Assembly: GCA_945878635.1 (NCBI GenBank)
Contig: CAMCTV010000004.1
Span: 1 to 64,000, forward strand
Origin: Chryseobacterium gleum
GTDB lineage: Bacteria; Bacteroidota; Bacteroidia; Flavobacteriales_D; Sanyastnellaceae
Direction of reading: 5' to 3'
Length of the DNA stretch: 64,000 bases
Numbering within the stretch: the stretch's first letter is position 1; the number at the start of each line of letters is the position of its first letter. Below, piece by piece: positions 1 to 64,000 of the stretch. Made by a program: the position numbers and the translations under genes. The notes beneath the pieces were generated by a model that saw only the letters and a program-made list of their open reading frames with translations, was not told the origin of the DNA and ran no database searches.

Positions 1-261
1 AAAAACAAAGCGGATTATTGGATTACGCTTGAAGCGGACACCAAAAACGGAGGATTGAGCAGTGAATTCATTAGCGCCCTATTGGACATGAAATTGGTAT
101 TGACAGACAATCAAGAACAAATTGTGCGTTACCAAAACAACACCAATACCATCAAAGGTGTGCAATTAAGTTTACCATCCGCTGGTGCAGAGGCCTATAA
201 AAAAGGTAAGTTAAAACTAGAAGATGAATGGCTAAAGCAAATGTTACAGTCCATTTTGTAA
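1..261 (+). CDS. C-terminal 86 residues of an unrecognised protein (gene starts before the window)
   Basis: Frame 1 is open from the first base to a TAA at 259-261, so this is the 3' end of a gene; the TTG at 55 is internal and not a start. The visible part alternates beta-like and polar stretches (ADYWITLEADT, GVQLSLPS) and ends in an amphipathic helix. It lies 57 bases before an LPP20-like lipoprotein gene on the same strand. The phrasing resembles C-terminal halves of LPP20/CsgG-type envelope proteins of Bacteroidota, but that is only an impression and no function is assigned. Confidence 0.8.
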   Translation, partial: KNKADYWITLEADTKNGGLSSEFISALLDMKLVLTDNQEQIVRYQNNTNTIKGVQLSLPSAGAEAYKKGKLKLEDEWLKQMLQSIL

Positions 262-266
262 CTTTG
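259..266 (+). promoter_or_regulatory. Possible -7 element (TAACTTTG) for the LPP20-like lipoprotein
   Basis: TAACTTTG matches the Bacteroidota -7 consensus TAnnTTTG and overlaps the upstream gene's stop codon. The lipoprotein ATG is 52 bases further on. No clear -33 TTG is seen at the usual distance. Confidence 0.35.
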
Positions 267-318
267 GCATTATTCATGTAAAAATCAAAAAACAATCAAA
301 CCCTATAAAAAAACGAAT

Positions 319-921
319 ATGAAAACAATGAAAATTACCATGATGTCCTTGGCGTTAATCGCTGGGATGAGCTTTGCTGCTTGTAAAAAGAACAAGGAAA
401 CTGCAAAAACTGATCAAGGAATCAATCCCAAACAACAAGGAGAAGTATTGATCAATGAGTATTGCTCAGTATCGGAATACGCCACTACAGCAGAAGCTTT
501 CAGAGCTACAGCCACTGGTGAGAGCATGGACAGAGAAACAGCCAAAAAGAAAGCGATGTCCAATGCGCAATCAAAATTGGCAAAGTCTATCAGTACAACC
601 ATGAAAATTGTTGGTGACAACTACGTTAATTCTACTGAGTTCAACAACAAAGAAGAAGTTACTGAAACATTTCAAGAAATGTCAAGAACAGTAGTAGATC
701 AAAACCTAAAAGGTGCAACTGCAATCTGTGAAAAATTAACCCAAAAGCAAGATGGTAACTATGTATGTTATGTTGCTATTGAATTGAAAGGTGAAGGTCT
801 TATGAATGCATACAACGCTAAGTTGTCTCAAAATGAAAAATTGAAAGCTGACTATAACTACGAGAAGTTCAAGGATACTTTCAACAATGAGATGGAGAAA
901 TTGGCCAACGAGCAAAAATAA
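319..921 (+). CDS. LPP20-like lipoprotein
   Basis: 200 residues. The N-terminus (MKTMKITMMSLALIAG...SFAACKK) is a lipoprotein signal with Cys21 as the predicted lipidated residue, so it is probably anchored in the envelope. The segment around residues 65-95 (ATGESMDRETAKKKAMSNAQ) is typical of LPP20-type domains: a short strand, then a helix rich in Ala and Lys. A second half with a YVCYVAIEL strand completes the domain. Members are envelope lipoproteins of poorly defined role, and nothing here points to a substrate. A strong hairpin terminator follows 16 bases after the stop, so the gene ends its transcript. Confidence 0.75.
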   Translation: MKTMKITMMSLALIAGMSFAACKKNKETAKTDQGINPKQQGEVLINEYCSVSEYATTAEAFRATATGESMDRETAKKKAMSNAQSKLAKSISTTMKIVGDNYVNSTEFNNKEEVTETFQEMSRTVVDQNLKGATAICEKLTQKQDGNYVCYVAIELKGEGLMNAYNAKLSQNEKLKADYNYEKFKDTFNNEMEKLANEQK

Positions 922-937
922 ACTCTCTGGTAAAATG

Positions 938-967
938 AAAAAGCCCACCGATTGGTGGGCTTTTTTT
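938..967. terminator. Bidirectional rho-independent terminator
   Basis: GCCCACC-GATT-GGTGGGC forms a 7-bp GC-rich stem flanked by an A-run on the left and a T-run on the right. It can end both the lipoprotein transcript (plus) and the nbaC transcript (minus), which converge here. Confidence 0.9.
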
Positions 968-978
968 ATGGGTAAAAA

Positions 979-1506
979 TCAAACAAATCGAGGGTCTGTT
1001 TCCATGATTTGCCCACAAGATTGGCAAGTGCGCAAATCCTGACTGCTATAAAAATGACGAAACCTCGGAAGAAAATCTTTTTCAATGTTCTCTAAAACAA
1101 AAAAATCCTCGTGCAACTTGTGATTGCATGATTCACAAAACCACATCAAACCATCTTTCATTTCGCGATCCGCTCTTTTCACCTCAATCACCAAACCAAC
1201 AGTATTCTCTCCTCTGCGCGGCTGATGCGGAATACCCGCAGGAAGTAAAAACATTTCACCCTCTTTGATCTCAATATCAACTGCCTTTCCTTCTTCTTGT
1301 ATACCTACCACGATATCACCCTGCAACTGATAAAAAAGTTCCTCCGTTTCATTGTAATGATAGTCTTTTCGCGCATTGGGTCCACCTACCATCATAACGA
1401 TATAATCTCCTGCATCTTTGTACAAATTTTTATTTCCGACAGGGGGTTTAAGCAAATCCCTATTCTCATCAATCCATTGCTGGATGTTAAAAGGCCTTCT
1501 AATCAT
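979..1506 (-). CDS. nbaC: 3-hydroxyanthranilate 3,4-dioxygenase
   Basis: 175 residues, full length for the bacterial enzyme. It opens the ring of 3-hydroxyanthranilate with O2 to give 2-amino-3-carboxymuconate semialdehyde, in the kynurenine route of tryptophan breakdown or de novo NAD synthesis. It is a cupin with the expected Fe(II) ligands His50, Glu56 and His94. The C-terminal tail carries two CxxC pairs (Cys124/127 and Cys161/164), the rubredoxin-like second metal site of bacterial members. It lies 3 bases downstream of the GGGP synthase gene on the same strand and probably shares its transcript, although the two functions are unrelated. No other kynurenine gene is in the window. Confidence 0.95.
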   Translation of the reverse strand: MIRRPFNIQQWIDENRDLLKPPVGNKNLYKDAGDYIVMMVGGPNARKDYHYNETEELFYQLQGDIVVGIQEEGKAVDIEIKEGEMFLLPAGIPHQPRRGENTVGLVIEVKRADREMKDGLMWFCESCNHKLHEDFFVLENIEKDFLPRFRHFYSSQDLRTCQSCGQIMETDPRFV

Positions 1507-1509
1507 AAA

Positions 1510-2232
1510 CTATATTGTTATTCTTTTCAATTCATTCAAAAATTGAGGATCTTCTTCAATCTTACTTCCAACCACCACCCACCGTGCACCACCATCCCAT
1601 GCATCCGTTATTTGTTCAATGCTATGAATACCTCCACCGACAAACAATGGCAATGAGCACTCACCAGAAACAGCTTTAATCACTTCCTTTGAAATGGCGT
1701 ATTGTGCGCCGCTTCCTGCATCCAAATAAACCAAGCGCATGCCCAACTGCTCACCGGCCAGTGCGGTTGCAGCGGCCAAATGAGGCTTATCCATTGGAAT
1801 GGGGACCGTGTTGCTGATGTATGAAACAGTAGTTGGCTTTCCTCCATCCACTAAAATGTATGCTGTAGGTAAAAAATCCAGGCTAGCATCCCGCAAGGCC
1901 CTTGCATGCACCACGTGTTGCCCAATTAAAAACTCTGCGTTTCTTCCAGATAACAAAGACAACAGTAAAACGCCATCGGCTTCGGCGCATATTTGAGCTC
2001 CTGAACCTGGAAAAATCCACACAGGCAATCCACTTTTCTTACAATGCAAAATGCATGAGCGGAGATTGTCTTTATGCAAAAAACTACCACCAACCAAAAT
2101 TAATTTCACCCCACATTCTTTTGCCATAAATGACAATCTTTCCCAAGAGTCTGGATGACCAATGTCAGGGTCTACCAACATAGCAATACCCCGTGAGTTC
2201 AACCAATCAGGCAATTTCTTTGCTTGCATCAT
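1510..2232 (-). CDS. Geranylgeranylglyceryl phosphate synthase family protein (group II, PcrB-like)
   Basis: About 240 residues from the ATG at 2232; the open frame runs 21 codons further upstream, but those residues (MFFEILIFFRN...) do not look coding. It is a TIM-barrel prenyltransferase that joins sn-glycerol-1-phosphate to a polyprenyl diphosphate. Visible motifs are LVDPDIG near the start, VYLDAGSGA, a VGGGI phosphate-binding turn and a VVVGSKIEED end, all normal for the family. Bacteroidota carry group II members reported to use geranylgeranyl diphosphate; the physiological ether lipid product is unclear. It is followed immediately by nbaC. Confidence 0.88.
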   Translation of the reverse strand: MMQAKKLPDWLNSRGIAMLVDPDIGHPDSWERLSFMAKECGVKLILVGGSFLHKDNLRSCILHCKKSGLPVWIFPGSGAQICAEADGVLLLSLLSGRNAEFLIGQHVVHARALRDASLDFLPTAYILVDGGKPTTVSYISNTVPIPMDKPHLAAATALAGEQLGMRLVYLDAGSGAQYAISKEVIKAVSGECSLPLFVGGGIHSIEQITDAWDGGARWVVVGSKIEEDPQFLNELKRITI

Positions 2233-2338
2233 GAAGTAAAAATAACGGATAAAATGAACATCATTCCTGAAAAAAATCAATATTTCAAAAAACAAGATTT
2301 ACTAACACCCTACCGTTAACACAAAAAACCAAATGCAC

Positions 2339-2369
2339 TTGATATGCGCATAGAATTGGTATAGTTTCG
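2339..2369 (+). promoter_or_regulatory. Possible ftsZ promoter
   Basis: TTG at 2339-2341 and TAGTTTCG at 2362-2369 are 20 bases apart, close to the Bacteroidota -33/-7 arrangement (TAnnTTTG with one mismatch). The ftsZ ATG is 36 bases downstream. This lies in the 173-base gap between the divergent GGGP synthase and ftsZ. Confidence 0.4.
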
Positions 2370-2405
2370 AAACATTAAAGTGCAATAAACTAATTTTTTC
2401 AGATA

Positions 2406-4148
2406 ATGGAGTTCCAAAGCCTCAATTTTGATTTACAGCCTGAGTGCAATTCACTCATCAAAGTTATTGGTGTAGGTGGTGGTGGTTCAAACGCCGTCAA
2501 TTACATGTACAACCAAGGCATCAAAGGTGTCGATTTTATCATTTGCAACACCGATGCCCAAGCCATTGAAGTATCACCTGTTCCGCATAAAATTCAATTG
2601 GGTGCCAACCTAACTGAAGGTCGCGGAGCTGGTTCTTCTCCAGTTGTTGGAAGAGATGCCGCTTTGGAAAGCATTGAAGCAGTAAGAAACATATTGCACA
2701 ACGAAAAGAGTAAAACCAGCATGGTATTTATTACTGCTGGAATGGGCGGTGGAACTGGGACTGGAGCCGCTCCAATCATTGCACAAATGTGCAAAGAGAT
2801 GGGCATTCTTACCGTTGGTATCATCACAGTACCTTTCACTTTTGAAGGTAAGATGCGCCACCATCATGCTGAGGAAGGGGTGAAAGATATGAGAAATTCC
2901 GTGGATACATTGCTTATCATTCGCAATGACAAACTCCGCGAATTGTTTGGCAATTTGACCATGAATAAGGCTTTTGGTCATGCCGATGAAGTATTGTGCA
3001 CAGCGGCGAAAGGAATTGCAGAAGTGATGACCTTAACAGGCTTGGTCAATGTTGATATGAATGACGTGAAAACGGTCATGAAAGACAGCGGTGTTGCCAT
3101 CATGGGAAGCGGAAGAGCCAGTGGAGAAAACAGAGCCAAGCGCGCTGTAGAAACCGCATTGGAATCCCCACTTTTAAATGACAACGATATTTTTGGAGCC
3201 AAGCATGTTCTATTAAATATTACACACGGTGAAGAAGAATTACTGATGGACGAGGTAACAGAAATTACCGATGCCATTCAAGACCGTGCAGGACTAAACG
3301 CCAATGTAATCTGGGGATATGGTCAAGACAATCGTCTTGGTGCAGACATCTCCGTTACAGTTATTGCTACAGGCTGGGATGCCAAAGGCATTGATAACGT
3401 AATTCCTGGGATCGAAAAAACGGAGCAAGTGGTGGTAGATGTTCATGTAGCTGCTGAAGAAGTGGCCATTCAAAAACCCATCGCTGTGGTACATGAAGTT
3501 ACCCAACCACTGGCAAGTCCTGTAATGCGCATTGAATTGGAAGAAATTTCCAATAACAATGTCATTCTTGAGCCCGTTGCATTAGAAGACAATACAGAAG
3601 TTGAATTGCACCAAACAGAGGTAGCATTTGAAATTGAAATTCCAGAAGAACCTAAAACAATTGATTTGTTTGAAATGAGCGCTCCAGTAGAAGTGCCTCA
3701 GATGGTTCAGGAAGAGTTGACATTTGAGCAGGAAGAAGTTAAAATGAAATTCAATGTTCAAGAATCATTGAACGAAGATGTTTTCAAAGTAGTTGGATTT
3801 GGAGAGCCGGAAATAACCGCCGAAAACAGAGCTGCCGCACCTGAGGCTTCAATGAATCTAAAGGAAAGAGCAACAGATAGCATTGATCGTTCTTCCATTA
3901 ACCAATTGCAAATTGAAAGATCTGACCGCATCAAACAAATCTGCATGAAATTAAAAAGCCCTGGTGGATTAAACTCATTGGAAGATGAGCCAGCCTACTT
4001 GCGCAAAAAAGTTGTTTTGGATAACCCTCCCGCAAGCAATGAAAGCCAAGCTTCTCGCTTTGGAATATCAGAAACAACCGATTTAAATGGAGAGAAACGA
4101 TATGGCCTAAGCGATAACAATCCCTTTCTACACGACAATGTAGATTGA
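2406..4148 (+). CDS. ftsZ: Cell division protein FtsZ
   Basis: 580 residues. A tubulin-like GTPase that polymerises into the division ring at midcell. The nucleotide-binding core is clear: VIGVGGGGSNAV near residues 20-31, the GGGTGTG signature at 114-120 and the T7 loop NVDMND at 215-220, which completes the GTPase site of the next subunit. Residues 345-510 are a long acidic, low-complexity linker, and the protein ends with the Bacteroidota-type tail FLHDNVD, the likely docking peptide for membrane tethers such as FtsA. It stands alone: a divergent lipid gene lies upstream and a terminator with a convergent gene downstream, so it is not joined to ftsQ/ftsA here. Confidence 0.99.
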   Translation: MEFQSLNFDLQPECNSLIKVIGVGGGGSNAVNYMYNQGIKGVDFIICNTDAQAIEVSPVPHKIQLGANLTEGRGAGSSPVVGRDAALESIEAVRNILHNEKSKTSMVFITAGMGGGTGTGAAPIIAQMCKEMGILTVGIITVPFTFEGKMRHHHAEEGVKDMRNSVDTLLIIRNDKLRELFGNLTMNKAFGHADEVLCTAAKGIAEVMTLTGLVNVDMNDVKTVMKDSGVAIMGSGRASGENRAKRAVETALESPLLNDNDIFGAKHVLLNITHGEEELLMDEVTEITDAIQDRAGLNANVIWGYGQDNRLGADISVTVIATGWDAKGIDNVIPGIEKTEQVVVDVHVAAEEVAIQKPIAVVHEVTQPLASPVMRIELEEISNNNVILEPVALEDNTEVELHQTEVAFEIEIPEEPKTIDLFEMSAPVEVPQMVQEELTFEQEEVKMKFNVQESLNEDVFKVVGFGEPEITAENRAAAPEASMNLKERATDSIDRSSINQLQIERSDRIKQICMKLKSPGGLNSLEDEPAYLRKKVVLDNPPASNESQASRFGISETTDLNGEKRYGLSDNNPFLHDNVD

Positions 4149-4170
4149 GCCCTGAATACAACACAACAAC

Positions 4171-4200
4171 AAAAAAGGACTGAGTAATCAGTCCTTTTTT
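4171..4200. terminator. Bidirectional terminator after ftsZ
   Basis: A 13-bp stem (AAAAAAGGACTGA / TCAGTCCTTTTTT) closed by a GTAA loop, with A- and T-runs built into the stem ends. It serves ftsZ and the convergent gene at 4221. Confidence 0.92.
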
Positions 4201-4220
4201 CATTGTCTTACGCTACAATT

Positions 4221-4748
4221 TTATACTTTGACCGCGTCCAACATCGAATGGGCCAATTGCTGGCGCTTCCATTCATAGTAGGCAAATCCATAGGTCCAAA
4301 AAACCGCCCAACTGCTGTATAGTAAAATAACAATCACCGTCAACCACCAACGCTCCGACACAATTTGTCCTTGCTCATCCTTCACCAAAAAAGGTTCATA
4401 CTTCCAAATAAAGTTCCATACACCCGTTAAAAACAAAGCTGAAGAAACCAAAAAACTCAAAGCCACAACGCCAATAACGGCTGATTTATTGGGTCGCGTT
4501 CCCTCAGATGAAGAGTGATTCCAATAACCCACTACCCTATTGCGCTCATCATGAACAATTGAAACATCTTCTTGGTAGCGCGTGTGATAAAGACCATCAT
4601 TCATACCGATAAAAATGATATCATTCAATTTGACCCAACGCTGAGGTCCTTTTTTCTCTTCTCCATCTATAACACTGGTTCCGCCTTGTTGAAGCGAACC
4701 ACGAGTCAAGACCAAGTTTGTTGAAGGAAACAATATTCTTAATTTCAT
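4221..4748 (-). CDS. Unrecognised two-helix membrane protein
   Basis: 175 residues, family not recognised. Residues 1-88 are soluble, with a KLNDIIFIG...LYHTRYQ segment and a YWNHSS turn. Two hydrophobic helices follow at about 90-112 and 134-158, separated by a short loop with KDEQG, so it is likely an inner-membrane protein. The layout recalls small DUF3592-type proteins, but no motif secures that. It is the last gene of a minus-strand run that starts at 8624 and lies 23 bases after the PD40/OmpA-like gene. Confidence 0.65.
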   Translation of the reverse strand: MKLRILFPSTNLVLTRGSLQQGGTSVIDGEEKKGPQRWVKLNDIIFIGMNDGLYHTRYQEDVSIVHDERNRVVGYWNHSSSEGTRPNKSAVIGVVALSFLVSSALFLTGVWNFIWKYEPFLVKDEQGQIVSERWWLTVIVILLYSSWAVFWTYGFAYYEWKRQQLAHSMLDAVKV

Positions 4749-4771
4749 GGATCAAAAATAATTCAAAAGCG

Positions 4772-6217
4772 TTATTGAAACGCGATCTCCACTTTTCTAT
4801 CCCGAACATTAATCCCACTGCTCTGAGGAATTGTTATCTCCACATCAATTTGATTGAGCAATGTTCCATGTGCCATCAGGAAACTTTGAACGGAAAACGC
4901 CCTCTCCCAAGCCAGTCTTTCATTCGATGCCAAATCTCCTGCTGCATCATATGAACCCATCAATTTAACCTTCTCCATGGGATGAAGCAACAAATACATG
5001 CTCAACTCAATCAGTTCTTTTGTGTAAACATCCTCCAATGCTGATTGATTTTTCTGAAACAAAACGGTAGGTGTTGGGGGTCGATTAGAACGGAGAGGCG
5101 AATAAACCAACCCGCTGTTGTCTGCCAATAAATCGGATTCATCCTTCACTACTAACCATTGCACATCACCCAATTGAAGCCCCAAGTACTCCCATGAAAC
5201 CCTCCCACCAGCATCCGTTATCAATTGCGCAATCGTTTTTCCGTGCTTGTCTTCTATGCGAAATGACTCATAGGACAGCGGTCTATTCAAAGAGTCCAGA
5301 AACTGCCATTGGTTTACGACACCCAAGGACAATACTACGCATCCCTTTGAATCCTCAAAAGTTTCCAAGTGAATTCCATTCTTTCTCCAAGTAAAAGGCT
5401 GATTAAAAACAAAACAAAAAGAATCCTGTTCCAATTTCTTTTTCAACTCAAACAAAGCGTTCTTGTTAGGGGATGCCTGTTGCCGATTGGAAACCAACCA
5501 ACCACTCTCTTCTGACCACATCACCCACTGAAAATCATCAGCGTCAGAATTGATTGGCGACTCCAATTGCCATCGAACACCAAAAGATTCTTGAGTTGGT
5601 GAAAGGAATATATCCCAATCGCCGCGTTCTGTTCTTGAGGAGAAACACAATCCATCAATATTCATTATTGGATAACGTTCATCTGCATTGGTATTGATGC
5701 CCATACCCAAATTTTGAGCCTCTGACCAATGTCCATTGACCCATTTGATTCTGTATAGATCCCAACCTCCGATACCTCCTGCTCTATCCGAAGAAAAATA
5801 CAACCACTGTTCTCGTTGATCAAAAAATGGTTCAGCATCATTGCCCAACATATCCGCCATCAAAACATCCAGCACACCGTTTTTCTTGCAAAAAATCTTC
5901 CTCATTTGCTTTCCATTCACTGAATGAATCTGCGTAAAAAACAACAAACTATCGGATTCAAATCCAGGTCCAATTCCTGACCAAACATTTTGCTCGGCAG
6001 TGAATCCATTGTCTTTAAAGTCAATCGATTTCCACTGAACATCTGTTTTCCAAGTATCCTGCTGGGAATTGGCTACAAATGAAGTCACAACAGCGGGAAT
6101 ACCGGTATTAAGAAATAGAGCGTGACCTTGATTTGAAATGGGAATAGACGTGCACGACCACTGGGCAAGAACTTGTCCGGTTGTCAAAATGAATACAATC
6201 ATCCACAGCATTCGCAT
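4772..6217 (-). CDS. Outer-membrane PD40 beta-propeller protein with OmpA-like C-terminus
   Basis: 481 residues with a signal peptide (MRMLWMIVFILTTGQVLAQ). The first half has PD40/TolB-type blades: EPFF..REQWLYFSSDRAGGIGGWDLY followed by a second ERYPIMNIDGLCFSS...DWDIF. The last 100 residues read as an OmpA-like peptidoglycan-binding domain: LFQKNQSALED, then SYDAAGD..SNERLAWERA, which fits the TDxxG...NxxLSxxRA pattern. Proteins of this build tie the outer membrane to peptidoglycan; the T9SS protein PorE has a related build with added TPRs, which are not seen here. It is too divergent to call PorE. It sits in a minus-strand run with DUF3109 and radical SAM genes. Confidence 0.75.
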   Translation of the reverse strand: MRMLWMIVFILTTGQVLAQWSCTSIPISNQGHALFLNTGIPAVVTSFVANSQQDTWKTDVQWKSIDFKDNGFTAEQNVWSGIGPGFESDSLLFFTQIHSVNGKQMRKIFCKKNGVLDVLMADMLGNDAEPFFDQREQWLYFSSDRAGGIGGWDLYRIKWVNGHWSEAQNLGMGINTNADERYPIMNIDGLCFSSRTERGDWDIFLSPTQESFGVRWQLESPINSDADDFQWVMWSEESGWLVSNRQQASPNKNALFELKKKLEQDSFCFVFNQPFTWRKNGIHLETFEDSKGCVVLSLGVVNQWQFLDSLNRPLSYESFRIEDKHGKTIAQLITDAGGRVSWEYLGLQLGDVQWLVVKDESDLLADNSGLVYSPLRSNRPPTPTVLFQKNQSALEDVYTKELIELSMYLLLHPMEKVKLMGSYDAAGDLASNERLAWERAFSVQSFLMAHGTLLNQIDVEITIPQSSGINVRDRKVEIAFQ

Positions 6218-6285
6218 GGAAACAAATTTCCGCCAATCTAAACCACTTTGTGGCCTAAAAACAAAGAGGTTTGAACATCACCCGG

Positions 6286-6867
6286 TTAATCCTCTTCCCT
6301 CTGAAGCGCATCATATACCAGTTCCGCTTCATCAAACCATTCCTGACCAAATTTTCTAATCAACGGTTCTTTCAAAAATCGAAATACGGGAACCTTCAAT
6401 TTTGAACCACATTCACATGCCGGCTCACAAATTCCCCATCGATGAAAATTAACACCGGTGTATTCCTTGAGTTCATTGGTTCTGATTGGATAGAGATGGC
6501 AACTGATGGGTTTTTTCCATTGTGTTTTGCCATCCAGAAAAGCTTTTTCATATCCGCATTTTGCAATTCCATTTTGGTCATAAAAAACAAAAGCACAAGC
6601 ACCGTGATCACCGTACAACGGAGTTGTCAATTCTTGATCGTCATCTACTACCACAAATCCTTTTTCCTCAACTACAGAAACGTGCTCTTGAGGGAGATAT
6701 GGTTTAACCAATGGCCAATATTTTTCTAATTCATCCACTTCCTCCAATGTCAAAGGCGCGCCACTGCTGCCTTCAACACAACAAGCACCTTTGCATGCGC
6801 TGAGATCACAGACAAATTGCTCCTCAAAAATATCCTCGCTGACCAATGTAGTCCCTATAATTATCAT
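6286..6867 (-). CDS. DUF3109 family protein
   Basis: 193 residues. Function unknown. It has many ordered Cys residues (FVCDLSACKGACC near the start, HGACAF, AKCGYE, ISCHLYP, GICEPACECG), consistent with an iron-sulfur or zinc-binding protein and matching DUF3109 along its length. No signal peptide, so cytoplasmic. It starts 9 bases after the radical SAM gene's stop, so the two are almost certainly co-transcribed. Family members recur across Bacteroidota with no known activity. Confidence 0.85.
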   Translation of the reverse strand: MIIIGTTLVSEDIFEEQFVCDLSACKGACCVEGSSGAPLTLEEVDELEKYWPLVKPYLPQEHVSVVEEKGFVVVDDDQELTTPLYGDHGACAFVFYDQNGIAKCGYEKAFLDGKTQWKKPISCHLYPIRTNELKEYTGVNFHRWGICEPACECGSKLKVPVFRFLKEPLIRKFGQEWFDEAELVYDALQREED

Positions 6868-6876
6868 GCAACAAAA

Positions 6877-7881
6877 CTACACCCAAACCTTGGTTCCTTC
6901 CGAACAATTGGAACAAATATCAATGCTCTTTCTGCTGTTCATCAATTGACTACGAAACCTTTTGTATTCGTCATTGTTCCATACCTCATTCAACGATTGG
7001 TTTCTGAGACTTCCCATCTTGTAGGCTGCATCCTTATCAAAACAACAAGGAACAATGCCACCGTCCCAAGTAATGACACAAGATGACCACAAACGCCAAC
7101 AATGGTTATCCAATTCACTCTTAATCACCCATTGACCTTGGGCATTCTTTCTGTAACGTCTGTATTTTTCATTCACGGGCATCAACGGATGATCATCAGA
7201 CGGATGATACAACTGCGCTGTTTTCCACTTAACCTCATTCACTCCTGCTGATTTGGCCCATGCACTAATCTCCTCCACTTCATGCTCATTGGGTTTAACC
7301 ACCAATGTTTGCACGATGATGCGCGGATGGTTAACTTTTCTTTTCCGCTTTTCAGCAACCAAAAGTGCAACCGCTTTCTTCACCTCATCAACCCTACCAT
7401 TGACGCGGTATTGCTCATAGACCTCTTGCGTGAAGCCATCCAAACTGATGATGATACGATCTAATCCGCTATCGATAATGTCTGACACCATTTTTTGATT
7501 CATAAAATGGGCATTGGTCGAAACGGCGGTATATATTCTAGCCTGATGAGCAAGCTGGATCATCTTTATCAACTGCGGATGAATAAATGGCTCACCTTGA
7601 AAATAAAAATTGACATGAAAAACAAATTTATTCCATTCCGTTAACCAGAATTTGAATTCTTCCAACTTAAGATTTCCAGTTGGTCTTGAAAACACTTTCA
7701 ATCCAGAAGGACACTCTGGACATCCCAGATTACAAGCCGTTGTTGGTTCAACACTTAAGCTAATAGGAAGACCCGGATGATGGGCATTTCTTTGATAAAA
7801 TCCTTTGTAAACCAAAAAAGCATTCCAACACTTTTTAAAAGTGACTGCCCGTAAAAACCGAAGTGCATCGCGCCAAAACAT
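6877..7881 (-). CDS. Radical SAM protein with SPASM-type C-terminal cluster region
   Basis: 334 residues. The radical SAM motif Cys50-x3-Cys54-x2-Cys57 (ACNLGCPEC) binds the [4Fe-4S] cluster that cleaves S-adenosylmethionine. Residues 90-240 follow the radical SAM barrel (YFQGEPF, ISLDGFTQEVYEQYR). The C-terminus has the SPASM/twitch spacing of extra Cys: WDGGIVPCCFDK, then DICSNC near the end. SPASM enzymes modify peptides or proteins or act in cofactor assembly; no peptide substrate gene is seen nearby, so the substrate is open. Its ATG overlaps the stop of the SIMPL gene by one base. Confidence 0.88.
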   Translation of the reverse strand: MFWRDALRFLRAVTFKKCWNAFLVYKGFYQRNAHHPGLPISLSVEPTTACNLGCPECPSGLKVFSRPTGNLKLEEFKFWLTEWNKFVFHVNFYFQGEPFIHPQLIKMIQLAHQARIYTAVSTNAHFMNQKMVSDIIDSGLDRIIISLDGFTQEVYEQYRVNGRVDEVKKAVALLVAEKRKRKVNHPRIIVQTLVVKPNEHEVEEISAWAKSAGVNEVKWKTAQLYHPSDDHPLMPVNEKYRRYRKNAQGQWVIKSELDNHCWRLWSSCVITWDGGIVPCCFDKDAAYKMGSLRNQSLNEVWNNDEYKRFRSQLMNSRKSIDICSNCSEGTKVWV

Positions 7882-8624
7882 TAGTCCTCCACACTAAATC
7901 GCAATGACATCGTAATGCTGGCCGACTTCTCCTTGGAGCTCGTATTGAAAGAACCACCCCAGGAGTACTCATCCTCTGAGGAATTGGGTGCAACAATTTG
8001 AAAAACCCCCATATCTCCGTTCTTTAAAACGCCCAGAGCACAACCAGACTCTTCTGCAATTTTCTGAGCGCGAAGCGCTGCGTCTTTTGTGGCCTCTGCA
8101 ATCATCTCAATTTTCAGTGCCGCCAATTGTGTGTAATAGTATTCTGGACGCATGGAATTCAATTCAAGTCCTTTGTTGATCAGTTCAGTCACTTCACGGG
8201 ACAGCGCTTCCACTTTGTCTACCTCCTTGGACTCTATCTTCACTTCTTGTGAGAGGTTGTAACCGTTGAAATAAGATGTTGAGTTTCCGTCTCTGTCTGT
8301 TTCAGTTCTGTATACTTTCTCAATTTCAACGGCAGAAAAAACCAAATCTCCTTTCTTCATTCCTTTGGAAGTCAGGTAATCACCCAACAATTTGGTATCC
8401 GCATTGAGTGCATCATAGGCTTCCTTTAAGGTCGGTGCATAGCGCGAATATTGACCCCTCCATACAATCAAATCGGAGGTAAATGTCTTCTCGGCTTTGC
8501 CTGTAACTGCTATCGCATCCTCATGACGATTGCGATTTTGAATGGCATTCCCCAAAATGTATGCGGTGATGATGACACTCAATCCAATCAAAAGTTGCGG
8601 TATATTTTTTTTCAATGCGTCCAT
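7881..8624 (-). CDS. SIMPL domain (DUF541) protein
   Basis: 247 residues. One N-terminal helix (QLLIGLSVIITAYILGNAIQ) acts as a membrane anchor or uncleaved signal, then a SIMPL domain with its usual VTGKAEKTFTSDLIVWRG opening and a YTQLAALKIEMIAEATKDA helix. SIMPL proteins are periplasmic or membrane-anchored and of unknown biochemical role; some affect oxidative stress tolerance. It is the first gene of the minus-strand run ending at 4221 and is divergent from the dehydrogenase gene. Confidence 0.88.
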   Translation of the reverse strand: MDALKKNIPQLLIGLSVIITAYILGNAIQNRNRHEDAIAVTGKAEKTFTSDLIVWRGQYSRYAPTLKEAYDALNADTKLLGDYLTSKGMKKGDLVFSAVEIEKVYRTETDRDGNSTSYFNGYNLSQEVKIESKEVDKVEALSREVTELINKGLELNSMRPEYYYTQLAALKIEMIAEATKDAALRAQKIAEESGCALGVLKNGDMGVFQIVAPNSSEDEYSWGGSFNTSSKEKSASITMSLRFSVED

Positions 8625-8641
8625 AATCTATCGTTCGTCTT

Positions 8642-8649
8642 CAAATATA
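8642..8649 (-). promoter_or_regulatory. Possible -7 element for the SIMPL-radical SAM run
   Basis: On the minus strand the bases read TATATTTG, an exact TAnnTTTG match, 18 bases upstream of the SIMPL ATG at 8624. No convincing -33 TTG is at the standard spacing. Confidence 0.35.
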
Positions 8650-8675
8650 GCGGTTTCAACGATTATCTTTACGCC

Positions 8676-9914
8676 ATGATGATGATTGAAAAATTAAAGG
8701 CATACGAAAACAAGCAACCAGAAATTGTTTTTCATTGGAAGGATGGCGAAACCGAAGCAGAAGGTTGGGTAGTGATCAACTCGCTCCGGGGCGGAGCGGC
8801 AGGTGGAGGAACCCGCATGCGCAAGGGATTAGACAAAAGAGAAGTTGAATCGCTGGCCAAAACCATGGAGATTAAATTTAGTGTGAGCGGTCCTGCCATT
8901 GGGGGAGCCAAAAGTGGAATCAATTTTGATCCTGCGGATCCCAGAAAGCAAGGAGTTCTTGAGAGATGGTATGCTGCAGTTAAGCCATTATTGAAAACGT
9001 ATTACGGAACTGGGGGCGACCTCAATGTTGATGAAATACATGAGGTCATTCCCATTACAGAGCAGAATGGGGTTTGGCATCCGCAAGAAGGCGTTTTTAA
9101 TGGGCACTTCAATCCCAGTGAATCACAAAAAATCATCCGCATTGGACAATTGCGCAGAGGGGTCATCAAAGTGTTGAATGATGTTCAATACACACCGTCT
9201 TTGGAAATGGGATACAAAGTGGCGGATATGATTACCGGCTATGGGGTAAGTAAAAGTGTTGAACAATATTATAAAATTTGGGGAGGGTCAATCAGCGGTA
9301 AACGCGTGATCGTTCAAGGATGGGGCAATGTAGGGGCAGCAGCAGCCTTCTACGCCGCCCAAGCTGGCGCCAAGGTGGTAGGAATTATTGACCGCAATGG
9401 AGGAATCATGGATCCACAAGGCCTAAGCTTTGAATCCATCACCCATTTATTTGTGCAGAGACAAGGCAACCAGCTGGTGAGTGATCAAATGATTTCATTT
9501 GACGAAATCAACCAAAAGATATGGTCCATGGGAGCTGAGGTATTTCTTCCATGTGCAGCTTCAAGATTGGTAACCAAAGAACAAGTAGAGCAATTGATAA
9601 CTTCAGGTCTTGAAGTTATTTCTTGTGGTGCCAATGTGCCTTTTGCGGACCAAGAAATCTTCTTTGGACCCATTGCTCAAATGGCCGATCAACAAGTATC
9701 CATCATTCCTGATTTCATCGCCAACTGCGGTATGGCCAGGGTTTTTGCTTACTTAATGAGCAGTGACTTAAAGTCCATTGATGACAAAGCCATTTTTGAA
9801 GATACCTATCAAATCATTGGCAATGCCCTCAAAGAAATTCATGAAATCAACCCTTCAAAAAATAATATCACCGCTTCTGCGTTTGATATCGCATTGAAAA
9901 AACTGAACGTATAA
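8676..9914 (+). CDS. Glu/Leu/Phe/Val dehydrogenase family protein
   Basis: 412 residues from the ATG at 8676; the frame is open back to 8451 but that part overlaps the divergent SIMPL gene and is not conserved-looking. It catalyses NAD(P)-linked oxidative deamination of an amino acid. The substrate-site motif GPAIGGAKSGI carries the expected Lys79, and the Rossmann domain is marked by VIVQGWGNVGAAAA. The GGAAGGGTRM start of the catalytic domain is typical. Whether glutamate or a branched-chain amino acid is used cannot be told from these motifs. Its stop lies 2 bases before the TTG start of porZ. Confidence 0.9.
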   Translation: MMMIEKLKAYENKQPEIVFHWKDGETEAEGWVVINSLRGGAAGGGTRMRKGLDKREVESLAKTMEIKFSVSGPAIGGAKSGINFDPADPRKQGVLERWYAAVKPLLKTYYGTGGDLNVDEIHEVIPITEQNGVWHPQEGVFNGHFNPSESQKIIRIGQLRRGVIKVLNDVQYTPSLEMGYKVADMITGYGVSKSVEQYYKIWGGSISGKRVIVQGWGNVGAAAAFYAAQAGAKVVGIIDRNGGIMDPQGLSFESITHLFVQRQGNQLVSDQMISFDEINQKIWSMGAEVFLPCAASRLVTKEQVEQLITSGLEVISCGANVPFADQEIFFGPIAQMADQQVSIIPDFIANCGMARVFAYLMSSDLKSIDDKAIFEDTYQIIGNALKEIHEINPSKNNITASAFDIALKKLNV

Positions 9915-9916
9915 AA

Positions 9917-12241
9917 TTGAGAATAAAAATAACATCTTTCTTGACTTGCCTTTTGGCACTGCAGGGTGTTGCTCAGCAAGTGGGGCTTTGGAATGATCTA
10001 TTCAGCTACAACAAGATCAACAAACTCGCTCTTGGTCAAACCAATGAAGTTATTGGTCTATCTGAAAATGGAATTATCATTTTCAACTCATTGGAAAAAA
10101 GCTTTCAGAAAATAAGCAAAACCAATGGTTTGAATGATGTAGCGCCAACGGCTGTTGCCTATATTGCTGATGAAAACACCATTGTACTTGGGTATCAAAA
10201 TGGAAATATTGATCTATTAAAATCATCAGGAACGGTCAACGTGCCCGACTTCAAGTTGAGCAACATCATTGGAGACAAGTCAATCAAACACATTGACATA
10301 CAAGACAACTTGGCCTACCTATCTACAGGTATCGGACTTTTGGTTTTGAATTTAGAAGAATACGAAATTAAAAACACCGCCCTTTTAGGGGATAACGGAA
10401 GTGCTGAGCAAGTTTTGTTCACGCTTCATTATAACCAAAAAATGTATTCTGTGGGCCCCAATGAAATCAATTCAATTGAAAGCAACAATCCTTTTTTAGC
10501 CAATTTTCAAAATTGGGATGTCCCATTTTCCAGTGGCAATGGTAAAATCGTTTCAGCCTATGGTTTTGAGCAATGGATCTACTTCATCATCGAAGAACAA
10601 AATACATACACCATTTGGAAAGGAGATATCTTGCTCAACAGTTTTGAACCATTTAGCGCCATTAATACCAATGCTGCACCCCGTTCTTTATGGTGCAATG
10701 GCGACGCAATTACTGTTAGCCTTGAAGACCGTTACTTGATCTTAAATAACCAAGGAGAAATTGTATTTGAAGACAATCAAAACGACTGGCTATACCTTTC
10801 CCCGAACCATGTCATTATCGATGCTTCTGGAAAAAAATGGTTGGGCAATCAAATTTTAGGTTTGTGTTCAAGAGAGGTTGATGGAACAGAGAGAATTCAC
10901 ACACCAATAGGACCTTATTCCAACATCATGCGCAAAGTAAATCCATACAATGACCAAGTTTGGCTGGCCACTGGCAATGTTTTTCCATGGTGGGGGAACA
11001 CCTATACCTATTGCTTTCAATCTGCCTATATTCAGAACAGTTGGATCAATGAAAGTTTTGGAAATGGAGCCAACACATTTGGCGATGGTGTTTTTGATGT
11101 ATTGGACGTTGCTGTAGATCCCAACGACAATAAACACGTACTATTTGGAAGCTGGGAGGAAGGTTTAATTGAAAGACAAACCGATGGCCGAATCAATATT
11201 TTCAATTCTGCAACGGGCAAAAACCCGCTCAATTCCTCTGTTGATACAGCCAACAATTGGACAGCAGTGGGAAGTGTACAATTTGACCTCAGCGGTAACG
11301 CTTGGATTGGAAATAGTTTTTCCGAAAACCCTGTTGTCGTTTATACCAAAGAAAAACAATTCATCGATTTCAATTTCAGCCCAATGGTTTCCAAGTCCGA
11401 CATTGTAGAGCAGGTCTTTCATTCTCAAGCAGGTTATGTGTTTGCCATTATCCGCGGAAAAGGAGTCCTGGCGATCAATTACAATGGAACAATTGACAAC
11501 AAAGATGATGATGTATACAAGTTATTGGTCGACAAAGAAGGGCAAGGAGGTTTACCCACTAAAGATGTATACTCCATTACTGAAGATTTGGATGGAAATA
11601 TTTGGCTGGGTACCATCAAAGGCGTTGCGATATTTTACAACCAAGAAGCGATTTTTACTGAAGAAAATTTTGATGCAGAACAAATACTGATCTCACAAGA
11701 TGGAAACACCCAAATCCTTTTAGAAACAGAGGCCATCAATAACATTGAAATTGACGGCGGAAACAACAAGTGGATTGCCACCCAAAACAATGGTGTGTAT
11801 CGATTCAGCCCAGATGGCTTGACGCAATTGGCACATTACACCAAAGAGAATACACCGCTTCCATCCAATAACGTATACGACATCGGCATCAATCAAGCCA
11901 ATGGGCAAATCTTCTTTGCCACCGACAGAGGGCTCATTTCCTACACCGGAGACGCCACCAATTTTGACAATAAAATGGAGAAAGTGTATGCTTACCCCAA
12001 CCCTGTCCCATCAGATTATCAAGGATTAATATCTATTCAAGGCTTGGCTTATGAGAGTCAAGTAAGAATCACTGATATCGCTGGCAAGATGGTTTTTTCG
12101 GGAAGCAGTGAAGGTGGACGTTGTGTTTGGAATGGCAAGGATGCCCAAGGCAATCGTCCATCGGCAGGTGTTTACATTATCATGGCTGGAGATTCCCAAG
12201 GGGACGTTAAAAACGTTTCTAAAATAGCATTTGAGCGTTGA
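9917..12241 (+). CDS. porZ: T9SS surface component PorZ
   Basis: 774 residues. A TTG start is chosen because it is followed directly by a good signal peptide (MRIKITSFLTCLLALQGVAQQ) and no ATG lies nearby. The mature protein opens with VGLWNDLFSYNKINKLALG, the usual start of the PorZ N-terminal beta-propeller, and a second propeller is suggested by SITEDLDGNIWLGTIKGVAIF and NKWIATQNNGVYRF. It ends with a type A sorting domain (AYPNPVPSDYQG...AGVYIIMAG..KIAFER). PorZ is a surface protein of the type IX attachment complex that presents A-LPS to the sortase PorU. It is far from the gldKLMN cluster at 40-45 kb. Confidence 0.92.
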   Translation: MRIKITSFLTCLLALQGVAQQVGLWNDLFSYNKINKLALGQTNEVIGLSENGIIIFNSLEKSFQKISKTNGLNDVAPTAVAYIADENTIVLGYQNGNIDLLKSSGTVNVPDFKLSNIIGDKSIKHIDIQDNLAYLSTGIGLLVLNLEEYEIKNTALLGDNGSAEQVLFTLHYNQKMYSVGPNEINSIESNNPFLANFQNWDVPFSSGNGKIVSAYGFEQWIYFIIEEQNTYTIWKGDILLNSFEPFSAINTNAAPRSLWCNGDAITVSLEDRYLILNNQGEIVFEDNQNDWLYLSPNHVIIDASGKKWLGNQILGLCSREVDGTERIHTPIGPYSNIMRKVNPYNDQVWLATGNVFPWWGNTYTYCFQSAYIQNSWINESFGNGANTFGDGVFDVLDVAVDPNDNKHVLFGSWEEGLIERQTDGRINIFNSATGKNPLNSSVDTANNWTAVGSVQFDLSGNAWIGNSFSENPVVVYTKEKQFIDFNFSPMVSKSDIVEQVFHSQAGYVFAIIRGKGVLAINYNGTIDNKDDDVYKLLVDKEGQGGLPTKDVYSITEDLDGNIWLGTIKGVAIFYNQEAIFTEENFDAEQILISQDGNTQILLETEAINNIEIDGGNNKWIATQNNGVYRFSPDGLTQLAHYTKENTPLPSNNVYDIGINQANGQIFFATDRGLISYTGDATNFDNKMEKVYAYPNPVPSDYQGLISIQGLAYESQVRITDIAGKMVFSGSSEGGRCVWNGKDAQGNRPSAGVYIIMAGDSQGDVKNVSKIAFER

Positions 12242-12263
12242 TTTTTTTTCTTTCCTTTACATC

Positions 12264-12905
12264 ATGATATTCATACAAGTTTCAGAAGCACCCTCTATGG
12301 AGGTGCTGGATCTCATCCTCAAAGGCGGATGGGTTATGGTGGCGTTGGGCATTCTTTTGGTCTACACCATTTATATACTCATCGAGCGAATGCTGTATTT
12401 CAATCAGCAAAACATTGCCCCTGCTGAAAAAAGCAGGAGACACATAGAATTGCTCAGAACGGGGGAAAACCATGGAGCATCACAATTGTGCACCACTGTA
12501 AAAGGTTCATGGGGAAGAATTTTCATTCACGCTGGAAGTGCCAATAATCTCGAAGAGGTGAATCAACTGCTTTCAGATGCTACCAATATTGAAATTGCAC
12601 ATTATGAAAAAGGACTTTCTTCATTGAGTTTGATTGCTGGTGTTGCGCCTTTGTTGGGTTTTATTGGAACCATCTTTGGTGTAATCACCATTTTCTTTGA
12701 CATCTCTGTTTCGCAGGACATTAGCATAGCGGTTATTTCAGAAGGTTTGTATCAAAAAATGGTGTCCTCTGCCGGTGGTCTTGTTGTCGGCATTTTGGCA
12801 TTTTCTGCTTATCATATTTTCCAACAAAAGATTGATCACTTTTCACGAAACATCCAAGAGCACGCTTTGTTGGTGAAATTGGCACAAAAAGAAAGTCAGT
12901 CCTAA
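12264..12905 (+). CDS. exbB: MotA/TolQ/ExbB proton-channel family protein (first copy)
   Basis: About 213 residues from the ATG at 12264; an upstream in-frame TTG at 12231 lies inside porZ and is less likely. Three membrane segments are visible: near residues 20-42 (WVMVALGILLVYTIYILIE), 120-140 (LSLIAGVAPLLGFIGTIFGVITIF) and 160-180 (MVSSAGGLVVGILAFSAYHIF). The GVAPLLGFIGTIFGVI block lines the ion channel in this family. With ExbD it forms the inner-membrane motor that converts the ion gradient into movement of a TonB- or TolA-type protein. exbD begins one base after its stop. Confidence 0.9.
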   Translation: MIFIQVSEAPSMEVLDLILKGGWVMVALGILLVYTIYILIERMLYFNQQNIAPAEKSRRHIELLRTGENHGASQLCTTVKGSWGRIFIHAGSANNLEEVNQLLSDATNIEIAHYEKGLSSLSLIAGVAPLLGFIGTIFGVITIFFDISVSQDISIAVISEGLYQKMVSSAGGLVVGILAFSAYHIFQQKIDHFSRNIQEHALLVKLAQKESQS

Positions 12906-12906
12906 A

Positions 12907-13311
12907 ATGAAAATCAATCGTCGCAGAAAACATGGTGCGGAGGTTAGCACCCATTCATTGAATGACATCATGTTTTTTCTTTTGCTTTTCTTTTTGATTT
13001 TGTCCACCATGGCCCATCCCAATGTGCTGAAAGTAATGTTGCCTGAGTCTAAAGAAAACAAAGCCAAAGAGGCCAAACAAAATGTACAAGTTGCCATGGA
13101 TGCCAACGCGCAATTGTTTTATGAAAACAAACCTTGCTCCGCAGAGGATCTTGAACGAAAACTAGAATTGGTTCACCAAAAAGATTCTACCATTGCCGTA
13201 TCCCTTCAAATGGACAAAACATTACCGATTCAAAAATTGGTTGAGGTGATGGAAATCGGCAAGCGACAGCAAGTATCTATGTTTTTAAAAACAACAAAAC
13301 CACAACAATGA
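12907..13311 (+). CDS. exbD: ExbD/TolR family protein (first copy)
   Basis: 134 residues. One N-terminal helix preceded by a basic stretch; the membrane segment LNDIMFFLLLFFLILST holds the conserved Asp20 that carries the ion in ExbD proteins. A periplasmic domain of about 90 residues follows. It partners the ExbB just upstream. Its last codons overlap the nhaD start (ATG at 13308, exbD stop TGA at 13309-13311), a layout typical of translational coupling. Confidence 0.9.
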   Translation: MKINRRRKHGAEVSTHSLNDIMFFLLLFFLILSTMAHPNVLKVMLPESKENKAKEAKQNVQVAMDANAQLFYENKPCSAEDLERKLELVHQKDSTIAVSLQMDKTLPIQKLVEVMEIGKRQQVSMFLKTTKPQQ

Positions 13312-14639
13312 CCAGTATCATTCTTGCGGTTTTCTTGATGGGTTACGTCCTCATCGCCACTGAGCACTATGTAAAAATTGACAAAGCTGCAACTGCACTA
13401 TTCATTGGTGTAGCATGCTGGGTGCTCATGGTGACCGGATATTCTGAGCCCCTTCCACATTGGTTGTCTGATATAACAACTTTTGGAGATACCCACTTTT
13501 TTTCAGAACGCCTGGCACATCACATCGAAGAAATTTCAGGAATCCTATTGTTCTTGATGGGAGCTATGACCATTGTAGAGATCGTAGATGCGCATGACGG
13601 ATTCAAATTGATTACAGACCGCATCACTACCAAGAAAAAAAGTCGTTTGCTTTGGATCATTGGTCTGCTCACTTTTTTCTTGTCGGCAGCTTTGGATAAT
13701 TTGACAACATCCATCGTCATGATAAGTCTGTTGCGTAAGCTCATTCCGGATCAACCCACCCGGTGGCTATTTGCCGGTATCGTTGTCATTGCGGCCAATG
13801 CTGGTGGTGCCTGGTCTCCCATTGGAGACGTCACCACGACGATGCTTTGGATTGGTGGACAAATCAGTACACTGCCTTTGGTACAACATTTATTCTTACC
13901 CAGTCTAATCAGTCTAATCATACCAGTATCCTTTGTGTCATTACAGCTTAAAGGAAATCTAGACTCGATCCCCAAAAGCACCAGCATCCCTGTGACCCGC
14001 AAAGAACAAAATGTGATCTTATTCTTGGGTTTGGGAGGGTTATTAGCCGTTCCATTTTTCAAACAAATCACCCACCTCCCCCCTTTCATGGGCATCATGC
14101 TCAGTCTAGGTATTTTGTGGATTGCCACAGACCTTATGCATGGACGAAAATTGGATGAAGAGAAATCGGGGTTCAGTGCTTTGCACGCCTTGCGCAAAAT
14201 CGACATTCCATCCATTCTTTTTTTCTTGGGAATCCTTTTGGCCGTTGGCGCCTTGCAAGAAGTCGGAATTCTCTCCTCTTCTGCTATTTGGCTTAAAGAA
14301 CAACTTAATAATCCTTACACCATCAATTTGGTCATTGGCATACTCAGCGCAATAATCGATAACGTTCCATTGGTTGCGGCATCCATTGGCATGTATCCCA
14401 TTACAGAAATGGGGACTGATGTATGGGCCAATCACTTTGTGCAAGACGGTGTTTTCTGGGAATTTTTGGCTTACTGTGCCGGGACGGGCGGAAGTATTTT
14501 GATCATTGGTTCTGCAGCAGGCGTTGCCGTAATGGGATTGGAAAAAATCGATTTCGGATGGTACTTCAAGAAGATTAGTTTATGGGCTTTATTGGGGTAT
14601 TTGGGAGGTGGGCTTGTTTACATGTTAATGCACCTATAG
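13308..14639 (+). CDS. nhaD: NhaD-type Na+/H+ antiporter
   Basis: 443 residues with about 11-12 hydrophobic segments. It exchanges internal Na+ (or Li+) for external H+ across the inner membrane. The sequences FFLSAALDNLTTSIVMISLLRKL and NAGGAWSPIGDVTTTMLWIGGQ carry the two paired conserved regions of NhaD/ion transporter (IT) superfamily proteins, with Asp residues next to discontinuous helices (DNLTTS, GDVTTTMLW). Its ATG overlaps the exbD stop, so it is read from the same message. The embedding between two ExbBD pairs suggests ion management linked to envelope energisation; that link is inferred. Confidence 0.88.
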   Translation: MTSIILAVFLMGYVLIATEHYVKIDKAATALFIGVACWVLMVTGYSEPLPHWLSDITTFGDTHFFSERLAHHIEEISGILLFLMGAMTIVEIVDAHDGFKLITDRITTKKKSRLLWIIGLLTFFLSAALDNLTTSIVMISLLRKLIPDQPTRWLFAGIVVIAANAGGAWSPIGDVTTTMLWIGGQISTLPLVQHLFLPSLISLIIPVSFVSLQLKGNLDSIPKSTSIPVTRKEQNVILFLGLGGLLAVPFFKQITHLPPFMGIMLSLGILWIATDLMHGRKLDEEKSGFSALHALRKIDIPSILFFLGILLAVGALQEVGILSSSAIWLKEQLNNPYTINLVIGILSAIIDNVPLVAASIGMYPITEMGTDVWANHFVQDGVFWEFLAYCAGTGGSILIIGSAAGVAVMGLEKIDFGWYFKKISLWALLGYLGGGLVYMLMHL

Positions 14640-14704
14640 TTTCAACCAACTGCGTTGAATAACTCTTTGAATATTTCCAAAGGACAAAACAAAAAGCGCT
14701 CATC

Positions 14705-14727
14705 TTCGTTCAGCATAAAAGAACGAA
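14705..14727. promoter_or_regulatory. 7-bp inverted repeat just before the second exbB start
   Basis: TTCGTTC (14705-14711) and GAACGAA (14721-14727) form a perfect inverted repeat with a 9-base spacer, ending one base before the exbB ATG. It could be a protein-binding site or an mRNA hairpin covering the start region. It has no T-run, so it is not a terminator. Confidence 0.4.
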
Positions 14728-14728
14728 C

Positions 14729-15421
14729 ATGACTTTGACAACCATTTTTCTACAAGCAGCAGTAAATCTTCCGGATGCTGCAGCGCCGCACAACACCACA
14801 ATCGCTGAAACGCTTTTGCATCAATTGGCCACTGGCTGGTACATCTATGTACCTCAATTGTTCATGAGTGTTTTGAGTGTTTATATTATCATCGATAGAT
14901 GGATTGCCACTAAAAATGCATTGAAAGGAGAGGCCAATTTTCTACCTCGCATCAAAGAATACATCTATGCAGGCAAAATTGATATGGCCAAGGATTTGGC
15001 CAAAAACATGGGCACTCCAGAAGGAAGCATCATTCACAAAGGTCTAAGCAGAATTGGCAAACCCGTTAATGACATTAAGAAAGCCATTGAGAATGTTGGC
15101 AAGCAAGAAACGGCAAAACTAGAGAAGAACGTCATCGTTTTGGCAACCATCGCTGGTGTTGCGCCTGTATTTGGATTCTTGGGAACTGTGTTTGGTGTAA
15201 TTACCATTTTCAAAGACATTGCTGAAGCAGGATCATTACAAATCAGCACAGTATCAGAGGGATTGTATTTAAAGATGATTTCATCTGCTGTGGGTTTGAT
15301 TGTCTTCATGATTGCGCACATTGGCTACAACTTAATGATTTCAAGAATCAATAAAGTCGTCAATAAGATGGAAGCCCACGCTATCGAGTTTTTGGATATC
15401 CTTGAAGAACCAACCCACTAA
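14729..15421 (+). CDS. exbB: MotA/TolQ/ExbB proton-channel family protein (second copy)
   Basis: 230 residues. Membrane segments lie near residues 33-55 (GWYIYVPQLFMSVLSVYIIIDRW), 141-163 (ATIAGVAPVFGFLGTVFGVITIF) and 183-205 (MISSAVGLIVFMIAHIGYNLMI). It shares the channel block GVAPxxGFxGTxFGVITIF with the copy at 12264 but diverges elsewhere, so it is a distinct paralogue and not a recent duplicate. It is followed by its own exbD after 5 bases, then by tonB, and is probably the TonB motor of this cluster. Confidence 0.92.
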   Translation: MTLTTIFLQAAVNLPDAAAPHNTTIAETLLHQLATGWYIYVPQLFMSVLSVYIIIDRWIATKNALKGEANFLPRIKEYIYAGKIDMAKDLAKNMGTPEGSIIHKGLSRIGKPVNDIKKAIENVGKQETAKLEKNVIVLATIAGVAPVFGFLGTVFGVITIFKDIAEAGSLQISTVSEGLYLKMISSAVGLIVFMIAHIGYNLMISRINKVVNKMEAHAIEFLDILEEPTH

Positions 15422-15426
15422 TCAAT

Positions 15427-15831
15427 ATGGATTTTGGAAGGAAAAATAAGGTTCATGTTGAACCTGCGATGTCGGCACTGTCCGATATCATCTTCATGCT
15501 GTTGATCTTCTTCATCATCGCCAGTACATTGGCTGTGAACGGAGAGGCGGTCAATCTTCCCAAAACCACAACAGGGCAACCATCAGTGGGAAGCACCACC
15601 GTGACCATCACCAAAGATTTGGTGTATTCATTGAACAATGAAGTCATTGAAAAAGATCAACTCAAAGAAAGACTGCAGAGTTACTTCTTTGGAAGACCGC
15701 AAGAAAAGCGCACTGTAATTCTAAATGTGGATCGCGATGTTCCCACTGGAGAGACCATTGAACTATTTTCAACCTTGAAGGTACTGCACTGTGAACCCGT
15801 TATTGCAACGCAAACACCCAAGCCCGAGTAA
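15427..15831 (+). CDS. exbD: ExbD/TolR family protein (second copy)
   Basis: 134 residues. The single N-terminal membrane helix (LSDIIFMLLIFFIIAST) holds the conserved channel Asp. A periplasmic domain follows that ends near residue 130. Its stop overlaps the tonB start by one base (TAATG), which suggests the three proteins of the complex are made together. Confidence 0.92.
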   Translation: MDFGRKNKVHVEPAMSALSDIIFMLLIFFIIASTLAVNGEAVNLPKTTTGQPSVGSTTVTITKDLVYSLNNEVIEKDQLKERLQSYFFGRPQEKRTVILNVDRDVPTGETIELFSTLKVLHCEPVIATQTPKPE

Positions 15832-16595
15832 TGATTCAGAAGTACACCCCATTTGTTGGCACATTGATCTTTCACAGCATCCTTTTTGGCATGCTTATCA
15901 TGGGCATGCGAAGTTGTACCAAATTACCACCCATCGAGCCTATTCAATATGAGAGTTTGAGCTTGGCCGCGCTGGGCGATTTTGAACCTGGAGAAGGGGA
16001 ATATGTTGACTTAGGAGCAGAAAGCGCTGCTATGAGTGCTGCCAGCGGTGATGTCAATGAAGTTATTGCCGATGCGCAATCGCAAGTCACTGCACAAGGT
16101 GATGACACGCCGTCTGAAAGCAACAATACCAACGCCGACCCCAATCCGCAACCAACAGCGCAGGAGCAGCAACAAAACGCACAGAAGAGCAAAATCAACA
16201 ATCTCTTTGACAAAGGAAAGAATACTTCAGCCGGTGACACTCCTGGTGGAGGCGGGATAGAGGGCAATCCTGATGGCACGCTTGGAGGCAAAGGCATGTT
16301 TGGAGGATCTGGTGGTGAAGGAAAATGGAGTTTGAAAGGCCGTGGAATGAAATCCGCCCCAAGCTTAGAAAAAAAACCAGACTTTGCCGGAACCATTTAC
16401 CTGAACATTACTGTGGATAGTGAAGGAAAAGTGACCAGCGCTACCGTTGATCCCGTTCAGTCCAAAGTATCTGCTGAAGGCTTCAAGCAACTTTCAGAAT
16501 TGGCCATTGAGGCCGCCAAAAAAGCGCGTTTTACCACCTTTGCCAATAGCAAAAAGCAAGTGGGTTCGATTGTGATAACGTTCAAACTCAAATGA
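15831..16595 (+). CDS. tonB: TonB-like energy transducer
   Basis: 254 residues. A single N-terminal membrane helix (FVGTLIFHSILFGMLIMGM) contains the His16 expected in the TonB helix. Residues 50-165 are a low-complexity periplasmic spanner rich in Gln, Asn, Asp and Gly (a run of GGGGIEGNPDGTLGGKGMFG). The C-terminal 85 residues fit a TonB/TolA fold: TIYLNITVDSEGKVTSATVD, then AKKARFTTFANS and IVITFKLK. It should transmit ExbBD motion to outer-membrane receptors. The glycine-rich spanner replaces the Pro-Lys type of classic TonB. Its end overlaps the folC start (ATGA). Confidence 0.85.
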   Translation: MIQKYTPFVGTLIFHSILFGMLIMGMRSCTKLPPIEPIQYESLSLAALGDFEPGEGEYVDLGAESAAMSAASGDVNEVIADAQSQVTAQGDDTPSESNNTNADPNPQPTAQEQQQNAQKSKINNLFDKGKNTSAGDTPGGGGIEGNPDGTLGGKGMFGGSGGEGKWSLKGRGMKSAPSLEKKPDFAGTIYLNITVDSEGKVTSATVDPVQSKVSAEGFKQLSELAIEAAKKARFTTFANSKKQVGSIVITFKLK

Positions 16596-17818
16596 CCTAT
16601 TCAGCAGCCCTGCAATTTCTATTTGAACAATTGCCCATGTTTCACCGCATTGGTGCAGCTGCTTACAAACCTTCATTGAGCAACACAGAAGCCCTTTGCG
16701 AATGGCTCAATCACCCAGAAAAAAAAGTAAAGACCATCCATGTCGGTGGCACCAATGGAAAAGGCTCAACCTCTTCACTCATTGCATCCAGCTTGCAGTG
16801 CGCTGGATTCAAAGTAGGTCTTTACACCAGTCCTCATTTGATAGATTTCAGGGAGCGAATCAAAATCAATGGTGAATGGATTGAGGAAGACTTCATGACT
16901 CAATTTGTGTTAAGATACAAAAATTGGAACGAACGCAATATTGAGCCATCCTTCTTTGAACTCACATTTGCCATGGCCATGGATTACTTCTGCGAACAAC
17001 AAGTGGATTATGCTGTTATTGAAGTGGGTATGGGTGGACGATTAGACAGCACCAATGTTATCTCACCCTTGCATTGCATTATCACCAACGTCTCCAAAGA
17101 CCACATGCAATTCCTGGGAGACACCATTCCTAAAATTGCGCAAGAAAAAGCGGGCATTCTCAAAAGAGGAATAGCAGCCACTTTTGGACCTATGCGAGAA
17201 GAAGCTTTGGTTGTCCTAAAAAACAAAGCAGAAGATCTAGGCATTTCCTTTCAGTCAGCAGCAATTCAAGCAACATATCCTAGCCCTTTAGTAGGAACCT
17301 TTCAAGACGAAAACAAATCCACTGCATTCTGCGCCCTAAAAACACTTCAACAAACAATACCCGCCATCACAGACCGCGCTATTGAAGAAGGTTTTAAAAA
17401 TGTAATTCAAAACACAGGGCTATTGGGTCGTTTTCAAACCCTTTCTGAAAATCCCACAACCATTGTTGATGTTGGACACAATGAAGATGGCTTAAACTTG
17501 GTATTTGCTGAAATTCAAAAACGCTCATTTCAAAAATTACACATCGTGCTGGGAATGGTGAATGACAAGGACATTGAAAATATTCTTGAATTGTTCCCTA
17601 AAACAGCGCAGTACTATTTCTGCAAAGCCAATATTCCCAGAGGTCTAGACGCAACCCTACTTTGTAATATGGCACAACAGAAAAATCTGATTGGCGAGGT
17701 GTATTCTTCAGTAGAAAAAGCATATGAAAGTGCCAAGAGCAAGGCCCATGAGGAAGACTTGGTACTGGTAACAGGATCTTTCTTCACCGTTGCCGAGGTC
17801 CTTCAAATTATGCGTTGA
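16592..17818 (+). CDS. folC: Bifunctional dihydrofolate/folylpolyglutamate synthase
   Basis: 408 residues. It adds glutamate to dihydropteroate and to folates, using ATP, in the cytoplasm. The Mur-ligase P-loop GTNGKGSTSSLIASS is clear near residues 52-66, with VIEVGMGGRLDSTNVI and ITNVSKDHMQFLGDTI as further family blocks and DVGHNEDG in the C-terminal domain. It is the last gene of the exbB-tonB run (4-base overlap with tonB). Its 3' end overlaps the convergent thiL by 11 bases. Confidence 0.96.
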   Translation: MTYSAALQFLFEQLPMFHRIGAAAYKPSLSNTEALCEWLNHPEKKVKTIHVGGTNGKGSTSSLIASSLQCAGFKVGLYTSPHLIDFRERIKINGEWIEEDFMTQFVLRYKNWNERNIEPSFFELTFAMAMDYFCEQQVDYAVIEVGMGGRLDSTNVISPLHCIITNVSKDHMQFLGDTIPKIAQEKAGILKRGIAATFGPMREEALVVLKNKAEDLGISFQSAAIQATYPSPLVGTFQDENKSTAFCALKTLQQTIPAITDRAIEEGFKNVIQNTGLLGRFQTLSENPTTIVDVGHNEDGLNLVFAEIQKRSFQKLHIVLGMVNDKDIENILELFPKTAQYYFCKANIPRGLDATLLCNMAQQKNLIGEVYSSVEKAYESAKSKAHEEDLVLVTGSFFTVAEVLQIMR

Positions 17819-18842
17819 AAGCATTCCAACCTTGCGCCCTTAGCGGAATAGCCTCATTGCCTCTGGTAATAATGCGCGGACCACTCACCTCCTCTGTCAT
17901 GTGACCAATCACTGTGAAATGGGGACTACCTTTTATCTTTTCGTAATCTGATTGAGAAATTGTAAAAAGCAATTCGTAATCCTCACCACCATTCAATGCA
18001 CAAGTGGTGGCATCCAAATGAAACTCTTCTGCCACGCGCTGAACATCTGGCGAAACTGGAATTTTGGCCTCGTACAAATCACAACCCAATTCACTTTGCG
18101 TGCACAGGTGCATGATTTCGGAGGACAACCCATCAGAAATATCTATCATCGCAGTTGGCGTAACCTTTAAATCTTCTAAAAATTGAATTGCATCCACTCT
18201 CGCTTCTGGCTTCAATTGCCTCTGTAGAACATAATCGTATCCTATCAATTCTGGTTGAATGGATGGAGTGGCTTTATACACCTCTTTCTCTCTTTCCAAA
18301 ACTTGCAAACCCAAGTAAGCCGCTCCCAAATCACCTGTTACTACCAACAAGTCATTGAGCTTGGCGCCTGAACGGTAACTGACCTTTTCAGGATAAACTT
18401 CACCAATTGCAGTGATGGACAGAGTCATGCCATGCAATGCTGTTGAAGTATCACCTCCAATTAAATCCACTCCATATTTCTCACAAGCAATTTGCATTCC
18501 CGCGTATAACTCCTCGATGGCTTCCAAAGAAAATCGATTGCTAACTGCAAAACTCACCGTAACATATTTTGGAGTTGCATTCATAGCACAGATATCACTA
18601 ACGTTTACTGCAATGGCTTTGTAACCCAAATGCTTCAATGGTGTGTACATCAAATCAAAATGAACACCCTCAACCAACAAATCTGTAGTGACCACCTGAT
18701 CTGTTGAACCTCCCGTTGCCAAAACAGCTGCATCATCGCCAACACCTTTCAATGTTGTTTCATGTTGAGGAACAAAATATTGTGTCAGGTGTTTGATCAA
18801 TTCAAACTCACCCAAGCTATCCAACTCAGTACGATTTTCCAT
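17808..18842 (-). CDS. thiL: Thiamine-monophosphate kinase
   Basis: 344 residues. It phosphorylates thiamine monophosphate with ATP to the active cofactor thiamine diphosphate. Family marks are the GVGDDAAV metal-binding loop near residue 38, DLLVEGVHFD, GGDTS and the DISDGLSSE motif, with GGEDYELLFT near the C-terminus. The last 11 bases overlap the end of the convergent folC. No other thiamine gene and no thiamine riboswitch is seen. It lies downstream of recJ with a 12-base gap. Confidence 0.96.
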   Translation of the reverse strand: MENRTELDSLGEFELIKHLTQYFVPQHETTLKGVGDDAAVLATGGSTDQVVTTDLLVEGVHFDLMYTPLKHLGYKAIAVNVSDICAMNATPKYVTVSFAVSNRFSLEAIEELYAGMQIACEKYGVDLIGGDTSTALHGMTLSITAIGEVYPEKVSYRSGAKLNDLLVVTGDLGAAYLGLQVLEREKEVYKATPSIQPELIGYDYVLQRQLKPEARVDAIQFLEDLKVTPTAMIDISDGLSSEIMHLCTQSELGCDLYEAKIPVSPDVQRVAEEFHLDATTCALNGGEDYELLFTISQSDYEKIKGSPHFTVIGHMTEEVSGPRIITRGNEAIPLRAQGWNAFNA

Positions 18843-18854
18843 ATTGCAAAGATA

Positions 18855-20528
18855 CTATGATTGTGAAGGACGAATGGCCTTCAAATTCAATTGAACCGAT
18901 GTTCTCCCGTTAAATACATTAATCTCCAAAGCACACAAAACATCTACCGGTCCAGCCAATATTGCATCCATATATTCTGCCATATTAAAACCGATGGCAT
19001 CATAATACGTCCCACCCATTCCTTGACGAAAAGAACACTTGAGGTGTTTTCCATCAGCTCCAATTTGCCTCGGAGGAAAAGCGGGTCTCAACCCTTCCAT
19101 AAGAAATACAGGAGCCATGTTTTCCGGTCCACAAGGTGCAAATCCACTTAAAGCTTTAACCCAATCCATTTGCAACTCAGACAGCTGAACTTCGATATCA
19201 TACAATACAACAGGAACAGGACGCACTCCGTTAAGCGATTCCCGAACCACCGCATTGAACTTTGTTCTAAATGACAATAGATTTTCTTCCTTCAAACTCA
19301 TCCCGGCGGCCATGGTATGTCCTCCGAACTGAATCAACTCTTCCTTGCAAGCATTGAGGGCTTCATAAATATCCAAGCCTTCAATGGAGCGAGCACTTCC
19401 TGCCCAGACATCATGGCTTTTGGTGAACACAATGGTGGGTCGATAGTGTTTCTCCAAAACACGCGATGCCACTATTCCAATCACCCCTTTTAACCAATGC
19501 TCATTCCACAAGACATTGACAAAAGCTTCTTGGTTAAATGGATCCGCCTCCCACACTGCCAGTGCTTCGGCTGTTACGTTCTGGTCAATGCTTCGTCGAG
19601 ACTGGTTGTACTCTTCAATTTGACCCGCAATGCTTTCCACCTCTGAAGGGTCATTGGCCAAAAGCAGGGAAACCGCAGCATTACCCGAGGCTATTCGTCC
19701 AGCCGCATTGATACGAGGCGCAAGCAAAAAGACGATATCACTAACAGACCAATTCCGGTCCTTGGCTCCAGAAAAAGCTATCAATCCTTTCAAACCTGGG
19801 CGCATATTCTGCTGCATCATTTGCAATCCCTGGGCTACCAAACTTCTATTTTCATCCACCATTGGAACGATATCCGCACATGCGGCCACTGCAACCAAAT
19901 CCACAGTGGTTAAAATCCAACTCATTGGCCAGCCTTTTCTTTCTGCGCAGGCCATCATCAATTTATAGCCTACACCACATCCGCTCAGTCCTTTGAATGG
20001 GTAAACACAATCTTTCCTCTTGGGATTCAAAACTGCATTCGCTGCCGGCAAAATATCCGGCTCATGGTGATCGCAAACAATCACATCTATACCAGCGTTT
20101 CGGCATTGCAATATGCGAGGTCCATCTTTTGTTCCGCAGTCCAATGTAATGATCAACTGAAACTCCTGATCAATGGCCCATTGAGCGCCGTTGGCTGAAA
20201 AACCGTACCCCTCTTCATATCGATCTGGAATGTAAGAAACACAGTTGGCCTTTACTTGATTCAACACCGACATCACCAATGCCACGGAACAAGTTCCGTC
20301 AACATCATAATCCCCAAAAACCAAAATCTTTGAGCCACGATCCAAATGAGAAAGGAGCAAATCCGCAGCCTTGTTCATGTCCTGCATCAGAAAAGGACTG
20401 TGCTGAGGCAATCCCAATGGGGAAGAAAACACACCCCAATCCTCAATTTCTCTGGCTTGTATCAATCGGCTGAAAGGTGACAATCCCCTGCTCGTTTCAG
20501 CTTCTGCTTCTCGTCTTTTCCAAATCAT
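18855..20528 (-). CDS. recJ: Single-stranded-DNA-specific exonuclease RecJ
   Basis: 557 residues. A 5'-3' exonuclease on single-stranded DNA used in recombination and mismatch or base-excision repair. The DHH-family metal-binding motifs are present: VFGDYDVDGTCS, TLDCGT and CDHHEPD, followed by the GGHTMAAG of the DHHA1 domain. The C-terminal region has the OB-like segment of RecJ. The length is normal. It is probably co-transcribed with thiL. Confidence 0.96.
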   Translation of the reverse strand: MIWKRREAEAETSRGLSPFSRLIQAREIEDWGVFSSPLGLPQHSPFLMQDMNKAADLLLSHLDRGSKILVFGDYDVDGTCSVALVMSVLNQVKANCVSYIPDRYEEGYGFSANGAQWAIDQEFQLIITLDCGTKDGPRILQCRNAGIDVIVCDHHEPDILPAANAVLNPKRKDCVYPFKGLSGCGVGYKLMMACAERKGWPMSWILTTVDLVAVAACADIVPMVDENRSLVAQGLQMMQQNMRPGLKGLIAFSGAKDRNWSVSDIVFLLAPRINAAGRIASGNAAVSLLLANDPSEVESIAGQIEEYNQSRRSIDQNVTAEALAVWEADPFNQEAFVNVLWNEHWLKGVIGIVASRVLEKHYRPTIVFTKSHDVWAGSARSIEGLDIYEALNACKEELIQFGGHTMAAGMSLKEENLLSFRTKFNAVVRESLNGVRPVPVVLYDIEVQLSELQMDWVKALSGFAPCGPENMAPVFLMEGLRPAFPPRQIGADGKHLKCSFRQGMGGTYYDAIGFNMAEYMDAILAGPVDVLCALEINVFNGRTSVQLNLKAIRPSQS

Positions 20529-20665
20529 GCGGCAAAGGTGATGCTTTCAAGTCAACATCACAAATCTTGCATAACAAACACATATTTCGTCAGGATTTGC
20601 AACCTATTCATTTACGATATGGTCTTTTTTAGTATATTGCACAACCGAAAAGCCTAAATTAAGAA

Positions 20666-21682
20666 ATGAAAACAACCCAGTATTTCTCTTTATTCGTTTC
20701 AGCGATGGTCTCGTTATTGTTATTAACGGGCTGCCCAAATCCTGAAAATAAAATCCCTGCCAATTGCTTTGATGGCATCTTAAATAATAACGAGCAATTG
20801 ATTGACTGTGGCGGTCCTTGCGAGGAATGCGACCATTGTATCGATGGGATTTTCCAACCAGACTTGGGTGAAACTTGGTTGGATTGTGGCGGAGAATGTG
20901 GCGCTTGCGACCCATGTGCTAATGGCATTCAAGATAGCTTGGAAATGGGCGGTGATGAGACAGGCGTTGACTGTGGCGGAACCAATTGTGGACCATGCGG
21001 TGACCTTTGTGGTGATGGATTTTTGAACGGAAACGAAACCCAAATTGATTGTGATGACACCGCTTATGTGGATGTTGACGGAAACAACTACTACAACTTG
21101 GGTGATATCTATACCGGAAATTGTCAAATCTGCCCTACTTGTATCGATGAAATCATGAATGGCAATGAAGTGGGTATCGACTGCGGTGGATCAATGTGCA
21201 GCCCATGTGCAACTGACGGTAACTGCACCAACGGAGTGGTTGATGGCAATGAGTTCTGGACAGACTGCGGTGGAAGCACTTGTCCTTATTGCGATTCTAT
21301 TTTGGATTGGAATGCAGGAGCGACAGCCTTCACTTCATTGAGCTTCATCAAAACATTCAGCGGTTATAGTTTTGACGTAACAGGAACAACTTTGACCAGT
21401 GAAATGTTAAATATCAAATGTGCTGAACCTGCTGCTGGCTGGTTGCCCGGAACTGTAATTTCGATGAATCCGAGCACAACAGATCAGGTTGCATACACCA
21501 AGAATGGTGTGGTTTACTCCACTTTGATCAATGGCGCTTCTGGCTCATTCACACTGACCAAATTTGATGCTCCCGCCGCGGCAGATGCCTATATCCGCGG
21601 AACTTTCACTGGAACATTGAAATCCAATACAGGAGCAACAATGTCTATTACCAATGGTATGATTCAAATCAGATACGAATAA
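20666..21682 (+). CDS. Lipoprotein with six Cys-rich DCGG repeats
   Basis: 338 residues. A lipoprotein signal (LLLLTGC) puts the lipid on Cys23. Residues 34-209 hold six units of about 22-28 residues built on the pattern C-x-(D/N)-GI...NE...DCGGxxCxxC: 34-55, 58-81, 84-111, 115-156, 159-181 and 187-209. Unit four is interrupted by an acidic insert (about residues 130-152, DDTAYVDVDGNNYY) that replaces the CGG part. Residues 215-338 form a separate, beta-rich domain (FIKTFSGYSFDVTGTTL...GTFTGTLKS) that may bind a ligand. The repeats suggest disulfide-rich, surface-exposed modules. Function unknown. A terminator follows. Confidence 0.9.
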   Translation: MKTTQYFSLFVSAMVSLLLLTGCPNPENKIPANCFDGILNNNEQLIDCGGPCEECDHCIDGIFQPDLGETWLDCGGECGACDPCANGIQDSLEMGGDETGVDCGGTNCGPCGDLCGDGFLNGNETQIDCDDTAYVDVDGNNYYNLGDIYTGNCQICPTCIDEIMNGNEVGIDCGGSMCSPCATDGNCTNGVVDGNEFWTDCGGSTCPYCDSILDWNAGATAFTSLSFIKTFSGYSFDVTGTTLTSEMLNIKCAEPAAGWLPGTVISMNPSTTDQVAYTKNGVVYSTLINGASGSFTLTKFDAPAAADAYIRGTFTGTLKSNTGATMSITNGMIQIRYE

Positions 21683-21702
21683 TCTGAAATTATATTTCAC
21701 TC

Positions 21703-21732
21703 AAAAAAGGCTACCAATTGGTAGCCTTTTTT
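21703..21732. terminator. Bidirectional terminator after the Cys-repeat lipoprotein
   Basis: A perfect inverted repeat AAAAAAGGCTACCAA / TTGGTAGCCTTTTTT whose ends supply U-tracts on both strands. It touches the stop codon of the convergent mnmD gene (stop at 21731-21733). Confidence 0.9.
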
Positions 21733-22444
21733 ATTGCTTAATCGCCCTTAGCATCTCTCGCTTGCCTGGTGGACCCGCAAGCCGCTCAACTTGAAAACCA
21801 ACCTGCTTCAAATTTCTGCGCACTTGTCCTTTGGCACAGTAACTAACCCAGACGCCTTCAGTATTCAGCAAATCATAACATTTCTGCATCATTTCCAATG
21901 TCCATAAATCTGGCTCCAACTCTGGTCCAAAGGCATCAAAATAAATCACATCAAACTTTTCATTCAAACCCATTTCCTGTAATCCTTTTCTCAATTTTTT
22001 AAAATGAAAGGAATGATTAAACTGGTTGACTTCATCAAAGGATGATGCATGAATATCTTCAATAACCGATTTTCGTTTTTCATCCCACTGTGCATCACAC
22101 AACGCAGTGACCAATTGGCTATTCAATGGAAAAGGCTCCAATGCCGTGTAATGGATAACCTGATTGGGTTTAGCTTCATAAGTTAATAATGCATTTAGCC
22201 CTGTGCCCAACCCTACTTCTAAAACAGATGTTTTTGATCGATGATCAAACAATTTCAATCCATTCTTGATAAATACATGGTTGCTTTCTTGCTCTGCTCC
22301 ATGCCGTGAATGATACGTTTCATTCACTTCTGGAATCCAAAAAGTAAATGAACCATCTTCAGTTTTAATCAATTTGCGCACTGGTGAATTGTTCACCGCG
22401 GTATTGTTCAAAGCTTTATTCATTGGGCTTTCCGACTCTTCCAT
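21731..22444 (-). CDS. mnmD: tRNA 5-aminomethyl-2-thiouridine methyltransferase (MnmD domain protein)
   Basis: 237 residues. It corresponds to the methyltransferase half of MnmC, without the FAD-dependent oxidase half. It methylates the wobble uridine side chain of certain tRNAs with SAM. The SAM-binding motif VLEVGLGTGLNALL and the VIYFDAFGPELEPDLW block with catalytic Asp are typical, as is the early KTEDGS.TFWIPEVNETYHSRHGA part. The start may be the ATG at 22444 or the in-frame one at 22423. It is divergent from the M42 peptidase gene. Confidence 0.9.
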   Translation of the reverse strand: MEESESPMNKALNNTAVNNSPVRKLIKTEDGSFTFWIPEVNETYHSRHGAEQESNHVFIKNGLKLFDHRSKTSVLEVGLGTGLNALLTYEAKPNQVIHYTALEPFPLNSQLVTALCDAQWDEKRKSVIEDIHASSFDEVNQFNHSFHFKKLRKGLQEMGLNEKFDVIYFDAFGPELEPDLWTLEMMQKCYDLLNTEGVWVSYCAKGQVRRNLKQVGFQVERLAGPPGKREMLRAIKQ

Positions 22445-22477
22445 CTTCCTTTAATTTTGATCATCAAACGCAAATTC

Positions 22478-23593
22478 ATGGCAAAGAAAACCAAAACCAC
22501 AACAACCAAAAAGAAATCTTTCTACTCAGAAACAAGTATGAACTTTTTGGAAACCTATTTGAACAACGCATCCCCTACAGGATTTGAATCTCCAGGACAA
22601 CAGCTCTGGTTGGATTACATCAGACCATATGTGGATGAATACATGGTGGATACCTACGGCACTGTTGTTGGCGTAATTAATCCTCAAGCAAAATACAAAG
22701 TTGTCATAGAAGCCCACGCCGATGAAATTTCTTGGTTTGTTCACTACATCACCAGCGATGGATTCATCTATTTGAGAAGAAACGGTGGCAGTGATCACAT
22801 GATTGCACCCAGTAAAAGAGTCAATATTCACACGCCAAAAGGTGTGGTCAAAGGTTTGTTCGGATGGCCCGCCATTCACGTTCGCACAGCGGAAAAAGAA
22901 GAAACGCCCAACATGAAGAACATCTTTTTGGACGTCGGTGCCAACAGCAAAAAAGACGTAGAAGACATGGGCATTCATGTGGGATGTGTGGCCACCTTTG
23001 ATGATGAATTCATGGTGCTCAATGACCGCTTTTTTGTTGGACGTGCACTGGACAACCGCATCGGTGGTTTCATGATTGCTGAAGTAGCTCGTCTATTAAA
23101 AGAAAGAAAAGACAAATTGCCTTTTGGTGTGTACTTCACCAACTCCGTTCAAGAGGAAATTGGATTGCGCGGTGCGGAGATGATTGCCCACCGTATCAAT
23201 CCCGATGTGGCCATTGTCACGGATGTTTGCCATGACAGTTCTACACCTATGATGAACAAAGTTCGCGATGGGGAATTGGCTGCAGGAAAAGGACCTGTGG
23301 TTAGCTATGGCCCCGCGGTTCAAAACAACTTATTGAAACACATCATTGATGTTGCATCAAAGAACAAAATCGACATCCAACGTCAAGTGGCCTCTCGTTC
23401 CACTGGAACAGACACAGATGCTTTTGCCTACAGCAACATGGGTGTGGCCAGCGCCTTGATTTCATTGCCTTTGCGATACATGCACACCACCGTTGAAATG
23501 GTGGACAAGAACGATGTTGAGGCGGTGATTGAATTGATTTACGCCAGTTTAAAAGCCATTAAAAACGGTCAAGATTGGAGATACATCAAGTAA
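22478..23593 (+). CDS. M42 family metallopeptidase (cellulase/endoglucanase-like aminopeptidase)
   Basis: 371 residues from the ATG at 22478; an in-frame TTG at 22457 is less likely. M42 enzymes are large dodecameric aminopeptidases with two metal ions. The expected residues are present: His in IEAHADE, Asp in GRALDNRIGG, the Glu-Glu pair in SVQEEIGLRGA, Asp in IVTDVCHDS and the final His in LRYMHTTVE. The first 17 residues are a Lys/Thr-rich leader (AKKTKTTTTKKK) with no signal peptide, so the enzyme is cytoplasmic. It is followed by a long terminator. Confidence 0.93.
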   Translation: MAKKTKTTTTKKKSFYSETSMNFLETYLNNASPTGFESPGQQLWLDYIRPYVDEYMVDTYGTVVGVINPQAKYKVVIEAHADEISWFVHYITSDGFIYLRRNGGSDHMIAPSKRVNIHTPKGVVKGLFGWPAIHVRTAEKEETPNMKNIFLDVGANSKKDVEDMGIHVGCVATFDDEFMVLNDRFFVGRALDNRIGGFMIAEVARLLKERKDKLPFGVYFTNSVQEEIGLRGAEMIAHRINPDVAIVTDVCHDSSTPMMNKVRDGELAAGKGPVVSYGPAVQNNLLKHIIDVASKNKIDIQRQVASRSTGTDTDAFAYSNMGVASALISLPLRYMHTTVEMVDKNDVEAVIELIYASLKAIKNGQDWRYIK

Positions 23594-23609
23594 ATGAACA
23601 AATGAATTG

Positions 23610-23656
23610 AAAAAGGGATGAATGAGGGTAACAATTCTCATTTTTCCCTTTTTTTC
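23610..23656 (+). terminator. Terminator after the M42 peptidase
   Basis: Outer stem AAAAAGGGA (23610-23618) with TCCCTTTTT (23645-23653) and inner stem AATGAG with CTCATT, separated by a mismatch, then a T-run. It separates the peptidase from pckA. Confidence 0.85.
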
Positions 23657-23664
23657 ATATTGAT

Positions 23665-23672
23665 TACCTTTG
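23665..23672 (+). promoter_or_regulatory. Possible pckA -7 element
   Basis: TACCTTTG is an exact TAnnTTTG match that lies 39 bases before the pckA ATG and just after the terminator of the gene upstream. No clear -33 TTG is seen. Confidence 0.45.
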
Positions 23673-23711
23673 TCCAACGATTCAATGAAAGTCGAACTTA
23701 AACATTAATGC

Positions 23712-25319
23712 ATGAACCATGTAGGTACCCGTCCTGAAGGAGCAACACTCGATTATTTGGGACTAAAAAATTTGGCTACGGCCTTTTGGAATCTTTCTCC
23801 AGCGGAATTGGTAGAAGAAACCATCTCACTTGAACAAGGAAGTCTAACCAGCACAGGTGCCATTGCGATTGACACCGGTGAGTTTACTGGTCGTTCTCCC
23901 AAGGACAAGTTTATTGTGAAAGACAGCAAAACAGAAAACTCTGTTTGGTGGAGCCAATTCAACATTCCTTTCGAAAGCGCTAAGTTTGATCGCTTATTCG
24001 AAAGAATGCAAGCTTACTTGACAGGCAGAGAAGTTTATGTTCGCGATGCTTATGTGTGCGCTGACCCACGCTACCGAATGAACGTGCGTGTGGTAACAGA
24101 ATTTCCTTGGAGCAATATGTTTGCCTATAACATGTTCATGCGCCCTTCCAAAGAAGAGTTGAAAACCATTCAACCTGATTGGCATGTCATCTGCGTTCCC
24201 GGATTCATGGCTGATGCAGAAACCGATGGTACAAGACAACATAATTTTGCAGTGATTGACTTTGCCAAAAAAATGGCCATCATCGGAGGTACTGGATATA
24301 CTGGAGAAATTAAAAAAGGAATATTTACTGTATTAAACTACGTTCTACCGCATGAAAAGGGAGTGCTTCCCATGCATTGCTCTGCCAATGTTGGTAAAGA
24401 CGGAGATACCGCCGTATTTTTTGGATTAAGTGGAACGGGAAAGACAACCTTATCCTCTGATCCCAATCGTCAGCTCATTGGTGATGATGAGCACGGATGG
24501 ACAGATACCACGGTATTCAATTTTGAAGGAGGATGTTATGCAAAAACCATTGATCTTACCAAAGAGAAAGAACCTCAAATCTATGACGCCATTAAGTTTG
24601 GTGCCATTTTGGAGAATATTGGATTTGAGGAAGATGGTGTCACCCCCGATTACGAAGACAAATCAAGAACCGAAAACACACGCGTCAGCTACCCCATTCA
24701 CCACATTGACAATGTGATAAATCCTAGCATGGGCGGTATTCCCAAGAATATTTTCTTCTTAACCTGCGATGCATTTGGTGTATTGCCTCCCATCAGTAAG
24801 TTGACCAAAGGCCAAGCCATGTATCAGTTCATCAGCGGTTATACAGCCAAAGTAGCAGGTACTGAAGCTGGAATTACTGAGCCCACAACCACATTTAGTG
24901 CTTGTTTCGGCGCTCCTTTCCTTCCACTTCATCCAACACAATATGCAGAGATGATGGGTAAGAAAATTGATGAAAGCGGAGCCAAGGTTTGGTTGATCAA
25001 CACCGGATGGAGCGGTGGTTCTTATGGAACAGGCGAACGCATGAAATTGAAATTTACTCGTGCCATGATCACAGCAGCTTTGGAAGGAAAATTGGACCAT
25101 GTTGAATTCAAAACCCACGAGGTTTTTGGTTTATCAATGCCCACCTCTTGTCCTGACGTTCCTGCGGAATTATTGGATCCAAAATCTACTTGGAAAGATG
25201 GATCTGCTTATGATGCAAAGGCCAATGAACTGGCTGAAAAGTTTGTTGCTAATTTCGAAAAATTCAGAGAGTTTGCCAATGAAGAAATCATGGCAGCTGC
25301 TCCAAAAATTACGGCATGA
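23712..25319 (+). CDS. pckA: Phosphoenolpyruvate carboxykinase (ATP)
   Basis: 535 residues, full length. It converts oxaloacetate and ATP to phosphoenolpyruvate, ADP and CO2, the first step of gluconeogenesis. Clear family motifs are TGRSPKDKFIV near residue 60, MHCSANVG, the P-loop FGLSGTGKTTLSSDP and the following GDDEHGW. The GLSGTGKTTL loop marks the ATP type, not the GTP type. Its TGA overlaps the hutH ATG (ATGA), so the two are translationally coupled, which fits growth on amino acids feeding into gluconeogenesis. Confidence 0.98.
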   Translation: MNHVGTRPEGATLDYLGLKNLATAFWNLSPAELVEETISLEQGSLTSTGAIAIDTGEFTGRSPKDKFIVKDSKTENSVWWSQFNIPFESAKFDRLFERMQAYLTGREVYVRDAYVCADPRYRMNVRVVTEFPWSNMFAYNMFMRPSKEELKTIQPDWHVICVPGFMADAETDGTRQHNFAVIDFAKKMAIIGGTGYTGEIKKGIFTVLNYVLPHEKGVLPMHCSANVGKDGDTAVFFGLSGTGKTTLSSDPNRQLIGDDEHGWTDTTVFNFEGGCYAKTIDLTKEKEPQIYDAIKFGAILENIGFEEDGVTPDYEDKSRTENTRVSYPIHHIDNVINPSMGGIPKNIFFLTCDAFGVLPPISKLTKGQAMYQFISGYTAKVAGTEAGITEPTTTFSACFGAPFLPLHPTQYAEMMGKKIDESGAKVWLINTGWSGGSYGTGERMKLKFTRAMITAALEGKLDHVEFKTHEVFGLSMPTSCPDVPAELLDPKSTWKDGSAYDAKANELAEKFVANFEKFREFANEEIMAAAPKITA

Positions 25320-26785
25320 TACTACCTACTTCTGACATTACATTGTCAGCTTTAAAAGATCTGTTTTACGCATCGGAGAGCCTTGAGCTCTCCGATGTTG
25401 CAATACAACAAATCCAAAAAGCCCGCACCTATCTCGACTCGTTCAGTGGCGAGAATGGATCACCTGTATATGGCGTCAATACTGGGTTTGGTTCATTGTG
25501 CAACACCATCATCAAAGATGAGGAGATGGGATTGTTGCAAAAGAATTTACTCATTTCTCATGCATGCGGAATGGGTGAAAAGGTTTCGCAAGAAATTGTA
25601 CGCTTGATGCTCTTACTCAAAGTAAAAGGACTGAGCAAAGGATTCAGCGGTGTGCAAATGGAAACGGTACAATTGCTGTTGGACTTATACAACAACAAGA
25701 TGACACCCGTTGTTTATGAGCAAGGCTCCTTGGGTGCCAGTGGCGACTTGGCACCCCTGTCTCATCTCTGTTTGCCATTGTTGGGATTGGGGGAAGTGAA
25801 CCACCAAGGAAAAGTCATCTCTGGACAAGAGGCTCTAAACATTTTGGGCAAACAACCGATTGTATTAAAAAGCAAAGAAGGATTGGCGCTTATCAACGGC
25901 ACCCAATTCATGAGCGCTTATGCCACCTTTAATGTATGGCGCGCACAAGATGCCATCAACAAAGCCAACCTTACAGGAGCCATGAGCTTAGAGGCTTATG
26001 ACGGTCGAACAGAACCCTTTTTACATGCCTTACACGCCGTGCGTCCACACGCAGGGCAGTTGCACATTGCTGCGCAATTCCGTGGGCTTTTGGAAGGATC
26101 TTCGATTGCTTCACAAGAAAAAGCACATGTGCAAGACCCTTATAGTTTTCGCTGCATACCACAAGTACATGGTGCCTCATGGGACACGTTGCAATATGTG
26201 ACAACCGTGGTGGAAACGGAAATCAACGCCGTAACGGACAATCCAGTGGTTCTTGTGGATGAAAACAAAATCATCAGCGGTGGACATTTTCACGGACAGC
26301 CGCTGGCTTTGGTGCTTTCCTACCTGACAATAGCCATGGCTGAAATCGGGAGCATCTCAGAAAGAAGAATTTACAAATTGATCAGTGGAACGCGAAATCT
26401 ACCTGCATTTTTGACACCCAACCCAGGATTGAATTCAGGCTTCATGATTGTGCAATACACCGCTGCATCGATTGTATCACAAAACAAACAATGGTGTACA
26501 CCAGCTGTCATTGACACCATCGACAGCAGCAATGGACAAGAGGATCATGTGAGTATGGGGGCCAATGCCGCAACGCAATTGCACCGCGTGTTGGACAATG
26601 TCGAAAAAATTATTGGACTGGAAGCATTCACAGCAGCACAAGCATTGGGATTTAGACGCCCATTACAATCTTCTCCCAAGATTGAAGAAGCCCACCAATC
26701 CATCCGACAAGTCATCCCATTCATCGAAACCGACACCTACATGAGCCCCTTGATGCATGCCGCTTTTGAGTGGGTGAAGGGATGA
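25316..26785 (+). CDS. hutH: Histidine ammonia-lyase
   Basis: 489 residues. It removes ammonia from L-histidine to give urocanate, the first step of histidine breakdown. The MIO cofactor forms from Ala141-Ser142-Gly143 in GSLGASGDLAPLSH, and the family Tyr is in VYGVNTGFGS (Tyr52). Other conserved parts are NGTQFMSAY, QDPYSFRCIPQVHG and DNPVV. No hutU or hutI is in the window, and the only hutG-like gene (46077) lacks key residues. Phenylalanine and tyrosine ammonia-lyases share the fold, but this reads as the histidine enzyme. Confidence 0.93.
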   Translation: MILPTSDITLSALKDLFYASESLELSDVAIQQIQKARTYLDSFSGENGSPVYGVNTGFGSLCNTIIKDEEMGLLQKNLLISHACGMGEKVSQEIVRLMLLLKVKGLSKGFSGVQMETVQLLLDLYNNKMTPVVYEQGSLGASGDLAPLSHLCLPLLGLGEVNHQGKVISGQEALNILGKQPIVLKSKEGLALINGTQFMSAYATFNVWRAQDAINKANLTGAMSLEAYDGRTEPFLHALHAVRPHAGQLHIAAQFRGLLEGSSIASQEKAHVQDPYSFRCIPQVHGASWDTLQYVTTVVETEINAVTDNPVVLVDENKIISGGHFHGQPLALVLSYLTIAMAEIGSISERRIYKLISGTRNLPAFLTPNPGLNSGFMIVQYTAASIVSQNKQWCTPAVIDTIDSSNGQEDHVSMGANAATQLHRVLDNVEKIIGLEAFTAAQALGFRRPLQSSPKIEEAHQSIRQVIPFIETDTYMSPLMHAAFEWVKG

Positions 26786-26804
26786 GGTAGCGATAGCAAT
26801 ACTT

Positions 26805-26868
26805 CATCTCCTCATCTCCTCATCTCCTCATCCCTTCATCACTTCATCACCTCAACACCTCATCACTT
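26805..26868 (+). repeat. Eight tandem copies of an 8-base unit (CATCNCNT)
   Basis: In perfect 8-base phase: CATCTCCT three times, then CATCCCTT, CATCACTT, CATCACCT, CAACACCT and CATCACTT. It fills the 77-base gap between convergent hutH and the sugar transferase, and the last copy contains the transferase stop codon (26863-26865). The graded divergence of units suggests slippage followed by mutation. Confidence 0.9.
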
Positions 26869-28278
26869 CCCTCTTCCCTTGATCACCGTGACCACAGTAT
26901 AGAATAAAATCTTGATGTCCATCGCAAGCGTCATGTTCTCCAAGTACAGAATATCATATTTGAGCCTTTGAACCATCTGCTCCACATTTTCAGCATAGCC
27001 ATACTTGACCTGTCCCCATGAGGTGATGCCGGGACGAACACGCAACAACTTCTTGACATGCGGCGCCTGCGCCTTGATTTGATCAATGTAATACTGTCGC
27101 TCGGGTCTGGGTCCTACCAACGACATTTCCCCCATCACCACATGACCAAATTGAGGAATTTCATCCAATCGCGTTTTCCGTAAAAATTTACCCACCTTGG
27201 TGATACGCTGATCATGGGAAGAAGACAACTGCGGCCCGTGGCACTCCGCATCCACAACCATTGTCCTAAACTTCAACATTCTAAAAGTCTGCCCATGAAT
27301 GCCCACCCGATCTTGCCAGAAAAAGATGGGACCATCTGATGTCAATTTGATGGCCACTGCGATGGTGATGTAAACTGGTGACAAAATCAATATTGCAATT
27401 AATGACAACACAACATCCATCAATCGTTTTAAACTCAATTGCCATGTGGGCATCAATTCCCGATCGATGCGCACCAATGGAACTCCATAAACACTGGTCA
27501 TCTTTACTGACCCACTCAACAAATCAAAGGTGTCCGGAATAATGCTCACATCCAAATCAAAATCCAACAACACAGACATCACTTCGGACAAATGCTTGTG
27601 GTCCGAACTCTCCACTGCAATGATCACCTCACGAATTCGGTGCTCTTTGATTAATGCTGCCAACTGATCCACCTGGCCCAAAAAAGGCATGTATTGCTTC
27701 AGTAAATCGTCCTTGCCATTGATTCTTACAAAACCTGCAAAACGATAACCGCCCATGTTATTTCCAGATACAATTTCATCGTACAAGGACAAAGCCCGTG
27801 CATTTCCACCAACAATCAAAGTCGGAAATCCCCACTCTCCGCTCTTCATCCTACGCACTGTAGCTGATGTCAAAATCAAGCGCAACGTCAAAGCAATAAT
27901 CCAATGAGAAAGGAACAAAACAGAAATGCTCCGGTAATAAGACGTATACCCAGGCAAGCGATCATCCAATAAAATCATGAAGAACAAAAGCAAACTTCCG
28001 ATGATGGTTGCCAAAGTCATTTCACCAATTTCTTTGAGTCGATGACGTTTAAAAATTTGTCTGTAATGTCCAAGTAAAAAATAAAGAACCACCCAAAAAA
28101 TAGGTATAAAAAACAACCCCATTAGAAAATTGGGATCCTGTGACTCTACATTCCACAGCGCGTTGGTAGGGGTAAACTCCCAATACACCTTGCGAAATGA
28201 GTACAGAAAAATCCAAGACATCCATGCTGCAATAACATCTGTAGTAATATACTTGGCTATTTGTTTTGCGTTATTCAT
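26863..28278 (-). CDS. Polyprenyl-phosphate sugar-1-phosphate transferase (exopolysaccharide initiation)
   Basis: 471 residues. It is expected to transfer a sugar phosphate from a nucleotide sugar to undecaprenyl phosphate and so start a surface polysaccharide repeat. Several N-terminal membrane helices (residues about 10-125) are followed by a Rossmann-like sensor domain (LIVGGNARALSLYDEI...), and from about 285 comes the catalytic bacterial sugar transferase domain: KRLMDVVLSLIAILILSPVY, DGPIFFWQDRVG, FRMLKFRTM, KTRLDEIPQF and MSLVGPRPE. The sugar cannot be told. It lies 3 bases after the lipoprotein gene at 28282 and ends inside the octamer repeat. Confidence 0.93.
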   Translation of the reverse strand: MNNAKQIAKYITTDVIAAWMSWIFLYSFRKVYWEFTPTNALWNVESQDPNFLMGLFFIPIFWVVLYFLLGHYRQIFKRHRLKEIGEMTLATIIGSLLLFFMILLDDRLPGYTSYYRSISVLFLSHWIIALTLRLILTSATVRRMKSGEWGFPTLIVGGNARALSLYDEIVSGNNMGGYRFAGFVRINGKDDLLKQYMPFLGQVDQLAALIKEHRIREVIIAVESSDHKHLSEVMSVLLDFDLDVSIIPDTFDLLSGSVKMTSVYGVPLVRIDRELMPTWQLSLKRLMDVVLSLIAILILSPVYITIAVAIKLTSDGPIFFWQDRVGIHGQTFRMLKFRTMVVDAECHGPQLSSSHDQRITKVGKFLRKTRLDEIPQFGHVVMGEMSLVGPRPERQYYIDQIKAQAPHVKKLLRVRPGITSWGQVKYGYAENVEQMVQRLKYDILYLENMTLAMDIKILFYTVVTVIKGRGK

Positions 28279-28281
28279 GAA

Positions 28282-29175
28282 TTACCACTGAACCCATTTT
28301 AAATTATCCAAATACAACTCACAAGCTTTACCACTCTCATCAGGAATCATTTCAACAAAAAACTTAAAACTTGTTGCCTGTGGATGCTTGCTTGGAAGAT
28401 CTCCAAAATCCACATAGATTTTATTCCAATTGGGAGTACCATTTTGGGTCTGAGTAGAATTGATGATTAACGCAAAATACTTGGATTCAATACCTCCTTC
28501 AGTAATCAGAAGGCCAACAGAAAACTTATTATTGGCACTGTAGTTCATTTCTAAGAAATAATAATTACCGGCTGAATAACCCAAATTTTCATCCCGCATG
28601 AAATACAATCTGCTCTGACTGGCATCAATAATCCCTTTTCCGCAACGGTTGCCTTCAAAGACAACATTAGGATCTGTGATGGCCGAAAAAGTCCCATTGT
28701 TTCCGGGCATCGATACAAGAAAATTACCGCTCTCAAAACCGAGCTCTTCAATCACCGCCTGCTCAAAATACTCGAACTTAGGAGTAACGGAAACCGAATC
28801 GCCGGGCTGCACTGAAACGGTGGTATCAAAGCCAGGACAAAAGACATATTTGATTCGAGAATCGCTCAAACCATTGTTCTTTATCCCTGGGAAAATTTGA
28901 ATATTGGTACTCCCATCTTGAACAAAAGGGACTACTGCTGGAAGGTCATAAATGCCCAACAATTGCTCATTGTTGTATACCCAAGCTTCGGTGATTTTTT
29001 GATTGGCCGTTCCCTCACCGGGACGAACTTGAAACACATAGGCAGGAATATGAATAAAAGCTGGTACTTCAGCTTTTTTGCATTGCGAAAAAATCAACAA
29101 TGCCAAACCACACCCTATCATCCACCTAAATCGTAACAACTTTGTTTTGGTTATCGGCCAACGAAAATAACGCAA
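28282..29175 (-). CDS. Unrecognised lipoprotein with a possible carbohydrate-binding-like fold
   Basis: Family not recognised. A TTG at 29175 is used as start because it adds the basic residues (KTKLLRFRW) that a signal needs before the hydrophobic stretch; the first ATG (29121) leaves only an uncharged MIGCGLALLIFSQC. Cys32 of the long form, followed by KK, is the likely lipidated residue. Residues 45-130 hold a TANQKITEAWVYNNEQLLGIYDLPAVVP beta segment. The C-terminal half (GNYYFLEMNYSANNKFSVGL, YVDFGDLP..., ELYLDNLKWVQW) resembles a beta-sandwich of carbohydrate-binding type; that is an impression. It is co-directional with the sugar transferase. Confidence 0.75.
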   Translation of the reverse strand: MRYFRWPITKTKLLRFRWMIGCGLALLIFSQCKKAEVPAFIHIPAYVFQVRPGEGTANQKITEAWVYNNEQLLGIYDLPAVVPFVQDGSTNIQIFPGIKNNGLSDSRIKYVFCPGFDTTVSVQPGDSVSVTPKFEYFEQAVIEELGFESGNFLVSMPGNNGTFSAITDPNVVFEGNRCGKGIIDASQSRLYFMRDENLGYSAGNYYFLEMNYSANNKFSVGLLITEGGIESKYFALIINSTQTQNGTPNWNKIYVDFGDLPSKHPQATSFKFFVEMIPDESGKACELYLDNLKWVQW

Positions 29176-29205
29176 GCCGATGAGAGAAACGCATCTCTCT
29201 TAGAA

Positions 29206-30162
29206 TTATTGCAAAAAGGTCTCAAAATTTTCAGGCCTATTGCTGAACAATGATTGATCACATCGGGAACCAATGCTCAACGCCACTTCCAAAGACTTGA
29301 TGGCATCCTCCAAGGTCACCTGTGGGGTTTTGTTCTTTTCGATGGAAAGGGCAAAGGCTGCCAATTCCTCCACAATGGCATTTCCCTTATCAACGGCAAT
29401 CCAATCGGCTCCTGGTAGCGGTTGTACGGCACTCAATTTTCGCCATTGGTGATTCATGAAGTCCAATTCAATCATCTGATCCGACATCAACAGCTGCATG
29501 GTACGAACAGAAGTAGAATGAATGCGTGAGGCATAGAAATGCACCGATGTTCCATTGTCCATCTCCATGGTTACATGGGCCACATCCAATTCTTTTCCAC
29601 GCCATGGAATGCCATAGGCCAATATTTTACGCGGACTGGCCTTGGTCAAATGCAAAACCAAGTCGATGTCATGGATCATCAAATCCATGACCACTGAAAC
29701 ATCCATGCCCCGATCATTGACCGGAGAAAGGCGATGACAAACAATCATCTTGGGCGTTTTGATGTGAGGCAAAGCCGTTGTGAAAACGGGATTGAATCGT
29801 TCCACATGACCGATTTGAACAATCACACCGGCCTCCTGTGCCAAGCGCAACAATGCTTTTGCCTCTTGCATATCCACACAGACCGGCTTCTCGATGAATA
29901 CATGTTTGAATGCGCGAATGCACTTGTTGGCCAACTCAAAGTGCGTTGCTGTGTTGGAGGCGATGATGACGGCATCCACTTGATCCAACAAATGATCCAC
30001 GCTGTGGCTGGGCATCAGCCCCGTGAGATCCATGGCTGCTTTGGCCATGACCGTAGAGGGATCAAAAAAAGTCACCACCTCAAAACGTTGACCCAATTCC
30101 ATCAGACATTTGAGGTGTATTTTACCCAAATGACCTACTCCCAAAACGCCCACCTTAATCAT
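29206..30162 (-). CDS. Gfo/Idh/MocA family oxidoreductase
   Basis: 318 residues. A Rossmann N-terminus (VGVLGVGHLGKIHLKCL) binds NAD(P), and the HVFIEKPVCVD motif carries the EKP typical of the family. The GHVERFNPVF segment lies at the start of the C-terminal substrate domain, which ends in an alpha/beta sheet. Members act on sugars, inositols, biliverdin and similar compounds; the substrate here is not shown. Its position upstream of a polysaccharide sugar transferase allows a nucleotide-sugar role, but the serine genes on the other side do not support a particular choice. Confidence 0.9.
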   Translation of the reverse strand: MIKVGVLGVGHLGKIHLKCLMELGQRFEVVTFFDPSTVMAKAAMDLTGLMPSHSVDHLLDQVDAVIIASNTATHFELANKCIRAFKHVFIEKPVCVDMQEAKALLRLAQEAGVIVQIGHVERFNPVFTTALPHIKTPKMIVCHRLSPVNDRGMDVSVVMDLMIHDIDLVLHLTKASPRKILAYGIPWRGKELDVAHVTMEMDNGTSVHFYASRIHSTSVRTMQLLMSDQMIELDFMNHQWRKLSAVQPLPGADWIAVDKGNAIVEELAAFALSIEKNKTPQVTLEDAIKSLEVALSIGSRCDQSLFSNRPENFETFLQ

Positions 30163-30229
30163 ACAGCGATACTACGGGCTTTTGGTTGTGATTATTGCAT
30201 GAAAAACTTTTTGTATTTACACCCGTACG

Positions 30230-30889
30230 TTAATTTCTCGACCCAAACAATACGGATCCCAATCGAATCAAGGTACTGCCTTCTTCCACGGCCATCGGCC
30301 AATCACCGCTCATGCCCATGGAAATAACACTGAATCGCTCAGACAGGAGCGGCTGTAAAACGTCAAAACACTGCTTCAATTGACGAAACTCTTTGCGAAT
30401 AGTCTGCTCATCGTCAACAAAAGATGCCATTCCCATTACACCGCATATCTCCGCGCCCTCGAATGTGTTGTTTTTTAATTCAACCGCAATTGCTTCCAAA
30501 TCTTCAGGTGACCAGCCAAACTTGGATTCCTCCGTCGCTATGTAAAATTGCAAAAGAACTTCAACCACCCGACCCTGCTTTCGCGCCTGCTTGGCTATTT
30601 CTTTCAATAATGAAAAGGAATCCACCCCATGTATCATTTTGACAAATGGTGCGATGTACTTGACCTTGTTGGATTGGAGATGACCGATGAAATGCCATTC
30701 AATGTCCTTGGGCATTTCTTCTGCCTTGGCTACCAACTCCTGCACATAATTTTCGCCAAAGACTTTCACGCCATGGTTGTAAGCTTCCATCAAATCGGAT
30801 ATGGGCTTGGTCTTGGAGACCGGCAACAAAAGGACTTCCCGTGGAAGTTGCTCTTTGATTTTCTCGTATTGATCAATATTAAATCCCAT
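30230..30889 (-). CDS. yggS: YggS family pyridoxal phosphate-binding protein
   Basis: 219 residues, normal for the family. A single alanine-racemase-like barrel without the second domain. The cofactor Lys lies in LLPVSKTKP near residue 26, and GENYVQEL, HFIGHLQSNK, MGMASF and ISMGMSGDWPMAV follow in the usual order. YggS proteins hold pyridoxal 5'-phosphate and help balance vitamin B6 pools; they are not known to be enzymes. It overlaps the DUF1015 gene by 11 bases. Confidence 0.96.
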   Translation of the reverse strand: MGFNIDQYEKIKEQLPREVLLLPVSKTKPISDLMEAYNHGVKVFGENYVQELVAKAEEMPKDIEWHFIGHLQSNKVKYIAPFVKMIHGVDSFSLLKEIAKQARKQGRVVEVLLQFYIATEESKFGWSPEDLEAIAVELKNNTFEGAEICGVMGMASFVDDEQTIRKEFRQLKQCFDVLQPLLSERFSVISMGMSGDWPMAVEEGSTLIRLGSVLFGSRN

Positions 30890-32069
30890 AAGTAATGGGA
30901 TAAATAATTAAACCACTGCGCAATTTGGGCTCGATGTAAGTGCTCTTGGGCGGCATCACGCCATGCGCATCGGCCACGTTCTTCAATTGATCCACCCCAA
31001 CCGCTGAAAGCACAAAACCCACGGTAGCTTGGCCCTGTGCAATTTGCTCTTGAAGGTGGGCAATGCCTTTGGGTCCCTCTGAATATTTCAATCGTCTGTC
31101 TTTTCTAAAATCCTCAAACTCAAAAATGGGTGCCAATACCTGATTGGCCAAACGCTCAGGATCAATCGAAACATCCTCATTGAATTTCCACCAGGTTAAG
31201 TTGTTTTTTGTAACAACACCAAAAACACCCTTCGGTGGATGCTCCGCTTGGACAAGATCTGTATACGACTCGAACCGCTCTTGGATTTTCTCCAATATCT
31301 GTTGTTCATCAAACCGAACATCTTTGACCAAACGATGAAACGGATGGATGGTCAAATCTTCCTCGTCGATAATGTAACTCAGGAAATGTGCAGTACCAGG
31401 CCAATCCGGATGCTGACGGTGCAACCGCTCACTAGAAGCGGATCGATGATGACCATCGGCTATGTACACTGCATCTATGGCTGCAAAAGCCGTCTGTATG
31501 CGACTGACTTCTTCTGGAGCATCCACACACCAAATGGTGTGCTGCGCCTGATCTGTAGTTGAAAAATCAGCCAACGGCTGGCGCGCTTGCAATCCCTTCA
31601 TCCAGATCTTGAAATCGCTTTCCAATTGCGCAAACATCAACACCGGTTCAGCATTGATTCCGGTGATGGCCAAATATTCTGCAAAAAGATTCTCGCGGAC
31701 TTCTATGGTATGCTCATGAATTTTAATTATTCCCTTTTGGTAGTCTTCTATGGCAATTCCGCCAATCCATCCCAGATAGGTTTTTCCCGATTTGATTTGT
31801 CGGTATAAGTAAAAACTTTCTGTTGTCTCCTGCACCAATACACCATTTCGCACATAAGCATCAAACAAATTGCGCACCTCCAAAAACTTAATCTGCTCAG
31901 CCACATCGCGCTTTTGGGTAGGATGAATAACATGCAAAAACGTGTATGGATTGTTGCTCAGTTTCTCATTGAGCTCCGCTTCTGTGTATGACAAAAACGA
32001 GCGAGAAGCCACCAAATGCATTTTGTCTCTTGTTGCACGAATACCCTTGAATGGATGCAGCTTTGCCAT
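30879..32069 (-). CDS. DUF1015 family protein
   Basis: 396 residues, full length for DUF1015. It opens with KLHPFKGIRATRDK and holds FLHVIHPTQKR, the KIHEHTIEVRENLFAEYLA block and, at residues 205-209, DGHHR in YIADGHHRSAS. The gene lies between serA (2 bases upstream) and yggS (11-base overlap). The DGHHR motif resembles that of ParB/sulfiredoxin-fold phosphotransferases such as free serine kinases, and the serine operon makes a serine-related activity an attractive guess. It is not shown by the sequence. Confidence 0.9.
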   Translation of the reverse strand: MAKLHPFKGIRATRDKMHLVASRSFLSYTEAELNEKLSNNPYTFLHVIHPTQKRDVAEQIKFLEVRNLFDAYVRNGVLVQETTESFYLYRQIKSGKTYLGWIGGIAIEDYQKGIIKIHEHTIEVRENLFAEYLAITGINAEPVLMFAQLESDFKIWMKGLQARQPLADFSTTDQAQHTIWCVDAPEEVSRIQTAFAAIDAVYIADGHHRSASSERLHRQHPDWPGTAHFLSYIIDEEDLTIHPFHRLVKDVRFDEQQILEKIQERFESYTDLVQAEHPPKGVFGVVTKNNLTWWKFNEDVSIDPERLANQVLAPIFEFEDFRKDRRLKYSEGPKGIAHLQEQIAQGQATVGFVLSAVGVDQLKNVADAHGVMPPKSTYIEPKLRSGLIIYPITYGI

Positions 32070-32071
32070 GA

Positions 32072-33031
32072 CTACGCTCCAACCAAATCCGCTACAATGC
32101 TCGCGATTTCCAAACCAATGCGCTCTTGGGCTTCGCCTGTGGAAGCACCAATGTGCGGCGTGGCAATTATTCGTGGATGTTGCAACAAGTCCTCTCTAGG
32201 AGTGGGCTCATTCTCAAAAACATCCAAACACGCGGACTTTAGCATATTGTCATTTAAAGCAACCAACAAATCATCTTCATTCACCACACCACCGCGAGAA
32301 GTATTAACGATAACCGCTGACTTCTTCATCATTTTCATTTCTTCCATTCCAATCACAGCAGCGCCATTGGGCTGCTTGGGAACATGTAAAGAAATAAAAT
32401 CGGCCTGAGGCAAAGCCTCCTCCATTGAGGCGTGCGCAACGGGAACATCGATGGATAAACCACCTAGGGTGCAAGTCACAGTTGAGCTGGTTTTATCAGA
32501 ACGATCTACCGCAATCACTTTCATACCACAACCTAAAGCGTATTGGGCCAATGATTTTCCAATGCGTCCAAAACCAACAATCACCAATGTCTTTCCGCTC
32601 AACTCAATTCCTTTGCTGTATTGTTTTTTAAGATCACCAAATTGTGTAGCACCAATTGTTGGCATACTTTGTCCAGAAGCATAGGTAAAACGCGCAGCTG
32701 CAAACATCATGGACATCGCCAACTCTGCAACACTCTGTGAGCTCGAAGCGGGCGTATTGAATACCGACAATCCTCTTTCCTTGGCGTAGGCTGCATCAAT
32801 GTTGTCAATGCCTACTCCACCTCTCCCAACAAACTTCAACTGAGGACAACCATCAATGATGTCTCTCCTCACTTTGGTCGCACTTCGTACCAGAAGTCCT
32901 TCTACATGATTGGTTGTCATATATTGCACCAATTCATCTTGGGGAACAAAAGTGGTTTCTACCAGATGTCCTTGCGCCTCCAAAGCCGCCTTTCCCCCGG
33001 CATCGATGCCGTCATTTGCCAATATCTTCAT
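32072..33031 (-). CDS. serA: D-3-phosphoglycerate dehydrogenase
   Basis: 319 residues, the short form without a C-terminal ACT regulatory domain. It oxidises 3-phosphoglycerate to 3-phosphohydroxypyruvate, first step of serine synthesis. The NAD-binding VIVGFGRIGKSLAQYA, the substrate loop VRSATKVR, the catalytic Arg in VNTSRGGVVNED and the terminal catalytic His in IATPHIGAST are present. It overlaps the serC stop by one base and so is translationally linked to it. Serine feedback through an ACT domain is not possible in this form. Confidence 0.95.
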   Translation of the reverse strand: MKILANDGIDAGGKAALEAQGHLVETTFVPQDELVQYMTTNHVEGLLVRSATKVRRDIIDGCPQLKFVGRGGVGIDNIDAAYAKERGLSVFNTPASSSQSVAELAMSMMFAAARFTYASGQSMPTIGATQFGDLKKQYSKGIELSGKTLVIVGFGRIGKSLAQYALGCGMKVIAVDRSDKTSSTVTCTLGGLSIDVPVAHASMEEALPQADFISLHVPKQPNGAAVIGMEEMKMMKKSAVIVNTSRGGVVNEDDLLVALNDNMLKSACLDVFENEPTPREDLLQHPRIIATPHIGASTGEAQERIGLEIASIVADLVGA

Positions 33032-34101
33032 TACCCTTTGATTCGTTCAAATTCTTTCATCACATCCACCAATACCTGCACACTATCAATAGGAAGCGCG
33101 TTGTACATAGAGGCACGGTAACCACCCACACTTCTGTGTCCTGCGATACCACTGATGCCTGCAGCTTTCCACATGACATCAAACTCTCCAGCCAGGCTGT
33201 CGTCATTCAATCTGAAAGTTGGATTCATCCATGAACGGGCTTCTGGGACTGCATGTCCATGAAACAAACCATTGCGGTCCAACTCATCGTAAAATAATTT
33301 TTGCTTCGCGAAGTTGCGTTGCTCCATGCCTTCCAATCCGCCCATCTCTTTGATCCAACGCAAAGTCAACATGCAAGTATAGATGGACAATACCGGTGGC
33401 GTATTGTACATACTGTCCTTATCAATGTGGGCCTGAAGATCCATGTAAATGGGCAACTTGCGACCCGTTTTCCCCAACTGCTCTTTGTCCACAATGTACA
33501 AGGTGGCTCCCGCTGGTCCTAAGTTTTTTTGCGCTCCTGCATAAATCAAGGCGTGCTTCGCCGCATCAACCCTTCTCGAAAATATATCCGAGCTCATGTC
33601 GCAAATCAACGGAACTGAAGACGATGGAACCCCAGCATATTGTGTTCCGTAAATGGTATTGTTGGAAGTGTAATGGGCATAATCATAGTTGCCTTCAAAG
33701 ACAACGTTTGGAATGTAGCTGTGATTCTTATCAGACGAATCAAAAGGCACATCCACCTGACCCAATACCTTGGCTTCTTTGATGGCTCCTGCGGCCCAAA
33801 CACCAGTATTGGCGTAAACAGCCTTACCACCTTCCTTCATGAAGTTCATGACCGCCATGTGGAAACCCAATGTGGCGCCACCTTGCAGGAACAAAACCTC
33901 ATAACGATCAGGCAAAGACAAAATCTCTTTCACACTCTGCCTGGCTTCTGCAACCACTCGCTCAAAGTTCTTTGAACGGTGAGAGATTTCCAAAATACTC
34001 AAACCCATGCCATCAAACTCTTGAATGGCTTGAGCTGTTTGCTCAATCACTGGTCGAGGCAAAATGCTAGGTCCTGCGGAAAAATTATGCACTTTTGTCA
34101 T
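33031..34101 (-). CDS. serC: Phosphoserine aminotransferase
   Basis: 356 residues. It transfers the amino group of glutamate to 3-phosphohydroxypyruvate to form phosphoserine, with pyridoxal phosphate. The N-terminus VHNFSAGPSILPRPV is the usual SerC start, and the cofactor Lys lies in LIYAGAQKNLGPAG. It precedes serA, so the first two serine-synthesis steps are encoded together; the phosphatase serB is not in the window. It follows sucB by 12 bases. Confidence 0.97.
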   Translation of the reverse strand: MTKVHNFSAGPSILPRPVIEQTAQAIQEFDGMGLSILEISHRSKNFERVVAEARQSVKEILSLPDRYEVLFLQGGATLGFHMAVMNFMKEGGKAVYANTGVWAAGAIKEAKVLGQVDVPFDSSDKNHSYIPNVVFEGNYDYAHYTSNNTIYGTQYAGVPSSSVPLICDMSSDIFSRRVDAAKHALIYAGAQKNLGPAGATLYIVDKEQLGKTGRKLPIYMDLQAHIDKDSMYNTPPVLSIYTCMLTLRWIKEMGGLEGMEQRNFAKQKLFYDELDRNGLFHGHAVPEARSWMNPTFRLNDDSLAGEFDVMWKAAGISGIAGHRSVGGYRASMYNALPIDSVQVLVDVMKEFERIKG

Positions 34102-34113
34102 TACGCTGTTGTA

Positions 34114-35361
34114 TTATAAACCCAATAAAACTTCTTCTGCTGTTTTTCCACCAAAAATCAAACGCTCGGGATTCTCTAACATCTCTTTAATCTTCACCAA
34201 AAATCCAACGCTCTCACGACCATCGATGATGCGGTGATCATAACTCAATGCCAAATACATGACAGGGCGAATCACAACCTGACCATTCTCTGCAACAGGA
34301 CGCTCGACAATGTTGTGCATACCTAAGATAGCACTTTGCGGAGGGTTGATGATGGGTGTACTTAACATCGAGCCAAACACCCCACCATTTGTGATGGTAA
34401 ACGTACCACCGGCCATATCGTCTACAGTAATTTTTCCATCTCTCGCCTTCTTGGCCAAACCGCCAATCGCTTTCTCAATCTCTGCCAAACTCAAACTTTC
34501 TGCATTGCGGACGATGGGGACCATCAATCCTTTGGGTGTACTCACAGCAATGCCTACATCACAAAAATCATGAAACACAATTTCGCCATTCTCAATGCGA
34601 GCATTGACCGCAGGAAAATGGTATGCCGCTTCGCAAACGGCTTTTGTAAAGAAAGACATGAAACCCAAACCAACGCCATGTTTCTCCTTGAAGATGTCCT
34701 TGTACTTGGCCCTCAAATCCATCACTGGCTTCATATTGACTTCATTGAAAGTAGTCAACATGGCTGTTGTATTTTTTACCGAAACCAAGCGCTCAGAAAT
34801 CTTCTTCCGTAGGTTGGTCATTTTCTCTCTTCTTTCATTGCGCGTTCCGCCACGTTGAGGAACAGAAGCTGCATCAATACCGCCTGCCAAGGCCGCCAAG
34901 ACATCGTTCTTGGTGATTCTTCCACCAGGGCCTGTGCCTGCGACTTGTTGGGCCGTCAAACCATTTTCTGCCATCACCTTGGCTGCAACCGGAGAGGGAT
35001 GACCAGCAGCTGGATGATTGCTTGCTGCAACAGGCATGGGGTTGGGCGCCGACGCTACCGGTGATTCCTTCACAACTGCCTTCTCTTCTTTTGCTGGCGC
35101 AACGCCTCCTGCTGGCGCAGGAGCCGAACCATCGATGATACACGCTACCGCTCCGACCGCAATGGTATCTCCGGCTTGTGCCAAAATTTCAATAGAACCA
35201 GACGCTTCTGCCGCCAACTCTAGGGTGGCTTTGTCTGAATCAATTTCAGCAATCACTTGATCTTTGTTCACGTAGTCCCCATTCTTCACCAACCAATTGG
35301 CGATGATTACTTCACTGATGCTCTCGCCAGGAGAGGGGACTTTCATTTCAAATTTTGACAT
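34114..35361 (-). CDS. sucB: 2-oxoglutarate dehydrogenase E2 (dihydrolipoyl succinyltransferase)
   Basis: 415 residues. E2 core of the 2-oxoglutarate dehydrogenase complex in the TCA cycle. The order of domains is normal: an N-terminal lipoyl domain with Lys44 in [11 protein letters not shown], an Ala/Pro-rich linker, a peripheral-subunit binding domain ([29 protein letters not shown] near residue 120-155) and the catalytic domain with [13 protein letters not shown] and the active-site His in SYDHRIIDG. No sucA (E1) lies beside it, as it often does in other bacteria. It leads the co-directional run into serC. Confidence 0.96.
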
Positions 35362-35386
35362 TTTTCGATGTATAAAGGTATTGAAC

Positions 35387-35394
35387 CAAATTTA
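35387..35394 (-). promoter_or_regulatory. Possible sucB -7 element
   Basis: The minus strand reads TAAATTTG, an exact TAnnTTTG match, 26 bases upstream of the sucB ATG. No clear -33 partner is visible. Confidence 0.3.
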
Positions 35395-35461
35395 GTTGCG
35401 AATTTGCATCCATTTTCGCTTGGATGCAGAAAAAATCAATAAGATTTACGAACTTTCCAAA

Positions 35462-35839
35462 ATGAATTTCATCCTTGTTTTTGTTGGTGGAGGATTAGGG
35501 GCGGTGTTGCGGTGGTCCATGGGATTTATTCCTTTTTTGAAATTGAGCAACCTCTGGACTAGCACTCTAACGGCCAATGCCTTGGCCGCCATTATTCTGG
35601 GGGGAACCTTTCGTTGGCAATCATCTTTGGGCCTAATGAATCAAGGACCAGCTTGGTTGCTCTTGGCCGTAGGTTTTTGCGGAGGTCTCAGTACTTTTTC
35701 TACGTTTAGTTTAGAGGCATTTAAGATGATTCAAGCACAAGATTGGGCCACCTTGATCCTATATATCGCGCTAAATGTGGGATTATCCCTTTTATTGCTC
35801 ATTTTTGCCTACCAATTTGCAGCAGGATGGAAGGGATAA
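35462..35839 (+). CDS. crcB: Fluoride ion channel CrcB (Fluc)
   Basis: 125 residues from the ATG at 35462, the normal family length; the frame is open 22 codons upstream, but those residues are polar and not CrcB-like. Four membrane helices are visible. The motifs GGLGAVLRW near the start and GFCGGLSTFSTFSLEAF with the central Phe and Ser-Thr residues of the fluoride pore are typical. It exports fluoride by dimer formation. No fluoride riboswitch is recognised upstream. It overlaps the hydrolase gene by 13 bases. Confidence 0.95.
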   Translation: MNFILVFVGGGLGAVLRWSMGFIPFLKLSNLWTSTLTANALAAIILGGTFRWQSSLGLMNQGPAWLLLAVGFCGGLSTFSTFSLEAFKMIQAQDWATLILYIALNVGLSLLLLIFAYQFAAGWKG

Positions 35840-36639
35840 GACCACTATTAAATTTTGAAACACACGCCAGTCCATCACCGAGCGCTGAATGGATTTTGAT
35901 GATTCACGGGGCCGGTGGCAGCACCCGAACCTGGAAAAAACAAGTTCCTGCTTTTTTTGATTCCCACAATATTGTCGTGATTGATTTACCCGGACACGCA
36001 GCTTCTTCAGAAGTTTGCTTGTGGCAGAACAAATACAGTTTCGAGTGGATCAGTGAGGAAATTTGGCGGGTCATTGATCATCTCAAAATCCCCAACATCC
36101 ATGTGATGGGCGTTTCATTGGGAAGCATCATCTCCATGCAGATGTACCACAGCCGACCCAAACAAGTGCAGTCCATGGTTTTTGCCGGACCCATCGTTGC
36201 CTTAAACAACAAATTGCGGATTTGGGCCAAGATTGGTTTAACCACAGCCAAAATCATTGGCTATCGCAATTTCTACGCACTGATGTCAAAAGTGGTGATG
36301 CCAAGAAAAAACCACCAGAAATCCAGGGATATTTTTGTTCGTGAAAGCAAACTGCTCACCAACAAGGAGTACAAAAAATGGACTTCGATGTATGGGAAGT
36401 ACTTAGATGTTAAATTAAAACAGCTCTTTGATGCCTGTCCGCAGGTCCCCACTTTTATTCTGGTTGGCAAACAAGATCACATGTTCTTTAAACCAGCTAT
36501 GGAATATGCGGAACGATTTCGCAACATTCAAATTCAAATCATTGATCGTTGCGGTCACTTGGTCAGCCTTGAAAAGGCCGAGATTTTTAACCAGCACTGC
36601 AAAGTGTTTTTTGAGAAACTAAGATTGACTTCTAAGTAA
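35827..36639 (+). CDS. Alpha/beta hydrolase
   Basis: 270 residues from the ATG at 35827; the frame is open from 35743 but that overlaps crcB. The catalytic triad is visible: the nucleophile Ser in MGVSLGSII, an Asp in LVGKQDHMFF and a His in RCGHLVSLEKAEIF, with the oxyanion turn MIHGAGGSTRTW before. The HGxGGS oxyanion form is common in this superfamily. No signal peptide, so cytoplasmic. The substrate is unknown. A strong terminator follows 1 base after the stop. Confidence 0.9.
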   Translation: MEGIRPLLNFETHASPSPSAEWILMIHGAGGSTRTWKKQVPAFFDSHNIVVIDLPGHAASSEVCLWQNKYSFEWISEEIWRVIDHLKIPNIHVMGVSLGSIISMQMYHSRPKQVQSMVFAGPIVALNNKLRIWAKIGLTTAKIIGYRNFYALMSKVVMPRKNHQKSRDIFVRESKLLTNKEYKKWTSMYGKYLDVKLKQLFDACPQVPTFILVGKQDHMFFKPAMEYAERFRNIQIQIIDRCGHLVSLEKAEIFNQHCKVFFEKLRLTSK

Positions 36640-36640
36640 A

Positions 36641-36668
36641 AAAATGGTTGCGTTTCCGCAACCATTTT
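36641..36668. terminator. Bidirectional terminator after the alpha/beta hydrolase
   Basis: A perfect 12-bp stem AAAATGGTTGCG / CGCAACCATTTT with a TTTC loop, ends rich in A and T on the two sides. It serves the hydrolase and the convergent T9SS cargo gene. Confidence 0.9.
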
Positions 36669-36688
36669 CATTATTACACCGATTTGTA

Positions 36689-37930
36689 TTATTTCACAAT
36701 CTGCTTTGAAGATACAGTTCCATTTGGAGATTGAATAGTCAATTGATAAACACCTGCGCTCAAATCATTGGCATCCAAATTCCAAACATTGGTGCCCGAT
36801 TGACCATTGAACTGATCCATCACGACCAACTGACCTTGTGCGTTGTATACTCGGATAGTGTACTGCCCTGATACTGATGAGTTCCAACGGATAGCAGTAT
36901 TTTCAGAAACAGGGTTAGGAGAAACTACGAATGATTGGAACTCAGTTTCTTCAACCATCGTTGGAATTGCTCCGACAACATTCAAAGTGAATCCTGTTTG
37001 TTGCGTTCCACCTGGGAAAACAGATCCATTGCCTTCAACAATGAAAGACAAACACGTTGTGTCAACTGTGCCATCAGCACAATACATGTACAAACACAAC
37101 TCATAAGTACCTGTCTCAGAATACTGCCATGTAGGGAAGGATCCAGTCATTGAACCACCATCACCAGTGGACCAAACATACTGGGCGTTGCTAGAAGGAT
37201 CAGTAACATTTACAATCCAAACAACAAATGGAGTTGTTGCACCATTCATCATTGAATCTGTAACCATAAAAATATTGGCTTCACAACTTGAACCACCGCA
37301 ATCTTCATCTACTAGGCCATCACAGTCATTATCAACACCATTGTTGCACTCCTCAAATGCGCCTGGGAAAGCCCATGCATTGGCATCATTGCAATCTACA
37401 TCACTGGTGAAACCATCATTATCATTGTCTACAAAAGTTGAGTCACCATTACAACCCTCATCAATTGAACCGTCACAATCATTGTCTATTCCATTATTAC
37501 ACTCTTCATAAGCTCCTGGATAAATCCATTGGTTGTTATCGTTACAATCAGAAAATTCATCCCATCCATCGCCATCATTGTCTGCATTTGGGTTACCAAA
37601 GCAATATTCCAATTCAAAAGTCATGATAGTTCCGGGAATCCAAACGGTGTTGTCACACGCCTGAAGACCTTGACAGTTGGAAATACAAGCCCAAACCATC
37701 ATTTGTCCCATTACATTACCTGTTACCGGGATTAAACCATCAAAACCACCATTGGGACCTGAATTTACCACCATATCACCAGAAACACCAGTGATTGAGT
37801 CTACATAAAATATGTTTACTGGCATAGAACCATTTCCTCCATTAATAATTCCGCTGAACGGAAGACCTTGAGACCAAGATTGCAGGCCAGCTACCAAGGC
37901 TAAACACAAAAGGGTAAATTTCAATTTCAT
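36689..37930 (-). CDS. T9SS-secreted protein with MopE-type metal-binding motifs and a PKD-like domain
   Basis: 413 residues. Signal peptide MKLKFTLLCLALVAGLQSWSQG. Residues about 115-215 contain two and a half copies of the putative metal-binding motif found in MopE-like proteins: DNDGDGW...DCNDNN..YPGAYEECNNGIDNDCDGSIDEGC, with regularly placed Asp and Cys residues. A PKD-like segment follows (NAQYVWSTGDGGSMTGSFPTWQYSETGTYELCLYMY). The C-terminus is a type A sorting domain (VSPNPVSENTAIRW...AGVYQLTIQ..VSSKQIVK), so it should leave through the T9SS and be attached to the surface. The bound metal is unknown; calcium is plausible from the Asp loops. It has its own -7 element and terminator. 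Confidence 0.93.
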   Translation of the reverse strand: MKLKFTLLCLALVAGLQSWSQGLPFSGIINGGNGSMPVNIFYVDSITGVSGDMVVNSGPNGGFDGLIPVTGNVMGQMMVWACISNCQGLQACDNTVWIPGTIMTFELEYCFGNPNADNDGDGWDEFSDCNDNNQWIYPGAYEECNNGIDNDCDGSIDEGCNGDSTFVDNDNDGFTSDVDCNDANAWAFPGAFEECNNGVDNDCDGLVDEDCGGSSCEANIFMVTDSMMNGATTPFVVWIVNVTDPSSNAQYVWSTGDGGSMTGSFPTWQYSETGTYELCLYMYCADGTVDTTCLSFIVEGNGSVFPGGTQQTGFTLNVVGAIPTMVEETEFQSFVVSPNPVSENTAIRWNSSVSGQYTIRVYNAQGQLVVMDQFNGQSGTNVWNLDANDLSAGVYQLTIQSPNGTVSSKQIVK

Positions 37931-37960
37931 TGATTAAAAGTTTAGTTATACTGATTAGAC

Positions 37961-37968
37961 CAAAAGTA
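37961..37968 (-). promoter_or_regulatory. Possible -7 element for the MopE-like cargo gene
   Basis: The minus strand reads TACTTTTG, an exact TAnnTTTG match, 31 bases upstream of the ATG at 37930. No clear -33 TTG at the standard spacing. Confidence 0.4.
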
Positions 37969-37996
37969 AACTCATTTGGTTGTTTCTTCTTTCATT

Positions 37997-39919
37997 TTAA
38001 CACAATTGTTCGGTAATGTTTTCCCACTCCTTATATTGTGAACTGAGCTCGCTCTTTTTCAATTCGTGCTTATCTGTAATTTCTTTGACCAATTGAGTAT
38101 TGGAATAATCCAACAGACCCATTTTCTCTTCAATGGCTGAAATTTCAATCTCAATCTCCTCAATCTTTTTCTCCACCTTGGCCAACTGTTGTTCTAGTTT
38201 TTTTCGGTCTTTCTGATCCTCTTTAGACACAACTCCAGTTTGACCAGGTTGGACATTGGATTCAACTTTCTTCTTGGCTTCCTTCTGCTGCTGCTCATAA
38301 ACCGCAATGTTCTCCGCTTTTTTCTCCTTCAAGAAATCCAAAACATCTCCCGTCCATACTTTCAATCGATTGGGCAGGATCTCATAAACCGTATCTGTCA
38401 ATCCATTTAAAAAATCACGATCATGGGAAACCACTAGCAATGTTCCATCATATTGACTCAATGCTTGTTTCAATACCTCTTTGGAAACCAAATCCAAGTG
38501 ATTGGTAGGTTCATCCATGATTAAAAAATTGGTTGGTTTTAGTAACAACTTGCACAAAGCCAATCTGGCCTTCTCCCCTCCGCTCAATACTTTTACCTTC
38601 TTATCAATTTCATCCTTACCAAATAAAAAAGACCCCAGTAATCCGCGTATCTGAGTTCTAATCTCGCCTACAGCCTCGTCATCAATGGTTTGAAAAATGG
38701 TCTTTTCACCATCGAGTTCTTCAGATTGATTTTGCGCATAATACCCCATCTGAATGGCATGTCCCCACTCAATCTCTCCTTCATGTTGCAACTGACCTAA
38801 AATGATCTTCAACAGGGTTGTTTTTCCAACACCGTTCTTCCCAATCAAAGCTATTTTTTCTCCTCGATTGATCATAAAATCAACTGTGGAGAACAACCTT
38901 TTCTCAGCAAATGCTTTCCCCAAAGAATGACCTTTGAGTGTTACCTTTCCCGCATGGGGAGCAGGCGGAAATCGCATTTGTAAGGAGGTTCCATCAATAT
39001 CATCCACCTCTACCTTCTCCAATTTATCGAGTTTCCGAATCAAAGTTTGAGCAAAAGCAGCCTTGTCCTTCTTTGCCCTAAATTTATTAATCAAAACCTG
39101 TGTCTTCTCGATGTACTTCTGTTGATTGGCCGCGGCATTCTCAGCCCGCTCAATTTCTTCCAAGCGATGCTCTATGTATTTGGAGTATGAAAACTTGTAA
39201 TCATACAATTTACCTTTCGAGATTTCCACCGTGCGCTTGGTAACTGCATCCAGAAAAGTTCTATCATGCGATATCAACACAATGGCTCCTTCATAGTCCA
39301 CCAAAAACTCTTCTAGCCATTGTATACTTTCAATATCCAAGTGATTGGTGGGCTCATCGAGAAGCAGAAGATCAGGGTTCTTCAATAACAATTTTCCCAA
39401 TTGAACCCGCATTTTCCAACCTCCGCTGAATTCAGACAATTGTCGATCAAAGTCATTTGAACCAAAACCCAAACCACGTAAAACCCTTTCAATCTTCTCA
39501 TCCATTTTGGTGGCATCCACCAATGACAAACGATGACTAATGGTTTCGATCTCTTCAATTTTATCGGCGTAATCATCACTGGTGTAATCATGGTGATTGG
39601 CGATGGCATCCATCAACTCATCCATTCTCTTCTGCAATGTCAGTGTCTCAGAAAATGCAGCAGCAGCCTCTTCTCGCACCGTTACACCGTGCGTATGTTC
39701 CATTTCTTGAGCCAAGTATCCTACAGTAGTTCCTCTTGTAAAGGCAACCGTTCCTGAAGTTGGATTTTGCAGTCCTGCCAAGATTTTCAGCATGGTGGAC
39801 TTACCTGCCCCATTCTTCCCTACCAAGCCCATTCGCTCTCTAGGGCCAATAAATAAAGTGATGTTTGAGAACAGATCACGCGATCCAAAACTGACTGTAA
39901 GATTTCCTATTGTTACCAT
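37997..39919 (-). CDS. ABC-F family ATPase
   Basis: 640 residues from the ATG at 39919, chosen because MVTIGNLTVSFGSRDLF is the normal start; the open frame upstream encodes a Ser/Lys-rich stretch. It has two ABC domains and no membrane segment, as in ABC-F proteins that act on ribosomes. The Walker A motifs GKNGAGKST and GKNGVGKTT, the signatures SEFSGGWKMR and VLSGGEKARL, and Walker B/LLLLDEPTNHLD occur twice each. The linker between domains and a C-terminal coiled coil (residues about 580-630) are typical of the YheS/Uup type. It is not a transporter. It lies behind gldN with a terminator between. Confidence 0.94.
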   Translation of the reverse strand: MVTIGNLTVSFGSRDLFSNITLFIGPRERMGLVGKNGAGKSTMLKILAGLQNPTSGTVAFTRGTTVGYLAQEMEHTHGVTVREEAAAAFSETLTLQKRMDELMDAIANHHDYTSDDYADKIEEIETISHRLSLVDATKMDEKIERVLRGLGFGSNDFDRQLSEFSGGWKMRVQLGKLLLKNPDLLLLDEPTNHLDIESIQWLEEFLVDYEGAIVLISHDRTFLDAVTKRTVEISKGKLYDYKFSYSKYIEHRLEEIERAENAAANQQKYIEKTQVLINKFRAKKDKAAFAQTLIRKLDKLEKVEVDDIDGTSLQMRFPPAPHAGKVTLKGHSLGKAFAEKRLFSTVDFMINRGEKIALIGKNGVGKTTLLKIILGQLQHEGEIEWGHAIQMGYYAQNQSEELDGEKTIFQTIDDEAVGEIRTQIRGLLGSFLFGKDEIDKKVKVLSGGEKARLALCKLLLKPTNFLIMDEPTNHLDLVSKEVLKQALSQYDGTLLVVSHDRDFLNGLTDTVYEILPNRLKVWTGDVLDFLKEKKAENIAVYEQQQKEAKKKVESNVQPGQTGVVSKEDQKDRKKLEQQLAKVEKKIEEIEIEISAIEEKMGLLDYSNTQLVKEITDKHELKKSELSSQYKEWENITEQLC

Positions 39920-39949
39920 GCGGGTGCAAAAGTAATCCTTTGAAAAAGA

Positions 39950-39973
39950 AAAAGCCACCTTGCGGTGGCTTTT
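39950..39973 (-). terminator. Terminator of the gldKLMN run
   Basis: A 10-bp stem, AAAAGCCACC / GGTGGCTTTT with a 4-base loop, followed on the minus strand by a T-rich run (TTTTTCTTTTTC). It sits between gldN and the ABC-F gene. Confidence 0.85.
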
Positions 39974-39985
39974 CATCAATATTTC

Positions 39986-40861
39986 TCAATAATGCCAAAG
40001 ATCATGCTCGAACAAGAACAAGTCCTCTTTGATGCGCTCACTCTCTAGAATGGCTTTCATTGGATCTCTGTAATAATCTTCAATTCGACGATCATAAACA
40101 TTCTCTTCTTTCACAACGTAGGAAGAGAACATTCTCTTTTGGAACAAATCATCAAAAGTGATGGGTTGTGAAGTGTTGTGTAAATTGAAAACATCAGCAT
40201 TGGCAAACAAGTAACGACACTCTGGGAAATACAACCAGAAAGCAGGGTCATTTCTGATGATGGTTCCACCACCATACTGCTTCTCTACTACTGGAGCTAT
40301 ACCGATAATTCTAACATATCGCTCTGAACGTTGTTTATCAAAAATCCAGTCTTCCTTGATTTCATAATACTTCACCTTGTCTGCTGTGATAGGGATGATG
40401 GTATCACGTGTTCCAATCTGCTCACCGTTCTCATCAAATTCAGGAATCAAATCGGCATTAGCAGCTTCTTTCAAAGCATCTTCAGGAGATAAAGGAGTGC
40501 TAAACTCATCATCCGGCAATGTTGGATTGAAAGGGTTCTTGGTGCTGTAAGCCGTAATCTGTCCATCTTTGATACCATCTAGGATAACATCATACAAACA
40601 CTTGCGGTTTTTAATCGGAGTTGTAGGATAATACAGTGAATAGTTCATTTTCTGCTTTAAATCCACACGCTGCCAAATGCGCTTTTTCCACATCACATCC
40701 GCTTGACGCAAATATGGATAAGGCACTACGCGACGGGTTGGGTTATGCTCTGGAACATAAGCACCATCGAGTGCTGTTTGAGCATGAGTAGTCATGAACA
40801 AACCACAACTTGCGAGCAACAAAGCAATAAACTTCTTCATTTGTTTTTGTTTTTTATTCAA
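39986..40861 (-). CDS. gldN: Gliding motility/T9SS protein GldN
   Basis: 291 residues. Signal peptide after MNKKQKQ: MKKFIALLLASCGLFMTTHAQ, so it is periplasmic; the alternative start MKKF is at 40840. The body YPYLRQADVMWKKRIWQRVDLKQKMNYSLYYP is the hallmark of GldN/PorN. It binds the lipoprotein GldK and forms the periplasmic ring of the type IX secretion system. It overlaps the gldM stop by 8 bases. It is the last gene of the gld run, and a terminator follows. Confidence 0.97.
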   Translation of the reverse strand: MNKKQKQMKKFIALLLASCGLFMTTHAQTALDGAYVPEHNPTRRVVPYPYLRQADVMWKKRIWQRVDLKQKMNYSLYYPTTPIKNRKCLYDVILDGIKDGQITAYSTKNPFNPTLPDDEFSTPLSPEDALKEAANADLIPEFDENGEQIGTRDTIIPITADKVKYYEIKEDWIFDKQRSERYVRIIGIAPVVEKQYGGGTIIRNDPAFWLYFPECRYLFANADVFNLHNTSQPITFDDLFQKRMFSSYVVKEENVYDRRIEDYYRDPMKAILESERIKEDLFLFEHDLWHY

Positions 40862-42593
40862 CTTTCAAAGCGATATTTCCAAGGATACGTTCTCCACCGT
40901 CAGGACCTACGGCCACAATGTTAGAGAAGATTACGGTGCTTCCGGCTTTACAACCTGACAACGCGGCCTTCATGCTTGCATTTAAACGATCTCCTGATCC
41001 ATTTTCCTCAAATGGCTTACCGCCTGATGCGATGGTCATTGTATACTTCTTAACTTGGTAAGTAATACCATCAAAGATAAAATCAGGATCCATTTGGGCA
41101 AATACTTTATCACCTCCAGCCAAAGATCCTTTTGAGATTTTAGAATCACTTGATTTCTTACCAGCAAACATCGCAAATGGATCTGGAACACGCTTGATAC
41201 GGAATTCCTTGGATCCCATTGACTTTTGCTCACCATTAATTTGAGCAGATACACTGATGGTTGCGATCTTTTGATTCTTGTCAGGCTTGATCATGTATGA
41301 ACCGCTCTTTACTTTGTTCATCTGCTCACAACCTTGACAAGTTGCATTGATCTCACCATTTGCTCCGGGAACAGAAATTTCAACCGGGTTCTCCAAACCT
41401 TTGTACAATACGTTACACTTCACAGCATTCACAACTGCAACGGGCTCCCCAACAAAGAAAGCAGGTACCACGAAAGGAATGTACTCTGGTTTTCCGTTCT
41501 TCATGTACTCAATTTGACCTTTGTAGGCGTGAGGACCAACAGATAAACCACCTGTACTCACCTTGAAATGACATTTTCCTTCACTGTCCGATTCACCCTC
41601 TGGTGATCTTCCGCCAGTTTCAAATGCAGTAGGCGAAGCCTTCGGGTCTGTTTCACCAGCCATATAGATTTTATTCTTGCTGGACTTGTTGTAGGCAGCC
41701 AAATAAATCTCTGCTTCAAACTCTCCACCACGAATGATATAACTCTGCTTGGGAACAACAGCCACTGTAACGTCGTTGAACTTCATGTCCGTTGCGTTGA
41801 TACCAGCAGCCAATGACATACAAACGTTGTTTTTGACGTTCATTACATCCGTCTCAAACTTTGTCAAATTGGCCAAAACAGCGACCAAAGGCATATGATA
41901 GAAATTATTCACTTCCCAAGATTCTTCTTTACCATCTGAGGCCAAGTATGGACCATCAAAATTAAAGGTGCTTTTTATCGCGTCTTGCAAATCAACAGGT
42001 AAAGTAAAAGCTTCAGCCCCACTATCCGCACGTTCCACTCTAATGGCCAATAACTGATCTTTAAATTTCAACAATTTAGATTTCAAATCAGAGGCTGAAA
42101 AAGGATCATTTCTTGGTGATGCTGGCTCGTGACCGATTAGCAAAGAAGTGTTGTTTTGATTTTCGTCAGGCTTGGAGATAATCAACTTGCCATCCGCGTT
42201 CTTTTCATCCGCTGAAATTGCAATTCTCTTTACACCATCATCTTTCATAAACTCTTTCCAACCTTCACCCGTTTCATTGGCTTTTGATGAAGAAGCCATA
42301 ACATGGCCCTTCATCTCCTCAATGAAATTGATAAGATCATCTGAAATTTTATCCACTTCAGCTACAGCCTTTCGAAAAGGCACTGCCTTTGCTCCTTCTG
42401 CAGACGCATTGATTCCTTCAATGGTTCTTTGCGACTTCTCTTCCAAAATTGTGTTGGTCTTTCCCAATCCTTTTTGAATTTGAATGAACGCTTGCAAAAC
42501 ATCCTTAGAAATATTCATCGCCAACAGGGCTGTCAAGACGAGGTACATCATACCAATCATCTTCTGCCTGGGGGTTTCTTTACCGCCTGCCAT
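40854..42593 (-). CDS. gldM: Gliding motility/T9SS motor protein GldM
   Basis: 579 residues. MAGGKETPRQKMIGMMYLVLTALLAMNISKDVL: a short cytoplasmic start and one membrane helix near residues 12-33, then a long periplasmic part with D1-D4-type domains (QKGLGKTNTILEEKSQ; VVPKQSYIIRGGEFEAEIYLAAYNKS; later Ig-like domains). It pairs with GldL as the rotary motor of gliding and secretion, driven by the proton gradient, and contacts GldK/GldN in the periplasm. It lies 46 bases after gldL. Confidence 0.98.
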   Translation of the reverse strand: MAGGKETPRQKMIGMMYLVLTALLAMNISKDVLQAFIQIQKGLGKTNTILEEKSQRTIEGINASAEGAKAVPFRKAVAEVDKISDDLINFIEEMKGHVMASSSKANETGEGWKEFMKDDGVKRIAISADEKNADGKLIISKPDENQNNTSLLIGHEPASPRNDPFSASDLKSKLLKFKDQLLAIRVERADSGAEAFTLPVDLQDAIKSTFNFDGPYLASDGKEESWEVNNFYHMPLVAVLANLTKFETDVMNVKNNVCMSLAAGINATDMKFNDVTVAVVPKQSYIIRGGEFEAEIYLAAYNKSSKNKIYMAGETDPKASPTAFETGGRSPEGESDSEGKCHFKVSTGGLSVGPHAYKGQIEYMKNGKPEYIPFVVPAFFVGEPVAVVNAVKCNVLYKGLENPVEISVPGANGEINATCQGCEQMNKVKSGSYMIKPDKNQKIATISVSAQINGEQKSMGSKEFRIKRVPDPFAMFAGKKSSDSKISKGSLAGGDKVFAQMDPDFIFDGITYQVKKYTMTIASGGKPFEENGSGDRLNASMKAALSGCKAGSTVIFSNIVAVGPDGGERILGNIALKVE

Positions 42594-42639
42594 CTATTTA
42601 AACTTTAAGTTTGTTAATGTTTCTTTTCAGTTCAAATGA

Positions 42640-43464
42640 TTACTGACGTGCAGTACCCATTGCATTCAACATATTGGCATAAACCGTGTTCAATGACTTC
42701 AAGTTGTTGGCCAACTCGGAGATGTTCTCTTTGTAAAGCTTGGTATCGTCAACTGACTCAGAAAGGTTCTGAGCTAGGTTGTGCATGTCAGCATACAACT
42801 CACGTGTTTGAGACATTTCTTTCAATTGCAACTCGTACATGTTGTTCAATGCAGCCAAATTCTCAGACATCTTTTGCAAATGAGCTCCTGTAGTTTCTCC
42901 ACTCTTAGCTTGTTCAGCCATTTCTGTTAAACTCTCAGAAACCTGAGCATAAGTATCTGCCAAATTTGAAACTTTACCTGATGCAGAGCGCAGTGAACTA
43001 GCATACTCTGAAGCAGCAGCAGCAGCATCTGTAGTCTCGCCCAATTGCTTTGCGTTTTGGCTAAATGTCTTCATGCCTTCACCCAAACTAGCGATCAACT
43101 CAGGATCAACCTTTGCTTCTTCCAACATTTTATCCAATTGCTGAGACATACTTCCGCCAGCTGCACTTCCTGAACCAGAAACACCTCCAGCAACCTTGCC
43201 TTTGTTGGACTCTTTCAAACTTTTCTTACCTTCTTCTGGTAAGGACAATTCTGGATAAACCAATGACCAATCTGGATCCTCATGAAGGGGTTCAAAAGCT
43301 GAGAAGATAAAGATCAAGGCTTCAGTAGATAGACCCACGATCAACAAAAGTGAAGCGCCTGGCCAGTGCTCAATCTTGAACATCGCGCCGAAAATTACTA
43401 CCGCCGCACCAATACCATACAACTTCGACATAAAATTTTTCCACGCCTTGCTTCCTGGTTTCAT
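42640..43464 (-). CDS. gldL: Gliding motility/T9SS motor protein GldL
   Basis: 274 residues. Two membrane helices near residues 14-36 and 38-60 (LYGIGAAVVIFGAMFKIEHWPGASLLLIVGLSTEALIFIFSAF), with the conserved Glu in FKIEHWPGA that is needed for ion-driven rotation in GldL. The rest is cytoplasmic: a Gly/Ser-rich linker and a long coiled coil from about residue 105 (MSQQLDKMLEEAK ... SLNTVYANMLNAMG). It forms the pentameric channel around two GldM. Confidence 0.98.
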   Translation of the reverse strand: MKPGSKAWKNFMSKLYGIGAAVVIFGAMFKIEHWPGASLLLIVGLSTEALIFIFSAFEPLHEDPDWSLVYPELSLPEEGKKSLKESNKGKVAGGVSGSGSAAGGSMSQQLDKMLEEAKVDPELIASLGEGMKTFSQNAKQLGETTDAAAAASEYASSLRSASGKVSNLADTYAQVSESLTEMAEQAKSGETTGAHLQKMSENLAALNNMYELQLKEMSQTRELYADMHNLAQNLSESVDDTKLYKENISELANNLKSLNTVYANMLNAMGTARQ

Positions 43465-43514
43465 ACTTTTTCTCTTTTAAAGGTTTTTGTTATTGTTGTT
43501 GTTTTTTTCTAATC

Positions 43515-44897
43515 TTATTCCATTTCCATTGGAGCGTTAAACTCTCCATCTGCAGCCGATTTTCCACGACCCAAATAACTCATCACACAACGGAATCCAA
43601 TGTAAGATTTTGCTGTATCCTGATACTCATAAGAGCGAGTACCCGTTTGAACAAAATATCCGATATCCTTCCAGCTACCACCGCGGATAACCTTGCGCTT
43701 CAATGAGGGGGGATCATGTGTAGTTGAGCGGTATTGATACTCCGGAGACAAGTCGTGACTGAACTCATAAACACTTTCATCATAAGCGGTGTTTGTCCAC
43801 TCAGCAACATTACCAGACATATTGTACAATCCGTAATCATTGGGTGAGTAGGAATAAATAGGAACGGTATGACATCCATTGTCTTCTACATAGTCACCAC
43901 GCATTGGCTTGAAATTGGCCAATGGGCACCCCAAATAATTTCTTGTATAAGGACCTCCCCAAGGGTAGGGTGACAATTCCAATCCACCTCTTGAAGCAAA
44001 CTCCCATTCAGCCTCAGATGGTAAACGGAAACGCTGAATATAAGACATGCCATTGCTGTGACGGAAGTCGTTCATGATTTGACTTCTCCATGCACAGAAA
44101 GCTTGACACTGACCCCAAGACACACCCACTACTGGATAATCGTCATAAGCTGGATGCCAGAAATAATTCTCTGTCAAAGGCTCATTGAAACCATATGTGA
44201 AATCGTGAATCCAAACCAATGTATCCGGATAAACGTTAATTTCTTCTTCGATAATGAATTTAGAACGATCATTGTGACCTTTGAAAGAGTGCAATTGATC
44301 CAATTGGTTGGGATTACTGAATTCATCCTTGCTCACCTTGCGTGTTGCGGCTTGCAAATCAATCCACCAAAAACGATACTTCAGTTTGCGTGTATCAATT
44401 TCCCAACGATCATAGAACTTCTCCTGACCTTGCAAATAAAAATTATCATACACCAAATCAAAAATTTCGTCATTGGAGTAATCAATGGGCTCTTCCCAAT
44501 TCAATACATAACCCTTGTTCACAAAACGCTCAAATTCTCTTCCATCCTCTCTTTCTTTCATGGAATATCCTTCGATATCATTTTGAGCCAAAACGTCCAA
44601 CATCAATGAATCTTTCACCCAGTAGACAAACTGGCGGTACTCATTGTTAGAAATTTCAGTTTGATCGATGTAAAATGCAGGAATGGTCACTGTTCTGTGA
44701 CGGCTATTCAAAGCATAAGGAACATCTTGATCACTTGGCCCCATGGTGTAGGAACCAAAATGAATATAATTCATGCCATAAGGATTGGCTTGAATCCATT
44801 CATCGCGGGGATAAACCCCCACCAATTCGCCACCGCCTGGTGCATAGCAACCAAAGAGAACGACAGCCATTAAGAAATACAAAAACGACTTTTTCAT
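43515..44897 (-). CDS. gldK: Gliding motility/T9SS lipoprotein GldK
   Basis: 460 residues. Lipoprotein signal MKKSFLYFLMAVVLFGC with Cys17 lipidated, so it is anchored in the outer membrane facing the periplasm. The body is an FGE/sulfatase-modifying type fold: YPVVGVSWGQCQAFCAWRS, RLPSEAEWEFASRGG, YNMSGNVAEWT and VIRGGSWKD. In GldK this fold has a structural role, not an enzymatic one. With GldN it builds the ring that links the motor to the outer-membrane translocon. It is the first gene of gldKLMN and has a perfect -7 element upstream. Confidence 0.97.
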   Translation of the reverse strand: MKKSFLYFLMAVVLFGCYAPGGGELVGVYPRDEWIQANPYGMNYIHFGSYTMGPSDQDVPYALNSRHRTVTIPAFYIDQTEISNNEYRQFVYWVKDSLMLDVLAQNDIEGYSMKEREDGREFERFVNKGYVLNWEEPIDYSNDEIFDLVYDNFYLQGQEKFYDRWEIDTRKLKYRFWWIDLQAATRKVSKDEFSNPNQLDQLHSFKGHNDRSKFIIEEEINVYPDTLVWIHDFTYGFNEPLTENYFWHPAYDDYPVVGVSWGQCQAFCAWRSQIMNDFRHSNGMSYIQRFRLPSEAEWEFASRGGLELSPYPWGGPYTRNYLGCPLANFKPMRGDYVEDNGCHTVPIYSYSPNDYGLYNMSGNVAEWTNTAYDESVYEFSHDLSPEYQYRSTTHDPPSLKRKVIRGGSWKDIGYFVQTGTRSYEYQDTAKSYIGFRCVMSYLGRGKSAADGEFNAPMEME

Positions 44898-44939
44898 GAT
44901 TTCCTATTTTTAATTTTCCCCTCCACTAACCTACTTGAG

Positions 44940-44947
44940 CAAAAATA
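44940..44947 (-). promoter_or_regulatory. Possible gldKLMN -7 element
   Basis: The minus strand reads TATTTTTG, an exact TAnnTTTG match, 43 bases before the gldK ATG in the 95-base gap after porP. No TTG lies at the 19-21 spacing, so this is half a promoter only. Confidence 0.45.
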
Positions 44948-44992
44948 TCCAACGCAATAATAAAACATTTTGTTTCAATTTCAACATTTTTT

Positions 44993-45961
44993 TTAATACA
45001 AGAAACGTGGATTCACGTGATAAGTCTTGATGGGCTCTTGTGAAATATTGAAACAATAAGACAAAAACACCTCATGAGATCCTGTGCTGTAGTTGCGGAT
45101 TTCTGATGTGGTTAAATCATAGCTATATCCAATACGGAACAATTGATCAAATGTTGTTCTTCCTGAAACTTTCTGAGCAAACACTTTCTGGAATCCAAAC
45201 ATAGGAGAAATAGCATCCGTCATACGATAAGAAATTCCACCCCAAAGCATGTTCTTCCAAAGCACGTTCGCATTCACATCAATCGCAGGACTTGCTTTCA
45301 TGTCGGTCTTCATTAACAAGTTACTTCTCAATACCAAGTCTGAATTGATTGGATAATTGTAACCTCCGCATACATACATGTGGCGCGCCATCTCGTAATT
45401 CAAATCTTCCAACGCCGCTGCATTTAAATGTGTCAAAGAGACTCCTGCATAATAGCTATCTGGCTTGTAGAAACTCAATCCCAATGCTGCATCAAAAACC
45501 GTTGAACTTTGTTGCTTTTGCAAATCTGTAATCAAAGGATCATTGGCATCGATGTATTTCCAATCGGTTCCTAGAACCTTGTTTAACATACCCAATTGAA
45601 TTCCACCGGCAATCTTGTGAACACCAATCGTGTGGTGATAAGCAAAACTTCCTCTCATGATGGTATTGGATTCCAATCCCAATGTTTCACTAAAAGCACT
45701 CAGACCAAAACCCAAGGTTTGATCAGCCAACGGAGCGTGCCCGTTGTAATTAAACAAAGTGGTTTGAGGACTATTTTCAAAACCAGTCCATTGTGTTCTG
45801 TAAAATAACTGCAAACAATGCATTTTATCAACTCCAGCAAAGGCAGGATTGAAGGACATTCTATCAAACATCCACTGCGTCAACTGTGGATCCTGTTGCG
45901 CTTTGGTTATTGTCACAAATGACAAAATGGACAAAAGCGAAATGAATACTTTTTTCTTCAT
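44993..45961 (-). CDS. porP: PorP/SprF family type IX secretion membrane protein
   Basis: 322 residues from MKKKVF at 45961; a further upstream ATG at 45970 (MVIMKKKV) is possible. Signal peptide ending KAQQ, then DPQLTQWMFDRMSFNPAFAG, the standard opening of PorP/SprF proteins. The rest alternates beta strands of an outer-membrane barrel and ends in an aromatic residue. PorP-type proteins help attach or secrete gliding adhesins and interact with PorKN rings. The gene precedes gldK on the same strand with a 95-base gap. Confidence 0.94.
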   Translation of the reverse strand: MKKKVFISLLSILSFVTITKAQQDPQLTQWMFDRMSFNPAFAGVDKMHCLQLFYRTQWTGFENSPQTTLFNYNGHAPLADQTLGFGLSAFSETLGLESNTIMRGSFAYHHTIGVHKIAGGIQLGMLNKVLGTDWKYIDANDPLITDLQKQQSSTVFDAALGLSFYKPDSYYAGVSLTHLNAAALEDLNYEMARHMYVCGGYNYPINSDLVLRSNLLMKTDMKASPAIDVNANVLWKNMLWGGISYRMTDAISPMFGFQKVFAQKVSGRTTFDQLFRIGYSYDLTTSEIRNYSTGSHEVFLSYCFNISQEPIKTYHVNPRFLY

Positions 45962-46001
45962 AATTACCAAAATAGCCCTCTACTCTTTTTGGGTAGAAAT
46001 G

Positions 46002-46031
46002 CTAAAATAATGGTTTTTTTCAACAAAACAA
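46002..46031 (-). promoter_or_regulatory. Possible porP promoter
   Basis: On the minus strand TTG (46031-46029) and TATTTTAG (46009-46002) are 19 bases apart, the Bacteroidota spacing, with one mismatch to TAnnTTTG. It is 41 bases upstream of the porP ATG at 45961. Confidence 0.4.
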
Positions 46032-46076
46032 AAAAAATCAAAAATTAACTGTTCAAAACATACCGTTTTTGAGCGA

Positions 46077-47246
46077 CTATACCAGCTTTTGAAATGTCTT
46101 CCACCATCGGTTGGGAACTTCTTGGTTCATTGCTGTTTCGTAATCCTCATAACTGCATGGAACCAAATGATGTCGCTCATATCGCTCAGCAGATCCGGCA
46201 GGATAAGGCACATCCATCCACCATCGGTCTGTCAAGGTACTTTTATAAAAAATCAGTTCATCGCCTGTTTCATCCATCAAAACTGAATACCTGGTGTACC
46301 TTTCATAATCACCTTTAGGGAAATCGCCTTTGCGGTATAAAAATCCCTCGACAAAGCACCACACGCATTGGGCCAGTAATCCAGCTGACAATCCCCTGAT
46401 GTCAAGTTGTGGATTAAACTCATAGAACCCTATTGATGTCAATTTATCACTCATCCCGGCGTAGCGCGCAATCTGAGCCATTTCATTTCCAAACAATCCG
46501 TTTGCGGAGGGCTGACCAAATCCAGGATTTTCAGATTGTCTTACACTGCTCATGTCAATGGAAACAATATCTGCATTTCTGATCACTGGCTCAACATTCT
46601 TGATATCAGCCTGAATTTCTCCTAGGCGACTTGCCTCAAAATACATTTTCTCCATCAATACGGTAAGATCTTTGTCCGTGAGGTAACGCTGATGCCCCAA
46701 ATTGCTATAGTTAAAAAGATAATTGGGCTTGTGCAATACAATCTTGTTCAAATAACCTTCTGAGGATTGATCATCATGAGTGGTTGCAAAATCCAATCTG
46801 CGATCAACAGAAACCAGATTCACCGTTTGCTCCAAATTCTCATAGGCCAGGTAATTGCCGTAAGTAAGGTCTTGCGATCCACCGATGATAAGCGGAATAA
46901 TGTCCGCTTTGATCAAAGCTTCGCAGATGCTTCTCACCGCAAAAATCGTATCCTCAACGGTTGCCCCGGCTTGAATGTTTCCCAAATCCATGATTCGCGC
47001 GTCATCATCCCATTTGGTTAATGCATAGAAATAATCACGAAAAACGTGGCTGGATTGTGCGCATCCTAGATTGTGCATTGCATTCCTATCCTCTTCAACA
47101 CCAAACAGTGCAATTTTAACACCCTTCTCCCGCCAATCCTCATCTCCATGATAAAAAACAATATCATGAACCAATGAAGAAGCAGGCTCTGATTCCATTG
47201 ATCGATGGTGCCATTGACTAGGGGTAAGAAAAACTGAAAAATCCAT
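46077..47246 (-). CDS. Arginase/formimidoylglutamase-fold protein with lost metal ligands
   Basis: 389 residues. The fold follows the ureohydrolase (arginase, HutG) family, but the metal site is broken: GGDHS reads GGSQD (Gln125 for His), DAHxD reads DRRLD (Arg150 for His) and SxDxD reads SIDMS (Ser233 for Asp). Asp148, Asp152 and Asp231 remain. Three of six Mn ligands are therefore missing, and hydrolysis of formimidoylglutamate or arginine is unlikely. A C-terminal extension (from about 300) ends WWKTFQKLV. It lies between topA and porP-gldKLMN, all on the minus strand, so a structural or regulatory part in T9SS or gliding is plausible. Automated tools will probably call it HutG. Confidence 0.9.
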   Translation of the reverse strand: MDFSVFLTPSQWHHRSMESEPASSLVHDIVFYHGDEDWREKGVKIALFGVEEDRNAMHNLGCAQSSHVFRDYFYALTKWDDDARIMDLGNIQAGATVEDTIFAVRSICEALIKADIIPLIIGGSQDLTYGNYLAYENLEQTVNLVSVDRRLDFATTHDDQSSEGYLNKIVLHKPNYLFNYSNLGHQRYLTDKDLTVLMEKMYFEASRLGEIQADIKNVEPVIRNADIVSIDMSSVRQSENPGFGQPSANGLFGNEMAQIARYAGMSDKLTSIGFYEFNPQLDIRGLSAGLLAQCVWCFVEGFLYRKGDFPKGDYERYTRYSVLMDETGDELIFYKSTLTDRWWMDVPYPAGSAERYERHHLVPCSYEDYETAMNQEVPNRWWKTFQKLV

Positions 47247-47267
47247 TGTCCGAAATTAATCGGACAA
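47246..47267. promoter_or_regulatory. 8-bp inverted repeat at the start of the arginase-fold gene
   Basis: TTGTCCGA (47246-47253) and TCGGACAA (47260-47267) form a perfect inverted repeat with a 6-base spacer. It abuts the start codon of the gene at 47246. It could be an operator or a hairpin in the 5' end of the message. A weak -7 (TGCATTTG on the minus strand) lies just upstream. Confidence 0.45.
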
Positions 47268-47342
47268 ATGCAACGCAATGAACTGTGTGAAATGGATTAT
47301 CAACAAAGATTGGTGCAATCCCATTCAACCCAAACTCCGGCG

Positions 47343-49727
47343 CTACTTTTTCTTCGCTGCTGCTTTTTTAGGTGCGGCTTTCTTTGGCGCTGCCTTTTTA
47401 ACCGCTGCTTTCTTTACGGGAGCTTTGCGACCTTTTGATTTTCCTGAAGGCTTGCTGTTGGCCATGATCTCAATGATTTCTGGCAACGTCAAATTTTCAG
47501 CAACCACACCTTTAGGAATTTTGTAATTCTCCGTATCGGCTTTGATGTATGGACCAAATCTGCCTTTGATGACTTGAATCTCAGGACGCTCCTCAAAGGT
47601 CTTGATCAAATTGGCATTGATGCCATTGATTTTATCTTCTACAAGCTGAATAGCCCTTTCCAACTGAACGGTGTGGGGATCATCCCCCTCCTTCACCCGC
47701 AGTGATGCAAATGTCTTGTCCCACTTAATGTATGGCCCAAATCTTCCCAAACCAACTGCAATGGCTTTGCCATTCCACTCTCCCAATACTTTTGGGAATG
47801 AGAACAATTTCAACCCTTCCTCCAAAGAGATGCTGCTGATGCTTTGATCAGGACGCAATGAGGCAAACTTCTTTTCCTCATCGTCTGATGCGCCAATTTG
47901 AATAATGGGGCCAAATCGCCCTATTCTGGCGATTACAGGTTTACCGCTGGCTGGATCGATGCCCAATTCACGCTCTCCTGAAGCTCTGGACGCAGATTCA
48001 ATGGTGGTTTCGACAGATTTATGAAAAGGCTGATAAAACTTTCTCAACATTTCTCTCCAATCCATCTTCCCTTCCGCAATGATATCAAACTCCTCCTCCA
48101 CGTTCGCAGTAAAACTATAATCCAAAATGGTTGGGAAATAATTCACCAAGAAATCGTTGACCACAACGCCAATGTCTGTAGGAAATAATTTGCCTTTGTC
48201 GGCTCCCGTTCTTTCTGATTTGACTTCTGATACAATTTCTGAACCCTTCAATGTTATCACTTCAAATGATCGCAAAACACCATCCAATTCTTTCTTCTCA
48301 ACATATCCTCTTTGTTGAATGGTGCTGATGGTGGGGGCGTACGTAGAAGGACGACCGATTCCCAACTCCTCCAATTTCTTCACCAAACTAGCTTCCGAGT
48401 ATCTGCTGGGCTTTTGGGTATATCGCTGTGTTGCGATGATTTCTTTTCTTAATAATGTTTGTCCCACTTTCAATGGTGGCAACATGGCTGAATCACCCTC
48501 CTCGTTCTCCTCCTCCGTACTTTCAATGTACAGTTTCAAAAATCCGTCAAACTTGATCACCTGACCTTTTGCTACCAATTGCTCCGGTGTGGTTGAAATT
48601 GAAATCGTTGCTGTAGTATTTTCAAGCTCGGCATCGGCCATTTGAGATGCCATGGTGCGTTTCCAAATCAAATCATACAACTTCCTTTCACGATCATCAT
48701 TTCCAGCTTCTCTTACACCCATTTCCGTAGGACGAATGGCTTCGTGGGCCTCTTGCGCGCCTTTGGACTTGGACTGAAACTGACGTGTTTTAGAGTACTG
48801 CCCTCCAAAGGTTTTTACAATCTCATCCTTGGCTGCTCCTAAAGCAAATTCAGACAGATTCACGCTATCGGTACGCATATAGGTTATTTTTCCGGCCTCG
48901 TACAATTTCTGGGCAATGCTCATTGTGGCACTTACGCTGAATCCCAGCTTTCTTGACGCGTCCTGCTGCAATGTGGATGTTGTGAAAGGCGCTGCTGGGG
49001 TTCTTTTGGATGGCTTGGTCTCCAAATTGGCCACAGTAAATGTTGCGTTTTGGCACAACTCAATAAACGACCTTGCATCTGAACTTTGGTTCAATTTCCG
49101 CATCAGGTCTGCCTTCACTGTTGACCCATCAGCATCGAATATACCGCGCACATTAAAATATTGGGTGGCTGTAAAAGCATCGATTTCCTTTTCGCGATCA
49201 GCAATAATTCTCACCGCCACACTTTGAACGCGACCCGCGCTCAGGGATGGTTTTACTTTCTTCCAAAGCACTGGAGACAATTCAAAACCCACCAAGCGAT
49301 CCAATATTCTTCTGGCTTGTTGGGCATTCACCAAATCGATGTCCACCCTTCTTGGATGTTCAATGGCATTCAATATCGCTTTCTTGGTGATCTCGTGAAA
49401 AACAATTCTTTTGGTCTTTTGCTCTGGAATTTCCAATGCCTCCATCAAGTGCCATGAGATGGCCTCCCCCTCGCGGTCCTCATCCGTTGCCAACCAAACC
49501 ACCTCGGCCTTGTGTGCTAACTTTTTGAGCTCTCGAACCATGTCTCGTTTGTCTTCTGTCACCTCATATACCGGCTCAAAATCCTTGGTCATATCTATGG
49601 CCTGGTCTTTTTTTGGAAGATCACGCACATGCCCCATACTGGACTTTACAATAAAGTCTTTCCCCAAATAACCTTCAATGGTTTTTGCCTTTGCAGGGGA
49701 CTCCACGATCACCAAATTTTTGCTCAT
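47343..49727 (-). CDS. topA: DNA topoisomerase I
   Basis: 794 residues from MSKNLV at 49727; an earlier ATG at 49751 would lie in the predicted -7 element. It relaxes negatively supercoiled DNA by cutting one strand. The TOPRIM start LVIVESPAKAKTI, the ATDEDREGEAISWH metal block and the catalytic Tyr in ITYMRTDSVNLS are clear. The C-terminal part has GRFGPYIKWD-type repeats (PF13368-like) and no Cys4 zinc ribbons, the usual Bacteroidota form. It ends in a Lys/Ala tail (about 22 residues, KKAAPKKAA type) like a histone H1 tail. The gene starts a run towards porP and gldKLMN. Confidence 0.97.
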   Translation of the reverse strand: MSKNLVIVESPAKAKTIEGYLGKDFIVKSSMGHVRDLPKKDQAIDMTKDFEPVYEVTEDKRDMVRELKKLAHKAEVVWLATDEDREGEAISWHLMEALEIPEQKTKRIVFHEITKKAILNAIEHPRRVDIDLVNAQQARRILDRLVGFELSPVLWKKVKPSLSAGRVQSVAVRIIADREKEIDAFTATQYFNVRGIFDADGSTVKADLMRKLNQSSDARSFIELCQNATFTVANLETKPSKRTPAAPFTTSTLQQDASRKLGFSVSATMSIAQKLYEAGKITYMRTDSVNLSEFALGAAKDEIVKTFGGQYSKTRQFQSKSKGAQEAHEAIRPTEMGVREAGNDDRERKLYDLIWKRTMASQMADAELENTTATISISTTPEQLVAKGQVIKFDGFLKLYIESTEEENEEGDSAMLPPLKVGQTLLRKEIIATQRYTQKPSRYSEASLVKKLEELGIGRPSTYAPTISTIQQRGYVEKKELDGVLRSFEVITLKGSEIVSEVKSERTGADKGKLFPTDIGVVVNDFLVNYFPTILDYSFTANVEEEFDIIAEGKMDWREMLRKFYQPFHKSVETTIESASRASGERELGIDPASGKPVIARIGRFGPIIQIGASDDEEKKFASLRPDQSISSISLEEGLKLFSFPKVLGEWNGKAIAVGLGRFGPYIKWDKTFASLRVKEGDDPHTVQLERAIQLVEDKINGINANLIKTFEERPEIQVIKGRFGPYIKADTENYKIPKGVVAENLTLPEIIEIMANSKPSGKSKGRKAPVKKAAVKKAAPKKAAPKKAAAKKK

Positions 49728-49748
49728 TTCAATCTTTTTAGACGGCGA

Positions 49749-49780
49749 CAAATGTATAGGTAAAAAATTGGGTTCTCCAA
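49749..49780 (-). promoter_or_regulatory. topA promoter
   Basis: On the minus strand TTTTTTG (its TTG at 49780-49778) is followed after 21 bases by TACATTTG (49756-49749), an exact TAnnTTTG -7. The topA ATG at 49727 lies 21 bases downstream. This is the best-matching promoter in the window. Confidence 0.55.
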
Positions 49781-49809
49781 AAAAGGCTTATTCGCATGAC
49801 AGAACGGCA

Positions 49810-49817
49810 TATATTTG
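49810..49817 (+). promoter_or_regulatory. Possible miaB -7 element
   Basis: TATATTTG is an exact TAnnTTTG match, 36 bases before the miaB GTG and divergent from the topA promoter in the same 126-base gap. No clear -33 TTG. Confidence 0.45.
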
Positions 49818-49853
49818 CATATACAATATTAACATTCAAAACAGCCAAACACT

Positions 49854-51302
49854 GTGGAGGAAAAAAACATAGATGAAAGCCGTCAAGGGGAGTTCTTGAT
49901 GGTTGAGGATAGCGCTCCGCTTCCCGAAAATAGAAAGCAAAAAAAAATGCTTTTAGAAAGCTACGGTTGTCAGATGAATTTTTCTGACAGCGAAATCGTT
50001 GCTTCCATTTTAACCCAACAAGGTTATGTAACTACCCGAGATGCTGAAGAAGCAGATTTGATTTTGCTCAATACCTGTGCTATCCGTGACAATGCGGAAC
50101 AGCGCGTTCGTGGTCGTCTTCAATTTTTTCAAACTTTGAAAAAGAAAAATCCTGACCTTCAAGTGGGGGTTTTGGGATGCATGGCTGAGCGACTGCGCGA
50201 GCAATTGTTGGAACAAGAGAAATTGGTGGATTTGGTGGTAGGTCCTGATGCATACCGCGATCTACCCAACCTATTGGATAAAATTGACGGAGGACAAAAA
50301 GCAGTCAATGTATTGCTCAGTAGAGAAGAAACGTATGCAGAAATTACTCCAGTTCGTTTGAATAGCAATGGTGTCACCGCTTTTATCTCCATCATGCGCG
50401 GTTGTGACAACATGTGTTCATTCTGTGTCGTGCCCTTTACCCGCGGTAGAGAGCGCAGCAGAGATCCGGAAAGCATCGTAGGAGAAGCCAAAGAGTTGTT
50501 TGAAAAAGGATACCGCGAGGTCACACTATTGGGACAAAACGTTGACAGTTACAAATGGAACATCAACAACAAGGGTGAGATTTTAGATGCACAATTGCCT
50601 ACCGTGAATTTTGCCCAATTGTTGGAAAAAGTAGCCTTGGTTTCTCCCGACTTGAGGGTCCGTTTCAGCACCAGCCACCCCAAAGACATGACCGATGATG
50701 TATTGCACATCATGGCGCAATATGAGAATATATGCAAATACATTCACTTGCCTGTGCAAAGCGGTAACAGTGAGGTCCTGAAAAAAATGAATCGTGGTTA
50801 TACCCGTGAGTGGTATTTGTCACGCATTGATTCCATCAAAAACATCATGCCCGATTGCGCCATTTCAACGGATGTCATTGCAGGATTCTGTGGTGAAACA
50901 GAAGAACAGCACCAAGAGACCATCAGCCTGATGAGTCAGGTGGGCTATGATATGGCCTATATGTTCAAATACAGCGAGCGCCCAAAAACATTGGCTGAGC
51001 GCAAATATGAGGACGACGTTCCTGAAGAAATAAAAGGAAGACGATTAACAGAAATCATTGACAACCAAATGAAACAGAGTGCAATTTGCACCAAAAAACA
51101 CATTGGAAAAGTTCAGCGGGTTTTGGTTGAAGGTATATCCAAAAAATCTGAGGAACATTTGTATGGTCGCAATAGCCAAAATGTGGTTTGTATTTTTCCG
51201 AAAAATGAAATTCAAATAGGAGATTATGTTGATGTTGAAATGAAGGATTGCACCTCCATCACATTGACAGGTGAAGTAGTTGCGCATTATCCAAGGAAAT
51301 AA
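49854..51302 (+). CDS. miaB: tRNA-2-methylthio-N6-dimethylallyladenosine synthase
   Basis: 482 residues from a GTG start (49854); the first ATG (49899) lies 15 codons later and is also before the conserved part. It adds a methylthio group to i6A37 in tRNA with radical SAM chemistry and two iron-sulfur clusters. The N-terminal UPF0004 domain starts [15 protein letters not shown] and includes [11 protein letters not shown] and [11 protein letters not shown]; the radical SAM motif is [23 protein letters not shown] domain follows at the C-terminus. It opens the run miaB, sigma-54 activator, lptE, TPR gene, secG. Confidence 0.97.
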
Positions 51303-51303
51303 A

Positions 51304-52569
51304 ATGGAATTGAGCAGCATCAAACAAAGATTTGGTATTATAGGACAATCTCCTTTGCTCGTTCGTGCATTGGAAATTGCTACACATGTAGCGCCAACCA
51401 ACATCTCAGTTTTGATCAATGGCGAAAGTGGGGTTGGAAAAGAAAGCATTCCAAAAATCATACACCATCTGAGTACCAGAAAACACGGCGCATACATTGC
51501 TGTGAACTGCGGTGCCATTCCAGAAGGAACAATTGATTCCGAATTGTTTGGTCATGAAAAAGGTTCGTTTACTGGCGCTCATGAATCCAGAAAAGGATAC
51601 TTTGAAGAAGCCAACAATGGTACAATATTCTTAGATGAAGTAGCTGAACTACCACACAGCACTCAAGTTCGTCTCTTGCGAGTTCTTGAAACGGGTGAAT
51701 ATATCCGTGTAGGATCTTCGAAAGTCCAAAAAACCAACGTCCGTGTTGTGGCTGCAACCAATGTGGATTTTGTCAAGGCCATTCAAAGCGGAAAATTCAG
51801 GGAAGATCTTTTTTATCGTTTGAATCAAGTGCCCATTGCCATGCCCGCATTGCGTGATCGAGGCAACGACATCATCTTGTTGTTTAAAAAATTTGCTGCT
51901 GATTTCTCAGAGAAATACAATGTCCCTTTGCTTCAGCTTACACCAGAAAGTGAATTGTTGATGTTGCAATATTATTGGCCCGGAAACATTCGCCAATTAA
52001 AAAACATCACAGAGCAAATCAGCCTGCTTGAAACCAACCGATACGTCACGCCTGAAACGCTTCATGCATACTTGCCCGATGCGGGAATGAACGCAGCCGG
52101 CATTGTACGAAAAGACAACAGACAATCCGGTGATTTCCAAGAAAAGGAAATGTTGTACAAGATTTTGTTTGACATGAAAAATGAAATCACCGATGTCAAA
52201 AAATTGGTGTTAAACATGGTCCAATCGGGAAGTCATTGGATGGAAAACCCCGAGAGTGTCGCACTATTTCAGCGGTTGTATCAAGGAGCCGTTCCTGAGG
52301 ATGGTGATTCCTTTGACACATTTGACTCCAATAGCCCTGTTATCACTGTAAAAACAGGAGGCAGCAGCAATAGTCCGATGATTGTGAATCATCCCATACA
52401 CCATGAAATTGTGGAGGAGAGCTTGTCTCTTTTGGATACTGAAAAGGAAATGATCAAGAAAGCCTTGCTCAAGCACAAGAACCGCCGAAGAAACGCAGCC
52501 AAAGAATTGGGCATATCTGAGAGAACCTTGTACCGAAAAATCAAAGAATTTGATTTGCAAAACCTATGA
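51304..52569 (+). CDS. Sigma-54-dependent transcriptional activator without a receiver domain
   Basis: 421 residues from the ATG at 51304, one base after the miaB stop. It begins directly with the AAA+ domain: IIGQSPLLVRALEIA, Walker A GESGVGKES, the GAFTGA contact loop in the variant GSFTGA, and Walker B TIFLDEVAELP. A central region (about 260-360) is followed by a Fis-type helix-turn-helix (NAAKELGISERTLYRKIKEF) at the end. No response-regulator or other sensing domain precedes it, so control must come through other means or by expression. It lies in a conserved-looking run with lptE and secG; that suggests envelope targets. Confidence 0.93.
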   Translation: MELSSIKQRFGIIGQSPLLVRALEIATHVAPTNISVLINGESGVGKESIPKIIHHLSTRKHGAYIAVNCGAIPEGTIDSELFGHEKGSFTGAHESRKGYFEEANNGTIFLDEVAELPHSTQVRLLRVLETGEYIRVGSSKVQKTNVRVVAATNVDFVKAIQSGKFREDLFYRLNQVPIAMPALRDRGNDIILLFKKFAADFSEKYNVPLLQLTPESELLMLQYYWPGNIRQLKNITEQISLLETNRYVTPETLHAYLPDAGMNAAGIVRKDNRQSGDFQEKEMLYKILFDMKNEITDVKKLVLNMVQSGSHWMENPESVALFQRLYQGAVPEDGDSFDTFDSNSPVITVKTGGSSNSPMIVNHPIHHEIVEESLSLLDTEKEMIKKALLKHKNRRRNAAKELGISERTLYRKIKEFDLQNL

Positions 52570-53069
52570 GGATTTTTCAATTCATATGGATGGCTTTTAT
52601 TGCTTTGATGGTACAAAGCTGTCAAGTGAATTATTCTTTCACCGGAGGGCAATTCAGTGGGGCATCTAATTTTCAAGTCAGCTACCTAAGGCCGCAAACC
52701 GCGTTGGCTAGCCCTGTATACGCCCAACAGTTAACGGAAGGATTAAAGGATTATTTGTTGGCGCAAAGCCCCTTGCAATTGGTCACCACCAACGGCGATT
52801 TGGTTTATGAGGGAAGCATTGTCGATTACAATCTATCACCCATTGCTGCACAGGGAAATGAAATAGCCTCTTTGACCAGGTTGTCCATCACCGTGCGCAT
52901 CAAGTACACCAATCAAATGGAAAAAGAATTGAACTTTGAAAAAAACTTCACCAAATACGCGGACTTTCCTGCGGGTCAAGATTTATTCAGCGTTCAAGAG
53001 GAATTGTGGAGCAACATCAATGATCAATTGATCCAAGAAATATACAACGCCAGTGTCGGAAATTGGTAA
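52566..53069 (+). CDS. lptE: LPS assembly lipoprotein LptE family protein
   Basis: 167 residues. Lipoprotein signal ending MVQSC (Cys19 lipidated). The following CQVNYSFTGGQFSGASNFQVSYLRPQTALASPVYAQQLTEGLKDYLL pattern matches Bacteroidota LptE. LptE plugs and helps assemble the outer-membrane LPS translocon LptD. Its ATG overlaps the stop of the sigma-54 activator by 4 bases, and its 3' end overlaps the next gene by 17 bases. lptD is not in the window. Confidence 0.88.
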   Translation: MRIFQFIWMAFIALMVQSCQVNYSFTGGQFSGASNFQVSYLRPQTALASPVYAQQLTEGLKDYLLAQSPLQLVTTNGDLVYEGSIVDYNLSPIAAQGNEIASLTRLSITVRIKYTNQMEKELNFEKNFTKYADFPAGQDLFSVQEELWSNINDQLIQEIYNASVGNW

Positions 53070-54120
53070 ACATAACAACCCCAAGGAATCCATTGAAAAA
53101 TGGCTAATTGCTCCGCATTCACTGGATGAGGCTGATATGGGGATGGTCAACCGATGGCTGACAGAATTCCCGTGGTTCGGCACATTGCATACCCTAAAGG
53201 CCGTTCATGCCAAGGGTCAAGGAATGGCGGACTATCCGCATCATTTGCACCGCGCAGCCATCACCACACATGACAGGGGATGGTTGTATGAAATGGTCAA
53301 TACATCCACTGCCCCGCTACAGGATTCTGCGCCAATACCAACTATTTCTGGACCCGTTGACATTGAAGAAAGCAAGCCTGCCAACATCACATTAACGGAT
53401 TGGGTAGATATCTTTTTGGACGATGCCACACCCATGGCCACTGCCCCAACACAAGAAGAGGAATGGGGCGACTGGAGCATAACTTTGGAGCAAGTTGCAG
53501 AAGCAAAAGAAGAGATTTCGACACCTATTCCAATTGAAGAAAAAGAGACCCCGCCTGAAATAACTTCAATTAAAATTGAAGAAGAACCAGCAAGCAATGA
53601 CTACCCTGAAAGTGTTGATTTTGCAGATTTGGGCGAGTTGGGACAAGACATACTGAACAAAGCCATCAGTTCAAGTATTGAGCTAGAAGTTTCAGAAAAA
53701 GAAACTACCGCGGATGAGGTAAAATCACCACAGCCCAAAACTGAAACAGCGGATTACGGAGATTCTTTTTTGAATTTTATCGCCGCTTCTATAGGTCAGC
53801 CTGCTGAAGAGAACAATGCAATACCGCACAACGCTTCATCGGAGCCAGAAGAGCAGAAAAAGGAAGACGTCATTGAAAGGTTCATTCAAACGGAACCACA
53901 GATAAATCGAGGCAAAGCTATTGAATACGTGGCAGGCAACATGGCCAAGGAAAGTTTAGAGGAAGACTTGAACTTGGTCACTGAAACCATGGCCAAATTG
54001 TATGTCAAACAAGGCAAATTGGATAAGGCTCGAAAAGCTTATAAAAAACTAATTGAGCTATATCCCGAAAAAAGCATTTACTTTGCAACGCAATTAAAAA
54101 ATTTGAACAAGAAAAATTAA
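53053..54120 (+). CDS. TPR-tailed protein of unknown function
   Basis: 355 residues, starting at a GTG inside lptE (53053); no good ATG lies near the conserved start. Residues 10-90 form a helical domain (SLDEADMGMVNRWLTEFPWFGTLHTLKAVHAK...). Residues 95-270 are an acidic, Glu/Pro/Thr-rich and probably disordered linker. The last 70 residues (TMAKLYVKQGKLDKARKAYKKLIELYPEKS) are one to two TPR units. There is no signal peptide. The gene lies between lptE and secG in an order often seen in Bacteroidota, but I know of no function. Confidence 0.85.
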   Translation: MSEIGKHNNPKESIEKWLIAPHSLDEADMGMVNRWLTEFPWFGTLHTLKAVHAKGQGMADYPHHLHRAAITTHDRGWLYEMVNTSTAPLQDSAPIPTISGPVDIEESKPANITLTDWVDIFLDDATPMATAPTQEEEWGDWSITLEQVAEAKEEISTPIPIEEKETPPEITSIKIEEEPASNDYPESVDFADLGELGQDILNKAISSSIELEVSEKETTADEVKSPQPKTETADYGDSFLNFIAASIGQPAEENNAIPHNASSEPEEQKKEDVIERFIQTEPQINRGKAIEYVAGNMAKESLEEDLNLVTETMAKLYVKQGKLDKARKAYKKLIELYPEKSIYFATQLKNLNKKN

Positions 54121-54124
54121 TAGC

Positions 54125-54409
54125 ATGGAAAACGCAATTATTATCATCACCGTTATCTTAGCCTTATTGCTCGCATTGGTAGTATTGATTCAGAATCCCA
54201 AAGGTGGCGGATTGACAACAGGATTTCAAGCCACACAAGTGGGTGGGGTTCAGCAAACCGCTGACTTCTTGGAGAAAGCTACTTGGTATTTGGTGATTGC
54301 CCTTTTCGTTTTGTGTATGTTGAGCGCTAGTTTCAGTGCCAGCACCAAGTTTGAAAACGAAGAACAAGGAATTGAGCAAGAAGCACCAGCGGAGGGACAA
54401 CAGCCCTAA
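54125..54409 (+). CDS. secG: Preprotein translocase subunit SecG
   Basis: 94 residues. Two membrane helices near residues 4-22 (IIIITVILALLLALVVLI) and 53-72 (TWYLVIALFVLCMLSAS). Between them the loop QNPKGGGLTTGFQATQVGGVQQTADFLEKATW is the SecG signature. It assists the SecYE channel. It begins 4 bases after the TPR gene and is followed by a terminator. Confidence 0.93.
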   Translation: MENAIIIITVILALLLALVVLIQNPKGGGLTTGFQATQVGGVQQTADFLEKATWYLVIALFVLCMLSASFSASTKFENEEQGIEQEAPAEGQQP

Positions 54410-54433
54410 GACGGTTATTCATACACTCATTTG

Positions 54434-54468
54434 AAAATGTCAGCGTGTCGCACACACTGACATTTTTT
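54434..54468 (+). terminator. Terminator after secG
   Basis: AAAATGTCAG (54434-54443) pairs with CTGACATTTT (54457-54466), extended by GTGT/ACAC inside, followed by a T-run. It separates the miaB-secG run from groESL. Confidence 0.85.
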
Positions 54469-54560
54469 ATTTTATCCCTGCCATTTTTTCGCTTCGCCAA
54501 AGCAAAAAACACAATGGCACGACAGATGCTAAGCACAAAACAAATTTTAATATAAAGTAT

Positions 54561-54836
54561 ATGTCAGTTAACGTAAAACCCATTGCAGATCGCGTGTTGG
54601 TTGAACCCGCGCAAGCAGAAACCACAACAGCAAGTGGTATCATCATCCCTGATACTGCCAAAGAAAAGCCACAACGTGGAACCGTAGTTGCAGTTGGAAA
54701 TGGTAAGAAAGACGAACCCATGACTGTAGCCGTTGGAGACTCCGTTCTTTATGGCAAGTACTCAGGTACTGAAATTTCATTGGATGGCAAGGATTACCTT
54801 ATCATGCGTGAATCAGATATTTTAGCAATCATCTAA
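54561..54836 (+). CDS. groES: Co-chaperonin GroES
   Basis: 91 residues, full length. The heptameric lid of the GroEL chaperonin. The sequence [46 protein letters not shown] follows the family closely, with the mobile loop [11 protein letters not shown] and the C-terminal [12 protein letters not shown]. groEL starts 12 bases later. No CIRCE element is seen upstream. Confidence 0.98.
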
Positions 54837-56480
<1,644 letters not shown>

Positions 56481-56507
56481 GCCATCGCCGATTTGTTTTT
56501 AACTTGC

Positions 56508-56538
56508 AGCCGCTTTCCGTGAGGGAGGCGGCTTTTTT
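56508..56538 (+). terminator. Terminator after groEL, touching the dusB start
   Basis: AGCCGC (56508-56513) pairs with GCGGCT (56528-56533), extended by a wobble-containing inner stem around a GTGA loop, then a T7 run. The T-run ends one to two bases before the dusB ATG at 56540. Confidence 0.85.
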
Positions 56539-56539
56539 T

Positions 56540-57517
56540 ATGGTGAAGATTGATCAAATAGAACTCCCCGATTTTCCATTGCTCTTGGCGCCAATGGAGG
56601 ATGTCAGCGACCCCCCATTTCGCCTGGTTTGCAAGGAAAATGGAGCGGACATGATGTACACGGAATTCATCAGCAGTGAAGGATTGATCAGAGATGCAGC
56701 CAAGAGTAAAATGAAGTTGGACATCTTTGAATATGAGCGCCCCATTGGGGTACAAATATTTGGAAGTGAGATTGACACCATGGTGCAATGCGCCAAAATC
56801 ATAGAGCAAACCAATCCCGATTTATTGGACATCAATTATGGCTGTCCCGTGATGAAGGTAACGTGCAAAGGTGCAGGTGCGGGAATTTTAAAGGACATTG
56901 ACAAGATGGTACGCATGACCGAAGCCATTGTGAAAGCCACAACCCTTCCCGTAACTGTCAAAACCCGACTAGGATGGGATGATGGTTCAAAAAACATAGA
57001 ACAAGTTGCAGAGCGATTGCAGGACATCGGCATCAAGGCTTTAACCATTCATGGTCGCACGCGTGTGCAGATGTACAAAGGCGAAGCCGATTGGAGCTTG
57101 ATTGCCAAGGTGAAAGAGAATCCACGTATTCAGATCCCCATTTTTGGAAATGGCGACATTGACAGTCCGGAAAAGGCCTTGGAATACAAAAACAAATACG
57201 GTGTGGATGGGATCATGATCGGACGCGCCAGCATTGGGTATCCGTGGATCTTCAGGGAAATCAAACACTATTTGGCCACAGGAGAAAAGTTGGCACCACC
57301 GACGATAGATGAGCGCGTAGAGACCTGCAAGAAACATTTGATGTTCAGCATTCAGTGGAAAGGAGAAGTCTTGGGTATCTTGGAAATGCGCCGGCACTAC
57401 ACCAATTACTTCAAGGGATTTCCGCATTTCAAAGAAGACCGCATGGCGTTGGTGACATCCAGCAATTTGAAAGAGATTTTGGAGCGTTTGGATCGAATCA
57501 AGATTGAGAGGCGCTAG
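56540..57517 (+). CDS. dusB: tRNA-dihydrouridine synthase (DusB family)
   Basis: 325 residues from the ATG at 56540; the open frame upstream overlaps groEL. An FMN enzyme that reduces uridines in the D-loop of tRNA. The active-site Cys lies in DINYGCPVMKV, with LLLAPMEDVSDPPFR and AGAGILKD blocks and an IMIGRASIGYPWIF substrate-end motif. Its start lies directly after the T-run of the groEL terminator, which leaves almost no leader for its own transcript. Confidence 0.93.
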   Translation: MVKIDQIELPDFPLLLAPMEDVSDPPFRLVCKENGADMMYTEFISSEGLIRDAAKSKMKLDIFEYERPIGVQIFGSEIDTMVQCAKIIEQTNPDLLDINYGCPVMKVTCKGAGAGILKDIDKMVRMTEAIVKATTLPVTVKTRLGWDDGSKNIEQVAERLQDIGIKALTIHGRTRVQMYKGEADWSLIAKVKENPRIQIPIFGNGDIDSPEKALEYKNKYGVDGIMIGRASIGYPWIFREIKHYLATGEKLAPPTIDERVETCKKHLMFSIQWKGEVLGILEMRRHYTNYFKGFPHFKEDRMALVTSSNLKEILERLDRIKIERR

Positions 57518-57520
57518 TAT

Positions 57521-57622
57521 TTCTTCGCGTTCTCTGCGTATTCTTGGCGAGCTCTGCGTTTATTGAATTTTTACTTAACGCAAGGGGCGCAAAGGGTTTC
57601 GTAGAGGGGGCGCTGAATTTTG
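57521..57622. repeat. Intergenic GCG-rich repeat with direct and inverted copies
   Basis: Two direct 20-base units (57521-57540 and 57541-57560) share TTCTT.GCG..CTCTGCGT, then the bases CTTAACGCAAGGGGCGCAAAGG read as their inverse (CGCAAAG, TTGCG on the other strand). The words TTTGCG/CGCAAA are a theme of a widespread Bacteroidota intergenic repeat. It fills most of the 117-base gap between convergent dusB and the T9SS hydrolase. Confidence 0.7.
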
Positions 57623-57634
57623 ACCCGTCCTAAA

Positions 57635-58792
57635 TTAATTTTTACTGAATGGCAAGACCAACTCCTGCCCTACCTTCAACCAATACATTCCGCTCTTCAG
57701 CTTTAAGATATCGGTGATCTCTGATGTTTTATTTAACACACCTTTCGCTACAGTTCTGCCTTGAACATCCATTATCAAAAAAGATTGACCTACCCATTGA
57801 GCATTCCCTTTCCATCGAAGCTGATCTGAACTTGGATTGGGGTACAATGAAAATGGAAGACTAGTGTTGTTGTCCACATCCGCACCGCAACCTAAGCCGC
57901 AGTTCTGGATCAATTCAAATGAAGTTGTGTTGGATACATTGCTTTGAAATACTTCGCCTTGTGCGCAATTGTCCTTTAGGTAAAAATCCAACCAGGGAAT
58001 TAGATTATTCAACACTGAGGCTTGCTGCTCAGTTGCAGAAATGGCCCCTTGTGGCGAACAAGTGCTTTGTCCCAAAGTACAATTAAAATTAGGCGATGCA
58101 AATTGACAATGGTCTCCTCCTACTATTCCAACATAAGATTTGCAAACACTCACAGAGGCATTGAACATCGGTACCTGATGATCCGCGGGTGGTGCAACAC
58201 AATCATTAATTCCCGAAAAGATGAGGGTTGGTTTTTGAATATTACCCGCAGCTGAAATAGCAGATGGGTTGGTCTCTGCAGGTGCCATGGCTGCCAATAC
58301 TGTAATATTATTATTGTAGGTCATGGCTAAAAACGCTGAGCCTCCACCCATCGAATGACCCATCACTGCGCTGGTATTCCCAATTGCATTATAAAACAAC
58401 GATGGACCGTCACCATTCTCTTCCTGAAGTGCCGTAACCAAAAAAGCCATGTCTCGGCCAAAATTTTCATGTGATGGAAACAATGATGTTTCAGTTGTAG
58501 GTAAAACAACAATGTACCCCTCTGGCACCAATGCTTCCCAATAAATATCATACACTGAAGCCGGCATGACAAAACCATGTCCCAGAACAACGATTGGGAA
58601 AACACCAGAGGCCACTGCCACATTGTCCCCAGCAGTGTTGGCTGGATAATAAATCTCACACGTTACTACCCTATTGTTTCTGCTAACATCAACAAAAGAA
58701 GTTTGCTGATGTCCAATGGAAAAATCCTGTGCCGTCATCAGCACAGAAGAAAGCATAATCAACAAGATCAAAAAACCTTTGGTCCTTTTCAT
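57635..58792 (-). CDS. T9SS-secreted alpha/beta hydrolase
   Basis: 385 residues. Signal peptide MKRTKGFLILLIMLSSVLMTAQ. The hydrolase core has the turn IVVLGHGFVMP, the nucleophile Ser in VMGHSMGGGSAF, an Asp in FSGINDCVAPP and a His in VGGDHCQFA, close to dienelactone hydrolase or PAF-acetylhydrolase-like esterases. An extra Cys-rich part follows the His (FNCTLGQSTCSPQG), and the C-terminus is a type A sorting domain (LYPNPSSDQLRWKG ... SGMYWLKVGQELVLPF). It should be exported through the T9SS and act outside the cell. The substrate is unknown. Confidence 0.9.
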   Translation of the reverse strand: MKRTKGFLILLIMLSSVLMTAQDFSIGHQQTSFVDVSRNNRVVTCEIYYPANTAGDNVAVASGVFPIVVLGHGFVMPASVYDIYWEALVPEGYIVVLPTTETSLFPSHENFGRDMAFLVTALQEENGDGPSLFYNAIGNTSAVMGHSMGGGSAFLAMTYNNNITVLAAMAPAETNPSAISAAGNIQKPTLIFSGINDCVAPPADHQVPMFNASVSVCKSYVGIVGGDHCQFASPNFNCTLGQSTCSPQGAISATEQQASVLNNLIPWLDFYLKDNCAQGEVFQSNVSNTTSFELIQNCGLGCGADVDNNTSLPFSLYPNPSSDQLRWKGNAQWVGQSFLIMDVQGRTVAKGVLNKTSEITDILKLKSGMYWLKVGQELVLPFSKN

Positions 58793-58820
58793 AATTCAAA
58801 ATCAATGATTATGGTAAAGG

Positions 58821-59360
58821 TCAAGAAAAAAGACGGAATCTTCTCATCTTTTTGAAAAAGCGCTTCCACTTGGAATCAGAATCAATGGAATCCCTTGCCT
58901 GAATGGTTTCAATGGCCATCCTCAACTCTTCTGATTGTTTTAACATCTGAACAGAATCAATTCTAGATTGGGTTGTTGAATCGTTAACGGCCTGCTCAGC
59001 ATTGACTTGAAAAAAATTGTTATCCATATTGACCGTCCAGTTTTGTGGCATTGACCAAGGTTGTGGAAAAGGCCAACTATCATAAACGATGCATCCGCCG
59101 CAAGTTGGCCACCAATTCATAACTCCAAAGTTCAGAATCCAATTGGGATCCCAAATCAAAATGAAAGGCATGGGCATGGTGTCTTTGTGCAATTCCATCT
59201 CAAATACATGGGTAATGTATACTGGATCTGTCTTCAATGGTTCTCGCAAACCCGATTGAACTTCCCTTTGCGTGGGCATTAAATAGAGTATCATCCCAAC
59301 TGAAAGGGTGATCAAAAGAATATTGCGCAGTAATGAATTCATTGTGGGTAAGACCTTCAT
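58821..59360 (-). CDS. Unrecognised small envelope protein
   Basis: 179 residues, family not recognised. The start may be 59360 or the in-frame ATG at 59342 (MNSLLRN). A single hydrophobic helix near residues 12-28 (NILLITLSVGMILYLMP) acts as anchor or signal. The middle part is rich in Trp, Pro and Met (ILIWDPNWILNFGVMNWWPTCGGCIVYDSWPFPQPW) and has a CGGC pair. The C-terminus is a basic helix (KWKRFFKKMRRFRLFS). Its gene is divergent from the DUF1801-type gene, with a perfect inverted repeat between them. Confidence 0.6.
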   Translation of the reverse strand: MKVLPTMNSLLRNILLITLSVGMILYLMPTQREVQSGLREPLKTDPVYITHVFEMELHKDTMPMPFILIWDPNWILNFGVMNWWPTCGGCIVYDSWPFPQPWSMPQNWTVNMDNNFFQVNAEQAVNDSTTQSRIDSVQMLKQSEELRMAIETIQARDSIDSDSKWKRFFKKMRRFRLFS

Positions 59361-59376
59361 TCCTGTTTAGCGTTGC

Positions 59377-59395
59377 TTAAGTTTCGTCAACTTAA
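59377..59395. promoter_or_regulatory. Palindromic site between divergent genes
   Basis: TTAAGTT (59377-59383) and AACTTAA (59389-59395) form a perfect 7-bp inverted repeat with a 5-base spacer. It sits in the spacer of a possible promoter for the 59427 gene (TTG at 59373 and TTACTTTG near 59398). A repressor or activator operator is plausible. Confidence 0.45.
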
Positions 59396-59426
59396 CATTA
59401 CTTTGCAAACTCAATAGGCTTGAAAA

Positions 59427-60068
59427 ATGAATGTATTGGTAGATCAAATATTGGAGGTTGGCTGCGGACGTTGCAAATGGGGAGGGACTCCGAAATGCAA
59501 AGTGCACACTTGGGAAAAGGAATTGCCCGCATTGCGCAACATCCTTTTGGAATGTGGACTGCATGAAGAAATAAAATGGGGAATGCCCTGCTATACAGAC
59601 AACAACAAAAATGTTTTGATACTAGCCCCATTTAAAGAATACTGCGCACTTAACTTTTTCAATGGTGCATTGATTGATGATAGCGCCAATATGCTCACAG
59701 CACCCTCTGAAAACACTCAAGCAGGAAGGCAAATGCGATTTACCAATATTGATCAAATCACAACTGCCTCAGATATTATCAAGCAATACATTTTCCAAGC
59801 CATTGAGGTAGAAAGACAAGGTTTAAAAGTTGTCGCTAAAAAGGTGGAGGAATATCCAATTCCTGAAGAATTAAATATTGTCTTTAAAAACAATTCAGCA
59901 CTTAAAAAAGCTTTTGATCAACTCACTCCTGGAAGACAAAAGGCATACCTCCTTCACTTTGCACAACCGAAGCAATCTGCAACAAGAACAAGTAGAATTG
60001 AAAAGGCAATGCCAGATATCTTTGCCGGAAAGGGGTTGAATGAAGATTATAGAAACAAAAAAAGGTAG
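59427..60068 (+). CDS. YdeI/OmpD-associated (DUF1801-type) family protein
   Basis: 213 residues. Residues about 30-130 fit the DUF1801 fold (LHEEIKWGMPCYTDNNKNVLILAPFKEYCALNFFNGALI), and the C-terminal PEELNIVFKNNSALKKAFDQLTPGRQKAYLLHF is the YdeI-type helical tail. The function is not known. An added N-terminal CGRCKWGG...C stretch is unusual. No signal peptide. It is divergent from the 58821 gene. Confidence 0.83.
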   Translation: MNVLVDQILEVGCGRCKWGGTPKCKVHTWEKELPALRNILLECGLHEEIKWGMPCYTDNNKNVLILAPFKEYCALNFFNGALIDDSANMLTAPSENTQAGRQMRFTNIDQITTASDIIKQYIFQAIEVERQGLKVVAKKVEEYPIPEELNIVFKNNSALKKAFDQLTPGRQKAYLLHFAQPKQSATRTSRIEKAMPDIFAGKGLNEDYRNKKR

Positions 60069-60084
60069 CCTAAACTACCTTTTG

Positions 60085-60158
60085 TGCGCCCACCTGGGCT
60101 CGAACCAGGGACCCACAGATTATGAGTCTGTTGCTCTAACCAACTGAGCTATAAGCGC
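60085..60158 (-). tRNA. tRNA-Met (CAT anticodon)
   Basis: 74 bases fold as a tRNA: acceptor GCGCTTA / TGGGCGC, D-arm AGCTCAG.TGGTTAGAGC, anticodon stem ACAGA/TCTGT with loop CTCATAA, and T-arm CCTGG-TTCGAGC-CCAGG with discriminator A. The anticodon CAT fits elongator tRNA-Met; a tRNA-Ile2 with a lysidine-modified CAT cannot be excluded. CCA is not encoded. It sits between the DUF1801-type gene and the Wzi-like gene. Confidence 0.92.
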
Positions 60159-60204
60159 GGGGGTGCAATATTACGGTTTTTTTTCTCTAAATCAAAAATA
60201 CGCC

Positions 60205-61704
60205 TCAATAATCCCACTGATCTTGAAAATATCCGGGGGTGCGAATGCCAATCATGATGAACTGCTGACTTTGCAATTGAGGTAAATAATGTGTACGGCT
60301 CATGACCTCTCCAAAACACTCTAAGGTATTCTTTAGGACTTTTCTCGAAACTTGCAGGCGCTGAAACAAGAAAATTCGTTTATCGCCTTGAAAGAAATTA
60401 TTGCCGTAAATCTGCGCGGGATCCTTATAGCTTAAAAAGATGTTTCCCCCGTCATTCAAACCTGAACGATTGAGTCCATAGGCTCCATAATTGCAAGCCA
60501 GGATGACGGTCCAATCCTTCTTTTTGAATTGAGCCATGTTCACCCATTCAATAAAATTAGAACCCCATGGATGCGCCAAAGGCTGTCCCAATTGTCCCCA
60601 TGCTTGCAAAGGGCTTGCGTGAGAGTAGGTGAACGGTCTTACAGCATTAACTTCAGAGATTACATCCAACCCTTTGATAATGTCAAATGCCTTTACACCG
60701 GCTTGTCCACCATATTTCAAACCCCACCATCCATTCTTGGCTTTGACTTCTGATAGCAACCACTCATCCAATAAAAACTGGAAATAAAACTTGGTCTTTT
60801 GCTTGTACACATAGCTCATGTTTAATCCCAAAAGCGAGTTGTCCGCAGATCCTTGCGCATATTCAATGGGACGCCAAAATGCTATTGGATTTAGATAATG
60901 TAAGTCAAAGTTTCGTGCAGAAGTGCGATCACTCTTCTGCCATATCACCATTTCGTACAAGGTAAAAGTCAACTTTTTGGTTGCTTCATAAGTCAACGAA
61001 TGCATCCCGATATACTTGGTGCGCAATTGATCCCAACCAAGACCATTGTCTTTCAATTGAGCCCATTGCGCATTGAAACGAAAAGGACCCAAATCAGTCA
61101 CTACTCTGCCATACGGCATCGGTGCAGCGTTGTGACTGATGACCAAAGATCGATAGCCATCTCCAAAAAACATTTTGCCTCTGCCCACTTCCAATGAAAC
61201 ATGGCGATTGGGGTGGTAAGTAAGCTTGCCCGTCCACGTTTGTGTTCGGTACATTCCAGCGAAATCACCCAAAGCTTTTCCCCAACCTAGGATGGAGTTG
61301 TCATTCAAAACAGAACCTTCCGCATTCTGCGGCAGGTCAGACATCAAGTGATAATAGGAAAGTTGCACAGCCAATTTGTTCTTGAACTTGGAATAAAAGT
61401 CCAACTGTCCCACGGTCTGATGAAACCCTTGAAAGGTATTGTTCAACCTGCTCAATCCACTGGACATTGACACACTAGGAATTATCGTAAAACCATTCAT
61501 TCCAATGCTGTCATTTAGCCCCATCAAATACTGACGATCTATGCCAAATACTTGTGGGAACATGGAGGCGTCAGAACTATCAGTCTTTTGATACGCCAAT
61601 CGGTACATGCCGTCCAAAGGATTAACAGGGCGAGAGACATCCCATGACTGACCCAAAACAAGGTTGACTTGAAATACAACCAATATCCAAAACATTTTTT
61701 TCAT
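60205..61704 (-). CDS. Wzi/RemB-like outer-membrane beta-barrel protein
   Basis: 499 residues from MKKMFWILVVFQVNLVLGQ at 61704; the upstream frame lacks a signal. The mature part alternates short amphipathic strands with aromatic girdles (KLTYHPNRHVSLEVGRGKMFFGDGYRSL; LHYLNPIAFWRPIEYAQGSADNSLLG), which is typical of Wzi capsule-attachment barrels and of the Flavobacterium RemB-type proteins. It may serve capsule or surface polysaccharide attachment. The ORF overlaps the namZ end by 4 bases. Role not proven. Confidence 0.78.
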   Translation of the reverse strand: MKKMFWILVVFQVNLVLGQSWDVSRPVNPLDGMYRLAYQKTDSSDASMFPQVFGIDRQYLMGLNDSIGMNGFTIIPSVSMSSGLSRLNNTFQGFHQTVGQLDFYSKFKNKLAVQLSYYHLMSDLPQNAEGSVLNDNSILGWGKALGDFAGMYRTQTWTGKLTYHPNRHVSLEVGRGKMFFGDGYRSLVISHNAAPMPYGRVVTDLGPFRFNAQWAQLKDNGLGWDQLRTKYIGMHSLTYEATKKLTFTLYEMVIWQKSDRTSARNFDLHYLNPIAFWRPIEYAQGSADNSLLGLNMSYVYKQKTKFYFQFLLDEWLLSEVKAKNGWWGLKYGGQAGVKAFDIIKGLDVISEVNAVRPFTYSHASPLQAWGQLGQPLAHPWGSNFIEWVNMAQFKKKDWTVILACNYGAYGLNRSGLNDGGNIFLSYKDPAQIYGNNFFQGDKRIFLFQRLQVSRKVLKNTLECFGEVMSRTHYLPQLQSQQFIMIGIRTPGYFQDQWDY

Positions 61705-62879
61705 GGGTACAACAAATATTTTTCTCTTAAACTCAAATAATTTTGCAAACCTTTTTGCCAACTGGCACGAATTTGATCAGCACTCCATCCATTTTTTAGC
61801 TGTTGTCTTAACTGCTGTGAGCCTGCTAATTTATCAAAAAAGGAAGGACTATTGAACATGTCATTGCCTAGTTCTGAATAAGCATCCAATAAATAACTTA
61901 AATTGATTTGATGAAACTTTTGACATTCGTTTCTAAGATCCACAAACCCACAGAGAACATTTTCATGAGGCGGGTTGATTGACTTACCTGAAATATCAAC
62001 TGGAGTTGCGGTAAAATTAAAATTTTCCTTTTTGGGATAACCATAACAAGTAAAGGGGTTTGCTGTTCCTCTGCCGACACTTACTGAAGTTCCCTCAAAC
62101 CAGCACAATGAAGGGTATAGCGCGATGGCGCAATCTGAACTTAAATTAGGAGATGGTGGTACTGGCAGACTGTATGGTGTAGCATGCGTCCAGTTGGCAC
62201 AAATAACAACGCCCAAATCCAAATTTTTGGTCTCTCCCCAATTCTCTCCTTTGATCATTTTGGCCATTTCTCCTAGCGTGCAACCGTGGACAATGGGAAT
62301 GGGCAAAGCACCCACCATGGAGGACAATTCCAAATCCAACACAGGTCCGTCAACATAGTGTCCATTGGGATTGGGACGATCCAAAACAATCAGTTCTTTG
62401 TTGTACTTGGCGCATGATTGCATAACGTAGTACAAAGTGGTGAGGTAGGTATAAAACCGCGTACCTACATCTTGAATATCAAAGATAACCGTCTCGACAT
62501 CGCTTAAATCTTCAGCAGTAGGCATGGCATGCTTCCCATACAGCGAAACGACAGGAATACCCGTTTTTTGATCAGTATAAGATTCAAACTTTTCGCCGGG
62601 CGGAAGATCGCCTCTAAACCCATGTTCCGGAGCGAATACTTTAACCACATTGATATTTAAGCTCATCAGCATATCCACCAAATGTTGGCCTTCTACCATT
62701 GCAGTATGATTGGCCACAATTGCCACTTTTGAATTTTGAATCAATGGAATATATCCAGCTGTGAATGCTGCTCCGACAGAAATTGGAGCAGCATTTGGAA
62801 TCTGTGCGCTATGCACCGGCTGCTGGGTTCTGCAGGCCGAGATCCAAAAGAAAACGATTAAAAAAGGGACAATCCTCAT
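61701..62879 (-). CDS. namZ: Exo-beta-N-acetylmuramidase NamZ family (DUF1343) lipoprotein
   Basis: 392 residues from the ATG at 62879, which gives a lipoprotein signal (RIVPFLIVFFWISAC). The catalytic-type blocks are VANHTAMVEGQHLVDML, VFAPEHGFRGDLPPGE, DIQDVGTRFYTY, LDRPNPNG and WFEGTSVSVGRGT. NamZ releases N-acetylmuramic acid from the ends of peptidoglycan fragments and so recycles cell wall. Its start overlaps nothing; its end overlaps the Wzi-like gene by 4 bases. Lipid anchoring places it in the periplasm or outer membrane. Confidence 0.93.
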   Translation of the reverse strand: MRIVPFLIVFFWISACRTQQPVHSAQIPNAAPISVGAAFTAGYIPLIQNSKVAIVANHTAMVEGQHLVDMLMSLNINVVKVFAPEHGFRGDLPPGEKFESYTDQKTGIPVVSLYGKHAMPTAEDLSDVETVIFDIQDVGTRFYTYLTTLYYVMQSCAKYNKELIVLDRPNPNGHYVDGPVLDLELSSMVGALPIPIVHGCTLGEMAKMIKGENWGETKNLDLGVVICANWTHATPYSLPVPPSPNLSSDCAIALYPSLCWFEGTSVSVGRGTANPFTCYGYPKKENFNFTATPVDISGKSINPPHENVLCGFVDLRNECQKFHQINLSYLLDAYSELGNDMFNSPSFFDKLAGSQQLRQQLKNGWSADQIRASWQKGLQNYLSLREKYLLYP

Positions 62880-62972
62880 CCCTGTAAATTTCCAATCATT
62901 TTTGCACATCACATGCAATAAGATGAAAAGATTTCAAGGTTCTGTTTTGAACAATGTTTAGTTTTGTCTTGA

Positions 62973-64000
62973 ATGCAAATTGTTTCCCTGATAGCGCAAA
63001 AGATGCGAGGCCAAGATACCAATGGCACCTCTCGCCCCATTGTATGGATTGCACTGGGCGCCATTATTTTGGGAATGGTTACCATGCTAGTCGCTTTGGG
63101 AATGGTCAACGGTTTTCAAAAAGAGATCAAATCCAAAATGGTGGGTTTTGGTGGACACCTGAAAATCTTTGCCAATCTGCAAGCCGGCGGTGATGCGCTA
63201 TCTCCATTTGAACGCATCGACTCTGTTGAACAAAAATTGATGGCACATCCGCTGGTGCAATACATTCAACCCACCGTGCATTTGCCTGGAATCATTGAAT
63301 CCAAAAAGGAATTACAGGGAATCGTATTGAAAGGAATTGACCCCAAAAACGACACGTTGTTTTTTCAACAAATCACACAAGAAGGTCGCCAACCCCAATG
63401 GAACATTGATGCCAGCAATGACACCATCCGAGAAGTAATGATCTCTCGGCATTTACAAAAGGAACTGGATGTTGCATTGAATCAAAAAATCAGCATCTAT
63501 TTTTTAAATGGAAATGAAGTCCCGCAACAACAAAATTTCACCATCTGCGGAATTTATGAATCCGGACTAGAAGAGTTTGATCATAAAATGGTATTTATTC
63601 CGCTTTACCCATTGCAAAAGTATAGTCGCATGGGGATTAGAGCATGGATACAAGCGGATATTACCGATCCCCAATCTGATGCATTACAAGCGCAATTGGT
63701 GGCCCAAGTGCAGAGCAATGCCCCCGACTACCAGTACTATTGGAAAACTGCTCAAGGCAAATACTATGCGGACACACTTACCATAGATAACTTGGTAGGA
63801 AGTGAATTTAACTTTCTTCTGATGGCCATTGAAACCCAAACAGGGCTGGAAGACTCCATACAAGTTAAGTTGTACAAAAACACAAATAAAGTATGGGAAT
63901 ACACCTACCAGTACACTGATTTTCCTGCACAAAACATGGTGGGAAGCTATGAAGTTGCTTTAAAAGATTTTGATGAATTGCTGCAGGGACAAAATGCGCT
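62973..64000 (+). CDS. LolC/E-like ABC transporter permease (5' part; runs off the window)
   Basis: 342 codons from the ATG at 62973 to the window end. An N-terminal cytoplasmic part (IAQKMRGQDTNGTSRPIVWIALGAIILGMVTMLVALGMVNGFQKEI) leads into the first membrane helix, then a periplasmic MacB-type domain (KMVGFGGHLKIF ... IVLKGIDPKN). Such permeases export lipoproteins from the inner membrane. Residues about 265-342 (YYADTLTIDNLVGSEFNF... TYQYTDFPAQ) look like an added beta-sandwich inside the periplasmic loop. A TAGTTTTG -7 (62959-62966) ends just before the ATG, so the transcript may be nearly leaderless. Confidence 0.88.
   Translation, partial: MQIVSLIAQKMRGQDTNGTSRPIVWIALGAIILGMVTMLVALGMVNGFQKEIKSKMVGFGGHLKIFANLQAGGDALSPFERIDSVEQKLMAHPLVQYIQPTVHLPGIIESKKELQGIVLKGIDPKNDTLFFQQITQEGRQPQWNIDASNDTIREVMISRHLQKELDVALNQKISIYFLNGNEVPQQQNFTICGIYESGLEEFDHKMVFIPLYPLQKYSRMGIRAWIQADITDPQSDALQAQLVAQVQSNAPDYQYYWKTAQGKYYADTLTIDNLVGSEFNFLLMAIETQTGLEDSIQVKLYKNTNKVWEYTYQYTDFPAQNMVGSYEVALKDFDELLQGQNA

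Follow-up and report, generated by a model that had tools for sequence, protein, structure and literature searches.

A gene that lies between topA and the porP–gldKLMN genes encodes a 389-aa protein that has the fold of the ureohydrolases but not the complete metal site on which those enzymes depend, and we propose, with moderate confidence, that this protein is a pseudoenzyme of the cytoplasm that was recruited to help assemble T9SS or to control its motor. Gliding and secretion in the Bacteroidota, fish and gum pathogens among them, are powered by T9SS, of whose cytoplasmic side little is known. That the protein acts in T9SS or gliding we infer from its gene neighborhood and its phyletic pattern. 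In the window (the whole 64,000-nucleotide stretch of DNA analyzed here) the gene and its neighbors are the following.

47343..49751, minus strand: topA, DNA topoisomerase I, the upstream neighbor, separated by 96 bp from the pseudo-ureohydrolase gene
46077..47246, minus strand: pseudo-ureohydrolase gene, 389 aa, an open reading frame without an internal stop
44993..45970, minus strand: porP/sprF-family gene, the downstream neighbor, 106 bp from the pseudo-ureohydrolase gene
43515..44897, minus strand: gldK
42640..43464, minus strand: gldL (motor protein)
40854..42593, minus strand: gldM (motor protein)
39986..40861, minus strand: gldN

The order on this single strand is thus topA, the pseudo-ureohydrolase gene, porP, gldK, gldL, gldM and gldN, with further gaps of 95 bp (porP–gldK), 50 bp (gldK–gldL) and 46 bp (gldL–gldM) and an 8-bp overlap between gldM and gldN. 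Profile matches of the neighbors confirmed the first-pass annotation, which had placed the gene inside a co-stranded topA–porP–gldKLMN cluster. Because neither a signal peptide nor a transmembrane segment was apparent in the hydropathy of the 389-aa protein, we take it to be cytoplasmic. Immediately before the gene, at window positions 47247-47266, there is a perfect 7-bp inverted repeat (TGTCCGA-TTAATT-TCGGACA on the gene strand) that ends at the start codon and is retained in the two closest relatives (L004 and L005); three other loci (L006, L007 and L009) have terminator-like hairpins and a TATTTTCG element instead. A general promoter and a general terminator before the family gene were both rejected, since of 100 topA–gene gaps just 19 contain TAnnTT[TC]G and 7 have a hairpin that resembles a terminator. 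Divergent from topA in the window is miaB (49854-51302, plus strand), and L048, L056, L071, L088, L089 and L093 likewise have a MiaB-like gene next to topA.

Membership of the ureohydrolase superfamily is supported by a score of 68.4 bits against the Pfam Arginase profile (PF00491; cut-off 22), the arginase fold spanning residues about 13–307. An AlphaFold2 model of the protein (66 sequences; mean pLDDT 91.4, pTM 0.92) matches best the T. cruzi formiminoglutamase 4myn (Z 37.8, rmsd 2.0, 278 aligned residues, 19% identity, residues 18–306); the model likewise matches B. subtilis HutG over residues 14–307 (Z 35.6), and metformin hydrolase chains come next among its best structural matches. Consistent with the arginase fold that had been recognized at first reading, the motifs GGS (residues 122–124), DxxxD (D148 to D152) and SID (229–231) are present. 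The positions that correspond to the six metal ligands of arginase are listed below; their assignment to Mn-A or Mn-B is taken from arginase I and is presumed to apply here.

46872..46874, minus strand: Gln125 codon, arginase His101 position, Mn-A ligand
46803..46805, minus strand: Asp148 codon, arginase Asp124, bridging ligand, kept
46797..46799, minus strand: Arg150 codon, arginase His126 position, Mn-B ligand, lost
46791..46793, minus strand: Asp152 codon, arginase Asp128, Mn-A ligand, kept
46554..46556, minus strand: Asp231 codon, arginase Asp232, bridging ligand, kept
46548..46550, minus strand: Ser233 codon, arginase Asp234 position, Mn-B ligand, lost

Alignment with intact relatives equates arginase H101, D124, H126, D128, D232 and D234 with Q125, D148, R150, D152, D231 and S233, respectively, and so bears out the earlier observation that His has given way to Gln125, His to Arg150 and Asp to Ser233 at three of the six ligand positions; the protein does not have the six-ligand binuclear site of an active ureohydrolase. 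(Note that Gln at the first position is not diagnostic by itself: an otherwise complete relative, L179, has Asn there, and 4myn is listed with an "N114H variant", which implies that wild-type formiminoglutamase has Asn at residue 114, presumably the ligand that corresponds to the Gln125 position.) The loss is lopsided across 151 relatives that bear the C-terminal extension described below. None of them has all six ligands, and the His and Asp that serve Mn-B only are gone (column 150 is His in 7 sequences and column 233 is Asp in 6, never both together), whereas the Mn-A-type set (H/Q/N125, D148, D/N152 and D231) is intact in 138, with Asp152 in 128. Since the loss is common to all 151, it is not a matter of chance. 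The 11 extension-free relatives keep five or six ligands (HDHDDD in 8, one-letter variants in 3) together with the S-G-[ST] substrate loop, which is lost in the extension-bearing family. Thus, of the three substitutions whose conservation was in question, the exact residues in the Arg150 and Ser233 columns vary while the absence of Mn-B ligands is conserved; no homologue in the same position with all six ligands was found, and the earlier designation as a pseudoenzyme is supported as regards ureohydrolase chemistry. The idea that one fixed basic residue takes the place of metal B was rejected, column 150 being R in 40 sequences, K in 32 and many other residues elsewhere. In two families, f15 and f17, the Mn-A set has been lost too and the gene has nonetheless been retained, which argues that no metal is universally needed. 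The six positions read N-S-I-S-N-D in the f15 copies (L162-L167), where hardly anything of the site is left, and topA is still adjacent in some of them; f17 members L168, L169 and L171 are much shortened, with the central ureohydrolase region largely deleted and the extension retained.

The extension itself is the marker of the family.

46080..46337, minus strand: C-terminal extension, residues 304-389 (~85 residues), FYKS..SDRWWM ... PC.Y.DY..A ... PDRWWKT.QKL

It carries invariant RWW, PC and W motifs, is absent from ureohydrolases and gave no match in Pfam. Comparison of the predicted fold of the extension alone (pLDDT 80) with the PDB returned no significant match; the WGR domain of PARP1/PARP2 recurred at Z 2-3, below any useful level, and was discarded.

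The closest known enzyme, HutG formimidoylglutamase (TIGR01227; 3m1r, 4mxr and 1xfk), is the best profile and fold match and shares the core of residues 13–307. Unlike HutG, the 389-aa protein has lost both Mn-B ligands along with the substrate loop, adds the C-terminal extension and falls in a separate clade. It scored 89.9 bits against the hutG profile, for which the NCBI cut-off is 229, so that the hutG name would not be assigned by that threshold. The concern of the first-pass annotation that the protein would wrongly complete a histidine pathway did not hold up. In addition to hutH in the window (25316-26785; 599 bits over 539), the genome contains hutU (412 bits over 375), hutI (353 bits over 298) and an FtcD-type protein (FTCD_N, 228 bits, in a 566-aa frame), which leaves nothing to complete. 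We accordingly rejected the 389-aa protein as a missing step: the genome supplies the last step of the pathway by other means, and the protein is not needed for histidine degradation.

The family is widespread, old and well maintained. The 389-aa protein has matches in 27 of 30 near relatives and in at least 582 stretches of the GTDB collection, and a 29-row profile found the family in 373 of 396 genomes of the class (~94%), three of these matches (G025, G393 and G535) being weak and possibly true ureohydrolases or fragments. Those relatives from outside the class that were compared are without the extension. In a tree of the arginase part, which came from a short search and contains two long branches, a single branch with SH-aLRT 100 separates extension-bearing rows from ureohydrolases; as judged from these sequences, the site was therefore most likely lost in one old lineage. 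Values of dN/dS against the two closest relatives, 0.0124/0.31 (0.040) and 0.0214/0.759 (0.028), indicate that the protein is maintained under strong purifying selection and is not decaying. In one genome (L154 and G261:C1:1547599-1548735) the pseudoenzyme occurs alongside a complete HutG-like enzyme (HDHDDD).

Gene order and co-occurrence bear both on a role in T9SS and on its main competitor, a housekeeping role outside T9SS in which the protein would bind a metabolite, a nucleic acid or a metabolic enzyme, the gldKLMN linkage would be inherited and the co-occurrence would follow from the near-universality of T9SS in the class. We regard this competitor as possible but doubtful. Among named loci, which were picked by similarity to the query so that the figures are inflated, 52 of 75 have topA as the immediate upstream neighbor, and 36 of 63 have gldK/L no farther than 3 kb downstream; within the stretch read at 27 near-relative loci, topA was present in 25 and porP or gldK in 23. 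Whether the gene stays beside gldKLMN depends on the lineage: Flavobacteriales show strong linkage, as does f16 (topA–gene–gldK in 19/19 loci), but in f13, f14, f18 and f19 the gene is located at a distance from T9SS genes. The arrangement is common and not universal. The loss of linkage in these four families, the position of topA as the most constant neighbor and an overlap or gap of <20 bp between topA and the gene in 47 of 100 loci all favor the housekeeping role, and the gene order may be linkage with topA that was inherited. Pointing the other way, the much-eroded copy in the three f17 genomes adjoins murF–gldJ (the cluster of L168 also has porP and porU). Although these copies are not co-directional with gldJ, the neighborhood is suggestive of a second T9SS association, in which the relocation was probably one event.

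GldN was found in 387 of the 396 class genomes and, outside the class, in none of the phylum sample. Family and GldN occur together in 370 genomes, GldN only in 17, the family only in 3 and neither in 6, an association with an odds ratio of 44 (Fisher p 1.5e-6, uncorrected for shared descent) that speaks against the housekeeping role. GldM, too, is missing from all six genomes that have neither the family nor GldN, which again favors a link with T9SS; they are just six, however, and five come from one family. Two of the three family-only genomes have GldM and are drafts, 95-97% complete. In the third (G497, family f13, 99% complete) neither GldN nor GldM was seen and the gene is kept, which fits a housekeeping role and is a real counter-example to co-occurrence unless the assembly misses the region. 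Conversely, the 17 genomes that have GldN only (from families f20, f21 and f102 and a few others) indicate that the gene is not an obligatory part of T9SS.

If the protein was indeed recruited to T9SS, it would dock from the cytoplasm on the GldL/GldM motor or on regulators of the motor, and docking would help T9SS assembly or set motor output. This is a guess from the compartment and from the precedent of PorX and PorL: PorX, a cytoplasmic T9SS response regulator, is described as binding the motor subunit PorL (PMC5005315). PorX resembles the pseudoenzyme in being cytoplasmic and in the kind of role proposed, binding to the motor, and differs in its unrelated fold and family. A single metal ion may still bind at the Mn-A-type set, to judge from the residues retained, and might stabilize the pseudoenzyme or tune binding. 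We think it rather unlikely, though worth stating, that the family is an unrecognized class-wide T9SS/gliding accessory whose half metal site senses a metal or metabolite and whose extension binds the motor or its regulators, coupling the state of the cell to secretion and gliding.

The same retained residues raise the possibility, which we judge improbable, that the protein is still an enzyme that uses one metal ion, bound by the Mn-A-type set, for a different substrate or reaction. The intactness of that set in 138/151 sequences and the many invariant polar residues of the family (e.g. R70, D99, Q186, R207, E219 and R223) would suit such an enzyme. However, f15 and f17 lost the set and kept the gene, the S-G-[ST] substrate loop of the enzymes is not conserved and, to our knowledge, no ureohydrolase works without the Mn-B ligands. 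Very improbable is a catalytically silent partnership with an active ureohydrolase, after the manner of metformin hydrolase, in which the arginase-fold pseudoenzyme MetCb activates MetCa (PMC11271267): metformin hydrolase chains rank high among the structural matches, a further PF00491 protein is encoded in most genomes and the window's own genome has one that is agmatinase-like, but a complete ureohydrolase lay beside the gene in none of the loci read, and in G126, G357 and G412 the family member is the sole PF00491 protein and so needs no enzyme partner of its own kind, for which reason an obligate MetCaCb-like partnership was rejected for the family as a whole.

Pseudoenzymes of related fold are already known; the T9SS context of this family is new. 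MetCb/MfmB is likewise a ureohydrolase-fold pseudoenzyme that serves as a protein binder, but it pairs with the gene of an active subunit, whereas the present family has no obligate partner and sits in a T9SS neighborhood. The Trypanosoma brucei arginase-like protein TbARG, which reportedly has no binuclear Mn cluster, is similar by description in combining an arginase fold with lost metal ligands, and differs in being eukaryotic and in its unrelated genomic setting. Within the open-access literature, we found no link, from mutants or otherwise, between an arginase or formimidoylglutamase and T9SS or gliding.

These findings counsel caution against annotating genes of the family as formimidoylglutamases, and they provide a series, well sampled, in which an active site is lost step by step. 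For the biology of T9SS, they present as a candidate a protein with a dead active site that is found in ~94% of the sampled genomes of the class, is under strong selection and often has its gene at the head of the core cluster.
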